In this document: positions 1-56,273 of the stretch, one piece after another
How positions within the stretch are numbered: the stretch's first letter is position 1
Layout of the letters: each line of letters opens with the position of its first letter
Assembly: GCA_947587085.1 (NCBI GenBank)
Contig: CANPXX010000003.1
Coordinates: 1 to 56,273, forward strand
Length of the DNA: 56,273 nt
Direction: 5' to 3'
DNA from: an uncultured Clostridia bacterium
GTDB lineage: Bacteria; Bacillota; Clostridia; Christensenellales; Borkfalkiaceae
Notes under the pieces: generated by a model
Told to the model about the DNA's origin: nothing
Databases searched by the model: none
The model's input: only the letters and a program-made list of their open reading frames with translations
Translations under genes and position numbers: made by a program

Positions 1-417
1 CGTGCCGCCCGCGCCCGCATGGATGGAGAGGAGGGCGTTGGAGGAGTCGTATTTCCCGCGGAGGAGGGCGCGCACGCGCATCTCCTCGATGTCCGCCTCC
101 GCCGCCGCCATCATCTTGTCGAGCTCGGGGATGAGCTCCTCCTCGCCCGTCTCCTCCACGAGGTCTATGATCTCCATCGCGTCGTCGAGCGCCTTTCTCC
201 CCTTTTCGTAGGAGGCGATCTTGGATTCGATGGAGGAGATCTCCCGCCCGATCTTGGCGGAGCGCTCGAGATTTTGCCACACCTCGGGGTCCTCCTGCTC
301 CTTGCGGAGCTGCCCGAGCTGTTCGCGGCGGTTGTCGATGTCGAGCGCGTACTTCGCCTCGCCCAAGGTATCCTCGAGCGTCTTGATCCTCAACCTGTAA
401 TCGTCTGCTTTGAACAT
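1..417 (-). CDS. prfB: Peptide chain release factor 2, N-terminal part (runs off window start)
   Basis: Reverse complement of 1-417 translates MFKADDYRLRIKTLEDTLGEAKYALDIDNRREQLGQLRKEQEDPEVWQNLERS...KYDSSNALLSIHAGAGGT, an RF2-like N-terminus. Confidence 0.92.
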   Translation of the reverse strand, partial: MFKADDYRLRIKTLEDTLGEAKYALDIDNRREQLGQLRKEQEDPEVWQNLERSAKIGREISSIESKIASYEKGRKALDDAMEIIDLVEETGEEELIPELDKMMAAAEADIEEMRVRALLRGKYDSSNALLSIHAGAGGT

Positions 418-482
418 TGTCTCACCTCGGAATCTGCGCAAAATCTCCGGGCGCGCGGCTCGGAGATCCTCTTATTTTCTGA

Positions 483-3446
483 TCAATAGGGTTTCCCGTG
501 GCACTTCTTGTACTTCAATCCGCTCCCGCAGGGGCAGGGATCGTTGGGACCCGGCTTTTTCGCCTTCTTCATGGTGGCGGGGTTGAACCGCTCGCTGCCG
601 CTCGTTTTGAGCGCGTCCACATTGACCGCGGAGGGAAGCTCCTCCGCCGTCGTGACGGCGTCCTGCGGAAGCGAAGCGGCCGCCGCGGGACGTTCGGGCG
701 CGGCGGGAAGAGGCGCGGGCGCGCCTTCCTGCTCGGGCGCGGCGGGGGGAACAGGTCTCGCCGCCGACGGCGCGGTGGGCATCACCCGTGCGACGGGCGC
801 GCGGCGCACCTCTATCTGCGCTTTGAGCAAGAGGGCGATCGTGCGCTCCTGAATGCGCTCCACCATCTCGTCGAACATGGCGAAGCCCTCCTGCTTGTAG
901 GCGATGATGGGGTCGGACTGCGCATATGAACGGAGCCCGATGCCCTTGCGCAGCTGGTCCATCGCGTCGATATGGTCGATCCAATTGCTGTCCACTACGC
1001 GGAGAAGGATCCTGCGTTCGGCGTCGCCGAAGTCGATCTTCCCCTCCGTCTCCTCGGTGATGCGCTTGATCTTCTCCTCGTAGCACTCCTCCGTCTTCTT
1101 GGAGATCTTGCGGATGGCGTCGTCGTACTCCCATTTTTCGAGCTTTTCGCGCGTGACGAAGTGAGTCCCCTCGGGCAACAGCCGCCGTTCCAACGCGGCG
1201 TTGAGGTCGTCCTCGTTCCACTTCTCGGGGATGTCATCCACGTTGACCGCGCTCTTCACGACGGTGACGACGTAGTCGGGGATATATTTTAACACCTGCT
1301 GGTGCACGTCCTCCCCCTTGATGACCTTCATGCGCTCGGCGTACATGATCATGCGCTGTTTGTTCATGACGTCGTCGTATTGGAGGACGTTCTTGCGGAT
1401 GCCGAAGTTCCTGCCCTCGATCTGCTTCTGCGCATATTCGATGAGGCGGGAGAGCAGTTTGGATTCGAGGCTCTCGTCCTCCTGCATCTTGCTCTTCTCA
1501 TAGATGAATTTCATCCGCTCGCCGCCGAAGCGCTTCATGAGGTCGTCCTCGAGGGAGATGAAGAACACGGAAGCGCCCACGTCGCCCTGCCGTCCCGATC
1601 TGCCGCGGAGCTGGTTGTCGATGCGGCGGGATTCATGCCGCTCGGTGCCGATGATGCAGAGCCCGCCCGCCTCGATGACCTTCACCTTCTCCTCGTCCGT
1701 CTTTTTCTTGTACTCCTCGTACAGCTTGCGGTAGCGGGTGCGGATCGCCTCCTTCTCCTCGTCGAGCTCCGCATAGCTCGTCGCGAGCTCGATGTCCTCG
1801 CGCTCGACGCCCTCTTCGCGGAGGCGTTTCTTGGCGAGATATTCGGGGTTGCCGCCGAGGAGGATATCGGTGCCGCGCCCCGCCATGTTGGTGGCGATGG
1901 TGACGGCGCCGTATCTGCCCGCCTGCGCGACGATCTCCGCCTCGCGCTCATGGTTCTTTGCGTTCAAAATGTTGTGCTGGACGCCGTTGCGGTGCAGAAG
2001 GCGGGAGATCTCCTCCGACTTCTCCACCGAGACGGTGCCCACCAGAATGGGCTGTCCCTTCTCGTGCCGCTCCACGATCTCGCGCACGATCGCCTTTTTC
2101 TTGCCCTCCTCCGTGGAGAACACCCTGTCGTGCATGTCGCGGCGGGCGATGGGACGGTTGGTGGGAATCTCGATGACGTCGAGCGAATAGATGGTCCTGA
2201 ATTCCCCCTCCTCCGTCTTGGCGGTACCCGTCATGCCGGATAGCTTCTTATAGAGACGGAAGTAGTTCTGGAAAGTGATGGTCGCATACGTCTTGTTCTC
2301 CTCGCGGATCTTGACGCCCTCCTTCGCCTCGATCGCCTGATGAAGTCCGTCCGAATAGCGGCGCCCGATCATGAGACGCCCCGTGAACTCATCGACGATG
2401 ACGATCTCCCCGTCGCTGATGATGTATTCCTCGTTGAGGTGGAAGAGCATGTGCGCTTTGAGCGCCTGTTGGATGTGGTGGTTGAGGGAGGCGTGCGCGA
2501 TGTCGGCGACGTTCTCGATTCCGAAGTAGCGTTCCGCTTTCTCGGCGCCGAACTCGGTGAGATGCACCTGCTTATCCTTGCGCTCGATGACGTAATCCCA
2601 GCGGAGCGCCTCCGCGAGCGCGAGCTTGCGCTCGCCCGAGCTTTTATCCTTCTTGCGGCGTTCCGCGTTCTCCGCGTCCTTCAAGTCGTCGTCGAAGCCG
2701 CCCGTGAGGGTGCGGACGAAGCGGTCCACCCGCTGATAGAGATCGGACGACTGCTCCCCCTTGCCCGAGATGATGAGAGGAGTCCTCGCCTCGTCGATGA
2801 GGATGGAGTCCACCTCGTCCACGATGGCGAAGTTGAGATCGCGCTGTACCATGAGGCGAAGGTCGGATTTGAGATTGTCGCGCAGATAGTCGAAGCCGAA
2901 TTCGTTGTTGGTGCCGTAGGTGATGTCGCACCGATAGGCGGCGCGCTTGCTCTCGTCGTCCATTCCGGGCACGACGACGCCCACGGTGAGCCCCATGAAG
3001 CGGTGGACCTTCCCCATCCACTCCGCGTCGCGGCGGGCGAGGTAGTCGTTGACCGTGACGATGTGCACGCCGTTTCCGCCGAGCGCTTCGAGGTAGGCGG
3101 GAAGGGTGGCGACGAGCGTCTTGCCTTCGCCCGTCTTCATCTCGGCGATGCGCCCCTGAAAGAGGCAGATGCCGCCGACGATCTGGACGCGGAAGTGCCG
3201 CATGCCGAGCACCCGTCCGCTCGCCTCGCGCAGGGCGGCGAAGGCGTCGTACAGAATGTCGTCCAGCGTCTCTCCCTTGGCGAGCCGCCCTCTCAGCACC
3301 GACGTCTGCTCCCTGAGCTCCGCGTCGCTCATCGCGGCGTACTTCCCCGCGAGCGCCTCCACCTTGTCCGCCATTTTATTCAGCTTTTTTAAGCTCTTTC
3401 GTCCGTCCCTGTTCTTGATGTAAGAAATCAGACCCATGCGATTCAT
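483..3446 (-). CDS. secA: Preprotein translocase subunit SecA
   Basis: 987 aa; MKTGEGKT Walker A, DEVDS, TNMAGRGTDI, C-terminal zinc-binding SEC-C motif PNDPCPCGSGLKYKKCHG. Confidence 0.98.
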   Translation of the reverse strand: MNRMGLISYIKNRDGRKSLKKLNKMADKVEALAGKYAAMSDAELREQTSVLRGRLAKGETLDDILYDAFAALREASGRVLGMRHFRVQIVGGICLFQGRIAEMKTGEGKTLVATLPAYLEALGGNGVHIVTVNDYLARRDAEWMGKVHRFMGLTVGVVVPGMDDESKRAAYRCDITYGTNNEFGFDYLRDNLKSDLRLMVQRDLNFAIVDEVDSILIDEARTPLIISGKGEQSSDLYQRVDRFVRTLTGGFDDDLKDAENAERRKKDKSSGERKLALAEALRWDYVIERKDKQVHLTEFGAEKAERYFGIENVADIAHASLNHHIQQALKAHMLFHLNEEYIISDGEIVIVDEFTGRLMIGRRYSDGLHQAIEAKEGVKIREENKTYATITFQNYFRLYKKLSGMTGTAKTEEGEFRTIYSLDVIEIPTNRPIARRDMHDRVFSTEEGKKKAIVREIVERHEKGQPILVGTVSVEKSEEISRLLHRNGVQHNILNAKNHEREAEIVAQAGRYGAVTIATNMAGRGTDILLGGNPEYLAKKRLREEGVEREDIELATSYAELDEEKEAIRTRYRKLYEEYKKKTDEEKVKVIEAGGLCIIGTERHESRRIDNQLRGRSGRQGDVGASVFFISLEDDLMKRFGGERMKFIYEKSKMQEDESLESKLLSRLIEYAQKQIEGRNFGIRKNVLQYDDVMNKQRMIMYAERMKVIKGEDVHQQVLKYIPDYVVTVVKSAVNVDDIPEKWNEDDLNAALERRLLPEGTHFVTREKLEKWEYDDAIRKISKKTEECYEEKIKRITEETEGKIDFGDAERRILLRVVDSNWIDHIDAMDQLRKGIGLRSYAQSDPIIAYKQEGFAMFDEMVERIQERTIALLLKAQIEVRRAPVARVMPTAPSAARPVPPAAPEQEGAPAPLPAAPERPAAAASLPQDAVTTAEELPSAVNVDALKTSGSERFNPATMKKAKKPGPNDPCPCGSGLKYKKCHGKPY

Positions 3447-3485
3447 CTCCGTAACGCGCCGCGGCGCGGTAATCTCCGTCTGTAC

Positions 3486-3513
3486 ATTTTACAATATTTT
3501 CCGAAAATGTCAA
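3486..3513 (-). promoter_or_regulatory. sigma-A-type promoter for secA (TTGACA-16-TAAAAT)
   Basis: Minus strand TTGACA (3513-3508) and TAAAAT (3491-3486). Confidence 0.75.
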
Positions 3514-3589
3514 AGCGTTTTCGGGTGGTTTTGGTGAATTTTCCGCGCGCGCATACAAAAAGTGCGCCCCGCTCCCCGCCGCGCCCGCA

Positions 3590-3625
3590 GAAGAAAGCAA
3601 GCGGCGCCGCACGGAGGCGGCGCCG
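3590..3625 (-). terminator. Intrinsic terminator after DeoC-like gene
   Basis: 9 bp perfect GC stem (3602-3610 / 3617-3625) then CTTGCTTTCT on the minus strand. Confidence 0.6.
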
Positions 3626-3628
3626 AGG

Positions 3629-4420
3629 CTATTCGGATGGAGTTTGGGGCGGCCGGACGGTATGGATCTGCTCCGCCTCTTCCGCCGCGGTGCGGTAGAG
3701 CTCCGCCGCGAGCTGTTCGGGCCGACCCGTTCCCACGCGGGAAGCCCCCGCGCGGAAGAGGGAACGAAGCTGTTCGGCGTTCTCCGCGTCCGAGGCGTCC
3801 GCCCTCAGCTTTCCTCCCCCCGCACGCACGGCGCGCAGGATGAGCTCGGTCTCCCCCCGCACGCACACGCCGTCCGCGCCGCCCGCGCACGCCGCCCGCA
3901 CGCCGAGGGCGATGTCGTTTTCGCCGAGCGAATGGTCCTCCAACGAGACGAAGAGCGGATACCGCCGCACCGCGCGCCGCACCTTCTTCACCTCCCGCCT
4001 TAAATAGGCGTAATTGCCGCCGCGGAGCGCCGAATAGCACAGCACGAGGCGGATCTCCCGCGCGCCCTGCCGCACCGCCTTCTTCGCCTCCGCCTTTTTG
4101 AGCGCGGGAAGACTCTCGCCCGTCCCGCCGACGAGGCAGATGGGCGCGGTCGCGCTCTCCGAGAGGCACCGCTTCGCGGACGCCACGTTGACGGGCGAAA
4201 CGAGCACGCCCGCCGCGCTCACCTTCTTCGCGCTCTCGCACGCCGCTTTGAGCGCATGCTTGTCCGTCTCCCGACGGGACGCGTCCACCACCAGCTTGCG
4301 GAGGGTCACCGCGATCTCCGCTTCCCTCCTCGTCCGCTTGAATTCCCCGTATTCCACGGCCTCCGCCGCGGATAAAACCGTACTTTCCATGGGCGAGATG
4401 ATTCCCGAAAATGTCCGCAA
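3629..4420 (-). CDS. DeoC-like (deoxyribose-phosphate aldolase fold) protein with degenerate active site; start may be internal ATG near 4390
   Basis: GVLVSPVNVASAKRCL, LVGGTGES...EAKKAVRQGAREIRLVL, FRAGASRVGTG resemble DeoC blocks, but Lys-containing KTSTGF and KASGG motifs are absent. Confidence 0.6.
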   Translation of the reverse strand: MRTFSGIISPMESTVLSAAEAVEYGEFKRTRREAEIAVTLRKLVVDASRRETDKHALKAACESAKKVSAAGVLVSPVNVASAKRCLSESATAPICLVGGTGESLPALKKAEAKKAVRQGAREIRLVLCYSALRGGNYAYLRREVKKVRRAVRRYPLFVSLEDHSLGENDIALGVRAACAGGADGVCVRGETELILRAVRAGGGKLRADASDAENAEQLRSLFRAGASRVGTGRPEQLAAELYRTAAEEAEQIHTVRPPQTPSE

Positions 4421-4472
4421 ATATTCTCTTCCCTCTCATTTTGTGACAGCAACTCTCTGCTATGATTCAATC

Positions 4473-4715
4473 ATGAATCTTCTCTCCGTGCAGGGAGCGG
4501 GAGCGGCGTACTGCGCGCTCCTCTTCCTCCTATGCGTCATCGTCGTCCACCTCGTGAAGCTCGCGAAGCTCGGCTACCGCACGCGCGGCAAACGGCTCCC
4601 GCCCGAGCCGCCCAAGGTTGAGGAGCGCCCAGAGCCCGTCTACTACATCGTCGAGCGCAAAAAAAAGCGCGCCCGGGCGGAGTACTCCGAGCCCAGACGC
4701 ATCCATTTCAAATAG
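4473..4715 (+). CDS. Small single-TM membrane protein with basic tail
   Basis: MNLLSVQGAGAAYCALLFLLCVIVVHLVKLAKLGYRTRGKRLPPEPPK...; extended -10 TGCTATGAT just upstream. Confidence 0.6.
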   Translation: MNLLSVQGAGAAYCALLFLLCVIVVHLVKLAKLGYRTRGKRLPPEPPKVEERPEPVYYIVERKKKRARAEYSEPRRIHFK

Positions 4716-4719
4716 GCGG

Positions 4720-5472
4720 TTATTCGGCAGGAGAGGCGGACTTCCGCAAGGCGAGCGAGCCCGAGACGCTCTCGAAGGAGAGGTCCGCCCGCCCGTTGCC
4801 ATAGACGTAGACCCGCCCCTGCTTCACAGCGCCGTACTCGTCCGTGAACGCTCCTCTCCCCTCGAAATCGAGGCGGAAGCCGTCGATCTCGCCGAGGACG
4901 AACACGGCGTTTCCGCTCGTCGTATCCGCCTCCCCCTCCGCGAAGGTACAGCCGCGGAAGAGCACGCTGCCCGACACCGTATCCGCCGTGAGGGAGGTCG
5001 CCGTAACGTCGGAAAAGAGGATGTCCCCCGAGGCGGTATCGGCGGTGACTTCGAGCGCCGTGACGCCCGAGACGGACACCGTTGCCGCCGTCGTATCCGC
5101 CTCGACCTCCCCAAGCGCCGCCCCCGCGGGAAGGGTGACGGTGAGAATCTTTTGGAGACCGCCGGGGACGCGCACGCCGGACTTCGCGTACATGATGTTG
5201 AGAACGCCCGCGACTACGGCGGTCCGCACCGCATAGTCGTCGCTCTCCGCGCGCGATTCCGAAACGGTGATCTCCGTCGCCGTCTCGCTCGTCTGCACAT
5301 ACACCGCGCCGTCCAGCCAACCGATCTCGATGTCATGCACCTGCGCCGCGGAATAGCTCGCCGCGCCGACCGTGTAGCTTCCCGCGTTGCCGTAGCGGTC
5401 GAACCGCGCGCCGCACCCCGCGAGCAGAGCCGCGGCCGCAAGGAGCACCGCGGCAAAGACGGCGCGCTTCAT
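4720..5472 (-). CDS. Lipoprotein with DUF4097-like beta-repeat (putative adhesin fold)
   Basis: MKRAVFAAVLLAAAALLAGCG lipobox; repeats VTADTASGDILFSDV / LTADTVSGSVLFRG / EADTTSGNAVFV. Confidence 0.72.
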   Translation of the reverse strand: MKRAVFAAVLLAAAALLAGCGARFDRYGNAGSYTVGAASYSAAQVHDIEIGWLDGAVYVQTSETATEITVSESRAESDDYAVRTAVVAGVLNIMYAKSGVRVPGGLQKILTVTLPAGAALGEVEADTTAATVSVSGVTALEVTADTASGDILFSDVTATSLTADTVSGSVLFRGCTFAEGEADTTSGNAVFVLGEIDGFRLDFEGRGAFTDEYGAVKQGRVYVYGNGRADLSFESVSGSLALRKSASPAE

Positions 5473-5819
5473 TCCTCGTACCTCTCGATATTTCTTCCAG
5501 AATCCCAGAGTCGCTCCAAATAGTAGAACAGCCGCGATTCCTCGTTGAACACGTGCACCACCACGTCGCCGTAGTCGAGCACCCCCCAACGCCCCTCGCG
5601 CAGTCCCTCCGTGCGCACGGGCGCGAGGTCGTACTGCTTTTTGAGCGCCTCCTCCACGCCGTCGCCGAGGGCGCGCACCTGCGTGGCGGACTTGCCGCTC
5701 CCGATGACGAAGTAACTGCACACCACCGTCTGGTCGGACACGTTCACGATGACGATATCCTGCGCCTTCTTATCGGACATCGCCTTCGCCGCCGCTTTCG
5801 CGAGCTCATAACTTTCCAT
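5469..5819 (-). CDS. rsfS: Ribosome silencing factor
   Basis: KKAQDIVIVNVSDQTVVCSYFVIGSGKSATQVRALGDGVEEAL...GVLDYGDVVVHVFNEESRLFYYLERLW. Confidence 0.96.
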   Translation of the reverse strand: MESYELAKAAAKAMSDKKAQDIVIVNVSDQTVVCSYFVIGSGKSATQVRALGDGVEEALKKQYDLAPVRTEGLREGRWGVLDYGDVVVHVFNEESRLFYYLERLWDSGRNIERYEE

Positions 5820-5908
5820 TTGCTTTCCCTCCGATTTACATTCTATTTTATCAAAAACCGCAAAAATCTTGCGATTATGTCACGCATAGTACTTTGCAAA
5901 CCGCTGAT

Positions 5909-7027
5909 TTATGCGGTTTGATGCGCTTTCAACCATTGATATGCGCGCTCCGTGAGCGGATAGACGGGCTGACCCTTCTTACGGAGATAGTCGAGCTGAT
6001 GCCCGAGCGCGGCGAGCATACAGGCGTCGAGGTCCCTCCAAAAGAGCGCGCGGAGCTCCCAAATGTGCGGGAACGAGCGCCCCTCCTCCAAGAGGTCTGC
6101 GAGGTAGATGAGCTTGCCGAGCGCCGTCATATCCTCCCTCCCGCTCGCGTGGTAGCGGATGGCGTCGAGCACCTCCTCGTCGCGGACTCCGAAGAGGTTT
6201 GCGGCGAGCACGGCGCCGCCGTATTGGTGGACGACAGGCGCGGGGACGTCCGTCGGGACTGCCCCTTTCAGAAGAGGAGAATCTGTCGGGACGGACTTAG
6301 CGCAATCGTGGAGCGCGGCGGCGAGGAGCGCCTTCTCCTCCGAAACGCCCGCCGAGCGGGCGCGCGCCGCCGCCATGCAGGCGACCCGATAGCTGTGCTC
6401 CCGCCGCTCCTCCTTTTCAAGCGCGAGCGCGGGCAGGACGGCGGGCTGGGCATATAGTCCTCTCTCATGGATGTAGCGGAGCACCGCGCCGTCGAGCGCG
6501 GGCGGCTTCCCGAACGCCAAATCCACCTTGATCTGCGTCGAGGAGACCTCTTCGCCGACGAAGGGAATCTCCGTAAGCTCAGCATGGAAGCGGGTGCGGA
6601 AGGCGGCTCTGTCCGCCTCGGTGAGGGCGCCTCCCCTGCCGCACGCGGCGACGTTCACGCACCGCACGATCTCGTCGGGGTTGCGCCATTCCTCGAACGT
6701 CCGAAGCATATCCGCTCCCATGAGGAAGTACAGCTCGTCCTCCGGGAAGCGGGCGCGGAAGGCTTGGCAGGTGAGATAGCTGAAACTCTTCCCCCCCGCG
6801 CGAAGTTCGAAGTCGCACGGCTCGCAGACGGGGAGATCGGCGAAGGCGAGGCGGAGCATCTCCATCCTGTCCTCTCCGCTCGCGCACGCCGCCGATTTAT
6901 GGGGCGCGAGGTTGGAGGGAACGAGAAAGACGCGCTCCAAGCCGAGCGCCCCGATCGCCGCCTTCGCAAACAGTTTATGTTGGGTATGGACGGGGTCGAA
7001 CGCGCCCCCGAAAACAGCCGCTCTCAT
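5909..7027 (-). CDS. nadD: Nicotinate-nucleotide adenylyltransferase (NadD) fused to YqeK-like HD phosphohydrolase
   Basis: FGGAFDPVHTQH nucleotidyltransferase motif, ISSTQI-like VSSTQIK; C-terminal half RREHSYRVACMAAARA...LLAAALHDCAK (HD), YLADLLEEGR. Confidence 0.93.
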   Translation of the reverse strand: MRAAVFGGAFDPVHTQHKLFAKAAIGALGLERVFLVPSNLAPHKSAACASGEDRMEMLRLAFADLPVCEPCDFELRAGGKSFSYLTCQAFRARFPEDELYFLMGADMLRTFEEWRNPDEIVRCVNVAACGRGGALTEADRAAFRTRFHAELTEIPFVGEEVSSTQIKVDLAFGKPPALDGAVLRYIHERGLYAQPAVLPALALEKEERREHSYRVACMAAARARSAGVSEEKALLAAALHDCAKSVPTDSPLLKGAVPTDVPAPVVHQYGGAVLAANLFGVRDEEVLDAIRYHASGREDMTALGKLIYLADLLEEGRSFPHIWELRALFWRDLDACMLAALGHQLDYLRKKGQPVYPLTERAYQWLKAHQTA

Positions 7028-7036
7028 CGTATCGCT

Positions 7037-7065
7037 ATTATACTATAATTTTTCGCGCGTTGCAA
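7037..7065 (-). promoter_or_regulatory. Promoter TTGCAA-17-TATAAT, 9 nt upstream of the nadD ATG
   Basis: ATTATA at 7037-7042 and TTGCAA at 7060-7065 on plus, read on minus. Confidence 0.65.
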
Positions 7066-7100
7066 GTTTAATTGAAAGTTTACGGGCAAAAATCAATGGC

Positions 7101-7856
7101 ATGAAGCACTTCGACCTCCCCCTCGTTCTCGACTCCCTCTTCTACGGCACGGCGGCAGGCGCCCTTGCCCTCGGGCTGTTGCGCTTTTACCGCGTCCCCC
7201 TCGCCGTCACGCTGACCGCCGCCGCCCTCCTCGCGCTCGCGGCGGGGTGTGCCGTCGCCCTGCTCGAATACGGGAGGCACAAAAAGCGCTCTCTCGGGAA
7301 AGCCGAACGCGAACAGCGGGAAAAGCTGCTCCTGCATCTCGCGCTCGAGAGGGAGGAACGCGTGCGGTGCGCCCTGCTCGAAGCATACAGGAAGGACGGG
7401 AAAGACGTCCGATGCGAACAGGACGGGCTGACCGCGGACGGCGAACGCCTCGTGCCGCTCTTCACCATGCAACCGCTCTCGGCGGACGCTGTGGCGGGAC
7501 TCCTGCGCAAGTTCGGGAGCGAGCCGTTCACCCTCGTCTGCAACGCCCTCACCCCCGAGGCGGAGCGCCTTCTCGCCTCCTTCGGACGGCGCGCCGTGCG
7601 CGGCGAGGAGGTGTATGAGCTCTTCCGACGCGCGGACGCCTTCCCTTCCCCTCTTATCTGCGGCGAGATTCCCCGCCCCGGGCTGAAAATGAAGGCGCGC
7701 CGCGCCTTCTCCAAACGCAATGCGCGCCCCTTCTTCGTGAGCGGGATCCTGCTTCTCGCGATGAGCCTCTTCTCCTTCTTCCCCGTCTATTACGTCATTA
7801 CGGGAGGAGTCCTTCTCATCGCGGCGGTGTTCATCCGTTTTCTCGGCTATGCCTGA
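7101..7856 (+). CDS. Hypothetical membrane protein
   Basis: MKHFDLPLVLDSLFYGTAAGALALG...; two N-terminal and C-terminal hydrophobic segments flanking a soluble middle. Confidence 0.65.
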   Translation: MKHFDLPLVLDSLFYGTAAGALALGLLRFYRVPLAVTLTAAALLALAAGCAVALLEYGRHKKRSLGKAEREQREKLLLHLALEREERVRCALLEAYRKDGKDVRCEQDGLTADGERLVPLFTMQPLSADAVAGLLRKFGSEPFTLVCNALTPEAERLLASFGRRAVRGEEVYELFRRADAFPSPLICGEIPRPGLKMKARRAFSKRNARPFFVSGILLLAMSLFSFFPVYYVITGGVLLIAAVFIRFLGYA

Positions 7857-9298
7857 CGGGGACCCACGCTTCGGATCGCGTCCGCGAGGGTGGCGATGAC
7901 GTCCGAGGCGTCGGGCGCGTACTCTCCCATCCGCTCCGCCACGAGCTCGCCCGCACGCCCCAACAGATAGCAGGAGCACACCGCCGCCTCGAAGGGCGGG
8001 ACGCCGCGCGCCGCCGTCCCCGCGAGCAAGCCCGAGAGCACGTCTCCGCTCCCGCCCTTGGCGAGCACGGGCGAGCCCGTCGGGTTGATCGCCACGCGGT
8101 CGCCGTCGGCAATGACCGTGCAGTTGTTTTTGAGCACGACGACCACGCCGTACCGCTTGGAAAACTCCACGGCATGGCGGACGGGGTCGCGCAGGATCTC
8201 CTCCACCGGGAGCCCCGTGAGGCGGGAAAATTCCTTGGGATGGGGGGTGACGACGGCGCGGCAGCTCCGCTTCCCCAAGATCTCCACGCCGTACGCCGCA
8301 AGCGAATTGAGCGCGTCCGCGTCGAGCACGAGCGTGCCCGTATAGGAGGTGAAGAGCTCGTTGAGGTGGACGTACAGCCGTTCGCTCACCCCCGTCCCCA
8401 TCCCGATGGCGATGCTGTCTGCGGCGAGGATCTCCCCGTCGATGGAGGAGAATTCCCGCAAGATCGCGGCGGGATACTTGCCGATGGCATACGGATAGAC
8501 GCGTCGGATGACAAAGAGCTTGGTGTACCCGACGCCCGACCTCAGGCACGCGCCCGTCGAGAGGAAGGCGGCGCCGCTGAACGCCCCGCCCGCCATCACC
8601 GCCGCCGTGCCGTAATCGCTCTTATTGGTGTTGGAGCGGCGCTTGGGGAAAAAGGAGGAGATGTCCGCGTCCTCATAGACCATCGCGCCGCCCTCCCCCG
8701 CAAGCCCGAGCTCCGCGACGGAGACGTCCCCCGCGAGGTCTGCCCCGTCCGAAAGGAGGAGGGACTGCTTCAAAAGCCCCATGCAGACGGTCTCGTCCGC
8801 CCGCACGGCGGGAGGGAGCGCCTTCCCGCCCTCCGCAAGCCCCGTGGGCACGTCGCATGCGATGACGTACCCTCTGCTGTCGTTCAGGAAGGAGACGAGC
8901 GCCGCCTCTTTCCCCTCCGCGGGGCGTTTCAAGCCCGTCCCGAACAAACAATCCAAGAGGATGGGATACCTTCTTCGCGGCAGGACGGAGAAGATCTCGC
9001 CCCCGAAGGCTTGCTTCGCCGCGAGACAAGCGGGAGAGAAGGTCTCCGCCATGCAGACTACCGCGGCATCGTATCCGCGCGCGAGGAGCAGACGCGCCGC
9101 GACGAAGCCGTCGCCGCCGTTGTTGCCGCCCCCGCACACGAAGAGACAGTCCGATACGCCGAGACGGAGCATCGCCCGCTCCGCGGCGTCTGCGAGCGCC
9201 TTGCCCGCCCGCTCCATGAGCGACTGTACCGTCGCGCCGTCCCCGATCGCCCTCGCCTCCGCGGCGCGGACTTCCGAATAAGAATATGCAACTTTCAT
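7847..9298 (-). CDS. nnrDE: Bifunctional NAD(P)H-hydrate epimerase / ADP-dependent dehydratase
   Basis: N-terminal YjeF_N (VCGGGNNGGDGFVAARLL, LLDCLFGTGLKRP), C-terminal carbohydrate-kinase-like (VTPHPKEFSRLTG, AKGGSGDVLSGLLAG). Confidence 0.95.
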   Translation of the reverse strand: MKVAYSYSEVRAAEARAIGDGATVQSLMERAGKALADAAERAMLRLGVSDCLFVCGGGNNGGDGFVAARLLLARGYDAAVVCMAETFSPACLAAKQAFGGEIFSVLPRRRYPILLDCLFGTGLKRPAEGKEAALVSFLNDSRGYVIACDVPTGLAEGGKALPPAVRADETVCMGLLKQSLLLSDGADLAGDVSVAELGLAGEGGAMVYEDADISSFFPKRRSNTNKSDYGTAAVMAGGAFSGAAFLSTGACLRSGVGYTKLFVIRRVYPYAIGKYPAAILREFSSIDGEILAADSIAIGMGTGVSERLYVHLNELFTSYTGTLVLDADALNSLAAYGVEILGKRSCRAVVTPHPKEFSRLTGLPVEEILRDPVRHAVEFSKRYGVVVVLKNNCTVIADGDRVAINPTGSPVLAKGGSGDVLSGLLAGTAARGVPPFEAAVCSCYLLGRAGELVAERMGEYAPDASDVIATLADAIRSVGPRQA

Positions 9299-9299
9299 T

Positions 9300-12068
9300 T
9301 CAGCTCCTGTGCGCGCGGAAGAGGTCCCGCGCGCTTCTCAATCTGACGCGGAATCGGAACGCGCGCTCGGTGAGAAGATACTTTTCGTCGATGCGCGGTC
9401 CGCACGAATTGCTCCCCACGCCCGACATCTTGTAGTCGAGGTAGAGATAGGTATGCCCCGTTTTCGGCATCTCATGGGCATGCGGTCTGTGATCTTCGGG
9501 AAGATAGGGCGAGACGCAGAAGGAGAACGTTCCGTCCGCCATTAGTTTGCGCCCGTCGCCGAAGTCTACGCACACAAACTTCGTATCGCAACGGCTCCCG
9601 CTCTCCTGCGGCTTCGGATAGAGGTAGCACATCTCCTCCGAGTGCGCCGCCATGCGGTAAAGCCCCACGGGCGCGCCCTCCGTCTTATCGCAATACGCCT
9701 CGCCGCGCCCCCTGCCGAACCATTCGATCTGCGCGTGTTCCGCCCCGACAAGGTCGAGCACGAACCCGAACCGCGGGAGGGAGCGCACGTGCTCCGCAAG
9801 CCGCACCTCCGCCGTGACGATGAGCCCGTTCTCCTCCTCGAAGGAGAGCTCCATGTCGCCGACGGGAAGGAGATAGGGCGTGACCAATTTCCCGCGCGCG
9901 CCGCGCTCCGTCGTCTCGTACGGGAAGAAGGAAACGCGGTCCAGCCCGACGTCCAGCCACTCCTCTTTGAGGAGGACGTCGTTGTCGGTGGGAGCGCGGT
10001 AGAGCGACACGAAGAGCGGGCGGGCGAGAAGTTCTCCGCCGAGCGAGAGCCCGACAAGATTCCCCCGCTCGATGCGCCAGCGCAGGGTATTCTCCTCCCG
10101 CTCCGCCGCGGCGCCCTTCTCCGTTTGAAGCGCGATCTGCTTGACGCTCTCCCCCTCCCGAAGCCGAAAGCGGACGTTCGCATAGAGGTAGCCGTCCGCC
10201 GCGGGAGGGAGGAGGGAGAACCGCCGCTCCTCGCCCGCGGGCAGGTCGGCGATGTCGAGCGCGACCCGCTCCGCCACCCTGCCGTCCGCAACGTATTCGA
10301 GCACGCAGGAGACGCCCTGCTCCGACGGCATCGAAAAATCATAGAGGTTGCTTACGACGATCTCGTCCCCCTCCCGCCGCACGCCGAAGGGAGCATATAC
10401 CTCGCGGATCTGCCCGTACTCGGGATTGCATTTGCGGTCGGTCGTGACGATGCCGTCCATGCAGAAATTTCCGTCGTGGGGATATTCGCCGAAGTCTCCG
10501 CCATAGAGAATCTTCTTCCCGCGGAGCACGCTGTGCGAACACCATTCCCAGATGAAGCCGCCGCAGAGCGACGGATGGCGGCGGATCACCCGCCAATAAT
10601 CGGCGATATCGCCGCACGAATTGCCCATCGCGTGGGTGTACTCGCAGAGGACGACGGGGCGGTCGGCGCGGGCGGCGAAGCCGTCTAACCAAGCCTGTTC
10701 GGAATACATCCGCGAATACAGGTCCAGCGTACCGCCGTCCCGATACCTGCCCTCCGCGTTGCTCCATGCGCCCTCGTAGTGGATGAGCCGCCCGTCCCCC
10801 TTGCCCCTCAGCGCCTCCGCCGCCGCAACGAGGTTTTCGCCCCAGCCGCTCTCGTTCCCGAGCGACCAGATGAGCACGGAGGGACGGTTCTTGTCCCGCT
10901 CGTACATGCGGAGCGCGCGGTGGACGAACTGTTCGCGCCACGCGCCGTCCTGCGCGAACACATCGCAGGTCTTTTCCCAATCCTTGAAATTGCGCACCGC
11001 ACAGGCGCCGTGGCATTCGAGGTCCGCCTCTTCGAGAAGATATACGCCCGCGCGATCGCACAGCCGCGGAAACATCGGATGCGGCGGGTAGTGCGAAGTC
11101 CGCACGGCGTTGGCGTTCATCGCACGGATGAGAGACAGGTCGCGTTCGAGGTCGGGAACGCTCTCGGTGAAGCCCTTCGTCGTCATGGAATGGCGGTTGA
11201 CTCCCTTCAATTTGATAGGTCTGCCGTTGAGGGTGAGCACGTTCCCCTCCGCCTTCACGGTGCGGAAGCCGACCTCTTCCAAGATCGTCTCCCCCGCGCA
11301 ACCGATCTCGAGGGGGTACAGGACGGGCGTCTCCGCCGTCCACGGGCGGCACGAAAGATGAAATTCCGCCTTCTTCCCCTCCCGAACGATCTCCCCCGCC
11401 TCGGTGCGGAGCGCAAACGTGCACTCCCTGTCCGCCTCGACCCGAAGGGAGCCCGTCCCCGTCGCGGCGTCGTATGCCGTGAAGAGGGAATAATCAAAGA
11501 CATGCCCCTCGGGGCGGTGCAGAATGTACACGTCGCGGAAGATGCCGCTCATGCGGAATTTGTCCTGATCTTCGAGATAGCTCCCCGCGCAAAATTTGAA
11601 CACGACCACCCGAATCTCGTTCTCGTCGCAAAGGTGCTCCGTGATATCGAACTCGCTCGGGCTGTGCGGCACGGAGGAGTATCCCACCTCCCTGCCGTTC
11701 ACGAACAGATAGAAGCAACTGTCCACGCCGTCGAAGTTCAGGTAGTACCTCCCCTCCGCGGAGGGACGGCAAAAGCGCGTCACATAGACGCCGCATGGAT
11801 CGTTGCGGTCGATGTGCGGCGGGTCGAAGGGGAAGGGATATTTGATGTTGGTGTATTGGTGCCGCCCGTACCCGAGCATCTCCCAGCAGGAGGGAACGGG
11901 AATCTCCCGCTCCGGCACGCAGGAGAGCGCCTCCTCCACCCCGACCTCGTCCTCGAAATAGCAAAATCCCCACTTCCGCAGATAGATCGGCTCGCCTGCG
12001 AGATAGTAGGCGCGCGAAGGAGGGGTCCCCCGTCGGGGCACAAGCGTTTTATGGGTGAGAAATTTCAT
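9300..12068 (-). CDS. Glycoside hydrolase family 2 beta-galactosidase-type
   Basis: 922 aa; GVNRHSMTTKGF, NANAVRTSHYP, WSLGNESGWGEN, VVLCEYTHAMGNSCG, GGFIWEWCSHS. Confidence 0.93.
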   Translation of the reverse strand: MKFLTHKTLVPRRGTPPSRAYYLAGEPIYLRKWGFCYFEDEVGVEEALSCVPEREIPVPSCWEMLGYGRHQYTNIKYPFPFDPPHIDRNDPCGVYVTRFCRPSAEGRYYLNFDGVDSCFYLFVNGREVGYSSVPHSPSEFDITEHLCDENEIRVVVFKFCAGSYLEDQDKFRMSGIFRDVYILHRPEGHVFDYSLFTAYDAATGTGSLRVEADRECTFALRTEAGEIVREGKKAEFHLSCRPWTAETPVLYPLEIGCAGETILEEVGFRTVKAEGNVLTLNGRPIKLKGVNRHSMTTKGFTESVPDLERDLSLIRAMNANAVRTSHYPPHPMFPRLCDRAGVYLLEEADLECHGACAVRNFKDWEKTCDVFAQDGAWREQFVHRALRMYERDKNRPSVLIWSLGNESGWGENLVAAAEALRGKGDGRLIHYEGAWSNAEGRYRDGGTLDLYSRMYSEQAWLDGFAARADRPVVLCEYTHAMGNSCGDIADYWRVIRRHPSLCGGFIWEWCSHSVLRGKKILYGGDFGEYPHDGNFCMDGIVTTDRKCNPEYGQIREVYAPFGVRREGDEIVVSNLYDFSMPSEQGVSCVLEYVADGRVAERVALDIADLPAGEERRFSLLPPAADGYLYANVRFRLREGESVKQIALQTEKGAAAEREENTLRWRIERGNLVGLSLGGELLARPLFVSLYRAPTDNDVLLKEEWLDVGLDRVSFFPYETTERGARGKLVTPYLLPVGDMELSFEEENGLIVTAEVRLAEHVRSLPRFGFVLDLVGAEHAQIEWFGRGRGEAYCDKTEGAPVGLYRMAAHSEEMCYLYPKPQESGSRCDTKFVCVDFGDGRKLMADGTFSFCVSPYLPEDHRPHAHEMPKTGHTYLYLDYKMSGVGSNSCGPRIDEKYLLTERAFRFRVRLRSARDLFRAHRS

Positions 12069-12745
12069 AGCCGTATGGTGACCTCCGCGGCGGAGAGGGC
12101 GCGCACCGTCCCTCCGCATTCGATTTCCAGCCTGCCGTCGGGCAGGACGCGGCGCGCCGTCGCTTCGTACCTCTCCCCTCCCTCCGTCACTTGGACCGTC
12201 CGCCCGTCGTGGCACACATGGGCGAGGTACTCGGAAAAGTCGGAGGGCGAGACAAGGGCGCGGATGAGCGCCTCCGCCGCCTCCTCCGCCGAGGGAGGCT
12301 CGGGCAGGAGAAGGGCGAGCGAGGTCGCCGTGCCGCCGAGCGCGGAGACGTTGTTGCGCACGTTGAGCCCTATGCCGATCGCGCAATGGTCGAGGAGCGC
12401 CCCCTTCACGCCGTTCTCGATGAGGATGCCGCAGATCTTCTTTCCCCCGACGAGCACGTCGTTGGGCCACTTGATCTGCGGATGCACGCCGAAGCGCTCC
12501 AAGACGCGGCACACGGCGACGGCGGCGTGCGCCATCACAAGAAAGGCGTCCCGCGCGGGCGCTCCCTGCGGAAAGAGAAGGGCGGTGAGATAGACGCCGC
12601 CCTCTTCGGAGAGGAAGCTCCTCCCCTTGGTACCTCTGCCGCCGCTCTGCCGCCGCGCGCACACGACGACATTCTCCCGTCCGCCGAGATACCGTTTGAT
12701 ATACTCGTTGGTGGAGGAGACCTCCTCCAACCGTTCAATCCTCAT
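12065..12745 (-). CDS. birA: Biotin--[acetyl-CoA-carboxylase] ligase
   Basis: SSTNEYIK, ARRQSGGRGTKGRSF, QIKWPNDVLVGGKKICGILIE, GIGLNVRN; ATGA overlap with downstream GH2. Confidence 0.94.
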   Translation of the reverse strand: MRIERLEEVSSTNEYIKRYLGGRENVVVCARRQSGGRGTKGRSFLSEEGGVYLTALLFPQGAPARDAFLVMAHAAVAVCRVLERFGVHPQIKWPNDVLVGGKKICGILIENGVKGALLDHCAIGIGLNVRNNVSALGGTATSLALLLPEPPSAEEAAEALIRALVSPSDFSEYLAHVCHDGRTVQVTEGGERYEATARRVLPDGRLEIECGGTVRALSAAEVTIRL

Positions 12746-13352
12746 ATTCCTCCCCGAGCGACCGCAGGGCGGCGCGCGCCGTGTCGTAGTCGAAGCCCTT
12801 CGCGATGAGACGGGCGTACGCCCTCCGCAGGGTGGCTTCGTCCGCCTCCTTCCCGCGGAGATACTTCCGCAAGATCTCCTTCGCCGCCTCTTCGCCGCCT
12901 TGCACGTCCCCGAGCGCCTCGCCGATCGCCTCGTCCGAAACGCCCTTCGCTCTGAGCTCCGCCGCGATGAGCCGCGTTCCCTTGCGCTTTGCGGCGCTCT
13001 CCGCATACAGGCGGGCATACGCCCCGTCGTCGAGAAAGCCGAGCTCCTTCATGCGCGCGATGACGCTCTCGCACACTTCCGCCAGGTACCCCTTCTTTTC
13101 GAGGAAGGAGCGCACCTCCCGCTCCGTCTTCATGCGCGCGGAGATGTGCCCGAGCGCCTTGTCGAGCGCCGTCGCGCGCTCGCTCTCGAGCTGGATGGCG
13201 GCGAGCGTCTCGGGCGCGATCTCCATGCCCGCATTGAGCCCGTTTTGCAGGACGGTCGCAAGCTCCATCCCGCAGAAGAATCGCCCGTCCACCTCGACGT
13301 TGCACCGCGTCTTGTCTCTTTTTTGCGGCGTCAAAGAGGTGATGACCGCCAT
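12735..13352 (-). CDS. recX: Regulatory protein RecX
   Basis: GHISARMKTEREVRSFLEKKGY, LGFLDDGAYARLYAESAAKRKGTRLIAAELRAKGV. Confidence 0.9.
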   Translation of the reverse strand: MAVITSLTPQKRDKTRCNVEVDGRFFCGMELATVLQNGLNAGMEIAPETLAAIQLESERATALDKALGHISARMKTEREVRSFLEKKGYLAEVCESVIARMKELGFLDDGAYARLYAESAAKRKGTRLIAAELRAKGVSDEAIGEALGDVQGGEEAAKEILRKYLRGKEADEATLRRAYARLIAKGFDYDTARAALRSLGEEYED

Positions 13353-13353
13353 G

Positions 13354-14769
13354 CTATACCACTCCGTCCGAGGGCCATGTGCGGTTCGCGCGGAACCATT
13401 CCGTCTCTTTGAGGATGGTATCGTTGTTGCTCCCGCGGATGGAAAAATCCACGCCGTTCGACCGCACGGTGATCTCGCCGTTCATGGAGGTGTAGTTCCC
13501 CGTCGTCCCGTCGAGGGAGAGCGTGGTCACGAAGATGTTCTTGGTGTATTTCGCGACGCGGTCGATCATCGCCTGCGTGGGGAACTGATTTTCCTTCGTG
13601 GAAGTATATTCAGAGGTCCCCGCGCAACAGCAGACGCACACGTTTTCGGGCGTGATTTTGGAGAGCAGTGCGTCGTTCGACGACGTCTTACTGCCGTGGT
13701 GCCCCGCCTTGAAGAGCTTGCAGTGCGGAAGATCGTTCTTTGCCACAAGGCTCTCCTCCCCCTCTTTCTCCAAATCGCCCGTGAAGAGATAGTGGTTTTC
13801 GCCCTGCGTGAAGAGGGTGCAGACGGAATAGTTGTTCTCGTCAGAGGATGAGGTCTCGTAATATTTCTGGTACAGAATCTCGAAGCTGATGCCCTCGGCA
13901 AGCGTGTATTCCCGCTGTGCGCCGTCCGTTTGATTCCAGCATTGGAGCGCGGTGTAGTGCACGGCGCCGTCCTCGCTCACTTCCTTGTCGCGCGCGGCGA
14001 TATAGTCCGCCGAGATCTGGGAAGTCGTATTTTTCCCCGTAAAGTCGATGATGGTCCCGCATTTGAAGTTGGCAAAGACGCCGTCCGTTCCGCCGCTCCC
14101 GACGAACGCCGCGATGTGGTCCTCATGGGCATGCGTCGCGATGACGTACTCCAAGATGCCGTCCGTGCAATATTCCTTGATCTTGGGCACGAGCGTCTTT
14201 GCAGACCCCCTCTTGGAGCCTGCGTCGATGAGCACCTCGGTATTGCCCGTCTTGATGAGCGTGCTGTCGCCCGCGTTGCCGTTCCCGAGTTCGAGGAAGT
14301 GGATCTCCAACTCCTGCGTCTTGCCCTCGTCGTCCGAGGAGCCGCCCGATTGAGGGCCCGATTGGGTATCGCCCTTGATACTGCCGCGGTCGGTCCACGT
14401 CCCGTTGTCTTTGATGTAGACTTCCCACGAGGCGTAGTCGAGGTACAGGTCGCCGTTTCTGCCGAGAGAAGGCGCGGGCGCACCGCTCCCGTAGAGCCAG
14501 CCGTTGCCCGTCTCGCCCTTTTCTCCTTGCTCGCCCTTTTCGCCCTTGATGGAGGAGAGCCATGCCTCATAGGTGAGCGCGGTCTCCCCGCTCTCGGCGC
14601 AGTTCTCCACATACAGATCGTAGATCTCGCGAATCTCGGCGTCCTGCGGGGTCTCGCCCTGCGGCGGGTTCGGGTTGAAGAGATCGAACGAACATGCGCA
14701 TGCGCCGACGGCGATCGCCGCCGAGAGCAGCAATGCCGAAATCAAATGAAAAATCTTCCGCTTTTTCAT
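13354..14769 (-). CDS. Secreted lipoprotein: collagen-like tract plus ComEC/Rec2-related metallo-beta-lactamase domain
   Basis: Lipobox VGAC; GEKGEQGEKGETGNGWLYGSG; THAHEDHIAA, FTGDLEKEGEE, KAGHHGSKTSS. Confidence 0.82.
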   Translation of the reverse strand: MKKRKIFHLISALLLSAAIAVGACACSFDLFNPNPPQGETPQDAEIREIYDLYVENCAESGETALTYEAWLSSIKGEKGEQGEKGETGNGWLYGSGAPAPSLGRNGDLYLDYASWEVYIKDNGTWTDRGSIKGDTQSGPQSGGSSDDEGKTQELEIHFLELGNGNAGDSTLIKTGNTEVLIDAGSKRGSAKTLVPKIKEYCTDGILEYVIATHAHEDHIAAFVGSGGTDGVFANFKCGTIIDFTGKNTTSQISADYIAARDKEVSEDGAVHYTALQCWNQTDGAQREYTLAEGISFEILYQKYYETSSSDENNYSVCTLFTQGENHYLFTGDLEKEGEESLVAKNDLPHCKLFKAGHHGSKTSSNDALLSKITPENVCVCCCAGTSEYTSTKENQFPTQAMIDRVAKYTKNIFVTTLSLDGTTGNYTSMNGEITVRSNGVDFSIRGSNNDTILKETEWFRANRTWPSDGVV

Positions 14770-14792
14770 ATCTTTCTCCTATCTTTTTCTGT

Positions 14793-16334
14793 TTACCGTA
14801 CGGAAAATTTCAAGAAATTCCAGCTCATCGGAGCGAGCTTCAACGTGACGCGCGAGCCGTCCTTCACGGCGGGAAGCTCCCTTTGGACGGGGACGATCTT
14901 CTCCTCATCGAAGGAATTGACGGCGAAGAGGTCGTTCGAGTGCATCTCGACGTACTCCTCCGCTTTGAGCCCCTCGAAGGAGCGAAGTTCGAGCTCCACC
15001 TCCCGCGCCTCCTGCGCATAGTTGCAGATGGAGACGCATACCGTGCGGCGCGCCCTGTCGTAGTTGACCGCCTCGTTGATGTACCGCGCCTCGCCGTACA
15101 TGTTGGCAAAGCGGTCGGAATCCGAGAAGGTCCTGAGCGTCGCGCCGCGCGCGGAAGAGGAGAGGTAGCGGAAAGGATAGAAGGTCGTCTGGCGGAACGT
15201 TCTCCCCCCCTTCTCCGTCATGATGGGCGCGATCACGTTGACGAGCTGGGCAAGACAGCCGAGCTTGACGACGTCACAATGGTTGAGGAGGGTGTTCATG
15301 AGCCCCGCAAAGACGAGCGCGTCCTGAAAGGTATATACGTCCTCCAAGAGGTGGGGCGCCTTCTTCCACAGCGGCTCGCGGCGGGGCGCCGTGACCGACC
15401 AGATGTTCCACTCGTCGAAGCTGATCTTCACCTGCTTGCGGGAGCGGACTTTGGCGCGGACGTACTCGATCGTCGCCTGCAAGGTCGCGATGTATTCGCC
15501 CATGTCGTCGGCGCTCCCGAGGAAGTCCTCGAGCGGGTCCTCCCTGTCCTCGTCGTACATATAGTAGCGGTGCATGGAGAGATAGTCCACCGCCTTATAG
15601 GTGTGTTCGAGCACCACGCGGTCCCATTCGGGGAAGGTCTTCATCTCGTGGTTCGAGGAGCCCGACACGATGAGTTTGAGGGGCGAAGCGCACCATGAGG
15701 CGCCGCTCTCCTCTTTGAGCTCTCCGTTCGCCCAGCGCATCACCTTTGCCGCTTCGAGCGCCTTCCTGCCGTACTCCTCCGCCGAGAGATGCCCGATCTG
15801 CCAAGGACCGTCCATCTCGTTGCCGATGCACCAATAGCGGACGTTGTACGGCTGCTCTGCCCCGTTGGCGCGGCGGAGATCGGAGATCGTCGTCCCGCCC
15901 GCGTGGTTGCAGTACTCAACGAGGCGCGCCGCCTCCTTGATGGTGCCCGTGCCCATGTTCACCGCCATCATCGGCTCCACGCCCGCCGCGCGGCACCACT
16001 TCATGAATTCATCGGTCCCGAACTCGTTGGTCTCCGTCGTGAACCAAGCAAGGTCGAGCCGCGTGGGGCGCTTCTCGCGCGGTCCGATGCCGTCCGTCCA
16101 GTCGTATCCCGAGAGGAAGTTGCCGCCCGGATAGCGCACGACGGGCACGCCGAGCTCCTTGATGAGCCCGATCACGTCGCGGCGGAACCCGTCGGCGTCC
16201 GCCGCGGGGTGCCCCGGTTCATAGATTCCCTCGTACACGGCGCGCCCGAGATGCTCGATGAACGAGCCGTAGAGGTGCGGATCCACCTCCCCGATCGCGA
16301 GATTCGCGTCCGCAAAGATCTTGGTCCGTTTCAT
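14793..16334 (-). CDS. abfA: GH51 alpha-L-arabinofuranosidase
   Basis: GSFIEHLGRAVYEGIYEPGH, VVRYPGGNFLSGYDWTDGIGP, CIGNEMDGPWQ. Confidence 0.95.
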   Translation of the reverse strand: MKRTKIFADANLAIGEVDPHLYGSFIEHLGRAVYEGIYEPGHPAADADGFRRDVIGLIKELGVPVVRYPGGNFLSGYDWTDGIGPREKRPTRLDLAWFTTETNEFGTDEFMKWCRAAGVEPMMAVNMGTGTIKEAARLVEYCNHAGGTTISDLRRANGAEQPYNVRYWCIGNEMDGPWQIGHLSAEEYGRKALEAAKVMRWANGELKEESGASWCASPLKLIVSGSSNHEMKTFPEWDRVVLEHTYKAVDYLSMHRYYMYDEDREDPLEDFLGSADDMGEYIATLQATIEYVRAKVRSRKQVKISFDEWNIWSVTAPRREPLWKKAPHLLEDVYTFQDALVFAGLMNTLLNHCDVVKLGCLAQLVNVIAPIMTEKGGRTFRQTTFYPFRYLSSSARGATLRTFSDSDRFANMYGEARYINEAVNYDRARRTVCVSICNYAQEAREVELELRSFEGLKAEEYVEMHSNDLFAVNSFDEEKIVPVQRELPAVKDGSRVTLKLAPMSWNFLKFSVR

Positions 16335-16345
16335 GCGTTCCCTCC

Positions 16346-16693
16346 TCATATCATGCCGAGAAGCGAGGCGATGTTGACCGCCGCTTCGTCGATATTGTGC
16401 AAAAGTTTATTGAGCGCGGTCTGCGCGCCCCTGTCAATGGATCCGTCCTCCGTCGTACGGAGGACCGCTATGATCATATCAAAATTCCGATAGATGACCT
16501 CGCAATCGGGATCGATCGCCTTGAACACCTCGTCCTCTGCGCCGTGCTGGACGGCGTACATCTCCTTGATCGCCTTGTTCATCTCGGTGAAGAGTTCGAG
16601 GTTCCCGTGCTTGAAGAGCTCCGCCATGGCGCCGTTGAGGCGCACGAGCTGTTCCATAAAGGCGAGATGCGCCCCGTTCGCTTGCTGCTCCAT
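16346..16693 (-). CDS. Conserved-looking helical protein of unknown function, translationally coupled to UDPGP gene
   Basis: 115 aa MEQQANGAHLAFMEQLVRLNGAMAELFKHGNLELFTEMNKAIKEMY...; TAATG overlap with upstream stop. Confidence 0.65.
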   Translation of the reverse strand: MEQQANGAHLAFMEQLVRLNGAMAELFKHGNLELFTEMNKAIKEMYAVQHGAEDEVFKAIDPDCEVIYRNFDMIIAVLRTTEDGSIDRGAQTALNKLLHNIDEAAVNIASLLGMI

Positions 16694-17904
16694 TACAGTT
16701 TCACTCCGTTTTGTTCGAGGAGCAGACGGGCGCTCTCCACGCTGTCCGTTCCCGCTTTGTTCTTGACGGGCGCAAACTCGCGCCTGCGCTCCACTTCGAA
16801 GGGGAGACAGCTCCCCATGAGCTTGATCATGTCGAGGATGAGCGTCTCGAATTTATAGCCGTTCTCGCTTTCGGGGGTGACGAGCGCGCCCGTCTCATCC
16901 ATGTACGGCACCTTCTTCTTGACGACGTGCACGGGAATCTTCGCCCGCGCGATCTCCTCCAATTTGCTCCGCGAGAACAGGTAATTGAGTATGACGCCGA
17001 AGCCGTACCGCAAATTCCCCTCCCCGTCCCGCGCGTTCGCCATCGCGTCGGTGAGTTCATAGTATTCTATGACGGCGGGGAGCCCGTCCTCGAGACACAG
17101 CACGCCCACCTTTTCGGCGGGAGATGCCTTGCAGACCACCTTCGCGCCCGCCGCCTTCCCGCTCAGAAGGGTGGCGCCGAAAAAGACGGGGTCGGCGATG
17201 CGTTGCAGGACATTGTCCACCGCGAACACGTTGAACCACTCCACCGCGGGGAAATCTTTGAGACACCCCGCGCGGACGAGAGAAGAATACCACCCGCCGT
17301 TGCCGTTGGGCGAGAGCGCGAGCTTGCCCTTCCCCTCGAGGAAAATCTTCCCCTCGAAGTCCACCGCGGGCGCCATCTCCTGACGGAAGAAGCGGACCGC
17401 CTCGGCGGGATAGCCGAAATAGCCGTGCGCCTCGAAGAAGGCGCGCGTCTCGGCGTCGTTGCGCTCGCTCGTCATAATGAAGAGGGGCACCGCCGCACCG
17501 CAGACGCGGACCGCCTCTTGCAGGTTGCGGATGAGCTGTTCGAAGATATAGAGCGGACGGGTGACGCCGATGTCGTAGGCGCCCTTGGGCGCCGAGGAGC
17601 CCAGCCGCGTGCCCTGCCCGCCCGCGAGGAGCACCGCCGCGAGCTTGCCCTGCCGCACCGCCTCTGCGCCGACGCGCGCGAACTCCTCCTTCCGCCGCGC
17701 GATGTCGGGCAGACGGAGTCCCTCGATGGGCTCGATCGTGCCCGAGCCGCTCAGGTCCGCGGGATGTTTCCACAGCTCCACCGTCTCCCAATCGATGGCG
17801 GCGAGCCGCGCTTCGTATTCCGCGTGCTCTGCGGGGGAAAGCCCCTCGAAATCGAGGAGGTGTTCCTGTCCGTGTTCGCGCAAGATCTCTTTCAGGTTTT
17901 TCAT
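16693..17904 (-). CDS. UDPGP-family UDP-sugar / UDP-N-acetylhexosamine pyrophosphorylase
   Basis: LAAVLLAGGQGTRLGSSAPKGAYDIG, eukaryotic UAP1-like motif; NGNGGWYSSL; FNVFAVDNVL. Confidence 0.85.
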   Translation of the reverse strand: MKNLKEILREHGQEHLLDFEGLSPAEHAEYEARLAAIDWETVELWKHPADLSGSGTIEPIEGLRLPDIARRKEEFARVGAEAVRQGKLAAVLLAGGQGTRLGSSAPKGAYDIGVTRPLYIFEQLIRNLQEAVRVCGAAVPLFIMTSERNDAETRAFFEAHGYFGYPAEAVRFFRQEMAPAVDFEGKIFLEGKGKLALSPNGNGGWYSSLVRAGCLKDFPAVEWFNVFAVDNVLQRIADPVFFGATLLSGKAAGAKVVCKASPAEKVGVLCLEDGLPAVIEYYELTDAMANARDGEGNLRYGFGVILNYLFSRSKLEEIARAKIPVHVVKKKVPYMDETGALVTPESENGYKFETLILDMIKLMGSCLPFEVERRREFAPVKNKAGTDSVESARLLLEQNGVKL

Positions 17905-17932
17905 GCCGTATTCCTTTGAGGGTCGGAGCGGG

Positions 17933-19993
17933 TCAGTCCCCGAACAGGAACGCCCCCGCGTGCCCCTCCTCCGCTCGGATGCGGAGAACGCCGTCCTCCG
18001 CCGTGTAGGAAAGATCGGTGAACGCGTCCGCGAGCCGCCCGACGACGGGAAGCTCCACGTCCTTCGCGTCCTTGAAGAAGTGTACGATGACGAGACGACG
18101 CCCGCCGTACTCCTTCACATACACCTGCCGCCCCGTCGGCATGCGGTAGTATTCCACGTCGCAATCCACCGAAACGATGTCGCCGCGGCGCACGATCTCC
18201 TTCACTGAGGAATAGAACTCCAAGCCGCGCCGTATGAGACCGATCTTCTCCTTCGGGCGCCCGATGTCGCCCGAGAGGCAGATGCGCCCCATCATCGCCG
18301 CGCACAGCGAATAGATCGTGCGGGCGTCGCTCTCGTTCTTGCGGAGGACGACCCAGATCTGCGACTGCCGTGCGGGGACCACGCGGCTCACGTTCGCCGC
18401 CACGAGGGGAATCTCCGCGCATTCGTGCGCGTCCGAGAAGGAGCACATGGAGACCTTGCTCATGCGGAGCGGCTCGATGCGGCTCCCGCCCGAGGCGCAG
18501 TTTTCGAGGACGATGCCCTTGACCTCCTCGCGCAGATGGTCCAGCCAGCCGAGGCTCTCCTCCGCGAGCTGTCTGCCCCCCTCTCCGAGGGAGGGAGTGC
18601 CGTCGGGAAGGTCGCACCCGAGACCGATGCTGTCGTTATAGTCGATTTTGAGATATTTGAATCCGTTGTCGCGCAAGAAGTAGGTCATCTTGCCGTCGAG
18701 ATAGCGCTTGACCTCCGCAAGGCGCAGATCGAAGAACCGTCTGTTCTTGCAGGTGAGGACGGTCCCGTCGCGGCGGACGAAGGCGTTCTTGCACGCGAAC
18801 ACGTCGCTGTCCCGCCCCGCGATCTCGAATTCGAACCAGATGCCCGCCTTCATGCCGTGCGCCTCGATCTTCTCCACCACCCGCTTCATGTCGGGGAAGA
18901 TCTCGGGATTGACGTTCCAATCGCCGATGGCGTTGCACCAATTCCGATCCATCGGCTTGTACCAGCCGCTGTCGATGACGAAGTAGGAGACGGGCAATCC
19001 TTGAAGCGCTTTGAGCTGTTTTTCGATCTTCGCCTCGCTCGGGTTCCCCCACGTTGCGCAATACTCGTTATAGAGGACGGGCATGCTCTCCTCGGTTTCG
19101 GGGACTTCGAGACGGTGGTCCGCCTCGTGGACGAGCGCGTTGCAGACGGCGTTCACGCCGCCCCGCTTCAAGCAGAAGCGCGCCATGTGCGTGGTGAACG
19201 ACCCGCCCGCGGGGATCTCCTTGCGCCAGTGCCCGAATTCATAGTCGGCGAGCCCGCCCGAAAGCGCGCACGTCTCCTTTTCCTCGTACACTTCGAGCTG
19301 CCACGAGAAGGGCGCTTCGAGCTGTACGCCGAGCGTGACGCCCGCGGCGGCGTCCTCGATCGCCGCGAACGGGAAATAGCCGCGGTTCGCCATGCTCCCC
19401 ACTTCTCCCCAGCGCTCAACCTTGACGCCGTAGCGCCCCCAGCTCATATCCAGCCCGAGGGCGGAGAAGGGTTCCGATTTGAGGCGGCACTCGCGCGACC
19501 ATGCGCTCGTCATGCGGTGGAGCGTGAGCCCCGCCGTCGTCGAAGCGCCCCGCGAGAGCGCGCCGATGCCGCTTAGCGAGAAGGAGGAGAGATGTTCGAG
19601 GGTGCGCGGTCCCTTGGTGTGGTTCTCATAGCGCACGTTCACCGTGAATACGCCCGTCACGCGGTCGTAATTGAGGCGGTGGATATATTCGTTGCCCGCG
19701 CCGTCGGTGAGATAGGTGTTGAGCACGCCGCTCGAAAAATGCACCTGCTTCACCACTTTGAGCACGGTCGCCGCGCGGTTGCGCATCGTCACGCCGCGGG
19801 TGTAGTCGATGAGGGAATCGTCCCCCTTGAACGCGACCTGCACGAGGCTGTCGCAATGCAGCTTCTTGGGGTCCACCTCCGCGTCCGCGGGATAGACCGC
19901 AAGCCCGACCGTCGTCGTCTTTTCATGCCCCTCGACGGGGGATTCGACATAGTACACGGCGACGTCGCCGAACACATATTTTTTGAAAAACAT
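17933..19993 (-). CDS. GH36 alpha-galactosidase-type
   Basis: FVIDSGWY, GIWFEFEIAG, YLKIDYNDSIG, ENCASGGSRIEPLRMSKVSMCSFSDAHE. Confidence 0.88.
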   Translation of the reverse strand: MFFKKYVFGDVAVYYVESPVEGHEKTTTVGLAVYPADAEVDPKKLHCDSLVQVAFKGDDSLIDYTRGVTMRNRAATVLKVVKQVHFSSGVLNTYLTDGAGNEYIHRLNYDRVTGVFTVNVRYENHTKGPRTLEHLSSFSLSGIGALSRGASTTAGLTLHRMTSAWSRECRLKSEPFSALGLDMSWGRYGVKVERWGEVGSMANRGYFPFAAIEDAAAGVTLGVQLEAPFSWQLEVYEEKETCALSGGLADYEFGHWRKEIPAGGSFTTHMARFCLKRGGVNAVCNALVHEADHRLEVPETEESMPVLYNEYCATWGNPSEAKIEKQLKALQGLPVSYFVIDSGWYKPMDRNWCNAIGDWNVNPEIFPDMKRVVEKIEAHGMKAGIWFEFEIAGRDSDVFACKNAFVRRDGTVLTCKNRRFFDLRLAEVKRYLDGKMTYFLRDNGFKYLKIDYNDSIGLGCDLPDGTPSLGEGGRQLAEESLGWLDHLREEVKGIVLENCASGGSRIEPLRMSKVSMCSFSDAHECAEIPLVAANVSRVVPARQSQIWVVLRKNESDARTIYSLCAAMMGRICLSGDIGRPKEKIGLIRRGLEFYSSVKEIVRRGDIVSVDCDVEYYRMPTGRQVYVKEYGGRRLVIVHFFKDAKDVELPVVGRLADAFTDLSYTAEDGVLRIRAEEGHAGAFLFGD

Positions 19994-20046
19994 ATCTCCT
20001 CACGCGGGCGAACCCGCCGCAAGGGCGGGATTCCCCTCTCTATTAT

Positions 20047-20072
20047 TCGGGGGCGGCAAAACGCCGCCCCCG
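20047..20072. other. Intercistronic GC hairpin between araA and GH36 genes
   Basis: cgggggcggcaaaacgccgcccccg, 10 bp stem, no U-tract on either strand. Confidence 0.6.
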
Positions 20073-20085
20073 TTCCGTTCGCCGT

Positions 20086-21546
20086 TTATCTTCTCGTCTT
20101 CCAGACCGCGTCCGACCACATGAGCTTTTCCTTGAAGGAATTGATCTCGGTGTGCTCGTCGATGAGCACCACTTCGACGCCCCACATGTTGCCGAGATCG
20201 ACCATCTGCTGTGCCGTGACCACGGACGAGACCACGGTGTGATGGGCGCCGCCCGCATAGATCCACGCCGCAACGCCGTCCTTGAAGTTGGGCTGATACT
20301 TCCACATCAGTCCGCCGACGGGCAGATTGGGCATCTTATGGGGATATTTCACGAGCTCGATCTTCTGCACGATGAGGCGCATCCTGTCGCCCATGTCGAT
20401 CATGGATACGGCGACCGCCTCGGGTGCGGAGATGCCCTCGAACACGAGACGGGCGGGATCGCTCTTTCCGCCGATGCTGAGAGGGTGTACCTGAATCTCA
20501 GGCTTCGTCGCCGCGAACTGCGGGGAAACTTCGAGCATGTGCGCGCCGAGGCAGAGCCCGTCTTTCAGATCGTAGGTGTAGTCCTCCATGAGCCCCGTGC
20601 CCTTCTGGTCCGCCATGTACTGCATGACGGCGCCGAGCGCGGCGATCTTCCAATCGCCCTCCGCGCCGAAGCCGAAGCCCTTGCTTTGCAGGTCCTGGAT
20701 GGCGAGCCCGGGGAGCTGGTTCATGCCGTGGAGCGAGCCGAAGTGATCGACGATGCCGATGTAGCCGCCCTTCTCCTTGCAGAACTTCTCCATCGCGATC
20801 TCGTACTTCGCCTGCTCGCGGACGACATCCACGCGCTTGGTCCCCATCGTGTACTTCTTCGCATACTCCGCCATGAGCGCGTCCACTTCCTTCTCGGTGA
20901 CCGCGTTGATGTATTCGACGAGATCGCCGACGGGATAGTAGTCCACCTGCCAGCCGAGGTTGATGTGCGCGTCGATCTTGTCCCCTTCGGTGACGGCGAC
21001 GTCGCGCATGTTGTCGGAGAAGCGGGCGACCTTCACGCCCTTGGAGAAGGCGTATCCCGCCGCCACCTTGCACCATGCGGCGAGCTCTTTGAGCGCCTCT
21101 TCGTCCTTATAGTACCCGACGATGACCTTGTTGTCCATTCTGAGGCGGGAGACGATGTAGCCGAATTCCCTGTCGCCGTGCGCCGCCTGATTCTCGTTCA
21201 TGAAGTCCATGTCGATGGTGTCGTACGGGAGCTTCTCGTTGTACTGCGTGGCGAAGTGGCACATGGGCTTCTGCAAGATTTTCAACCCCTTGATCCACAT
21301 CTTCGCGGGGGAGAAGGTATGGCACCATGTGATGATGCCGATGCAGTTCTCGTCCGCATTGACCTTCTTCACCGCCTCCACGACCTCGTCCGAGCTCTTG
21401 CAGGTGGTGAGATACTTCACCGTAACGGGCATTCTGGCGCTCACATAGTCCGCCATCTCCTGCGAATGCTGCGCCACGTGCGCGAGCACGTCGTCGCCGT
21501 ACAGCGTCTGCGAACCTGTGAGCCAATACACTACTTTTTCTTTCAT
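20086..21546 (-). CDS. araA: L-arabinose isomerase
   Basis: WLTGSQTLYGDDVL, CIGIITWCHTFSPAKMWI, IDMDFMNENQAAHGDREFG, GEGDWKIAALGA-like. Confidence 0.97.
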   Translation of the reverse strand: MKEKVVYWLTGSQTLYGDDVLAHVAQHSQEMADYVSARMPVTVKYLTTCKSSDEVVEAVKKVNADENCIGIITWCHTFSPAKMWIKGLKILQKPMCHFATQYNEKLPYDTIDMDFMNENQAAHGDREFGYIVSRLRMDNKVIVGYYKDEEALKELAAWCKVAAGYAFSKGVKVARFSDNMRDVAVTEGDKIDAHINLGWQVDYYPVGDLVEYINAVTEKEVDALMAEYAKKYTMGTKRVDVVREQAKYEIAMEKFCKEKGGYIGIVDHFGSLHGMNQLPGLAIQDLQSKGFGFGAEGDWKIAALGAVMQYMADQKGTGLMEDYTYDLKDGLCLGAHMLEVSPQFAATKPEIQVHPLSIGGKSDPARLVFEGISAPEAVAVSMIDMGDRMRLIVQKIELVKYPHKMPNLPVGGLMWKYQPNFKDGVAAWIYAGGAHHTVVSSVVTAQQMVDLGNMWGVEVVLIDEHTEINSFKEKLMWSDAVWKTRR

Positions 21547-21587
21547 TTCCGTTTACCCCTTTTTTTCTTTTTTGTCACGCCGAAGCG

Positions 21588-22292
21588 TTATTTCTTTTTT
21601 GTCTGCCCATAGTAGGCGTTCTTCCCGTGCTTGCGCAGATAGTGCTTATCCATCATGAATTGGTCGGCGCGCTCCGCGTGCGGGTTGACCGCCTCGGTGA
21701 TCGTTGCCATCTTGGCGACCTCTTCGATGACCGTCGCGTTATACACGGAGTTGTCCGCGTCCTTGCCGAAGGCGAACACGCCGTGGCTCTTGATGAGCAC
21801 GCCCGGTACTTCGAGCGGTTTCAGACTGCAACTGCGGAACTTTTCGATGATGGCGAGCCCCGTGTTCTTCTCGTACTCCCCCTCGATCTCCTCCTTGGTG
21901 AGCGAGCGCGCGCAGGGGATGTCGCCATAGAAGTAGTCGGCGTGCGTGGTGCCGTAGAACGGGATGCTCCGCCCCGCCTGCGCCCACGCCGTCGCATAGG
22001 TGGAATGGGTGTGCGTGACGCCGCCCACCTCGGGGAACGCCTTGTAAAATTCGATGTGCGTGGGGGTATCGGACGAGGGACGAAGGTCGCCCTCCACCAC
22101 CTTGCCGTTGAGGTCCACGACGACCATATCGCTCGCCTTCATGCCGTCGTACTCCACGCCCGACGGCTTAATGACGATGAGCCCGCTCTCGCGGTCGATC
22201 TCAGAGACGTTCCCCCACGTGAAGAGCACGAGATGGTGCTTCACGAGGTCGAGATTCGCCTGCAATACCTTTTCTTTCAATGCTTCCAACAT
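21588..22292 (-). CDS. araD: L-ribulose-5-phosphate 4-epimerase
   Basis: [61 protein letters not shown]. Confidence 0.97.
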
Positions 22293-22308
22293 GACGGTCT
22301 CCTCCCGA

Positions 22309-23898
22309 TTATTTTAACGAATGGACTGCTTCCCGCACGATGGGAAGCCCTGCAACATAGCGGTCGCCGAACGCCTCGAACCCTGCGACGTCGGCGGGAT
22401 CGGGCGCGAGAGTCACTCCCTCCTGCCCCGCGAACACGCGCTCGTCGAGATAGTCCTCGAGGCTCTCGCCCTTGCGCTTGGTGATGAGGTAGTTGGCGAG
22501 GATCGCCATGCCCCATGCGCCGCCCTCGCCCGCCGTCTTCATGACGGTGACGGGCGCGTTGATCGCCGCCGCGAGATAGCTCTGCCCCACGCGCTCCGTC
22601 TTGAAGAGCCCGCCGTGCCCCGTGATGCGGTCCAGCTTGACGCCCTCCTCTTTGAGCATGATGTCGCACCCCACTTTGAGGGCGCCGAAAGCGGAATAGA
22701 GATGGCACCGCATGAAATTCGCGAGGTCGAACTTGCTGTCCGCCTTGCGCACGAACAGCGGTCTGCCGTGCTCCACGTTGGTGACGTGCTCGTTGGAGAC
22801 GTAGTTATAGGAGAGCAAGCCGCCGCAATCCTTGTCGCCCGCCTCGGAGGCGAAATACAGGGTATCGTACAGCTTCCACTTGGGGATGTCCACGCCGAGG
22901 AGCTTTGCGAATTCGCCGAACATGTTGACCCAGCCGTTGAGGTCGGAGGTGCAGTTGTTGCAGTGCACCATGCCGACGAGGTCGCCGACGGGCGTGGTGA
23001 CGAGGTCGATCTCGGGATATGCCTTGGAGAGCTCCCGTTCGAGCACGATCATCGCAAACACCGAGGTGCCCGCCGAGACGTTCCCCGTGCGCTTCTTGAT
23101 GGAATTGGTGGCGACCATGCCCGTGCCCGCGTCGCCCTCGGGCGGGCAGAGCGGGATGCCGTATTTGAGATTCCCCGAAGGATCGAGGATGCGCGCGCCC
23201 TCTTGGGTGAGTCTGCCCGCGTCCTCCCCCGCGACGAGAATCTCTGGCAAGATATCCTCCACCTTGAAGGGAACTTTGCCCTTCACGAGGTCGTTGAACT
23301 GTTTGAGCATCACGGGGTTATATTGCTTGGTGACGGGGTCCACGGGGAACATGCCCGACGCTTCGCCGATGCCGATCACCTTTCTTCCCGTTAGGAGCCA
23401 ATGTACATAGCCCTCGAGCGTCGTCTGGAACACGATGTCTTTCACGTGCGGCTCGCCGTCTAAGATCGCCTGATAGAGATGGGCGATCGACCAGCGCGCG
23501 GGGATATGATACCCGAAGAGCTCGGTGAGCCTGTCGCCCGCGTACGCCGCCGTGTTGTTGCGCCATGTGCGGAAGGGAACGAGGAGCCGATCGTCCTTGT
23601 CGAACACCATGTATCCGTGCATCATCGCCGAGAAGCCGATGGCGCCGATCGTGGTGAGCGTGACGCCGTATTTTTCCTTGACGTCCGCCGCCATCTTCGC
23701 ATAGCAATCCTGAAGTCCGCCGACGATATCTTCGAGCGTATACGACCAGATGTTGCCGATGTGGCGGTTCTCCCAATCGTGACTGCCCGACGCGATGGGC
23801 ACGTTGTTCTCGTCCACGAGCACCGCCTTGATGCGCGTGGAGCCGAATTCGATTCCGAGCGCGGTCCTGCCGAGTTCGATGAGCTGTTTTGCTTCCAT
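22309..23898 (-). CDS. araB: FGGY-family carbohydrate kinase, ribulokinase-type
   Basis: [47 protein letters not shown]; first gene of the ara operon. Confidence 0.9.
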
Positions 23899-23918
23899 AA
23901 CTTCCCCCTCTTTTTCAT

Positions 23919-23966
23919 CGTACAATGGTACGGATATATTATAGAATAAAAAACTCGAAATTTCAA
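23919..23966 (-). promoter_or_regulatory. ara operon promoter TTGAAA-17-TATAAT with CGTAC-N4-GTACG operator-like inverted repeat at the start site
   Basis: TTTCAA 23961-23966, ATTATA 23938-23943, cgtacaatggtacg 23919-23932 on plus. Confidence 0.75.
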
Positions 23967-23999
23967 TAGAAAAACCAAAAATAATCGGAGATTTTTTGC

Positions 24000-24037
24000 A
24001 TGAAAAAAGGACGCGGCGCAACACCTTCCGCGTCCCT
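24000..24037 (-). terminator. Intrinsic terminator after mscS
   Basis: Minus strand GGACGCGGaaggtgttgcgCCGCGTCCTTTTTTC. Confidence 0.8.
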
Positions 24038-24048
24038 TTTCGGTCCGA

Positions 24049-24990
24049 TCATTCCTCCTTCGCGTCGTGCACGACGACCTGCGGGAAGGGAACGCTGATG
24101 CCGTTCTCCTCGAACACCGTCTTGATGGCGCCGCGCATCTGCCGCTGTGCCGCGAAGAAGTCGCTCTCCTTGCAGGTCGCGCCGAAGTGAAGATCGACGC
24201 TCGACGAGGCGAGCGCGTCCACGCCGTTGAAGTCGATGTCGCTCAGAAGCGCGGGGCACATCTCCTTGATCTTCCCCTTGTTCGCCTCGAACACCTCCTT
24301 CACGTGCTGCAAATTCTCCTCATAGGGAACGCCCACGATGACGGTGGGATAGGAATCCTTCCTGCTCTGGTTGACGAATACCTTGATGGTGGAATTGTTC
24401 GCCACGCGGATGTCGCCGCTGTAATTGACGAGCGTCGTGTTGCGGATGCCAATCTCCTGCACCGTTCCGCGCCAGCCGTCGATGGTCACGATGTCCCCCA
24501 CCTGAAGGGTGCCGTCGCACACGAGGAACACGCCCGCGACGACGTCGGCGATGAGGCTCTGCATGCCGAGCCCGACGATGAGGGTGAGCACCCCGGCGCC
24601 GGCGACGAGCGCCGCCACGTTGATGCCCCAGACGGCGAGCACCGCAATGGCGCAGACGACCCAGACGACCACCTTCACGAGGCTCTTTACCAGCTTTCCG
24701 ATGGTGAGCCTTCTCGGCGTGCCGCGGAACACCTTGTCGAGCACGATGCAGATGATGAAGAGCACCGCGATCGTGATGAAGAAGATGAGCCCGCTGTTGA
24801 CGATGCACGGGATGAGCGCGAGAATGGCGTTCAGGAAGGGATAGGGCGTGGGATCGGAGACGACCCAGGCGTCCTCCGTAAAGATCTTATCGTAGAACAC
24901 GTACCCGATGACGGCGATCGCCGCGAACACGACGAGAAATACTACGCCCGTGACGAGGGACTTGTTCCCCTTTTTTTGTGTTTTTTCCAT
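24049..24990 (-). CDS. mscS: MscS-family mechanosensitive channel
   Basis: Three TMs, GLGMQSLIADVVAGVFLVCDGTLQVGDIVTIDGWRGTVQEIGIRNTTLVN. Confidence 0.93.
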   Translation of the reverse strand: MEKTQKKGNKSLVTGVVFLVVFAAIAVIGYVFYDKIFTEDAWVVSDPTPYPFLNAILALIPCIVNSGLIFFITIAVLFIICIVLDKVFRGTPRRLTIGKLVKSLVKVVVWVVCAIAVLAVWGINVAALVAGAGVLTLIVGLGMQSLIADVVAGVFLVCDGTLQVGDIVTIDGWRGTVQEIGIRNTTLVNYSGDIRVANNSTIKVFVNQSRKDSYPTVIVGVPYEENLQHVKEVFEANKGKIKEMCPALLSDIDFNGVDALASSSVDLHFGATCKESDFFAAQRQMRGAIKTVFEENGISVPFPQVVVHDAKEE

Positions 24991-25013
24991 GATGTACCTC
25001 CGTTTTCCGTACA

Positions 25014-25042
25014 ATTATAGCGCGGCGGAGTCCCTTTGTCAA
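25014..25042 (-). promoter_or_regulatory. Consensus promoter TTGACA-17-TATAAT for mscS
   Basis: ATTATA 25014-25019, TGTCAA 25037-25042 on plus. Confidence 0.85.
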
Positions 25043-25049
25043 GAATTAC

Positions 25050-25080
25050 ACAAAAAAAACGCCCGCGCGCGCGGACGTTT
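25050..25080 (-). terminator. Intrinsic terminator after spoIVA
   Basis: Minus strand CGTCCGCGcgCGCGGGCGTTTTTTTT. Confidence 0.8.
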
Positions 25081-25091
25081 TTTCGGAGCGT

Positions 25092-26558
25092 TCACAGAAG
25101 GATGCAGATGACGCCTCCCTTCCCCTCGTTGACGATTCTCGTGACCGTCTTTCTCATCTTGCGCCGTACCGTCTCCCCCATCGAGCGGTTCTTGACGTAC
25201 AGCTCCTCGCCGAGCATCTCTTTGAGCGTCTTGCCGAACATGTTGGTGTTCCATGCGCGCTCGGGTTCGGAGGCGAGGTTCTCGCTGAGTTGCTTTACGA
25301 ACGCCTCGCTCTGCTCCTCGTTGCCGAGGGCGGGACGGACTTCCCCGCTCAGATCGACGCGGATGATGTGGTAGCTCGGCGCGTCGGCGTGGAGGTTGAC
25401 CCCCACCCTGCCGCTCTTCTTCACGAGTTTGGGTTCGGAGAGGTTCATCTCCTCATGCTCGGGCGGGACGATGCCGTAGCCGAACTCCTGCGCGTCGGCG
25501 AACGCCTGCCCCACCCGCTCGTACAGCCGCTTCGCCTCGGCGAGCCCTGAGACGAGGGACATGAGCGCAAAGTCGTCGGCGATCTCCTCGCCGCATTGCT
25601 CCCCGAGAACGCGGTAGAACACGCCCTCCTTGGGCTCGATCCTGCAATGCGCCCTGCCCGTGGCGGCGTCCATGGTGACGGAGACGGGCGGCTTGAACTT
25701 GTCGCTCTCCGCAAAGAGGGCGTCGAGCGCGGCGCAATCGCTCATCTTGAAGATCTTGGGCGCGACCGTGCGGATGCCCTCCAACAGCTCCGCGATGAGG
25801 GGAGAATCCGCCTCCAAGACGCGCATCCAATCGGGGATATCCACATCGATGGAGACGACGGGGAATTCATAGAGCACCCGTTCGAGGACGGCGGCGACCG
25901 ACTTGGCGTCGAGCTCCTCCGCGTTGACGGCGACGACGGGGGCGTCGTACTTTTCTTCGAGCTCGGCGCGAAGGGTCTGCGCGCTCTCGGGCTCCCTGCA
26001 ATTGAGGAGCACGACGAAGGGTTTGCCGATCTCTTTGAGTTCGCGGACGGTCCGTTCCTCCGCCCGCTCATAGGCGGAGCGGGGAAGTTCCGCGACGGAG
26101 CCGTCCGTCGTGACGATGACGCCGATGGTGGAATGGTCGCGCACCACGCGGCGGGTCCCCTCCTCCGCCGCTTCGCCGAAGGGGACGGGCGTTTCGCTCC
26201 ACGGCGTTTTGACGAGGCGGGGCGCGCCGTCCTCCTCGAAGCCCGCCGCCCCCTCGACGGGGAAGCCCACGCAATCGATGAGGCGCACCCGCGCGACGGC
26301 GTTCTTCACCTTGATCTCCGCCGCCTCCTCGGGCACGAACTTGGGCTCGGTGGTCATGACCGTCTTGCCCGCCGCGGACTGCGGAAGCTCGTCGGTGAAG
26401 CGCTTCTTCTTGGCGCCCGAGATGCCGGGGAGCACGAGCTCCTGCATGAATTTTTTGATGAACGTCGATTTGCCCGTGCGGACGGGTCCCACCACGCCGA
26501 TGAAGATATCGCCGCCCGTGCGCTGCGCCACGTCCTCGTACACGCTGAAAGTTTTCAT
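25092..26558 (-). CDS. spoIVA: Stage IV sporulation protein A
   Basis: FSVYEDVAQRTGGDIFIGVVGPVRTGKSTFIKKFMQELVLPGI, TDELPQSAAGKTVMTTEPKFVP. Confidence 0.98.
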   Translation of the reverse strand: MKTFSVYEDVAQRTGGDIFIGVVGPVRTGKSTFIKKFMQELVLPGISGAKKKRFTDELPQSAAGKTVMTTEPKFVPEEAAEIKVKNAVARVRLIDCVGFPVEGAAGFEEDGAPRLVKTPWSETPVPFGEAAEEGTRRVVRDHSTIGVIVTTDGSVAELPRSAYERAEERTVRELKEIGKPFVVLLNCREPESAQTLRAELEEKYDAPVVAVNAEELDAKSVAAVLERVLYEFPVVSIDVDIPDWMRVLEADSPLIAELLEGIRTVAPKIFKMSDCAALDALFAESDKFKPPVSVTMDAATGRAHCRIEPKEGVFYRVLGEQCGEEIADDFALMSLVSGLAEAKRLYERVGQAFADAQEFGYGIVPPEHEEMNLSEPKLVKKSGRVGVNLHADAPSYHIIRVDLSGEVRPALGNEEQSEAFVKQLSENLASEPERAWNTNMFGKTLKEMLGEELYVKNRSMGETVRRKMRKTVTRIVNEGKGGVICILL

Positions 26559-26613
26559 AATCGCCTCCGCGCAAATGCTTTGCTATGTTACCATATGTCG
26601 AAGGCGGGAAAGT

Positions 26614-26644
26614 TATGAAAGAAAAATCGTCCCCGAAGGGACGG
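26614..26644 (-). terminator. Intrinsic terminator after HEAT-like gene
   Basis: Minus strand CGTCCCttcGGGGACGATTTTTC. Confidence 0.75.
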
Positions 26645-26651
26645 GAACGGT

Positions 26652-27485
26652 TTAAGCGTCTGTTTTTTTCCGCATGAGCTCTTCGGCGCCCTGCTGTTCG
26701 GCGAGGATCTCGCGGTAGTACGGGTCGTCCGAAAAATCGCGCGGGCGGGTGTACTCCCCGCCGAGCGCCTCGATGGCGTACCGCAATTCCTGAAATTCGA
26801 GGAAGTTGATGTCGTCGCGGTCGATGGTCTCCAAGAGATAGGGAAGCGCACGCGGGTCGCCGTACGCGGCGAGATAGCTCGCGCGCATGGGGAGCTCCTC
26901 CCCGCTCTCGCGGAACGCCCGCAGGAGAATCGCGAACACGCGCTCCTCCCGCTCCTTACAGCGCGATAAAATTTCGAGCATGAGCTCGGGGCGGACGCCG
27001 CGCGCATAGAGATCGAGGGCGCGCTCCTTGGCGAGGTCGGCGCCGCTTTTGAGCTGTTCGCACGCCGCCTCCGCCACGTCCTCGTCCCCACCCTCCTCCA
27101 AGAGGTCGAAATAGGCGTCGAACGCGCGGGGGTCGTCCCCCGCCAGATTGACGGCAAGGGTGGCTATCTCCGCGTCCTTGGAGCGGATGAGCCCGATGAG
27201 CGCCTGCGGGCACTTCCTCCCCTCCAGCTCGTTGCACAGAAAATCGGGCACGGGAACGCCCTCGGTGCAATAGGTTTGGAGCGCCTCGACGAGCTCGTCG
27301 TCCGTCATGGCGGCGAAATACCCCTTGGGCGTGTTCTTCGCGCGGGGGATGAAGGTGTCGCCGAACTGTTTATAGAGCTTGGGGATGATGTTCTCCCACT
27401 GCTTTTCGGTGTACTTGCCCGCATTGAGCCGCATGTATTCGGCAAGTTTTTCGTCAAAGAGACCGTCGAAATCGATGAGTTTCAT
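26652..27485 (-). CDS. HEAT-repeat-like hypothetical protein
   Basis: 277 aa, helical repeats (CPQALIGLIRSKDAEIATLAVNLAGDDPRAFDAYFDLLEEGGDEDVAEAACEQLKSG). Confidence 0.65.
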   Translation of the reverse strand: MKLIDFDGLFDEKLAEYMRLNAGKYTEKQWENIIPKLYKQFGDTFIPRAKNTPKGYFAAMTDDELVEALQTYCTEGVPVPDFLCNELEGRKCPQALIGLIRSKDAEIATLAVNLAGDDPRAFDAYFDLLEEGGDEDVAEAACEQLKSGADLAKERALDLYARGVRPELMLEILSRCKEREERVFAILLRAFRESGEELPMRASYLAAYGDPRALPYLLETIDRDDINFLEFQELRYAIEALGGEYTRPRDFSDDPYYREILAEQQGAEELMRKKTDA

Positions 27486-27494
27486 CTCTTCCTC

Positions 27495-29144
27495 CTACAT
27501 CATGATGTCGAGTATGTGCTTGGCGACGAGCTCGTTCGCGCCGAACATCTCCACGATGTCGGAGAACTTGCGCACGCCGTCTTTGAGGCGGGATTCCCGA
27601 TAGATCGCCGCCGCGAGCGAGGCGCGCTCGTCGAAATACTCCCACGCGCCCACCTCCGCGAGCGAATGGTAGACGTCCTCCGCCGCCGCACAGATCTTGC
27701 CCTCGTGCTCCTCGGCGAGCAGGGCAAATTTCGCATACACATCGGCGAACGCCTGCATGAAGGCGGCTTGCTTGCGCTTATCGATGTCCAGCTCGTGGAT
27801 GTAAAATTCCTTATAGAGATTGCACACCACCGTGCCGAAGGAGTTGTCCTCATTGCGCGCCACGAGCTCGTGGAGGATGGAGAGCTTCACGCTCTCGTCC
27901 TCCTCCCAATCGATGAGCACTTCGCGCAGGAGGGCGTCCGCGCGGCACCGTGCCGCCACCCGCCCAGCGATGACCTGCAACTTTTCGTCCCGCCCCTCCA
28001 TCTCGTCGAAGGCGAGGCGGAAATCCTCGGCGAGCTCCTGCGAGGAGGAGAGCGCCTCCGCCGCCTCCTCGTCGAGGTTGCAGATGCGGAGGAAGTTCTC
28101 CGCGATCGCGCGGTACTTCGCCTCGGGCATATGGTAGTAATAATTCATCGTGACGCGCTCGCCGCCGTCGCGCATCTCGCGGAGCCGCTCCAAGTACCAC
28201 TTCGCGACCGCCTTGCGCGGATACACCGTGACGAGCATTTCGAGCGCGTCGATCGCCGCCTCGGTCCGCTCGGTATGCACCGCCGCGACCGCCGAAAACC
28301 ACAGCACGTTCTCGTCGTACGGCAACCGCTCGCGGAGGACGCGCAGCTTCGCGAACGCCTCCTCGTCCAGCCCCGTCTCACACAGCGCCGTCGCCGCGCG
28401 GTAGAGATCGTCCGTCTCCTCGCAGGGGAGCGAGGCGAGCTTCTTCGCCGCCTCCCGCGCGCCCTCTCTGTCCTCCCGCGCGCCCAACACGGCGCAATAG
28501 GTGGTGAGCGCCTGCACGTTGTTGGGATACTTTTCGAGCACCCGTCTGCACTCCTCCGCCGCCCCCGCCTCGTCGCCGAGCATGAGCGTGCACATGGCGC
28601 TCAGTCCCGCCGCGGAGGGATATTCCTCGTTGTCGTCCTCCACCTGCGAGAAGGCAAGGCGTGCGCCCGCGAGATTCCCCCCGCGGAGGAGGGCAAGTCC
28701 TTCGGCGATCGCCTCCCGCGCGCCCTCCCCGGAGCCCTCGCCGTGCACGAGGCGGAGCTTGGGCGGCTCCTCGGGCTCGACGAACTCCTCCACCTCGGGC
28801 TCCTCCATGTCCTCTTCATAGGCGCGGTGATAGTAGAACGCGGCTTGGAATTCGTTCCCCATGTTGAGAAAGGCGACCGCGAGCCCCTCGTATCCCTCGG
28901 CGAAATCCTCCTCGTTGCAGGTGTCGAGAAAACGGTACCACGCGTCCACCGCCTCCCCGTACAGCCCCATCGCCTCGTACACATCGGCATACACGGCATA
29001 CGCGTCGGCGAGCGGTTCATGCAGCGTCTCCCGCTTGTTGAGCACGGTGAGCGCGCCGAGATAGTCTCCCTCGTCGTACCGCTTCTCCGCGCTCTCGATG
29101 AGAAAGTCGTCGTCGAAATTCAGTTTTTGGATGGTTTCCTTCAC
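27495..29144 (-). CDS. TPR-repeat protein (GTG start overlapping hslO stop)
   Basis: VKETIQKLNFDDDFLIESAEKRYDEGDYLGALTVLNKRETL...; TPR-like ADAYAVYADVYEAMGLYGEAVDAWYRFL. Confidence 0.75.
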   Translation of the reverse strand: MKETIQKLNFDDDFLIESAEKRYDEGDYLGALTVLNKRETLHEPLADAYAVYADVYEAMGLYGEAVDAWYRFLDTCNEEDFAEGYEGLAVAFLNMGNEFQAAFYYHRAYEEDMEEPEVEEFVEPEEPPKLRLVHGEGSGEGAREAIAEGLALLRGGNLAGARLAFSQVEDDNEEYPSAAGLSAMCTLMLGDEAGAAEECRRVLEKYPNNVQALTTYCAVLGAREDREGAREAAKKLASLPCEETDDLYRAATALCETGLDEEAFAKLRVLRERLPYDENVLWFSAVAAVHTERTEAAIDALEMLVTVYPRKAVAKWYLERLREMRDGGERVTMNYYYHMPEAKYRAIAENFLRICNLDEEAAEALSSSQELAEDFRLAFDEMEGRDEKLQVIAGRVAARCRADALLREVLIDWEEDESVKLSILHELVARNEDNSFGTVVCNLYKEFYIHELDIDKRKQAAFMQAFADVYAKFALLAEEHEGKICAAAEDVYHSLAEVGAWEYFDERASLAAAIYRESRLKDGVRKFSDIVEMFGANELVAKHILDIMM

Positions 29145-30016
29145 GCGGACTCCTTGCCGAAGAGGGCGCGGACGTCCTCCTCCGTAAACGTGTGATCGGT
29201 ATTGCAAAAGTCGCAGTGCACCGAGATGCGCCCCTCCTGCGCGAGGATGCTCTCCGCCTCCGCCCTCCCGAGCGACAGCAAGAGCGCGCCCACCTTTTCG
29301 CGCGAGCACGAACAGCGGTAGACGATCTCCCGCCCGTCGATCTCCCCGTGGTCGAAGCGGGCTAAGATTCCCGCCGCGCCCTCCCTTTCGAGGAGCGAAG
29401 AGAGGGAGGAAAATTCGGACATGCGCGCCTCGACGCGGCGCAACAGCTCCTCGTCGGCGCCGGGGAGCGGTTGCAGGAACAGCCCGCCCGCGGCGATACA
29501 TCTGCCGTCCGTACCCACCTTCACGCCGAGCGCCACCCCCGTGGGGCGCTGTTCGCTTTCGAGAAAGTAGGCTGAAAAGTCCTCCGCGATCTCGCCCGAG
29601 ACGAGCGAGCACGTCCCCGTGAAGGGGAGCCCCTCCCCGTCGTCGCGCGAGACGGTGAGCGTCCCGTGCGAGCCGACGCAGCCGCCCACATCCAGCTTTC
29701 CGTCCGCACGGGGCGGAAGTTGGACGTGCGGATCGGCGAGATACCCGCGCAATTCGAGCGCGCCGTTCCCCGCCACGCACAGCTTGCCGCCCGCGCCGTC
29801 ACCGTCGAAGAGGACGGAGAGGCTGCTCGTTGCACATTTGAGCCAACTGCAAAGGTACGCCGTCGCCGTCATGGCGCGCCCCAGCGCCGCCGCGCAGACG
29901 GGCGTGAGGGAGTGCCGCGCGATCGCCTCGTTGACGAGCGCGGTCGTATCGAGGACGGCGCACGAGACGGCGCCGCCATAGACCAGCGTCTTGAAGATCT
30001 TGCTCACAGTTTGCAT
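29141..30016 (-). CDS. hslO: Redox-regulated chaperone Hsp33
   Basis: MQTVSKIFKTLVYGGAVSCAVLDTTALVNEAI..., C-terminal CxC...CxxC zinc motif (RCSCS...HCDFCN). Confidence 0.94.
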   Translation of the reverse strand: MQTVSKIFKTLVYGGAVSCAVLDTTALVNEAIARHSLTPVCAAALGRAMTATAYLCSWLKCATSSLSVLFDGDGAGGKLCVAGNGALELRGYLADPHVQLPPRADGKLDVGGCVGSHGTLTVSRDDGEGLPFTGTCSLVSGEIAEDFSAYFLESEQRPTGVALGVKVGTDGRCIAAGGLFLQPLPGADEELLRRVEARMSEFSSLSSLLEREGAAGILARFDHGEIDGREIVYRCSCSREKVGALLLSLGRAEAESILAQEGRISVHCDFCNTDHTFTEEDVRALFGKESA

Positions 30017-30729
30017 AGGAAATTCCATCGGTCGCTTCCGTGCATCGTCCCGCCGAGATGCCCCTCCTCGCGCAATACGGTAAATCCCGCGGCGCGGAGA
30101 GCGGAGAGGATCGCCTCCTCCTCGTGGATGTAGAGGACGTGCGTCTCGTCGAAGCGGTCGTACCTGCCGTCCTTTCCCTTCTCGAAGAGGGAGACCTCCA
30201 TGCGCACCCGCCCCTCCTCCTGAAAGGAAAAGGCGAGATAGGTCACCCCGTCCCGATCGTCCACGGATACAGTATCGGCAACTTTTTGGCGGAGTTTGCG
30301 GGGAGAACTCACATCGAACCAGAACAGCCCGCCCCGTTTCAGACAGCCCGCCGCACGCCTGAACGCCGCGGGGAGCTTTTCGGGGGGGAGGTAGTTATAG
30401 CAATCGTTGGGCGAGAGGATGAAATCGTATCGGACGGGCGTACGGACGGTCGCCGCGTCGGCGCGGACAAACTCCGCGCGCACCCCCTCCTCTGCCGAGA
30501 GGCGCACCGCGCGGTCGAGCATGGGCACGGAGAGGTCCGCGCCCGTCATGTCGAAGCCCGCCTTTGCGAGCGCACGGGTGAACGCCCCGCTCCCGCATCC
30601 GAGCTCCAACCCCTTTCTTCCCGCGCCCGCCGCCCGCAAGCCTTCAATAAAATACTGCGACCATGTGGGATAGTCGCAGTCGTCGTTCAAAATTTCGAAC
30701 CATCGGGCAAGATGATCGTATGCCTGCAA
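30004..30729 (-). CDS. Class I SAM-dependent methyltransferase
   Basis: KGLELGCGSGAFTRALAKAGFDMTGADLSVPML, FILSPNDCYNYL. Confidence 0.85.
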   Translation of the reverse strand: MQAYDHLARWFEILNDDCDYPTWSQYFIEGLRAAGAGRKGLELGCGSGAFTRALAKAGFDMTGADLSVPMLDRAVRLSAEEGVRAEFVRADAATVRTPVRYDFILSPNDCYNYLPPEKLPAAFRRAAGCLKRGGLFWFDVSSPRKLRQKVADTVSVDDRDGVTYLAFSFQEEGRVRMEVSLFEKGKDGRYDRFDETHVLYIHEEEAILSALRAAGFTVLREEGHLGGTMHGSDRWNFLCKL

Positions 30730-30744
30730 TCCCGTTTCCTCTCT

Positions 30745-32061
30745 TTAATGCCGATTGAGCATCTTGGGCGGCTTGGGCGGCTTCTTCTTTCCCTTCTTGT
30801 TCACCTCTTGCAACGCCTTCTCGCGCTCCTCGAACTGTCGGTTATATTCGACGTATCTCTCCTCGTTCTTGTGCTCCTCCTCGTACTGCTTGACGTCCTC
30901 CTCCATCGCTTGCTTGTTCTCGCGAAGTTTTCTTAGGTCGTCGCGGTTGAAGGATTCGGGGAGCTGGTACACCTCGAAGCCGTCGTCGATGGGCTTGATG
31001 GGACGGGAGACGAGGCGGGATTTCCCCTGTGCGATGATGAGGCGCTGGTACTCCTGCACCGCCGCGCTCGACTGTTGCAGGTCCTGCACCGACTGCACGG
31101 CGGGCTTCCCGTCCTGCGCCTTGCGGTCGCGGTTGTAGAGCCCCCTGCCCACCGCCACGCCGAGGTTGGGATTGACGAAGCGGTCGAACGCCCACTGGCT
31201 GAAATCCATCCATACGAGGAAGAAGTAGGAGAAGCCGAGGAGCAGCATCAGGATGATGCCGATGACGGAGAAGATCTGTCCGCCGAAGATGGTGAGGAAG
31301 ATGGGCCAGCTCGCAACGGCGGCGAAGAACACCGTCTGCGGGAAGGTGCCGATCGTCATGATGACGGCGTTGCGCAGGAGCGCCCACGGTCCCTGATAGT
31401 AGTTGATGCCGAGGGAAATCATCCACAGCGCCACGAGCAGGAAGAAGGCGACGAAGATATACCCCACCACCTTGGAGGCGAGCAGCCATCCCGCCGCGGA
31501 GGCGCCCGTGGCGACGTACAGGTCGGCGAGGTTCCCCATGAGCCGCGCCATGAAGAGCACGACGGTGAACACCACCACCGCCTCGCACACGTTCCAGAAA
31601 TTGCGCTTGATGCCGCGCCAGAAGTCGTAGGCGACGAACACCCCCTCCGTCCAGATGAGGTTGCGGATGATGTAGGCGCCGCCCGAGATCCCGAGCCCCG
31701 CGATGACCGCCGCTGGGATGAGGAGCCCGAAGAAGAGAAGGTCGCTCTGCAACAGCATGGATTCGGCGACGCCCGTCACGTCGGGGATGACGGGATAGCC
31801 CACGCCGAGCCCCGAGGCGTAAGGACCCGTCATGCCGCGGGCGAAGATGTCGAGATACCGCCACACCAACACCGCGATGAGCGGAAGAAAGGTGACGAGA
31901 ATGAGCAGATTGGTGAGCATCAGTCTCCCCAGCCTCCCCTTCAAAATATCCCAAAACAGCCCCCAGCGGCTCGTGGGAAGGGAGTTGCGGGCGTATTCCT
32001 CGTCGCGCTCCTTCCCCTCCAACCAGCGGGCGACCATGCCTTTGTGTTCTCTGTCTGCCAT
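30745..32061 (-). CDS. DUF624/YesL-like multi-pass membrane protein with charged C-terminal tail
   Basis: FWDILKGRLGRLMLTNLLILV..., DFWRGIKRNFWNVCEAVVVFTVVLF. Confidence 0.72.
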   Translation of the reverse strand: MADREHKGMVARWLEGKERDEEYARNSLPTSRWGLFWDILKGRLGRLMLTNLLILVTFLPLIAVLVWRYLDIFARGMTGPYASGLGVGYPVIPDVTGVAESMLLQSDLLFFGLLIPAAVIAGLGISGGAYIIRNLIWTEGVFVAYDFWRGIKRNFWNVCEAVVVFTVVLFMARLMGNLADLYVATGASAAGWLLASKVVGYIFVAFFLLVALWMISLGINYYQGPWALLRNAVIMTIGTFPQTVFFAAVASWPIFLTIFGGQIFSVIGIILMLLLGFSYFFLVWMDFSQWAFDRFVNPNLGVAVGRGLYNRDRKAQDGKPAVQSVQDLQQSSAAVQEYQRLIIAQGKSRLVSRPIKPIDDGFEVYQLPESFNRDDLRKLRENKQAMEEDVKQYEEEHKNEERYVEYNRQFEEREKALQEVNKKGKKKPPKPPKMLNRH

Positions 32062-32115
32062 CTCTGTACCCCGGGAAATTGCGATTTACGGGCGGCAGAA
32101 AGCCGCCATGCGACT

Positions 32116-32144
32116 ATTATAATACAAAGCCGAAAATATTTCAA
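32116..32144 (-). promoter_or_regulatory. Promoter TTGAAA-17-TATAAT for the DUF624-like gene
   Basis: ATTATA 32116-32121, TTTCAA 32139-32144 on plus. Confidence 0.75.
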
Positions 32145-32163
32145 TTAAAATCGGGTAAATTCC

Positions 32164-32192
32164 TTGATTTTTCATCTTGCCTATGCTAAAAT
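32164..32192 (+). promoter_or_regulatory. Promoter TTGATT-17-TAAAAT for the lysine-riboswitch operon
   Basis: TTGATT 32164-32169, TAAAAT 32187-32192, directly upstream of the aptamer. Confidence 0.7.
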
Positions 32193-32206
32193 TGTGCTTG
32201 CGAAAT

Positions 32207-32376
32207 AGAGGAGCGGATGAACATGAGTACCCCGTCCGAGGAAGCGCAGGACTTCCCGCGACGGCGCGGGGAAAGGGTATCTCCGCCGAAACGCCCTTCC
32301 ACCCTGCGGGCGGGCGTTGGAAATACGGGAGAATACCCGTATTGCTGTCACCGCTCGGTGATGCGCTTTTCCGCAC
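32207..32376 (+). ncRNA. Lysine riboswitch (L box) aptamer
   Basis: GAGGAGCGGATGAACATGAGTA, GAAAGGGTATCTCCGCCGAA and CTGTCA blocks in L-box order; upstream of asd-dapA-dapB. Confidence 0.88.
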
Positions 32377-32390
32377 ATGTCTTACGGACA

Positions 32391-32422
32391 AGGGAGCGTC
32401 GGGCGGGAACGTCCCTTTTTTA
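32391..32422 (+). terminator. Riboswitch expression-platform terminator
   Basis: GGGAgCGTcgggcgggaACGTCCCTTTTTTATT. Confidence 0.78.
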
Positions 32423-32445
32423 TTGTCTTTCGTTCGGAGGTCTCC

Positions 32446-33525
32446 ATGAATAAAATCTATCGCGTCGGCGTCGTAGGCGCAACGGGAATGGTCGGACAGA
32501 GATTTTTGACCCTTCTCGAAGATCATCCCATGTTCCGTCCCGTCGCCCTGCTCGCGAGCGCGCGCTCGGCGGGCATGACCTATCCCGAGGCGGTGGGCGA
32601 GCGGTGGGCGATGTCCCGCCCCATCCCCGCCTTCGCGCGGGAGATGACCGTGCTCGACGCGGCGCATCCCGAGGCGATCGCAGACGCCGTTGACTTCGTG
32701 TTCTGCGCCGTCAATATGAAGAAGGAGGAAATAAAGGCGCTCGAAGAGCGGTATGCGCGGCTGGAGATTCCCGTCGTCTCCAACAACTCGGCGCACCGCG
32801 CCACCCCCGACGTGCCCATGATCATCCCCGAGATCAATCCCGAACATCTCGAAGTGATCGCGGCGCAGAGGCGGCGGCTCGGGACAAAGCGCGGGTTTAT
32901 CGCCGTGAAGAGCAACTGTTCGCTCCAATCGTATGTCCCCCTCCTCCATCCCCTCCGCTCCTTCGGCATCAAATGCGCGGCGGTATGCACCTATCAGGCG
33001 ATCTCGGGGGCGGGCAAGACCTTCCGCACCATGCCCGAGATCGTGGACAACATCATCCCCTACATCGGCGGCGAGGAGGAAAAGAGCGAGCGGGAGCCCC
33101 TCAAAATCTGGGGACGGGTGGAGGACGGCCGCATCGTGGAAGCCGCCGCACCCGTCATCACGGCGCAGTGTCTGCGCGTCCCCGTCTCGGACGGGCACAC
33201 CGCCGCCGTATTCGTCTCCTTCGAACGGACTCCCTCCGAGGAGGAGATCCTCTCGGCGTGGGCTTCCTTCGAGGGCGAGCCCCAGCGCCTCCGTCTCCCC
33301 TCCGCGCCCGCGCACTTCCTGCAATACCGCGAGGAGGCGGACCGCCCCCAGCCCCGTCTCGACCGCGACGCGGAAGGCGGCATGGCGGTGACGGCGGGTC
33401 GGCTCCGCCGCGACGGACTCTTCGACTATAAATTCATCGGCTGTTCGCACAACACCCTCCGCGGGGCGGCGGGCGGCGCGGTACTGCTCGCGGAACTTCT
33501 CGCCGCAAAGGGCTATTTCGGTTAA
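32446..33525 (+). CDS. asd: Aspartate-semialdehyde dehydrogenase (archaeal/fungal-type subfamily)
   Basis: VGVVGATGMVGQRFLTLLEDHP, KSNCSLQSYVPLLHPL, CTYQAISGAGK. Confidence 0.93.
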   Translation: MNKIYRVGVVGATGMVGQRFLTLLEDHPMFRPVALLASARSAGMTYPEAVGERWAMSRPIPAFAREMTVLDAAHPEAIADAVDFVFCAVNMKKEEIKALEERYARLEIPVVSNNSAHRATPDVPMIIPEINPEHLEVIAAQRRRLGTKRGFIAVKSNCSLQSYVPLLHPLRSFGIKCAAVCTYQAISGAGKTFRTMPEIVDNIIPYIGGEEEKSEREPLKIWGRVEDGRIVEAAAPVITAQCLRVPVSDGHTAAVFVSFERTPSEEEILSAWASFEGEPQRLRLPSAPAHFLQYREEADRPQPRLDRDAEGGMAVTAGRLRRDGLFDYKFIGCSHNTLRGAAGGAVLLAELLAAKGYFG

Positions 33526-33572
33526 ACCGAAGGCGGCGCTGTTTCATACGATAGAGAGGAAAGGAGTTTCAA

Positions 33573-34463
33573 ATGACAGGTTTTCTCAAAGGTTGCGCTA
33601 CGGCGATGATCACCCCCTTCCGCGCGGGCGGGGCAGACCTCGAGAGCTTCGGCGAGATGATGGAATATCAGATCGCGGGCGGCGCGGACGCGCTCGTCGT
33701 GCTCGGCACCACGGGCGAGCCCGCCACCATGTCGGAGGAGGAGAAGCACGAACTCGCCGCCTATGCGATCGCACGGGCGAAGGGGCGCGTGAAGATCCTC
33801 ATCGGCACAGGCTCCAACTGCACCGAACATGCCGTGGCGGCGTCCGTCGCGGCGGAAAAATTGGGGGCGGACGGCGTGCTCGCCGTCACCCCCTATTACA
33901 ATAAGTGCACGCAAAACGGACTCTTCGAATACTACCGCGCCATCTGCGAGGCGGTGCATATCCCCGTGGTCGCCTACAACGTACCCGGGCGGACGGGCGT
34001 CAACCTCCTGCCCGAGACGGCGGAGCGCCTCGCGCAGATCGAAAACCTCGCGGGCGTGAAGGAGGCGAGCGGCAACATGGAACAGGCGCTCGACCTCATG
34101 CGCCGCGTGCGCGGGAAATGCGATGTGTACTCGGGCGAGGACGCGCTCAACTTCCCCATCCTCTGCGCGGGCGGTTCGGCGGTCATCTCGGTGGTCTCCA
34201 ACCTCGCCCCCGCGGGCGTGAAGGGGCTGTGTACCGCCGTGGAGCGCGGCGATCTGAAAGACGCCGCGGCGCGTGCAGACGCCCTCTTTCCCCTCGCGAA
34301 GGCATGCTTTGCGGAGGTCAATCCCATCCCCGTGAAGGAGGGGATGAATTTGCTCGGATTCCGCGCGGGGACGCCCCGTCCGCCGCTCACCCCGTTGGAG
34401 CCCGCCCACCGCGAGCTCCTCGCCCGCGCCATGCGCGGATACGGGTTGGAGGTCCGCGCATGA
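33573..34463 (+). CDS. dapA: 4-hydroxy-tetrahydrodipicolinate synthase
   Basis: LGTTGEPATMSEEEK, VTPYYNKCTQNGLFEYY, YNVPGRTGVNL, GVKEASGN. Confidence 0.97.
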   Translation: MTGFLKGCATAMITPFRAGGADLESFGEMMEYQIAGGADALVVLGTTGEPATMSEEEKHELAAYAIARAKGRVKILIGTGSNCTEHAVAASVAAEKLGADGVLAVTPYYNKCTQNGLFEYYRAICEAVHIPVVAYNVPGRTGVNLLPETAERLAQIENLAGVKEASGNMEQALDLMRRVRGKCDVYSGEDALNFPILCAGGSAVISVVSNLAPAGVKGLCTAVERGDLKDAAARADALFPLAKACFAEVNPIPVKEGMNLLGFRAGTPRPPLTPLEPAHRELLARAMRGYGLEVRA

Positions 34464-35215
34464 ACATTCTCCTCGTGGGCGCCTGCGGAAGAATGGGACG
34501 GATGGTGAGCGAAGCCGCCTCCGAACACGGCGACGCCGTGGTGTGCGGCGTCGATCTCGCGCCCGCCCCCATGCCCTTCCCCGTCGTAAAGGACTTCTCC
34601 TCCCCCATCGCCGACGCCGACGTGATGATCGACTTCTCCTCGGCGGAGGGGCTCGAAGAGCGGCTCGCCTATGCCGCGGCGCACGGCCTTCCCGCCGTCC
34701 TCGCCGCGACGGGCTATTCGGACGCCGACCTCGAAACGGTAAAGGCGTATGCGGAGCGCATCCCCCTCTTCCGAACGGGGAATCTCTCGCTCGGCGTCAA
34801 TCTCCTGCAACTCCTCGTGCGGCGCGCGGCGAGCGTGCTCGGCGAGAATTTCGACGTGGAGATCGTCGAACGGCACCATAACATGAAAAAGGACGCCCCC
34901 TCGGGCACGGCGCTCATGCTCGCGGAGAGCGTGCGGGCGGGCGAGCGCGAAGGGCGGGAGCTCGTTTTCGGGCGGCACGGGAACACGGGCGCGCGGGACC
35001 CGCGCGAGATCGGCATCCACGCCGTACGCGGCGGCACCATCGTGGGCGAACACGAGGTGATGTTCGCGGGCGAGGACGAGATCGTCACCCTCTCCCATTC
35101 GGCGAGGAGCCGCAAAGTGTTCGCCGCGGGCGCGCTCAGAGCCGCCGCGTGGCTCATCGGAAAGCCCGCGGGGCAATACGATATGGACGATCTCGTAAAG
35201 GAGCTCGTAAGATAG
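34460..35215 (+). CDS. dapB: 4-hydroxy-tetrahydrodipicolinate reductase
   Basis: VGACGRMGRMVSE, ATGYSDADLE, VERHHNMKKDAPSGTAL; ATGA overlap with dapA. Confidence 0.97.
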   Translation: MNILLVGACGRMGRMVSEAASEHGDAVVCGVDLAPAPMPFPVVKDFSSPIADADVMIDFSSAEGLEERLAYAAAHGLPAVLAATGYSDADLETVKAYAERIPLFRTGNLSLGVNLLQLLVRRAASVLGENFDVEIVERHHNMKKDAPSGTALMLAESVRAGEREGRELVFGRHGNTGARDPREIGIHAVRGGTIVGEHEVMFAGEDEIVTLSHSARSRKVFAAGALRAAAWLIGKPAGQYDMDDLVKELVR

Positions 35216-35219
35216 CGAC

Positions 35220-35249
35220 GGGGGAGGCAAAAACCTCCCCCCTTTTTAT
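35220..35249 (+). terminator. Intrinsic terminator of asd-dapA-dapB
   Basis: GGGGGAGGcaaaaaCCTCCCCCCTTTTTATT. Confidence 0.9.
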
Positions 35250-35260
35250 TCCGATGAAAC

Positions 35261-36640
35261 TCAATCGAGCGGGCGCAGCTTCGCGGTGAAGTGGCGCAGA
35301 ATGGGCGGTTCCTCCACGATGCAAAAGCCCTTGATCTTTGAAGCGCGCTCCTTGATGTTGATGAGCGCATCGGCGATCACGTCGAGATGGGACTGCGTGT
35401 ACACGCGGCGGGGAATGGCGAGGCGGGTGAATTCGAAATCCGCTTCGAGCTGTTTGCCCGTGTCGGGGTCGTTGCCGAGCATGTACGAGCCGATGTCGCA
35501 CGCGCGGATGCCCGCCTCCCTGTACAGTTCGATGGCGAGCGCCTGTGCGGGGAATTCATAGTAGGGAATGTGCGGCAGGAGCTTCTTCGCGTCCACGAAC
35601 ACGGCATGTCCGCCGACGGGGCTCTGATAGGGAATGCCCGCCTCGTCCAGCCGACCCGCGAGGTACTGCATCTGCCCGATGCGGTAGCGGAGATAATTTT
35701 CGTCGATGCCCTCGCGGAGACCCTGCGCGAGCGCCTCGATGTCCCGTCCAGACATGCCGCCGTAGGTGATGAAGCCCTCGAACGAGATGGTGCGCTGTTT
35801 GACGAGCTCGAAGAGCGCCTTGTCGCGGCAGCCGATGAGCCCGCCCATGTTGACGATGGCGTCCTTTTTGGAGCTCATCGTGAAGCAATCGGCGTCCTCG
35901 AAGGTCGCCTTCACGATGTCGGCGATGGAGCTTTCTTTGAATTCTGGCTCGCGGAGCTTCACGAAATAGGCGTTCTCGGCGTAACGCGCCGCGTCGATCA
36001 TGAACTTGATGCCGTGCTTGTGCGCGATCGCGCGCGTCTTGCGGATGTTCTCCACCGAGACGGGCTGTCCGCCCGCCGAATTGTTGGTGATCGTCATGAT
36101 GATGACGCCGATGTTTTCCGCCCCCAGCTCCGCGATGTACTGTTCGAGCCGCGCGCAATCCATGTTGCCCTTGAAGTCGTAATACGCCGTGGTGTCGAGC
36201 GCCTGCGGGACCACGCAATCGATCGCCCGCGCCCCCGCAAGTTCGACGTGCGCACGCGTCGTATCGAAGTGCATGTTGGAGATGGCGTATTTCTTGCCCG
36301 CAAGGAGCACGGGCAGGAGCACCTTCTCCGCCGCCCGTCCCTGATGGACGAGCTGGATGTAGGGCAGACCGAAGATCTCCTTCGCGCTCGATTGCACCTT
36401 GTAGTAGCAATCGGCGCCCGCATAGGATTCGTCGCCGACCATCACGCCCGCCCACTGTGCCGAGCTCATGGCGCCCGTGCCGCTATCGGTGAGCAGATCG
36501 ATGTACACGTCCTGCGAGGCAAGCGCGAACACGTTATAGTTCGCCGCCGCGATCTTCTCCTCCCGCTCTTCGCGGGTGAGCATTTTGAGCGGCTCTACGC
36601 TTTTGATGCGAAAGGGTTCCGGGAAATACAGTTGCTTCAT
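35261..36640 (-). CDS. tnaA: Tryptophanase (tryptophan indole-lyase)
   Basis: [45 protein letters not shown]; tryptophanase-like MHFDTTRAH and [21 protein letters not shown] instead of tyrosine phenol-lyase-type motifs. Confidence 0.88.
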
Positions 36641-36669
36641 GGCCTTCTCCTTCTTATCATCTTTTCCTT

Positions 36670-36698
36670 ATTATATAACAAGGGCGGGGAATTGTCAA
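36670..36698 (-). promoter_or_regulatory. Perfect consensus promoter TTGACA-17-TATAAT for tnaA
   Basis: ATTATA 36670-36675 and TGTCAA 36693-36698 on plus. Confidence 0.88.
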
Positions 36699-36735
36699 CC
36701 CCCCTCCCGAAAACCGAGCCGCATTTTTCAAACAA

Positions 36736-36764
36736 ACAAGCCGCCGAAGATCGGCGGCTTTCTC
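36736..36764 (-). terminator. Intrinsic terminator after tRNA-Thr
   Basis: Minus strand AAGCCGCCGATCTTCGGCGGCTTGTTTG. Confidence 0.7.
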
Positions 36765-36765
36765 T

Positions 36766-36841
36766 TGGAGCTGATAGCGGGATTTGAACCCGCGACCTCG
36801 TCCTTACCAAGGACGTGCTCTACCTCCTGAGCCATATCAGC
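36766..36841 (-). tRNA. tRNA-Thr (anticodon GGT), CCA encoded
   Basis: GCTGATATGGCTCAGGAGGTAGAGCACGTCCTTGGTAAGGACGAGGTCGCGGGTTCAAATCCCGCTATCAGCTCCA folds as cloverleaf; loop TTGGTAA. Confidence 0.96.
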
Positions 36842-36854
36842 ACACAGCTTTTAT

Positions 36855-36883
36855 AGTATAGTAAAAACTGCGGAAAAGGTCAA
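36855..36883 (-). promoter_or_regulatory. tRNA-Thr promoter TTGACC-17-TATACT
   Basis: AGTATA 36855-36860 and GGTCAA 36878-36883 on plus. Confidence 0.8.
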
Positions 36884-36935
36884 GCGATAATGGGCGAAAA
36901 ACGCAAAATTCCCAAAGATTTTTGCGCCGCGCCCC

Positions 36936-37952
36936 CTATTTTTTGGGATAGCCCGTCGGATTGAGCTCCTGCCAATGCCAGCTGTCGCGGCACATCTCGT
37001 CCAATCCGCGCTCCGCTTTCCAGCCGAGTTCGCGCTCCGCCTTCCCGCAGGAAGCGTAACAGGCGGCGACGTCGCCCGCGCGGCGGGGACGGATGACGTA
37101 CGGCAACTCCCGCCCGCACGCCTTCCCGAAGGCGCGGATGACATCGAGCACGCTGTACCCCTTCCCCGTCCCGAGATTGTAGATGTGCACGCCGGGCTCT
37201 TTCAGGCGGGAGATGGCAGCCACATGCCCGCGCGCGAGGTCCACCACATGGATGTAGTCGCGCACGCCCGTGCCGTCCGGCGTGGGATAGTCGTTCCCGA
37301 ACACGTTGACGGCTTCGAGCCGCCCGCCCGCGACCTGCGCCACATAGGGCATGAGGTTGTTGGGGATCCCGGCGGGGTCCTCACCGATGAGCCCGCTCTC
37401 GTGCGCGCCCACGGGATTGAAATAGCGCAGGAGCACGATGTTCCATGCGGGGTCGGAGGCGTATAGGTCGGTGAGGATGCGCTCCTGCATCGCCTTGGTC
37501 GCGCCATAGGGATTGGAGGCGGGGCGGAGCGGCGTCGTCTCGCGGAGCGGGAGCTCCGTCGGCTCGCCGTACACCGTCGCGGAGGAGGAGAACACGAGGT
37601 TCTTCACGCCGAATTCCCTCATGGTCTCCACGAGCACGAGGGTGGAGACGAGGTTGTTGTCGTAATATTCGACGGGCTTTTTTACGCTCTCCCCCACCGC
37701 TTTGAGCCCCGCAAAGTGGATGACCCAATCGATCGCGTGCTCGGAGAAGATGCGGCGAAGCGCGGCGCGGTCGCGCACGTCGTTCTCATAGAACGCCGCC
37801 CGCTTGCCCGTGAGCCTCTCCGCCCGCGCGAGCGATTCCCTGCTCGCGTTGGAGAGGTCGTCGATGACGGCGACGTCGTAGCCGCCGTTCAAAAGTTCTA
37901 CCACCGTATGCGAGCCGATGTAGCCCGCGCCACCCGTTACAAGGACCGTCAT
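36936..37952 (-). CDS. galE: UDP-glucose 4-epimerase
   Basis: [52 protein letters not shown]. Confidence 0.97.
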
Positions 37953-37964
37953 AGTCTTTCTCCT

Positions 37965-39116
37965 CTATTCATCGATGATGCCGTCTGCGATCTCCGCCCG
38001 ATAGAATTTGGCGGAGCGCCCCGTTTCGCGCGCATACGCCGCGCCTACTTCCTCTTCGAACCGCTCCGCACCCTCCCGCCGCACGAGCGAGACGGTGCAC
38101 CCGCCGAACCCCGCGCCCGTCATGCGGGAGCCGAGACAGTCGCGCTGTGCCCACGCCGCCGCGGCGAGGGCGTCGAGCTCGGGTCCCGTCACCTCGTAGT
38201 CCTCCCTGAGCGAGCGATGCGAGGCGCTTAAAAGGGCGCCGAATGCGGCGAGGTCGCCCCGTTCGAGCGCCTCTACGCTCGCGCGCACCCGCGCGCACTC
38301 CGTAACGACGTGCCGCGCACGGCGGTACACGACGGGCGGCAGGAGGTCGCGGTTCGCTTGAAGCTCCTCCGAAGAGAGCTCCGCGAGGGCGTTACGATTC
38401 AGCCGCTTCCGAAGGAGGGACAGCGCCTCCTCCGTCTCGGCGCGCCGTTCGTTGTATTTGCTCGTCCCGAGGCTGTGCGCCTTGCCCGTATCGGCGAGGA
38501 CGAGCGCGCAGTCCCCGAGACGGAGAGGGACATAGGAATAGCGCAGGGAGGAACAGTCGAGAAGAACGGCACATCCCGCCCTGCCGTTTGCCGAGATGAA
38601 TTGGTCCATGATGCCGCAATTCACGCCGCAATACTCGTTTTCGGCGCGTCTGCAAAGAACAGCGAGCTCGGTATCCGTGAAGGAAGCTCCCCCCGTCTTG
38701 CGCAGGACGTGCGCGGTCGCCACCTCGATGGCGGCGGAGGAAGAGAGTCCCGCGCCGAAGGGGACCGAACATTCATAGAGGAGGTCGCACCCCGCAAGGG
38801 GATAGCCCGCCTCGCGCAGGACGTGCGCCACCCCCGCCTGATAGTTCCCCCACGGGAGTCCGCGGTACTCCCCCGTGCGGGCGAGCTCCACGGGGACGAC
38901 GCCGAGCGCGGAAAGGTCGGTCGCCGCGAGGCGCAAGACTCCCTCCCCGTTGCGGCGATAGGCGACGCGGCACCGCAGGGAGAGCGCGGCGGGCAAGACC
39001 TCGCCGCCGCAATAATCGACGTGTTCCCCGATGAGGTTGACCCTCCCCGCCGCCGAAGAGATTCCCTCCGCCTCATGCCCGAAGAGCGCGCGGAATTGTC
39101 GTCTGAGCGCATCCAT
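37965..39116 (-). CDS. galK: Galactokinase
   Basis: AAGRVNLIGEHVDYCGGEVLP, PFGAGLSSSAAIEVATA, MTGAGFGGCTVSLV. Confidence 0.96.
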   Translation of the reverse strand: MDALRRQFRALFGHEAEGISSAAGRVNLIGEHVDYCGGEVLPAALSLRCRVAYRRNGEGVLRLAATDLSALGVVPVELARTGEYRGLPWGNYQAGVAHVLREAGYPLAGCDLLYECSVPFGAGLSSSAAIEVATAHVLRKTGGASFTDTELAVLCRRAENEYCGVNCGIMDQFISANGRAGCAVLLDCSSLRYSYVPLRLGDCALVLADTGKAHSLGTSKYNERRAETEEALSLLRKRLNRNALAELSSEELQANRDLLPPVVYRRARHVVTECARVRASVEALERGDLAAFGALLSASHRSLREDYEVTGPELDALAAAAWAQRDCLGSRMTGAGFGGCTVSLVRREGAERFEEEVGAAYARETGRSAKFYRAEIADGIIDE

Positions 39117-39122
39117 GCGGCA

Positions 39123-39151
39123 ATTATAGCATATGCGGACGGAAATGTAAA
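39123..39151 (-). promoter_or_regulatory. galK promoter TTTACA-17-TATAAT (extended TGC), only 6 nt from the galK ATG
   Basis: ATTATA 39123-39128, TGTAAA 39146-39151 on plus. Confidence 0.8.
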
Positions 39152-39189
39152 GAAAAACGCGGACCTTCCCGCATTTTGCGCACCGCGCA

Positions 39190-39220
39190 AGACGCCCCGA
39201 GGCTTTCGCCTCGGGGCGTC
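39190..39220. other. GC-rich perfect hairpin between giant gene and galK
   Basis: gacgccccgaggctttcgcctcggggcgtc. Confidence 0.7.
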
Positions 39221-39266
39221 AAAAAAACAGAGAACCGACGGCGTTTGCCATCGGCTCTTTGTTTCG
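39221..39266 (-). terminator. Intrinsic terminator of the giant repeat gene
   Basis: Minus strand GAGCCGATGGCaaacGCCGTCGGTTCTCTGTTTTTTT. Confidence 0.75.
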
Positions 39267-39294
39267 TAACCTATATGATTGGCTCGGATTACTT

Positions 39295-42200
39295 TTAGAA
39301 CGCCTTACAAGCATAGACTGTTTCACTCGTATGTGTGATATTATCTCCGCAAGTAAACACAACATATACTGCAACATGTCCGTGCGTTTTATTCCCAGCT
39401 TTCTTGATTGTGCAAGAATCGGCGTAGGCATCCGTTCCCACCCTATCGTACTCGACGTCCGACGTGTTCGGTTCATCATTGGTGTTGTTGTTGACATAGT
39501 ATCTGTAATGTACGCGAACACTTCCTTCTGCCGCCGGTCCACCAATAAATGTACCACCCGTTACTTCTGCATCGATTTTATGAGTATATGTGCGATCCCA
39601 ATCATAGTTGTAGTGCTTATCGACAGACTTGATCTCAACGGAAAGGTCTAACATCCACAACGCCTCGACATGGGTCTCCGTGTAGGTCGCGGCGAGCGTC
39701 AGCTTCTCCACGCGCTCCCAAGATACGTTCGAGCCGTCGCCGACCTTTTTGTACCAACCGAGGAAGGTGTATCCCTCCATGGAGGGCGTCGGGAGGGTGA
39801 GCTCGCTCTCGAACTCCACCGCATACTCCACATTCGCTTCGTAGGACTCACCATCCAATGTGTACCTTTGGGCACTCAGATAGAAGATGCGGTCGGCGTC
39901 GTAGACGGCGCGGAACACCGTACCGTACTCGCCGATATCCACCGACGATTTGTCCCAATGCCCTTCGCGCACGCCGCCCACCTTGGGAATCTCCGCCGCG
40001 GCGGGAATGTTGATGATGACGCCGCCGACAGGGACCTCCTCCGCAGGCGCGAACGATACGCCGTTCGCGAGGAACTGTACATAGGAGCCCGCGCGCATCG
40101 TCGTATGATAGAGCCAGAAGCCGGTCGGTTGCCCGTCCTCGCCCCTCTCCTCTTCCCACGAGGCGCTGAACCGATAGGCACTGCGGAACACGACCTCCTG
40201 CAAGTCGCCGCCGTAGGAAGGATAGACGTTCATATCGCCCATGACGGCTGTATGCGCCCAGAATGCCGTGTAGCCCTCTCTGAGCTGAGGCGCTTCGATG
40301 CCGTTCGCCTTCGCGAGGTCGTCTGTATAGGTCGCGCTGGAACTGTCGAGCACGAGCACATGGTTCGGCACCGTAGAGAAGTCGATGTTTTTGAGGTCGG
40401 ATTGCGTGAACGTCCCTGTATAGGGAACGCGAACGTTCGCGACTTCGCCGACCTGTTCGCCGTTCGGCTTCGTGAAGTAGCGCACCGTGTAGGTGTTGCC
40501 CGAAACGACGGAGCCGTCCACCATATAGAGTTTCTTCTCCGCTCCGCCCTGCGAATAGGTGAAGGTCGCCTGTACGACCATGCCGCCGTAATCGAGCGCG
40601 CCCTTCACGACGAATTTCGCGCTCGTCATGCCGCCGCTTTCAAACTTGCCGCTGTCGTTGATCTCCTGCAACTTGCCGCTCTTGAAGGTATCCTTCGTGC
40701 CGTCCGTCACGCCGACATAGACGCCCTGCAACACTCTCTGAACGCCGAGACTCGTATAGATATCCTTGCTCTTGCCGCCCGCGGGCTCGCCGCCCGTGAC
40801 GCTGCCGTTGATGTGGTGGAGGGACCCGCCGTCTTTATACACTTCGGTGACCTTCACATCGATCTCGCTGATCCAGAGCGCATAGAGCTCCGCGTCGTAC
40901 GTCTTGCCCGCATCTTTGTCGCGGAACTGTTCCACGTCCTCCACCAAGCGCCAATCCGCGTCGGCGCCGCCTTGCGATGCGTTGTAGAACCAGCCGAGGA
41001 AGCGGTACCCCGCCGTCGCGTTTTTGAGCGTGGGAACGAAATCGAGCACATATTTATCATAGAACGTCCTGTCGCAATAGTTCCCCTTCCCCGAAACGCT
41101 GCCCTGCTCGCTCGCGAACGAGAGCTCGCTGAACAGGCGCACCGTCACCGTCTTATCGATCCAATGCGCATAGAGAACATTCTTTCCTTCGAGACCCTCT
41201 CCTTCGCCGTCGCCCACATTGAAGCGGAATACGTCTGCGACGAGAGAGTTGAAGAGCTCCTTCACGGGACGCTGAATATCCACGGGCTCGCCATCGCCCA
41301 AACGCGCGGTATAGAAGCCGTCAAATTCATATCCCGGCGTCTCGACGCCTTCGCCCGGGACGACGTTGCTCCCGTCCTCGAGGATGAGCTTGCCGCTGTC
41401 GTACACATACAAAAGTTTGCGCATGTAGTACGCCTTGCCTGTGACGCCGTCGTAATCGAACTCCTGCAAGATCTGCTTGAAGCCCGTCACCTCGAAGCGC
41501 GAATATTCATAGATGACGTATGTGATGGGCGTATAGACGGCTTCGATGGTCATGGGTCCCGTGACGAGATATTTCCCCTCTTCGTTGGGCTCCAAATTCC
41601 ACCTGCCCGTGTAGCCGTTGCGGGACGGCACGGCGGGGAAGCTCTCGATCGATTCGCCCACATGCAAGTTGCTGGTCCCGACGACGCTCTCGCCGCCGTT
41701 CTCCTCTTTCACGACAAACCGAACGTCTACGCCGACTTCCTCCCATTCCGCCGTGAAAACGGTCTCCGTGAGCACGTTGGGAAGCGCGAAGGCATACAGA
41801 TTTTTATCGTTCACGCGGCGGAATCCGCGAAGCACCTTTCCGATCTGTTCGTTCTTGTAGTTGTCGGGGAGCGGGAAGGCGACGTCGTATGTGAGGGTCG
41901 TCCTTAACACATATTTTCCGTCGTACTCCCCTCCTTCCTGCAATTCGAAGGAGCCGCCCTCCCACTCGATCGCATATTCGCTCACGAGGGTGACGGGATA
42001 TTGGTTGGCGTCGTACTGCGCCGTGAGGAAGAGATCTTCCGTCTCTGCCGAGAAGGTCGCGGGAGCGGCGTCCGTCCCCCAATCGCGGAAGGTATAGCCC
42101 TCCTTGACATTCGTCTCGGGATAGTCGATGGTCTCGCCGCAGATGCCGCTGTCCGTCGAGCGGACGCCGTTTACCTCGAAGGTGACGGTGAACACCACGT

Positions 42201-45200
42201 CCTGCCAGACCGCCGTGACTGCAATGGTCTGATCCTTGAACCGATGCCATTCATCGGTGAGAGAGCTATACACGTTGCCGTCGATGTCTCGGAAGCCGAC
42301 GAGCTCCTTCACATGCGTTTTCGTTATGTCGCGCGCGCCGATGTGCAATTCGCGGTCGCCCGAACCATAGACGTAATCGAAGGAGTACGTCCACATACCG
42401 TCTTCCTCTTCGTATCCCTCGATTTCGTATTCGCTCGTGATGACGATGTGATATTGTCTGCCGCGCTCGCGGGCATAGATGACGGTGTCCTTGGAGATGG
42501 GCTCCGTCGGCTTCTCCCACACCCATAGATACCCGTCCCCGACGGGCTTCTGCGCGAGCTCTTCGTCGGGATAGACGAGGTCGGCATAGAGTTCGCCCGT
42601 TTGGCTGTCGCGGACGATACTCTGCTTCGCAACGAATTCATTGTCCCGCTCGAGCTGATAGGTCACCGTGAGGAGCTGTCCTTCGAGGTAGCTCGTCGCC
42701 GTCCAATCCACCGTTTTCAGGCGCTTCGCCATGCCGCCCTCGAGCTCTTCGCTGATGGTCTTGTCGGTCTTGTCATTCGTGCCTGTATCCATCACGCCGT
42801 TCGGGTTGCGATAGAAGAGGTCGGCGGCGATGTCCACCACGCCCGCGATGGAGAGATCTGCGCCGATGGAGTCGAGGTAGCCGTCTTGGTCGGTCTTGAG
42901 GATGACGTTGATGGCATCGAAGGAACTGCTTCCCGTGATGCCCGCGCCGTTGAGAACGAGCTTCCACGTATTGTTGGCAAGATCGGACCCCGTGAGCTCA
43001 TAACCGCAAGAATTGACAAACTTACGGAAGAGCGCGCCGAGATCCTGCGGTCCCGCCTCGCTCCCCGTGCCCGAGCCGCTCGAACTGCCGACCTTCCCCA
43101 TGATCTCGCCCATCACGGTTTCGCTGAGGTTGAAGGCGAAACAGAGGGTGTTCATGTAGTCCTTCATGAAGTTGTCGAGCGGCAACATGCGGTACACGAC
43201 TTCGGGAGCGGGAAGGTTCTCCTCCTTGCTTCCGTTGAAGTGGGTGATCTGCGTGCGCTTCATGTAGAGGAGCATCCCCTCGTCCTTGCGCGGGCTCTCC
43301 TTGATGGTGAGATCGAGCGTGGTGTCGCCCTTGATGATGTCCGCGTCGCCGAGGAGTCCTCCGAGCGTGTTGTGCACGCCATCATATTCGAGACGCGCGT
43401 TGATGCCCACTCTGCCGTCCTCGTCGATGGTGATCGAGACTGCGAGCACTTTGATCGTGATCTTTTCGAGGTTCCAATCGCCGAGGTGGAGGTTGAGCGA
43501 CGCATTGCCGTCGATATAGAAATTGTCGTTGAGCACATACCGATGCGCCGCCTGTTCGCCCGAGATGATCTCGCCCGTGCGCGCGCCCTGTGCGTCCACG
43601 CCGTGCGTGATGCTCTTCGCGAGGGAGAGGATGAGCATCTCCACGCCCTGCACATCGAAATAGCCGTCCTCTGCGGGATAGATAGCGGGAACGCTCCAAT
43701 CGTTCTGTACGAGCGTCTCGCTGTCGATCCCGAGCGTGAGCCCGAGCGTCCCGCCGTCCAGCGATACTCCCTGCACGGAGAGCCCCGTCAGCATGCTCAC
43801 GCCGCCGATCGTCTTTTTGGAGAGGGAGACGGTGAGATCCTCCGCCCCTTCGCCGAAGAGCATGCCGCCGTCGAGCGCGAGCTTGAAGGTGCCGCCCGTG
43901 ACGGTCGTCTGTCCCGTCGCCTCGTCCGTGACGCTGTCGTGCGTGAACGCAAAGGAGCGCACGGCGCCGCGGCGGCCCGCTTCTTTCTCTTCGGAGGAGC
44001 CCGCCGCTTCGGTCTGCTCTTCGCTCTGCGCGTCGCCGCCGAGGTCGGGAACGTCCATATCGAGCAGGGCGAGCACGGCTTCGCCGACCGCTTTGAGGCG
44101 GGCGACCATCTCGTCCTTCTCCTCGCCCGTGCGCGTCGTGAGCTGAGACAGCCACGGCGTGACGAAATAATCGTTGACGACTTCCCACTCCACGCCGAAC
44201 ATATCCACGACGCCCGCGAGCACGGTGAGGAGTTCGTCTGCGGGCACATAGATGCGGAGCGGCTGATAGCCCTCATTGCCCTTGCCCACGGTGGAGACGG
44301 TCACATAGAAGTCGAGGTAGTTATCCTGCTCGCCGCTGAGGTCGGAATTGACCGCAACGAGTTCGAGATAGAGCGCACTGTCCACGCTCGGCACCGTGGG
44401 TGCGAGCGAGAACGCGAGCGCAACGTAGATGTCGGGATCGACGTAGAAATTCTTCGTCGCGGGGTCGAGGTGGAAGGGAAGCAGATCGCCCTCCGCCGCC
44501 GCGCCCGCATTGTAGCGCACGCTTCCTTCGAAGTTGTAGCGGACCCCCTCGGGATATTCCTGCTGAGCGCCCTCCGCGTCGAGATAGGTCGCCGCCTTCA
44601 CCGTACCGCCGAAGGTGAGGCTGAGGTTTTGCGCGCCGAGCAATCCGACCGCCGCGCCCGCATAGTCGAGGAGGTCTTTGAGATCCTCCTGCCCGAGGAG
44701 GGCGATGTCTGCGGGGAATGCGGGAAGTTCGCCCGCATAGGCGTCCGCGCCGATCTCGCCATAGAGGTTGATGACCGTCCCGTCGGGTTCCCCCACCGTC
44801 GTGGTGAGGTCGAGCGCGAGGGCGAGCCCGCCGTCCGACGCGATGAGGTCTGCCGTGAACACGCCGAGCTTGACCGCGAGCAGCCCGTCCTTCTTCTCGG
44901 AGGGCGCAAACGAGATTCCGCCGAGCAGGGAGGAGAGCCCGAAGGCGTCCGCGCTCTCGGTGAGCGCCTGCCCGCCTTTCATGAGCCCGAGAAGATCTTT
45001 TGCGCTCTTTATCGCGGGAAGCATTTCCGCACCGTCTGCGATCTCTCCCACGAGCGCGTAAATTCTGTTATAGAGGGCGACGAACGCCTCGTCGAGCGAG
45101 GAAAGCTCGGCGGGGACGATCTCCGCTCCCACCTCGCCGTATGCGAAGCGCACCTTCGCGCCGTCGTATGCGATGAGGATGTCGTGCACGGTGCCGCCCG

Positions 45201-48200
45201 CGCAGAGCGTCGCGTCGAGGGAGAGCGAGAAGCCCTCCTTCCACGAGAGATACCCCTTGCGGATCTCAAGCTGAACCGTCGTCTTGCCGATGTTCACCTC
45301 GATGTCGCCCTTCGTCAAGACGATCTGCTCGTCTCGCACGATGGCGGGCACCCGCGCAAGGAGCGGACGGAGGTCCGCATACTCCTCCGCGGCGATGTCG
45401 AGGTCGGGCGCACTGCCCTTGACGATGCGGAGGGAGACGCCGAACGCCTCCGCGGTGATGCCGCCCGCATTCACATCGAGGGTCACGTTCGCGTCCTTCC
45501 CCTCCTTCACGAAGTCGGGAAGGAGCGCATTGAGGAGTTTTGCCCCCATCACGGTGACGCGAAGGTTCCCCGCGCCGTCCTCGAGGGCGACGAGGTCGCC
45601 GAAGCGCAACGCGAGCACGGAGGTAAGGAGATCAGTCTCCTCTTCGCCCGGCTCCTCGTCGGTGAGCAGGGAAGAGACGAGCCCCGTCACATCCTCCACA
45701 TTCGCTTTGAGTTTGAGCGTATCCACCGTGAGGTACACCTTCTTCTCCGAATACACGAAGGAAATGGTCTTGTGTACCGTCTTATAGGTGAGGTCCACCG
45801 TGCCCGAGACGGCGATGTCGTTGAGGTCGAGAAGGAGAACTCCCTGCACGGCGAGGTCGCCCGTGTGATAGTCGAGCTCCGCGCGGAGATACCCTTCCCC
45901 GAACAGGTCGATGAGACTCTCCGCATACGGCAGGATGTCGGTATATCCATTCGTATCGCATACGAACGGTTCGCCCTTTGCGATCTCGAGCGTCACGCCA
46001 TATGCGCTCGCCGCGATAGTATCTCCTATCGTTACGTCCACTTCGCCCAACGCGAACTCCAAGCCGAACGCTTCCAACAGCTCCGTCCCCGCAACCGCGA
46101 GCGCGAGCGCGCCGTCCGCCTCTTTCAGCGTGACGAGCTTCCCGAAGTCCAGACCGAACACCTGCGCCAAGATATCCTGCGAGGCATTGTCCTCCTTCGG
46201 CACGTTCAAAAGTTCTGTGACGAGCGAGATCGCCTCCTGCGCTCCCGCCTTTACTTTTATGCCGTCGAGATCGAGATATACAATTCCCTGTTCGAACGAT
46301 ACCCCGATGCTCTTCTCCGCTTTCCCATAGACGAGCGTCACCGTTCCGCCGACCCTCGTCGAGGACAACTCTTCTAAATCGAGCTGTACGCCGAGGTCTG
46401 CGCGCACCTGCAACTTCTCGCTCTCATAGTTCGCTTTTACCGACAAATTCTCCGCTTCGAGAAGATCGATCACCTTCTCCACGGAGGGAAGAATGGCGGT
46501 ATAACCGTTCGTATCGCACACGAACGGTTCGCCCTTCGCGATCTCAAGCGTCACGCCATATGCGCTCGCCGCGATAGTATCTCCGATCGTTACGTCCACT
46601 TCGCCCAGCGCGAACTTCACGCCGAACGCTTCCAACAGCTCCGTCCCCGCCACCGCGAGCGTGAGCGCGCCGTCCGCCTCTTTCAGCGTGACGAGCTTCC
46701 CGAAGTTCAGCCCGAATACCTGCGCCAAGATATCCTGCGAGGCATCGTCCTCCTTCGGCACGCTCATGAGCTCCGTAACGAGGGAGATCGCCTCCTGGGC
46801 TCCCGCCTTTACTTTGATGCCGTCGAGATCGAGATATACAATTCCCTGTTCGAACGACACCCCGATGCTCTTCTCCGCCTTGCCATAGACGAGCGTCACC
46901 GTACCGCCGACCCTCGTCGAGGACAGCTCTTCTAAATCGAGCTGTACGCCGAGGTCTGCGTACACCTGCAACTTCTCGCTCTCATAGTTTGCCTTCACCG
47001 ACAGGTTCTCCGCTTCGAGAAGGTCGATCACCTTCTCCACGGAGGGAAGAATAGCGGTATACCCATTCGTATCGCATACGAACGGTTCGCCCTTTGTCAC
47101 GTCTATTTCTGCGCCGAGCGCCTTCGCATGAAGTCCGTCCCCGACGGTGAGTTCTACCTCCCCCGCCTCGAAGTCGAGCCCCAATGCCTTCAACAGCTCG
47201 GTGCCCTTGACGGAGACGCTCAACGTGCCGTCCGCCGCGCCCACGGAGACCACCGCTCCGAAGTCGAGGGAGAAGAGGCGCTCCAATAGAGACTGTGCAT
47301 TGGAATCGCTCTCGGGAATCTTGATGAATTGTTCGACGAGGGTGACGATCTCATCCACGCCCGCCTGTACCTTAATGCCGTCGAGGTCGAGATAGACGAC
47401 CCCTTTCTCCAAGGCAAGACGCACCTGTTTGCTTACCGTCTTATAGGTGAGGTCCACCGTGCCCGAGACGGCAATGTCGTTGAGGTCGAGAAGGAGAACT
47501 CCTTGCACGGCGAGGTCGCCCGTATGATAGTCGAGCTCCGCATGGAGATACCCTTCCCCGAACAGGTCGATGAGGCTCTCCGCATACGGCAGGATGTCGG
47601 TATAGCCGTTCGTATCGCATACGAACGGTTCGCCCTTCGCGATCTCGAGCGTCACGCCATACGCGCTCGCCGCGATAGTATCTCCGATCGTTACGTCCAC
47701 TTCGCCCAGCGCGAACTTCACGCCGAACGCTTCCAACAGCTCCGTCCCCGCCACCGCGAGCGTGAGCGCGCCGTCCGCCTCTTTCAGCGTGACGAGCTTC
47801 CCGAAGTTCAGCCCGAATACCTGCGCCAAGATATCCTGCGAGGCATCGTCCTCCTTCGGCACGCTCATGAGCTCCGTAACGAGGGAGATCGCCTCCTGGG
47901 CTCCCGCCTTTACTTTGATGCCGTCGAGATCGAGATATACAATTCCCTGTTCGAACGACACCCCGATGCTCTTCTCCGCCTTGCCATAGACGAGCGTCAC
48001 CGTACCGCCGACCCTCGTCGAGGACAGCTCTTCTAAATCGAGCTGTACGCCGAGGTCTGCGTACACCTGCAACTTCTCGCTCTCATAGTTTGCCTTCACC
48101 GACAGGTTCTCCGCTTCGAGAAGGTCGATCACCTTCTCCACGGAGGGAAGAATAGCGGTATACCCATTCGTATCGCATACGAACGGTTCGCCCTTTGTCA

Positions 48201-50343
48201 CGTCTATTTCTGCGCCGAGCGCCTTCGCATGAAGTCCGTCCCCGACGGTGAGCTCTACCTCCCCCGCCTCAAAGTCGATTCCCAATGCCTTCAACAGCTC
48301 GGTGCCGTGGAGGAGCAGGGAGAGACGGGCGCCGTCCTCCGAGAGGACGAAGTTGTCGGCAAACCCCGGCGTAAAAAGGGCGTCGAGCGCCCGATTCACG
48401 AGCGCGGAGGCATCGACGTCGGCGTCGAGTTCGGGAAGCGCTATAAACCGCTGAATGAGAGCGAGCGCGTCCGCCGTTTCCGCCATCACCTTTACGCCGT
48501 CGAGATCGAGATAGATCGCGCCGTCCGTGAAGGCGAGATCGACGCGCTTGGAGCCCACCCCTTGGACGCTCACCTCCGCAAAGCCGCGCAGGGCAAACGG
48601 GTCGAGAGCGATCTCCAGCTCGCCGCCCAGCGCGAGCGTGCCGTTTTCGTACGAGAACTGTACGGCGAGCTCGCCGGAAGTGAAGAGGTCGATGAGCTCC
48701 CCCGCATACGGGACGAGGTCGATAAAGACGGCCTTCTCCTCCTCGGTGAGCGGGGCAGGTCCCTCGTCGCCGAAGGCGAGCTCCGCGCCGAGATCGACGC
48801 CCGCAACGGAGAGCTGTGCCGAGACCTTTCCGAGGGAGACGGAGCCGTCCTCGGCGAGGACGAATTGGAATTGCAGAGGGATGCGGATGCCGAACAGCTC
48901 GAGCTCGCTCGTGAGCACGGCGTTCGTATCGGTGACTGTGAACTCGCCGCCCGCGAGCTGTCCGAGGAGCGCCTCGGTGTCGAGCGAAATGCCTTCGCCC
49001 TCCCCCGCCGTGAGACCGCCGACGAGCTCCATGAGCCCTTCCACGCCCGCCTTCGCCTTGACGCCGTCGAGGTCGAGATACACTTCGTCGCCCGCGTACC
49101 AGACGTACACGTTCCCGATGCGGGCGCGCACGTCCATCGTCGTGATGTCGAGGTACACCTCGCCCGAAACGGGCGTTCCGTTCACGGTGAGCCCGAGGTC
49201 GAACACGACGGGACCCGTGAGAACGCCGCCGAACGCCTCGGCGAGGCAATCGACGACGGTGAGCTCCTCTTCGACGGGACCCTGCATGATGGGCGCCTCC
49301 GCCGCTTCGCGGAAGAACTCATCGTATGCGGGGCTGTAAGAGCGCTCGGTGTTGTATTCGTATTCCGTATGGGATGTGGAGGTGCAGGGCGCCGCGATGG
49401 GACCGTACTTTGCGCTGTACGACTCCTCGATGTCTGTGGCAAAGACCTGCCAATTTTCGTCGAAGGTGAACGAGACGCTGATCGAATCGAATACGGGCGC
49501 TTCGGGAAGTCCGCCCGTGAAGATCATCTGGTTCGCATAGTAAGCGGTCGCACCCTTGGTGATCGTGCCGCCCTCCGTCGTCTCCTCCCATGTCTCGGGT
49601 TTGAGATCGTAGCGGATGGTGTACATCCCGTTGTCGAGCGCTACGACGTCCGAACAGGACTGCACGGTATTTTCCTCGATGACGTACACGCTCAGCTCGT
49701 ATGCGGGAAGTCCGTTCTTTGCCTTGAAGCCGTCCGCGCCGCCGATCTCCATGTCGCGGTACACTTCATCCTTCCACACCGTGTTGAGACCGTCGTAGGT
49801 GGAGCTCCCCCCCGCGGGCTTGCGCCAGATCACGCGGTCGAGGTCCTTCATGTAACAGAACTGGCTCGCCGCGCTCACGATGCTGCTTGAAGTGAGGTCG
49901 GCAGAGATGAGGACGCCCTCGTTGTACTGCTTATACGTCTCGATCTTCTGCTGGATGACGGTATCCACCACGCCGTGCATCTCGCCGTACCAATGCTCCT
50001 GCTGGGAGAACTTCCAATTGAGGCGGGCGAAGATGTCGATGCCCGTATAGTTCGCCTCGGGGGTGAACAGCTCCCCCTCTTCGACGGCGTGCACCACCGA
50101 GCCGTAGCTCAGATCGACGTTGTTGAGGCTCGCTTCCTGCATGAAGATGGAACCGACGGCAAACCCGCCGATTCCCATTACGAGCGCCGCGGAGAGAAGC
50201 GCCACCGCCTTCGTCTTGCGGCGGGACGTCCAACTCTTCAGGCGGATGCCATGTTTTTTGGATCTTACGATGCGCGGTTGCTTCTTGGTTTTGAGGGGTT
50301 TCAACCCCTCCTCCTCCGCGACGATATCGTGTTTCGACCTCAT
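39295..50343 (-). CDS. Giant membrane-anchored repeat surface protein (~3,682 aa), C-terminal InlB/Listeria-Bacteroides-type repeats
   Basis: One uninterrupted ORF; SD AGGAGA before MRSKHDIV; N-terminal TM TKAVALLSAALVMGIGGFAVGSIF; many VYLDLDGIKVKAG units; C-terminal TVTFEVNG...GYTFRDWGTDAAPATFSAETEDLFLTAQYDANQYPVTL-type repeats. Confidence 0.88.
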   Translation of the reverse strand: MRSKHDIVAEEEGLKPLKTKKQPRIVRSKKHGIRLKSWTSRRKTKAVALLSAALVMGIGGFAVGSIFMQEASLNNVDLSYGSVVHAVEEGELFTPEANYTGIDIFARLNWKFSQQEHWYGEMHGVVDTVIQQKIETYKQYNEGVLISADLTSSSIVSAASQFCYMKDLDRVIWRKPAGGSSTYDGLNTVWKDEVYRDMEIGGADGFKAKNGLPAYELSVYVIEENTVQSCSDVVALDNGMYTIRYDLKPETWEETTEGGTITKGATAYYANQMIFTGGLPEAPVFDSISVSFTFDENWQVFATDIEESYSAKYGPIAAPCTSTSHTEYEYNTERSYSPAYDEFFREAAEAPIMQGPVEEELTVVDCLAEAFGGVLTGPVVFDLGLTVNGTPVSGEVYLDITTMDVRARIGNVYVWYAGDEVYLDLDGVKAKAGVEGLMELVGGLTAGEGEGISLDTEALLGQLAGGEFTVTDTNAVLTSELELFGIRIPLQFQFVLAEDGSVSLGKVSAQLSVAGVDLGAELAFGDEGPAPLTEEEKAVFIDLVPYAGELIDLFTSGELAVQFSYENGTLALGGELEIALDPFALRGFAEVSVQGVGSKRVDLAFTDGAIYLDLDGVKVMAETADALALIQRFIALPELDADVDASALVNRALDALFTPGFADNFVLSEDGARLSLLLHGTELLKALGIDFEAGEVELTVGDGLHAKALGAEIDVTKGEPFVCDTNGYTAILPSVEKVIDLLEAENLSVKANYESEKLQVYADLGVQLDLEELSSTRVGGTVTLVYGKAEKSIGVSFEQGIVYLDLDGIKVKAGAQEAISLVTELMSVPKEDDASQDILAQVFGLNFGKLVTLKEADGALTLAVAGTELLEAFGVKFALGEVDVTIGDTIAASAYGVTLEIAKGEPFVCDTNGYTDILPYAESLIDLFGEGYLHAELDYHTGDLAVQGVLLLDLNDIAVSGTVDLTYKTVSKQVRLALEKGVVYLDLDGIKVQAGVDEIVTLVEQFIKIPESDSNAQSLLERLFSLDFGAVVSVGAADGTLSVSVKGTELLKALGLDFEAGEVELTVGDGLHAKALGAEIDVTKGEPFVCDTNGYTAILPSVEKVIDLLEAENLSVKANYESEKLQVYADLGVQLDLEELSSTRVGGTVTLVYGKAEKSIGVSFEQGIVYLDLDGIKVKAGAQEAISLVTELMSVPKEDDASQDILAQVFGLNFGKLVTLKEADGALTLAVAGTELLEAFGVKFALGEVDVTIGDTIAASAYGVTLEIAKGEPFVCDTNGYTAILPSVEKVIDLLEAENLSVKANYESEKLQVRADLGVQLDLEELSSTRVGGTVTLVYGKAEKSIGVSFEQGIVYLDLDGIKVKAGAQEAISLVTELLNVPKEDNASQDILAQVFGLDFGKLVTLKEADGALALAVAGTELLEAFGLEFALGEVDVTIGDTIAASAYGVTLEIAKGEPFVCDTNGYTDILPYAESLIDLFGEGYLRAELDYHTGDLAVQGVLLLDLNDIAVSGTVDLTYKTVHKTISFVYSEKKVYLTVDTLKLKANVEDVTGLVSSLLTDEEPGEEETDLLTSVLALRFGDLVALEDGAGNLRVTVMGAKLLNALLPDFVKEGKDANVTLDVNAGGITAEAFGVSLRIVKGSAPDLDIAAEEYADLRPLLARVPAIVRDEQIVLTKGDIEVNIGKTTVQLEIRKGYLSWKEGFSLSLDATLCAGGTVHDILIAYDGAKVRFAYGEVGAEIVPAELSSLDEAFVALYNRIYALVGEIADGAEMLPAIKSAKDLLGLMKGGQALTESADAFGLSSLLGGISFAPSEKKDGLLAVKLGVFTADLIASDGGLALALDLTTTVGEPDGTVINLYGEIGADAYAGELPAFPADIALLGQEDLKDLLDYAGAAVGLLGAQNLSLTFGGTVKAATYLDAEGAQQEYPEGVRYNFEGSVRYNAGAAAEGDLLPFHLDPATKNFYVDPDIYVALAFSLAPTVPSVDSALYLELVAVNSDLSGEQDNYLDFYVTVSTVGKGNEGYQPLRIYVPADELLTVLAGVVDMFGVEWEVVNDYFVTPWLSQLTTRTGEEKDEMVARLKAVGEAVLALLDMDVPDLGGDAQSEEQTEAAGSSEEKEAGRRGAVRSFAFTHDSVTDEATGQTTVTGGTFKLALDGGMLFGEGAEDLTVSLSKKTIGGVSMLTGLSVQGVSLDGGTLGLTLGIDSETLVQNDWSVPAIYPAEDGYFDVQGVEMLILSLAKSITHGVDAQGARTGEIISGEQAAHRYVLNDNFYIDGNASLNLHLGDWNLEKITIKVLAVSITIDEDGRVGINARLEYDGVHNTLGGLLGDADIIKGDTTLDLTIKESPRKDEGMLLYMKRTQITHFNGSKEENLPAPEVVYRMLPLDNFMKDYMNTLCFAFNLSETVMGEIMGKVGSSSGSGTGSEAGPQDLGALFRKFVNSCGYELTGSDLANNTWKLVLNGAGITGSSSFDAINVILKTDQDGYLDSIGADLSIAGVVDIAADLFYRNPNGVMDTGTNDKTDKTISEELEGGMAKRLKTVDWTATSYLEGQLLTVTYQLERDNEFVAKQSIVRDSQTGELYADLVYPDEELAQKPVGDGYLWVWEKPTEPISKDTVIYARERGRQYHIVITSEYEIEGYEEEDGMWTYSFDYVYGSGDRELHIGARDITKTHVKELVGFRDIDGNVYSSLTDEWHRFKDQTIAVTAVWQDVVFTVTFEVNGVRSTDSGICGETIDYPETNVKEGYTFRDWGTDAAPATFSAETEDLFLTAQYDANQYPVTLVSEYAIEWEGGSFELQEGGEYDGKYVLRTTLTYDVAFPLPDNYKNEQIGKVLRGFRRVNDKNLYAFALPNVLTETVFTAEWEEVGVDVRFVVKEENGGESVVGTSNLHVGESIESFPAVPSRNGYTGRWNLEPNEEGKYLVTGPMTIEAVYTPITYVIYEYSRFEVTGFKQILQEFDYDGVTGKAYYMRKLLYVYDSGKLILEDGSNVVPGEGVETPGYEFDGFYTARLGDGEPVDIQRPVKELFNSLVADVFRFNVGDGEGEGLEGKNVLYAHWIDKTVTVRLFSELSFASEQGSVSGKGNYCDRTFYDKYVLDFVPTLKNATAGYRFLGWFYNASQGGADADWRLVEDVEQFRDKDAGKTYDAELYALWISEIDVKVTEVYKDGGSLHHINGSVTGGEPAGGKSKDIYTSLGVQRVLQGVYVGVTDGTKDTFKSGKLQEINDSGKFESGGMTSAKFVVKGALDYGGMVVQATFTYSQGGAEKKLYMVDGSVVSGNTYTVRYFTKPNGEQVGEVANVRVPYTGTFTQSDLKNIDFSTVPNHVLVLDSSSATYTDDLAKANGIEAPQLREGYTAFWAHTAVMGDMNVYPSYGGDLQEVVFRSAYRFSASWEEERGEDGQPTGFWLYHTTMRAGSYVQFLANGVSFAPAEEVPVGGVIINIPAAAEIPKVGGVREGHWDKSSVDIGEYGTVFRAVYDADRIFYLSAQRYTLDGESYEANVEYAVEFESELTLPTPSMEGYTFLGWYKKVGDGSNVSWERVEKLTLAATYTETHVEALWMLDLSVEIKSVDKHYNYDWDRTYTHKIDAEVTGGTFIGGPAAEGSVRVHYRYYVNNNTNDEPNTSDVEYDRVGTDAYADSCTIKKAGNKTHGHVAVYVVFTCGDNITHTSETVYACKAF
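46004..46561 (-). repeat. Diverged third copy of the 558 bp (186 aa) repeat unit
   Basis: Aligned to 46562 onward with scattered substitutions; protein differs at few sites (LQVRADLG, ELLNVPKEDNASQ). Confidence 0.75.
46562..47151 (-). repeat. Exact 590 bp direct repeat, copy 1
   Basis: Matched base by base by eye to 47663-48252; period 1,101 bp (367 codons, in frame). Confidence 0.9.
47663..48252 (-). repeat. Exact 590 bp direct repeat, copy 2
   Basis: See 46562-47151. Confidence 0.9.
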
Positions 50344-50429
50344 ATTGTCTCCTGTTCGATACGTGTTCGGGCGTCTGTCCCCTGCCCGTATGACGGAAAG
50401 CTGCCTTTGTAATATTTTTTTATGACATG

Positions 50430-50458
50430 ATTGTACCATGTTTATGACGGTGTGTCAA
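50430..50458 (-). promoter_or_regulatory. Promoter TTGACA-17-TACAAT for the giant gene
   Basis: ATTGTA 50430-50435, TGTCAA 50453-50458 on plus. Confidence 0.85.
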
Positions 50459-50511
50459 CGAAAAAGACGAAATTTTTCAAACTTTTTCACAAGATCGCCC
50501 GTCTTTTTTCC

Positions 50512-50542
50512 CGAAAAAGAAAGATCCACCCCATAGGGGTGG
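50512..50542 (-). terminator. Intrinsic terminator after ABC transporter operon
   Basis: Minus strand CCACCCCtatGGGGTGGATCTTTCTTTTT. Confidence 0.75.
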
Positions 50543-50552
50543 AAATTCTGTC

Positions 50553-51227
50553 TCACGGCTTCGGCTGTGCGAGGATGCGGATGAGGTCGTCCTCGAGGGG
50601 AGGGCGGGCGAAGAAGTCCCGCGGCGGGTCGCCCTCCGCCGAGAGGTCGGCGGCTATCTCCCCCCGTTTCAGCACGATCACGCGGTGCGCGAGGACAGCC
50701 GCCTCGTGCACGTCGTGCGTGACGAACACGATGGTCTCCCCGCGCTCCCGCCAGAGGGAGGCGACGAGCCCGACGAGCGAATGTTTCAGGGCGAGGTCGA
50801 GCGAGGAGAACGGCTCGTCCATGAGCAGGGTCTCGTGCGGGTAGAGAAAGGCGCGGGCGATGGCGACGCGTTGGCGCTCCCCGCCCGAGAGAGAGCGCGG
50901 CAGCCGCTTCTCCTTTCCCGCCAATCCCACGCGGGCGAGCATGCCGCCGATTCCCCCCCACATCGGCTTGGGCAGGACGAACCGCAGATTCCCCTCCACG
51001 GTGAGGTTGGGCAAGAGCTTGGGGTCCTGAAAGAGATAGGAGACGCGTCCGCCGCCCTCCCTCTCCCCCTCGAAGGGAAGAGTTCCCGCGAGCACGCCGA
51101 GGAGCGTGCTCTTGCCCGCCCCGCTCTCGCCGAGCACCGCCGCGATCTTCCCCTCTTCGAGCGCGAGGTCGATCGCGTTGAGCGCGACCGTTTCGCCGTA
51201 CTTCTTTGTCACGCCGCGCAAGATCAT
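50553..51227 (-). CDS. ABC transporter ATP-binding protein (nitrate/sulfonate/NMT1-type)
   Basis: LGESGAGKSTLLGVLAG, SLSGGERQRVAIARAFLYPHETLLMDEPFSSLD. Confidence 0.93.
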   Translation of the reverse strand: MILRGVTKKYGETVALNAIDLALEEGKIAAVLGESGAGKSTLLGVLAGTLPFEGEREGGGRVSYLFQDPKLLPNLTVEGNLRFVLPKPMWGGIGGMLARVGLAGKEKRLPRSLSGGERQRVAIARAFLYPHETLLMDEPFSSLDLALKHSLVGLVASLWRERGETIVFVTHDVHEAAVLAHRVIVLKRGEIAADLSAEGDPPRDFFARPPLEDDLIRILAQPKP

Positions 51228-51967
51228 GTCCGCCACCTCACGATCGCCCGTTCGGCGAGAAGGCACGCCCCCTCCAACAGGAACCCGACGAGCACCACGA
51301 CGACGGTGAGGGCGAGAAGGGAGGGAAGGTCGAGGCGGATCTGCGCGTCCTGCATCATGCCGCCGAGGCTGCGATAGGTCTGCGCGAGCACTTCGCCCGA
51401 GACGGTGATTTTAAGCCCCATCGAGAGGATGGAGCCCGCCTGTCCGAGCACCGCGGGCGCGGCGAGCGGGAAGTACATCCAAAGCGCCCTGCGCCCCGCC
51501 CCCACCTTGAAGGCGCGCGCCATCCCGCCGTACTCCTCCCGCACGCCGTCGAGACTCGCGAGCATCGCCGCATACAGCGCGGGAAAGAGCACGAGGAGGG
51601 AGACGATGACGGGCGCGACGCCGTGCGACGTCCATAGGAGCAAGATGAGGATGACCGCCATCGTCGGCACCGTGCGGAGGGTGGAGACGACGGGCGCGAG
51701 AAAGGCGCGCACGCCGCCGAATAGACAGGCGAGCGCCGACAGGACGGCGGCGAGCGCCAATGCGGCGAAAAACGCCGCAAACGTCCTGAGAAAGGTGAAG
51801 CCGAACGCGCTCCAAAAGGAGGGCTCGCCCAAGAGCCGCCCCATGGCGCGGAAGGTCTCCCAAAAGGAGGGGAGGATATAGTCGTTCCGCACGATGAAAT
51901 AGGCGACGACCCACACGAGCCAGAGCGCGAGCACGGCAAGGATGGAAAAGATCAGATTTTTTTTCAC
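51224..51967 (-). CDS. ABC transporter permease (SsuC/TauC-like), GTG start
   Basis: VKKNLIFSILAVLALWLVW..., EEYGGMARAFKVGAGRRALWMYFPLAAPAVLGQAGSILSMGLKITVSGEVLA. Confidence 0.9.
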   Translation of the reverse strand: MKKNLIFSILAVLALWLVWVVAYFIVRNDYILPSFWETFRAMGRLLGEPSFWSAFGFTFLRTFAAFFAALALAAVLSALACLFGGVRAFLAPVVSTLRTVPTMAVILILLLWTSHGVAPVIVSLLVLFPALYAAMLASLDGVREEYGGMARAFKVGAGRRALWMYFPLAAPAVLGQAGSILSMGLKITVSGEVLAQTYRSLGGMMQDAQIRLDLPSLLALTVVVVLVGFLLEGACLLAERAIVRWRT

Positions 51968-53025
51968 GCGTTCCCTTTCGCTTGTTGCGCCTTGAACTGC
52001 GCCGACTTGGCAGTCGCGGCGGGTTCGGGGCAGAGATAGTATGCGCATCCCGCGGCGGGACCCACCGTGGAGGCGTCGGCGAACGCCACGAGATTCACCT
52101 TATCTTCGGCGGGCTCTTTGCCGCTGTCGAGAATCTGATAGGGAACGCCCTCCCTTTCGAGCACCACCCGCAGGGTGAGCCCGGGCACGTTGTTGAGCTG
52201 GACGACGCCGAGCGTCTGCCCGACGAGGGAGCGGAGCGATGCGGCGGAGTTCAGCTCCTTTTGGCTCGTGTTCGTGCGGAGGAAGTACATGTTGCCGTTC
52301 GTGACGACGCCGAGCATACAGTAGGAAGTCCCCTTCCCGAGCACCTTTGCCGCCGCGTTCACGGGGAGCACGCAGAAGTCCGCGGCGGGGTTCTCGCCCG
52401 TCACGCGGGCGGCGATGGTGGACGCCGCCACGATGTGATAGGAGAACGCGCCGCCCTCCGTCTCGGAGATGGCGTTTGCGAGGGCGAGCGCGGGCGCGCC
52501 GTCCGGCGCGTACACGGAGTAAGAGCCCGCGATCTCCCCCGCCTGTGCGCCGCCCTCATAGAAGAAGGCGTCCGCGGGCGCGGAGGTGAACGTCTCGTCC
52601 ACGGCGATGAGTTCGTCGAGGAAGGTCTTGACGGCTTGCTTCGCGTCCGCCGCCGCGGTGAAGCGCACCGAGCAGTTCTTCACGACGTCCGCCGTCAAAT
52701 TCTTTGCATTGAGGGAGGGCGTGAGCCCGTCCTCGTAGGTCGGGGCGAGGGCGGACACGATGTCGGCGGGCTGCGTCCCTTCGAGATATTCGTCCGCTCC
52801 CTCCATGTACGAGATCATCTCGGCGACCGCCGCGCCGTCCCCTTCGACGACGGAGCGCTTCGCGACGAGCACCGCCTGCGGATACCCGTCCTCCCCGTAC
52901 AGCGTCTGCAAGCTCCCCGCGATCTCGAACGTCTGCTCCGCCTCGGGGCGGCTGCACGCCGCCATGCCCATCGCCATGGCGCCGCAGAGCGCCAGCGATA
53001 CGATGCCGCAAATTTGCTTTTTCAT
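51964..53025 (-). CDS. ABC transporter substrate-binding lipoprotein (NMT1/SsuA-like)
   Basis: MKKQICGIVSLALCGAMAMGMAACS lipobox; GTGA overlap with permease. Confidence 0.8.
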   Translation of the reverse strand: MKKQICGIVSLALCGAMAMGMAACSRPEAEQTFEIAGSLQTLYGEDGYPQAVLVAKRSVVEGDGAAVAEMISYMEGADEYLEGTQPADIVSALAPTYEDGLTPSLNAKNLTADVVKNCSVRFTAAADAKQAVKTFLDELIAVDETFTSAPADAFFYEGGAQAGEIAGSYSVYAPDGAPALALANAISETEGGAFSYHIVAASTIAARVTGENPAADFCVLPVNAAAKVLGKGTSYCMLGVVTNGNMYFLRTNTSQKELNSAASLRSLVGQTLGVVQLNNVPGLTLRVVLEREGVPYQILDSGKEPAEDKVNLVAFADASTVGPAAGCAYYLCPEPAATAKSAQFKAQQAKGNA

Positions 53026-53052
53026 AGTCTGTCTCCTTTTTTCGAGCGATTT

Positions 53053-53301
53053 TCAGAATTGACTGACGAGCGTCTTTGCCGAGACGCCGTCGAGGCGCCC
53101 CAGCTTGCCCGTGAGGGCGTTGATGACGGTAAGGGGCGCGTCGATCGCCACCGAGAGCACGGACACCCCCTTCTCCCGATAAGGGATGCCCATTCTGCCG
53201 ATGATGTATTCCCCGTACTCCGACAGGAGCGCGTTGAGACGGTCGGTGTGTTCCCGCCGCTCCACGATGAGAGAGATGACTGCGATGCGCTTCTCTTCCA
53301 T
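53053..53301 (-). CDS. TM1266-like small regulator (putative iron-only hydrogenase system regulator family)
   Basis: RIAVISLIVERREHTDRLNALLSEYGEYIIGRMGIPYREKGVSVLSVAIDAPLTVINALTGKLGRLDGVSAKTLVS. Confidence 0.82.
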   Translation of the reverse strand: MEEKRIAVISLIVERREHTDRLNALLSEYGEYIIGRMGIPYREKGVSVLSVAIDAPLTVINALTGKLGRLDGVSAKTLVSQF

Positions 53302-53406
53302 AAAAAAATCCCCCTTCGCCGCAAAGGCAAAGGGAGAAAAAGCGAACGATGTTCGCGCACATTCTCGGTTCGTACTTTGCGGTCAGACTCGTCTTTCCGT
53401 TCAGAT
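53302..53406 (-). promoter_or_regulatory. Structured leader with terminator/SD-sequestering hairpin; candidate riboswitch
   Basis: Minus strand CTCCCTTTGCCtttgcGGCGAAGGGGGATTTTTTTATG: ~11-12 bp stem, U7, then ATG; SD AAGGGGG lies in the 3' arm. Confidence 0.6.
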
Positions 53407-53412
53407 GGGTAC

Positions 53413-53441
53413 AGTTTACCATGCCGCGCAGAAAAAAGCAA
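53413..53441 (-). promoter_or_regulatory. Promoter TTGCTT-17-TAAACT for TM1266-like/ABC operon
   Basis: AGTTTA 53413-53418, AAGCAA 53436-53441 on plus. Confidence 0.65.
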
Positions 53442-53461
53442 GCGTTTTCGCGGAAATTACA

Positions 53462-53505
53462 AAGATTCCCTCCCGCGCAATCCTCGCGGGAGGGAATCTG
53501 AACTT
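53462..53505. terminator. Strong hairpin terminator downstream of the membrane-partner gene, possibly bidirectional
   Basis: AGATTCCCTCCCGCGcaatcctCGCGGGAGGGAATCT. Confidence 0.7.
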
Positions 53506-53647
53506 TTTTCGGGTGAGCGCTCCCCAATGCGCCGACGCCGACTTTCACGAAAAAACGGAGGGCATCCCCTGCCTTTCTCTCATTATAGCGCAGGATTCGG
53601 ACCTTGTCAAGACGCATTGTGAAATTTTTTTCATTTTTCGGGGAAGT

Positions 53648-55045
53648 TCATCTGCCGTCTCTGCGCTGTTGCGCCGCGCGGCGGCGGTTCCGCCGCCGCA
53701 CGCACAGCCATACGACGACCGTAACGGCAGCGCCCGCCGCGATCGCGCCGAGGATGCAGAACGCCACCGTGAGCCCGTCGTCCGCGCCGCCGCGGATGGA
53801 TGCGGTCGGCTCCCTCTCCGAGATGACGAACCGCAATTCGTCCTGCGGGAGTCCCTCCCGCGCGAGCAGGTAGACGTCCTCCCCCCTCTCGAAGGAGAAG
53901 GTGCTCTCCTGCAAATAATAGGGCGTGGACAGGCGGATCTCCACCTCCCCCACTTCGTCCCATGCCCACGAGGGGGTGAAGAGATATTCGTACTCATAGC
54001 GGTCCGCCATCTTGGCGGGATAGACCGCCGTCTCGATCGTATGCCGCACCCGCCCGTGCGACGGCACCTCGATGGCATAGGCGTACCACGGCATGAAGTC
54101 CTCCTCGCCGAGCGCGCTCGGCGACATGTACGACATGAACCCGTTGACGGCGTTGGAGGCGAGCATCTCCGCACAGCCGCAGAACCAATCCTCCTCCGCG
54201 ATCGCGCTGTCCGCGGGGCGCAATCCATCCACATAGGAGCGGAAATCCTTCGTCTCGGAGGTGACGGCGACCGCCTCGACCCAGCTGTCGTTCATGAAGT
54301 CGTCATAAGTGTACACCTCGGCGGAGCACAGTTTGAGAGGCTCCCCCACCGACATGAGCCGCAGGACGTTCTCCCCCTGCCCGAGGAAGAATTTCGCCTT
54401 GCCGCGCCCGTTGCTCACGCTCAGATAGCCCGTCTCGGACATCACGCGGGATTTGCGCGGATTGCAATCGAAGGTGAGAACGCAGGTACAGCCGCCCGCG
54501 GAGGGCTCCTCGTCCAGATCGACTTGGCAGGTGTACACGGTGAGCGGCAGTCCCTCGGTGCAATAGAAGGGGTCGGAGCACCCGCCCCGAAGCTGGACGA
54601 GCCCGCTCTCGATGGGGACGCAGGGGTCGGAATAGCTCCTGTTCGGGTCGCCGTAAGTATAGCGCACGTCGGGCGTGACGGGCACGCCGTCCGCCGAGAT
54701 CGCGAACCCGGGGCGATCGTAACAGCTCTCGGCGAAATATTCGGGACGGATGCCGCAGGGAAAGAGCAGTCCCACCTCCGCGTCCTTTTCCGTGGGATTG
54801 TAGAAGGTGTACTCCGCCTCCATGCGTGCGCCGGGGTCGTCCTCTTCCCCGCGCGGGAGGGAGTCCACGCGGAAGGTGATGCACTCGCTTTCGAGCATCA
54901 CCTCCGTCTCTTCGGACGGCAACACGCCCGCCAGCGCGCTCCCCGCATAGTACGCGGGTTCGGAAGCGGCGTCTGCGGTCACCGCCGCGGGCGACACGAT
55001 CAACAATGGAAGCGCAAGCGCCATAACGCCCAAAGTCGGCTTCAT
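53648..55045 (-). CDS. Secreted/membrane protein of unknown function (signal peptide, C-terminal TM), coupled to histidine kinase
   Basis: MKPTLGVMALALPLLIVSPAAVTADA; C-terminal TM VAFCILGAIAAGAAVTVVVWLCVRRRNRRR; 4 nt overlap with kinase. Confidence 0.75.
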   Translation of the reverse strand: MKPTLGVMALALPLLIVSPAAVTADAASEPAYYAGSALAGVLPSEETEVMLESECITFRVDSLPRGEEDDPGARMEAEYTFYNPTEKDAEVGLLFPCGIRPEYFAESCYDRPGFAISADGVPVTPDVRYTYGDPNRSYSDPCVPIESGLVQLRGGCSDPFYCTEGLPLTVYTCQVDLDEEPSAGGCTCVLTFDCNPRKSRVMSETGYLSVSNGRGKAKFFLGQGENVLRLMSVGEPLKLCSAEVYTYDDFMNDSWVEAVAVTSETKDFRSYVDGLRPADSAIAEEDWFCGCAEMLASNAVNGFMSYMSPSALGEEDFMPWYAYAIEVPSHGRVRHTIETAVYPAKMADRYEYEYLFTPSWAWDEVGEVEIRLSTPYYLQESTFSFERGEDVYLLAREGLPQDELRFVISEREPTASIRGGADDGLTVAFCILGAIAAGAAVTVVVWLCVRRRNRRRAAQQRRDGR

Positions 55046-56273
55046 TCCTCATCCTCCCTGCGCCGCGCCGCGGCGGCCTCTTCCCCGAATCGATCCTCGG
55101 GCGGGGGCGGAAATTCCGCCCAGAAACAACTTCCCTTCCCCACCTCGGAGCGCACGCCGAAGGGACAGCGGTGCGCTTGCAGAATACTTTTGACGATGGA
55201 GAGCCCCAGCCCCGTCCCCTGCACGGGGCGCTTGTGCGTCTCCTTGGAGCGGTAGTAGCGGTCCCAGATGGTATCGAGCTCGTCCTGCGGGATTCCCTCG
55301 CCCGTGTCCTCCACCTCGAAGAGCGCCCCGCCCTCCGTGCGGTGCAGGCGGACGCGCACGAGGCGGTCCTCCCCCGTATAGTTCACCGCGTTGCCGAGGA
55401 GGTTGTAGATCACCTGCTCGATGCGGCTCCGCTCCCCATAGGCATACAGTTCGTCCTCCACGTCGAATTCGAAGCGGTAGCCCGCCGTCTCGGCGAGGTA
55501 GTCGAACCGCCCCGCAATGCGGTAGACCGTCTCCGAAAGGTTGAAGGTGACGGGCGCCTGCCGCCCCACATCCGAGCGAAGTTTGGAGAGGTCGAGCACG
55601 TCGCTCACCAGCTCGGAGAGGCGGTCCGCCTCGTCGATGATGATCTTGGCATGGGCGTCGCGCTTCTCCTTGTCCTCGCCCGAGATCTCGCGGATCATGG
55701 AGGCGTACGCCTTGATCATGGTGAGCGGCGTCTTGAAATCGTGCGAAACGTTGGCGATGAGCTCCCTCTGCATGGCGTCCGCCTTGGAGATCTCCTCCCG
55801 CGCATAGTCGAGCGCGTCCGAGAGCTCGGAGATCTCCGAGCAGAAGTATCGCTTTTTGAGGTCGAGCGCATAGTCCCCCCGCGCGAGCCGCTTGGCGCGC
55901 TCGGTGACTTCGGTGACGGGCTTGGTGATGAGCATCGCCACGAAGCCGCTCGCCAAGAAGGCGAGGAGCGCCGCAAAGAGCGCCGTGACGAGGGACATCC
56001 ACAGCAGACTGCCGTTGACGATGTCCCACGGTTCCAGCGAACAGGTGAGATAGAGGAAGCAGGGCTGCCCGTTGAGCTCCGTCCGCACGATGTGTACCAT
56101 CATGCCGTCGCTCTCATAGCTCGTCTGTTCCCGCTCGTTGAGACGGTTCTCGATCTCCTCGGCGAGATCGCCGTACACCTGCCCGTCCGAGAGCGCGCTC
56201 CGTCCGTCCGCGAAGAGGAAGAGCACCGATACGTTGTAGTCCTCGGCGATCGCCGCGAGCTACAACGTATCGG
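55042..56273 (-). CDS. Sensor histidine kinase, 5' end incomplete or disrupted at window edge
   Basis: HAMP-like TKPVTEVTERAKRLARGDY, H-box ELIANVSHDFKTPLTMIKAYASMI, N-box NLLGNAVNYTGE, GTGLGLSIVKSIL. Confidence 0.9.

Follow-up and report, generated by a model that had tools for sequence, protein, structure and literature searches.

The window (the whole stretch of DNA that was analyzed, 56,273 nucleotides) carries the gene of a giant protein of 3,682 amino acids, encoded by one unbroken open reading frame. The gene, its control elements and its syntenic neighbors are as follows:

39231-39258, minus strand: terminator 3' of the giant gene
39295-50343, minus strand: giant protein gene, from the ATG at 50343 to the stop at 39295
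50421-50449, minus strand: pair of (C/T)GTCATA direct repeats, spaced at 22 bp and straddling the -10 box, a candidate operator within the promoter region (50389-50458)
50430-50458, minus strand: promoter TTGACA-N17-TACAAT with TG before the -10 box, scoring 11/12
50525-50543, minus strand: terminator separating the ABC operon from the giant gene
50556-51266, minus strand: ABC transporter ATPase, syntenic neighbor
51227-52048, minus strand: ABC transporter permease (taurine/SaoP-like), syntenic neighbor
51964-53025, minus strand: substrate-binding lipoprotein, circularly permuted, syntenic neighbor

An earlier note on this DNA had described an uninterrupted 11-kb open reading frame with a promoter and a Shine-Dalgarno sequence, leaving the strand unstated. 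We confirmed this description for the minus strand; the plus strand is interrupted by stop codons across 39295-50343. The longest open reading frame begins at 50439, but since that ATG adjoins the -10 box and the ATG at 50343 is preceded by AGGAG, the latter is the likely start. The encoded protein is acidic overall, with a net charge of -303. As judged from the DNA, the gene is probably a transcription unit of its own that is transcribed alone, since it has a terminator upstream (50543-50525), its own promoter (50458-50430) and a terminator downstream (39258-39231). Membership of the gene in the upstream ABC operon is weakened by that intervening terminator and the separate promoter.

The promoter region is conserved. 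TTGACA followed by TGTCATA at the expected distance was present in 34 of 39 relatives, compared with 0.001 in shuffled sequences, and 23 of the 39 carry two TGTCATA half-sites 22 bp apart that straddle the -10 box. A search for a TGTCATA-repeat regulon returned no other convincing site in this genome, and the arrangement is unique to the giant gene. The (C/T)GTCATA half-site resembles the Pho-box sequence CTGTCAT.

A substrate-binding protein is encoded just upstream of the giant gene here and in 16 relatives, with the permease and the ATPase alongside in a subset of them. In the lipoprotein of this locus, a natural circular permutation places the C-terminal half before the N-terminal half, right behind the lipobox; this order is common to loci L045 and L090, and fourteen relatives have the usual one. 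A cluster of antisense reading frames on the plus strand was rejected as the shadow of the substrate-binding-protein gene. The window also encodes a 465-amino-acid predicted secreted protein (53648-55045, minus strand), which is C-terminally membrane anchored and belongs to no Pfam family, and a PnpS/PhoR-like histidine kinase (55045-56226).

Layout of the giant protein

From the N terminus to the C terminus, the protein could be divided into the following parts, each given with the evidence by which it was delimited:

50149-50208, minus strand: the only transmembrane segment, aa ~46-65, preceded by a basic tail on the cytoplasmic side (hydropathy)
49204-50067, minus strand: membrane-proximal N-domain, aa 93-380, the best-conserved part (alignment, regional identity, model)
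48799-49197, minus strand: degenerate cap unit, aa 383-515 (profile)
48169-48726, minus strand: unit 1, aa 540-725 (profile, model)
47611-48165, minus strand: unit 2, aa 727-911 (profile, model)
47068-47607, minus strand: unit 3, aa 913-1092 (profile, model)
46510-47064, minus strand: unit 4, aa 1094-1278 (profile; 99.5% DNA identity with unit 2)
45952-46506, minus strand: unit 5, aa 1280-1464 (profile, DNA identity)
45394-45948, minus strand: unit 6, aa 1466-1650 (profile, model)
44704-45393, minus strand: D8, a diverged unit, aa 1651-1880 (profile-profile match to the units of 96.6%; model)
43714-44703, minus strand: D9, aa 1881-2210, similar predicted topology (model; weak profile match to the units, 40%)
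42769-43671, minus strand: D10, aa 2225-2525, similar predicted topology (model; D9-D10 profile match of 80%)
39298-42426, minus strand: C-terminal region of ~1,040 aa with InlB/Flg_new-type repeats (best match at 42019-42192)

The basic N-terminal tail and the single transmembrane segment noticed earlier were recovered as one hydrophobic segment (aa ~46-65) behind a basic tail. Homologues whose N terminus is complete carry an N-terminal hydrophobic anchor, either a transmembrane segment or, in some, a lipobox. In many members of the genus the tail (aa 1-45) contains, ahead of the transmembrane segment, a conserved motif resembling LHEIKNKKRPRxVKxKKxGxRLK. The earlier note had also reported that LPXTG is missing; this was upheld, and neither a C-terminal transmembrane segment nor a hydrophobic sorting segment was found in the giant protein. 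The N-domain contains two invariant cysteines (aa 163 and 320) and has 23 invariant columns in the alignment. It also stands alone in small membrane-anchored proteins, one of 278 aa with a lipobox (locus L108) and one of 292 aa with a transmembrane segment (locus L107), the latter on a contig with little sequence beyond.

The array consists of six full units of ~185 aa and one degenerate unit (aa 383-515), i.e., of seven units instead of the "about eight" counted previously, and is followed by the diverged domains. At the DNA level, identity reaches 99.5% between units 2 and 4 and 93% between either of these and unit 5; the others share 52 to 66%. A profile of the unit recovered 153 full-length units across the genus, far beyond chance. 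At the distal end, the proposed InlB/Flg_new-like section was borne out by a Flg_new match at aa 2718-2775 (E = 4.5e-14); the same family was found in 8 of 10 relatives at E < 0.01, being above the cutoff in 5 of those 10. No Pfam or NCBIfam family was detected over the first 2,600 aa.

Predicted fold of the units

An AlphaFold2 model of aa 93-1092, based on an alignment of 49 sequences, reached a pLDDT of 81.7 and a pTM of 0.47, and a second model, of aa 1466-2641, reached 76.8 and 0.57, respectively. DSSP analysis of the first model revealed the same order of elements in full units 1 to 3: a helix, strands 1 to 6, two helices, strands 7 and 8, a helix, and strands 9 to 11. The predicted structure is thus an 11-stranded antiparallel half-barrel with an N-terminal helix and a helical lid after strand 6. 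In the LolA superfamily the sheet has 11 antiparallel strands, and the lid inserted between strands 6 and 7 is helical in LprG and LolB (PMC6363788); GerS has an N-terminal helix within its LolA fold (PMC8496864).

Foldseek matched the first model with a probability of 1.00 to LprG, LprF, a Bacteroides LolA-family protein (4mxt), RseB and sponge BCP1, and the second model with the same probability to LprG. The TM-scores were moderate (0.38 to 0.52 by target, all single domains) and Foldseek does not state which part of the query was aligned, so that we base the assignment on the probability, the agreement of the two models and the topology. The units appear from these models to belong to the LolA/LprG/RseB fold superfamily. 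The matches with the top E-values (neurexin, DnaN and 90S pre-ribosome proteins) were rejected, having lower probabilities, TM-scores near 0.1 and alignments that spanned multiple domains.

At the level of sequence profiles there was no such relationship. A PDB sequence search with the unit and N-domain profiles returned nothing significant, and scanning 93 units and 30 N-domains against Pfam yielded only scattered, weak matches. Neither PF03548 nor PF17131 matched the units, and hhalign of the units to PF17131 members stayed under 1%. PF07161 matched 1 of the 93 units at chance level (E = 0.064); a separate PF07161 search was silent everywhere, controls included, and hence uninformative. Membership in LolA_like was rejected, since profile-profile comparison with 28 Bacillota LolA_like proteins gave noise equal to that of reversed controls. 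The predicted link of the units to LolA-type proteins is structural alone. Profile relation of D9 and D10 to the units is only weak, and their LolA-like label derives from predicted topology. In the case of the N-domain, hhalign against the units was negative, and kinship would be a matter of predicted topology alone.

In the earlier note, the DLDGIKVKAG unit matched no domain that could be named, and the protein was put forward as an undescribed family. This is correct for sequence families, as no Pfam or NCBIfam model covers the units or the N-domain, but the fold itself can apparently be named: the AlphaFold and Foldseek check proposed there, with a pLDDT of 82 and 77 for the two models, places it among known folds (LolA/LprG/RseB). 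The accompanying guess of a lipid- or ligand-conducting rod was apt as far as the fold is concerned, the predicted fold being that of the lipid-binding LolA/LprG proteins.

The comparison extends to cellular location: members of this superfamily (CATH 2.50.20), including GerS of Clostridioides difficile, are membrane attached and extracytoplasmic, as is predicted for the giant protein. In contrast, known members have one such domain (RseB carries a second, separate one), whereas the giant protein would have seven to eleven in tandem, and its sequence could not be related to PF03548 or PF17131.

Distribution and local expansion of the array

A sequence search located the gene in 32 of the 37 genomes from the genus; it is usually a single copy, sometimes split over contig ends. 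Searches with the unit and N-domain profiles also picked up distant versions, encoded by long open reading frames, in several further families of this order; among 341 sampled genomes of the class, all N-domain matches lay within the order. One locus from another family of the order (L101; G073:C2:140000-159900) has an open frame of 9,077 aa with a weak unit match. The relatives whose source is named come from rabbit-derived (Lapin) gut MAGs labeled uncultured Clostridia.

The number of full units per array ranged from 1 to at least 17 across the genus, a variation observed between species, not among strains. Of 27 first units, 21 had another first unit as their best match, and of 89 middle units, 58 were best matched by a unit of the same protein, the latter being the signature of local expansion. 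Median protein identity within arrays reached 77 to 91% at three loci (L037, L040 and L049), with other arrays more divergent. Between species, the median identity was 48% for the N-domain, 27 to 32% for the units and 34% for D10. The better conservation of the N-domain speaks for a maintained function at the membrane, together with an array tuned in length. The sequence comparisons could thus establish the anchor, the array, its copy-number variation and local expansion, and the conserved promoter. Full-text searches, chiefly of open-access papers, turned up no account of LolA-like domains in tandem arrays and none of giant repeat proteins from Christensenellales.

Possible roles in the cell envelope

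We consider it about an even chance (probability of roughly 0.5) that the protein is an N-terminally anchored, variable-length, periscope-like envelope stalk made of LolA-fold domains. The N terminus would fix the protein in the membrane, and the extracytoplasmic part would be a string that starts with the N-domain and the degenerate unit, continues with the six full units and as many as three diverged ones, and closes with the InlB-type beta-grasp repeats. The N-domain would perform a separate, conserved task where the protein meets the membrane. The unit array may serve as a spacer, tuned by recombination, by which the distal domains are brought across the cell wall or past it. Export, surface exposure and the spacer role are what we infer for this protein.

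The likeness to periscope proteins such as SasG, Rib and Sgo_0707 (PMC8201768) lies in the tandem folded domains, the near-identical recent copies (units 2 and 4, and to a lesser extent unit 5), the variable copy number and the surface-type distal domains. Unlike those proteins, the giant protein is anchored N-terminally by a transmembrane segment or lipobox instead of a C-terminal LPXTG, so that its polarity would be opposite; its LolA-type units have neighboring termini, and its variation is seen between species. Since strands 1 and 11 of the LolA fold are antiparallel neighbors, the ends of each chain would be near each other, which argues against a straight rod and favors beads on a string. 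Such close chain ends are unlike most periscope domains and speak against the stalk, as do the pTM of 0.47, which leaves the arrangement of the units undefined, the modest TM-scores, the fact that few of the six units are near-identical here, a length variation observed between species and not among strains, and a distal part with Flg_new repeats in which no ligand-binding domain was identified. Of the "beta fibre" in the earlier note, the N-terminally membrane-anchored, beta-rich repeats are supported, but a simple fibre is not: the units are modeled as discrete alpha/beta globular domains, and this pTM establishes no rigid rod.

The main rival to the stalk, which we regard as rather unlikely, is a chain of lipid carriers in which each LolA-fold unit would bind an amphiphile (lipid, lipoteichoic acid, a lipoprotein acyl chain or dietary lipid) and pass it on across the cell wall. 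The EPDR1/LolA/LprG fold superfamily is unified by the binding of hydrophobic ligands in the curved sheet (PMC6363788), the Foldseek matches with a probability of 1.00 include LprG structures with triacylglyceride (4zra) and PIM (3mha), and many relatives carry an ABC transporter operon immediately upstream of the gene. However, the units are less conserved than the N-domain and vary in number between 1 and at least 17, RseB and GerS have this fold without being carriers, and several loci have no ABC genes. Quite unlikely, in our estimate, is the broader proposal that these are order-specific giant envelope proteins of Clostridia whose many lipid-binding LolA-type pockets move or store amphiphiles across the cell wall under a dedicated operator. 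If true, such amphiphile-moving LolA strings would be a Gram-positive counterpart of bridge-like lipid transfer systems.

It is similarly doubtful that the protein is a sensor or regulator acting on a membrane enzyme, much like RseB/MucB or GerS, with the N-domain binding a partner and the array being accessory. The N-domain is indeed the best-conserved part, with its 23 invariant columns and stand-alone anchored versions, and RseB is among the Foldseek matches (probability, 1.00), but a gene for an anti-sigma or amidase partner does not consistently lie next to it, and this reading would leave unexplained why the array is so large and so variable. Least likely, and very improbable on its own, is a repetitive adhesin whose units or InlB-type repeats bind host mucin, fiber or other cells: the Flg_new repeats are a typical feature of Gram-positive surface proteins, internalins among them, and the rabbit gut origin of relatives would fit, but Pfam revealed no recognized adhesive domain and LPXTG is absent. 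Internalins and other Flg_new (InlB B-repeat) surface proteins share these C-terminal Listeria-Bacteroides repeats, whereas the bulk of the giant protein is unrelated to them, and Flg_new alone was matched, with no leucine-rich repeats. Adhesion of this kind may coexist with a stalk.

The LolA fold has so far been known from single-domain lipid carriers and regulators, mostly of diderm or mycobacterial envelopes. Tandem arrays of predicted LolA-fold domains in Clostridia, in nearly every species of this genus and across the order, would represent a new stalk unit or possibly a lipid-handling chain, and they give a predicted fold to what databases would call hypothetical giant proteins. As related species differ widely in how many beads they have, our analysis suggests an envelope stalk of adjustable length, of a kind not described before.
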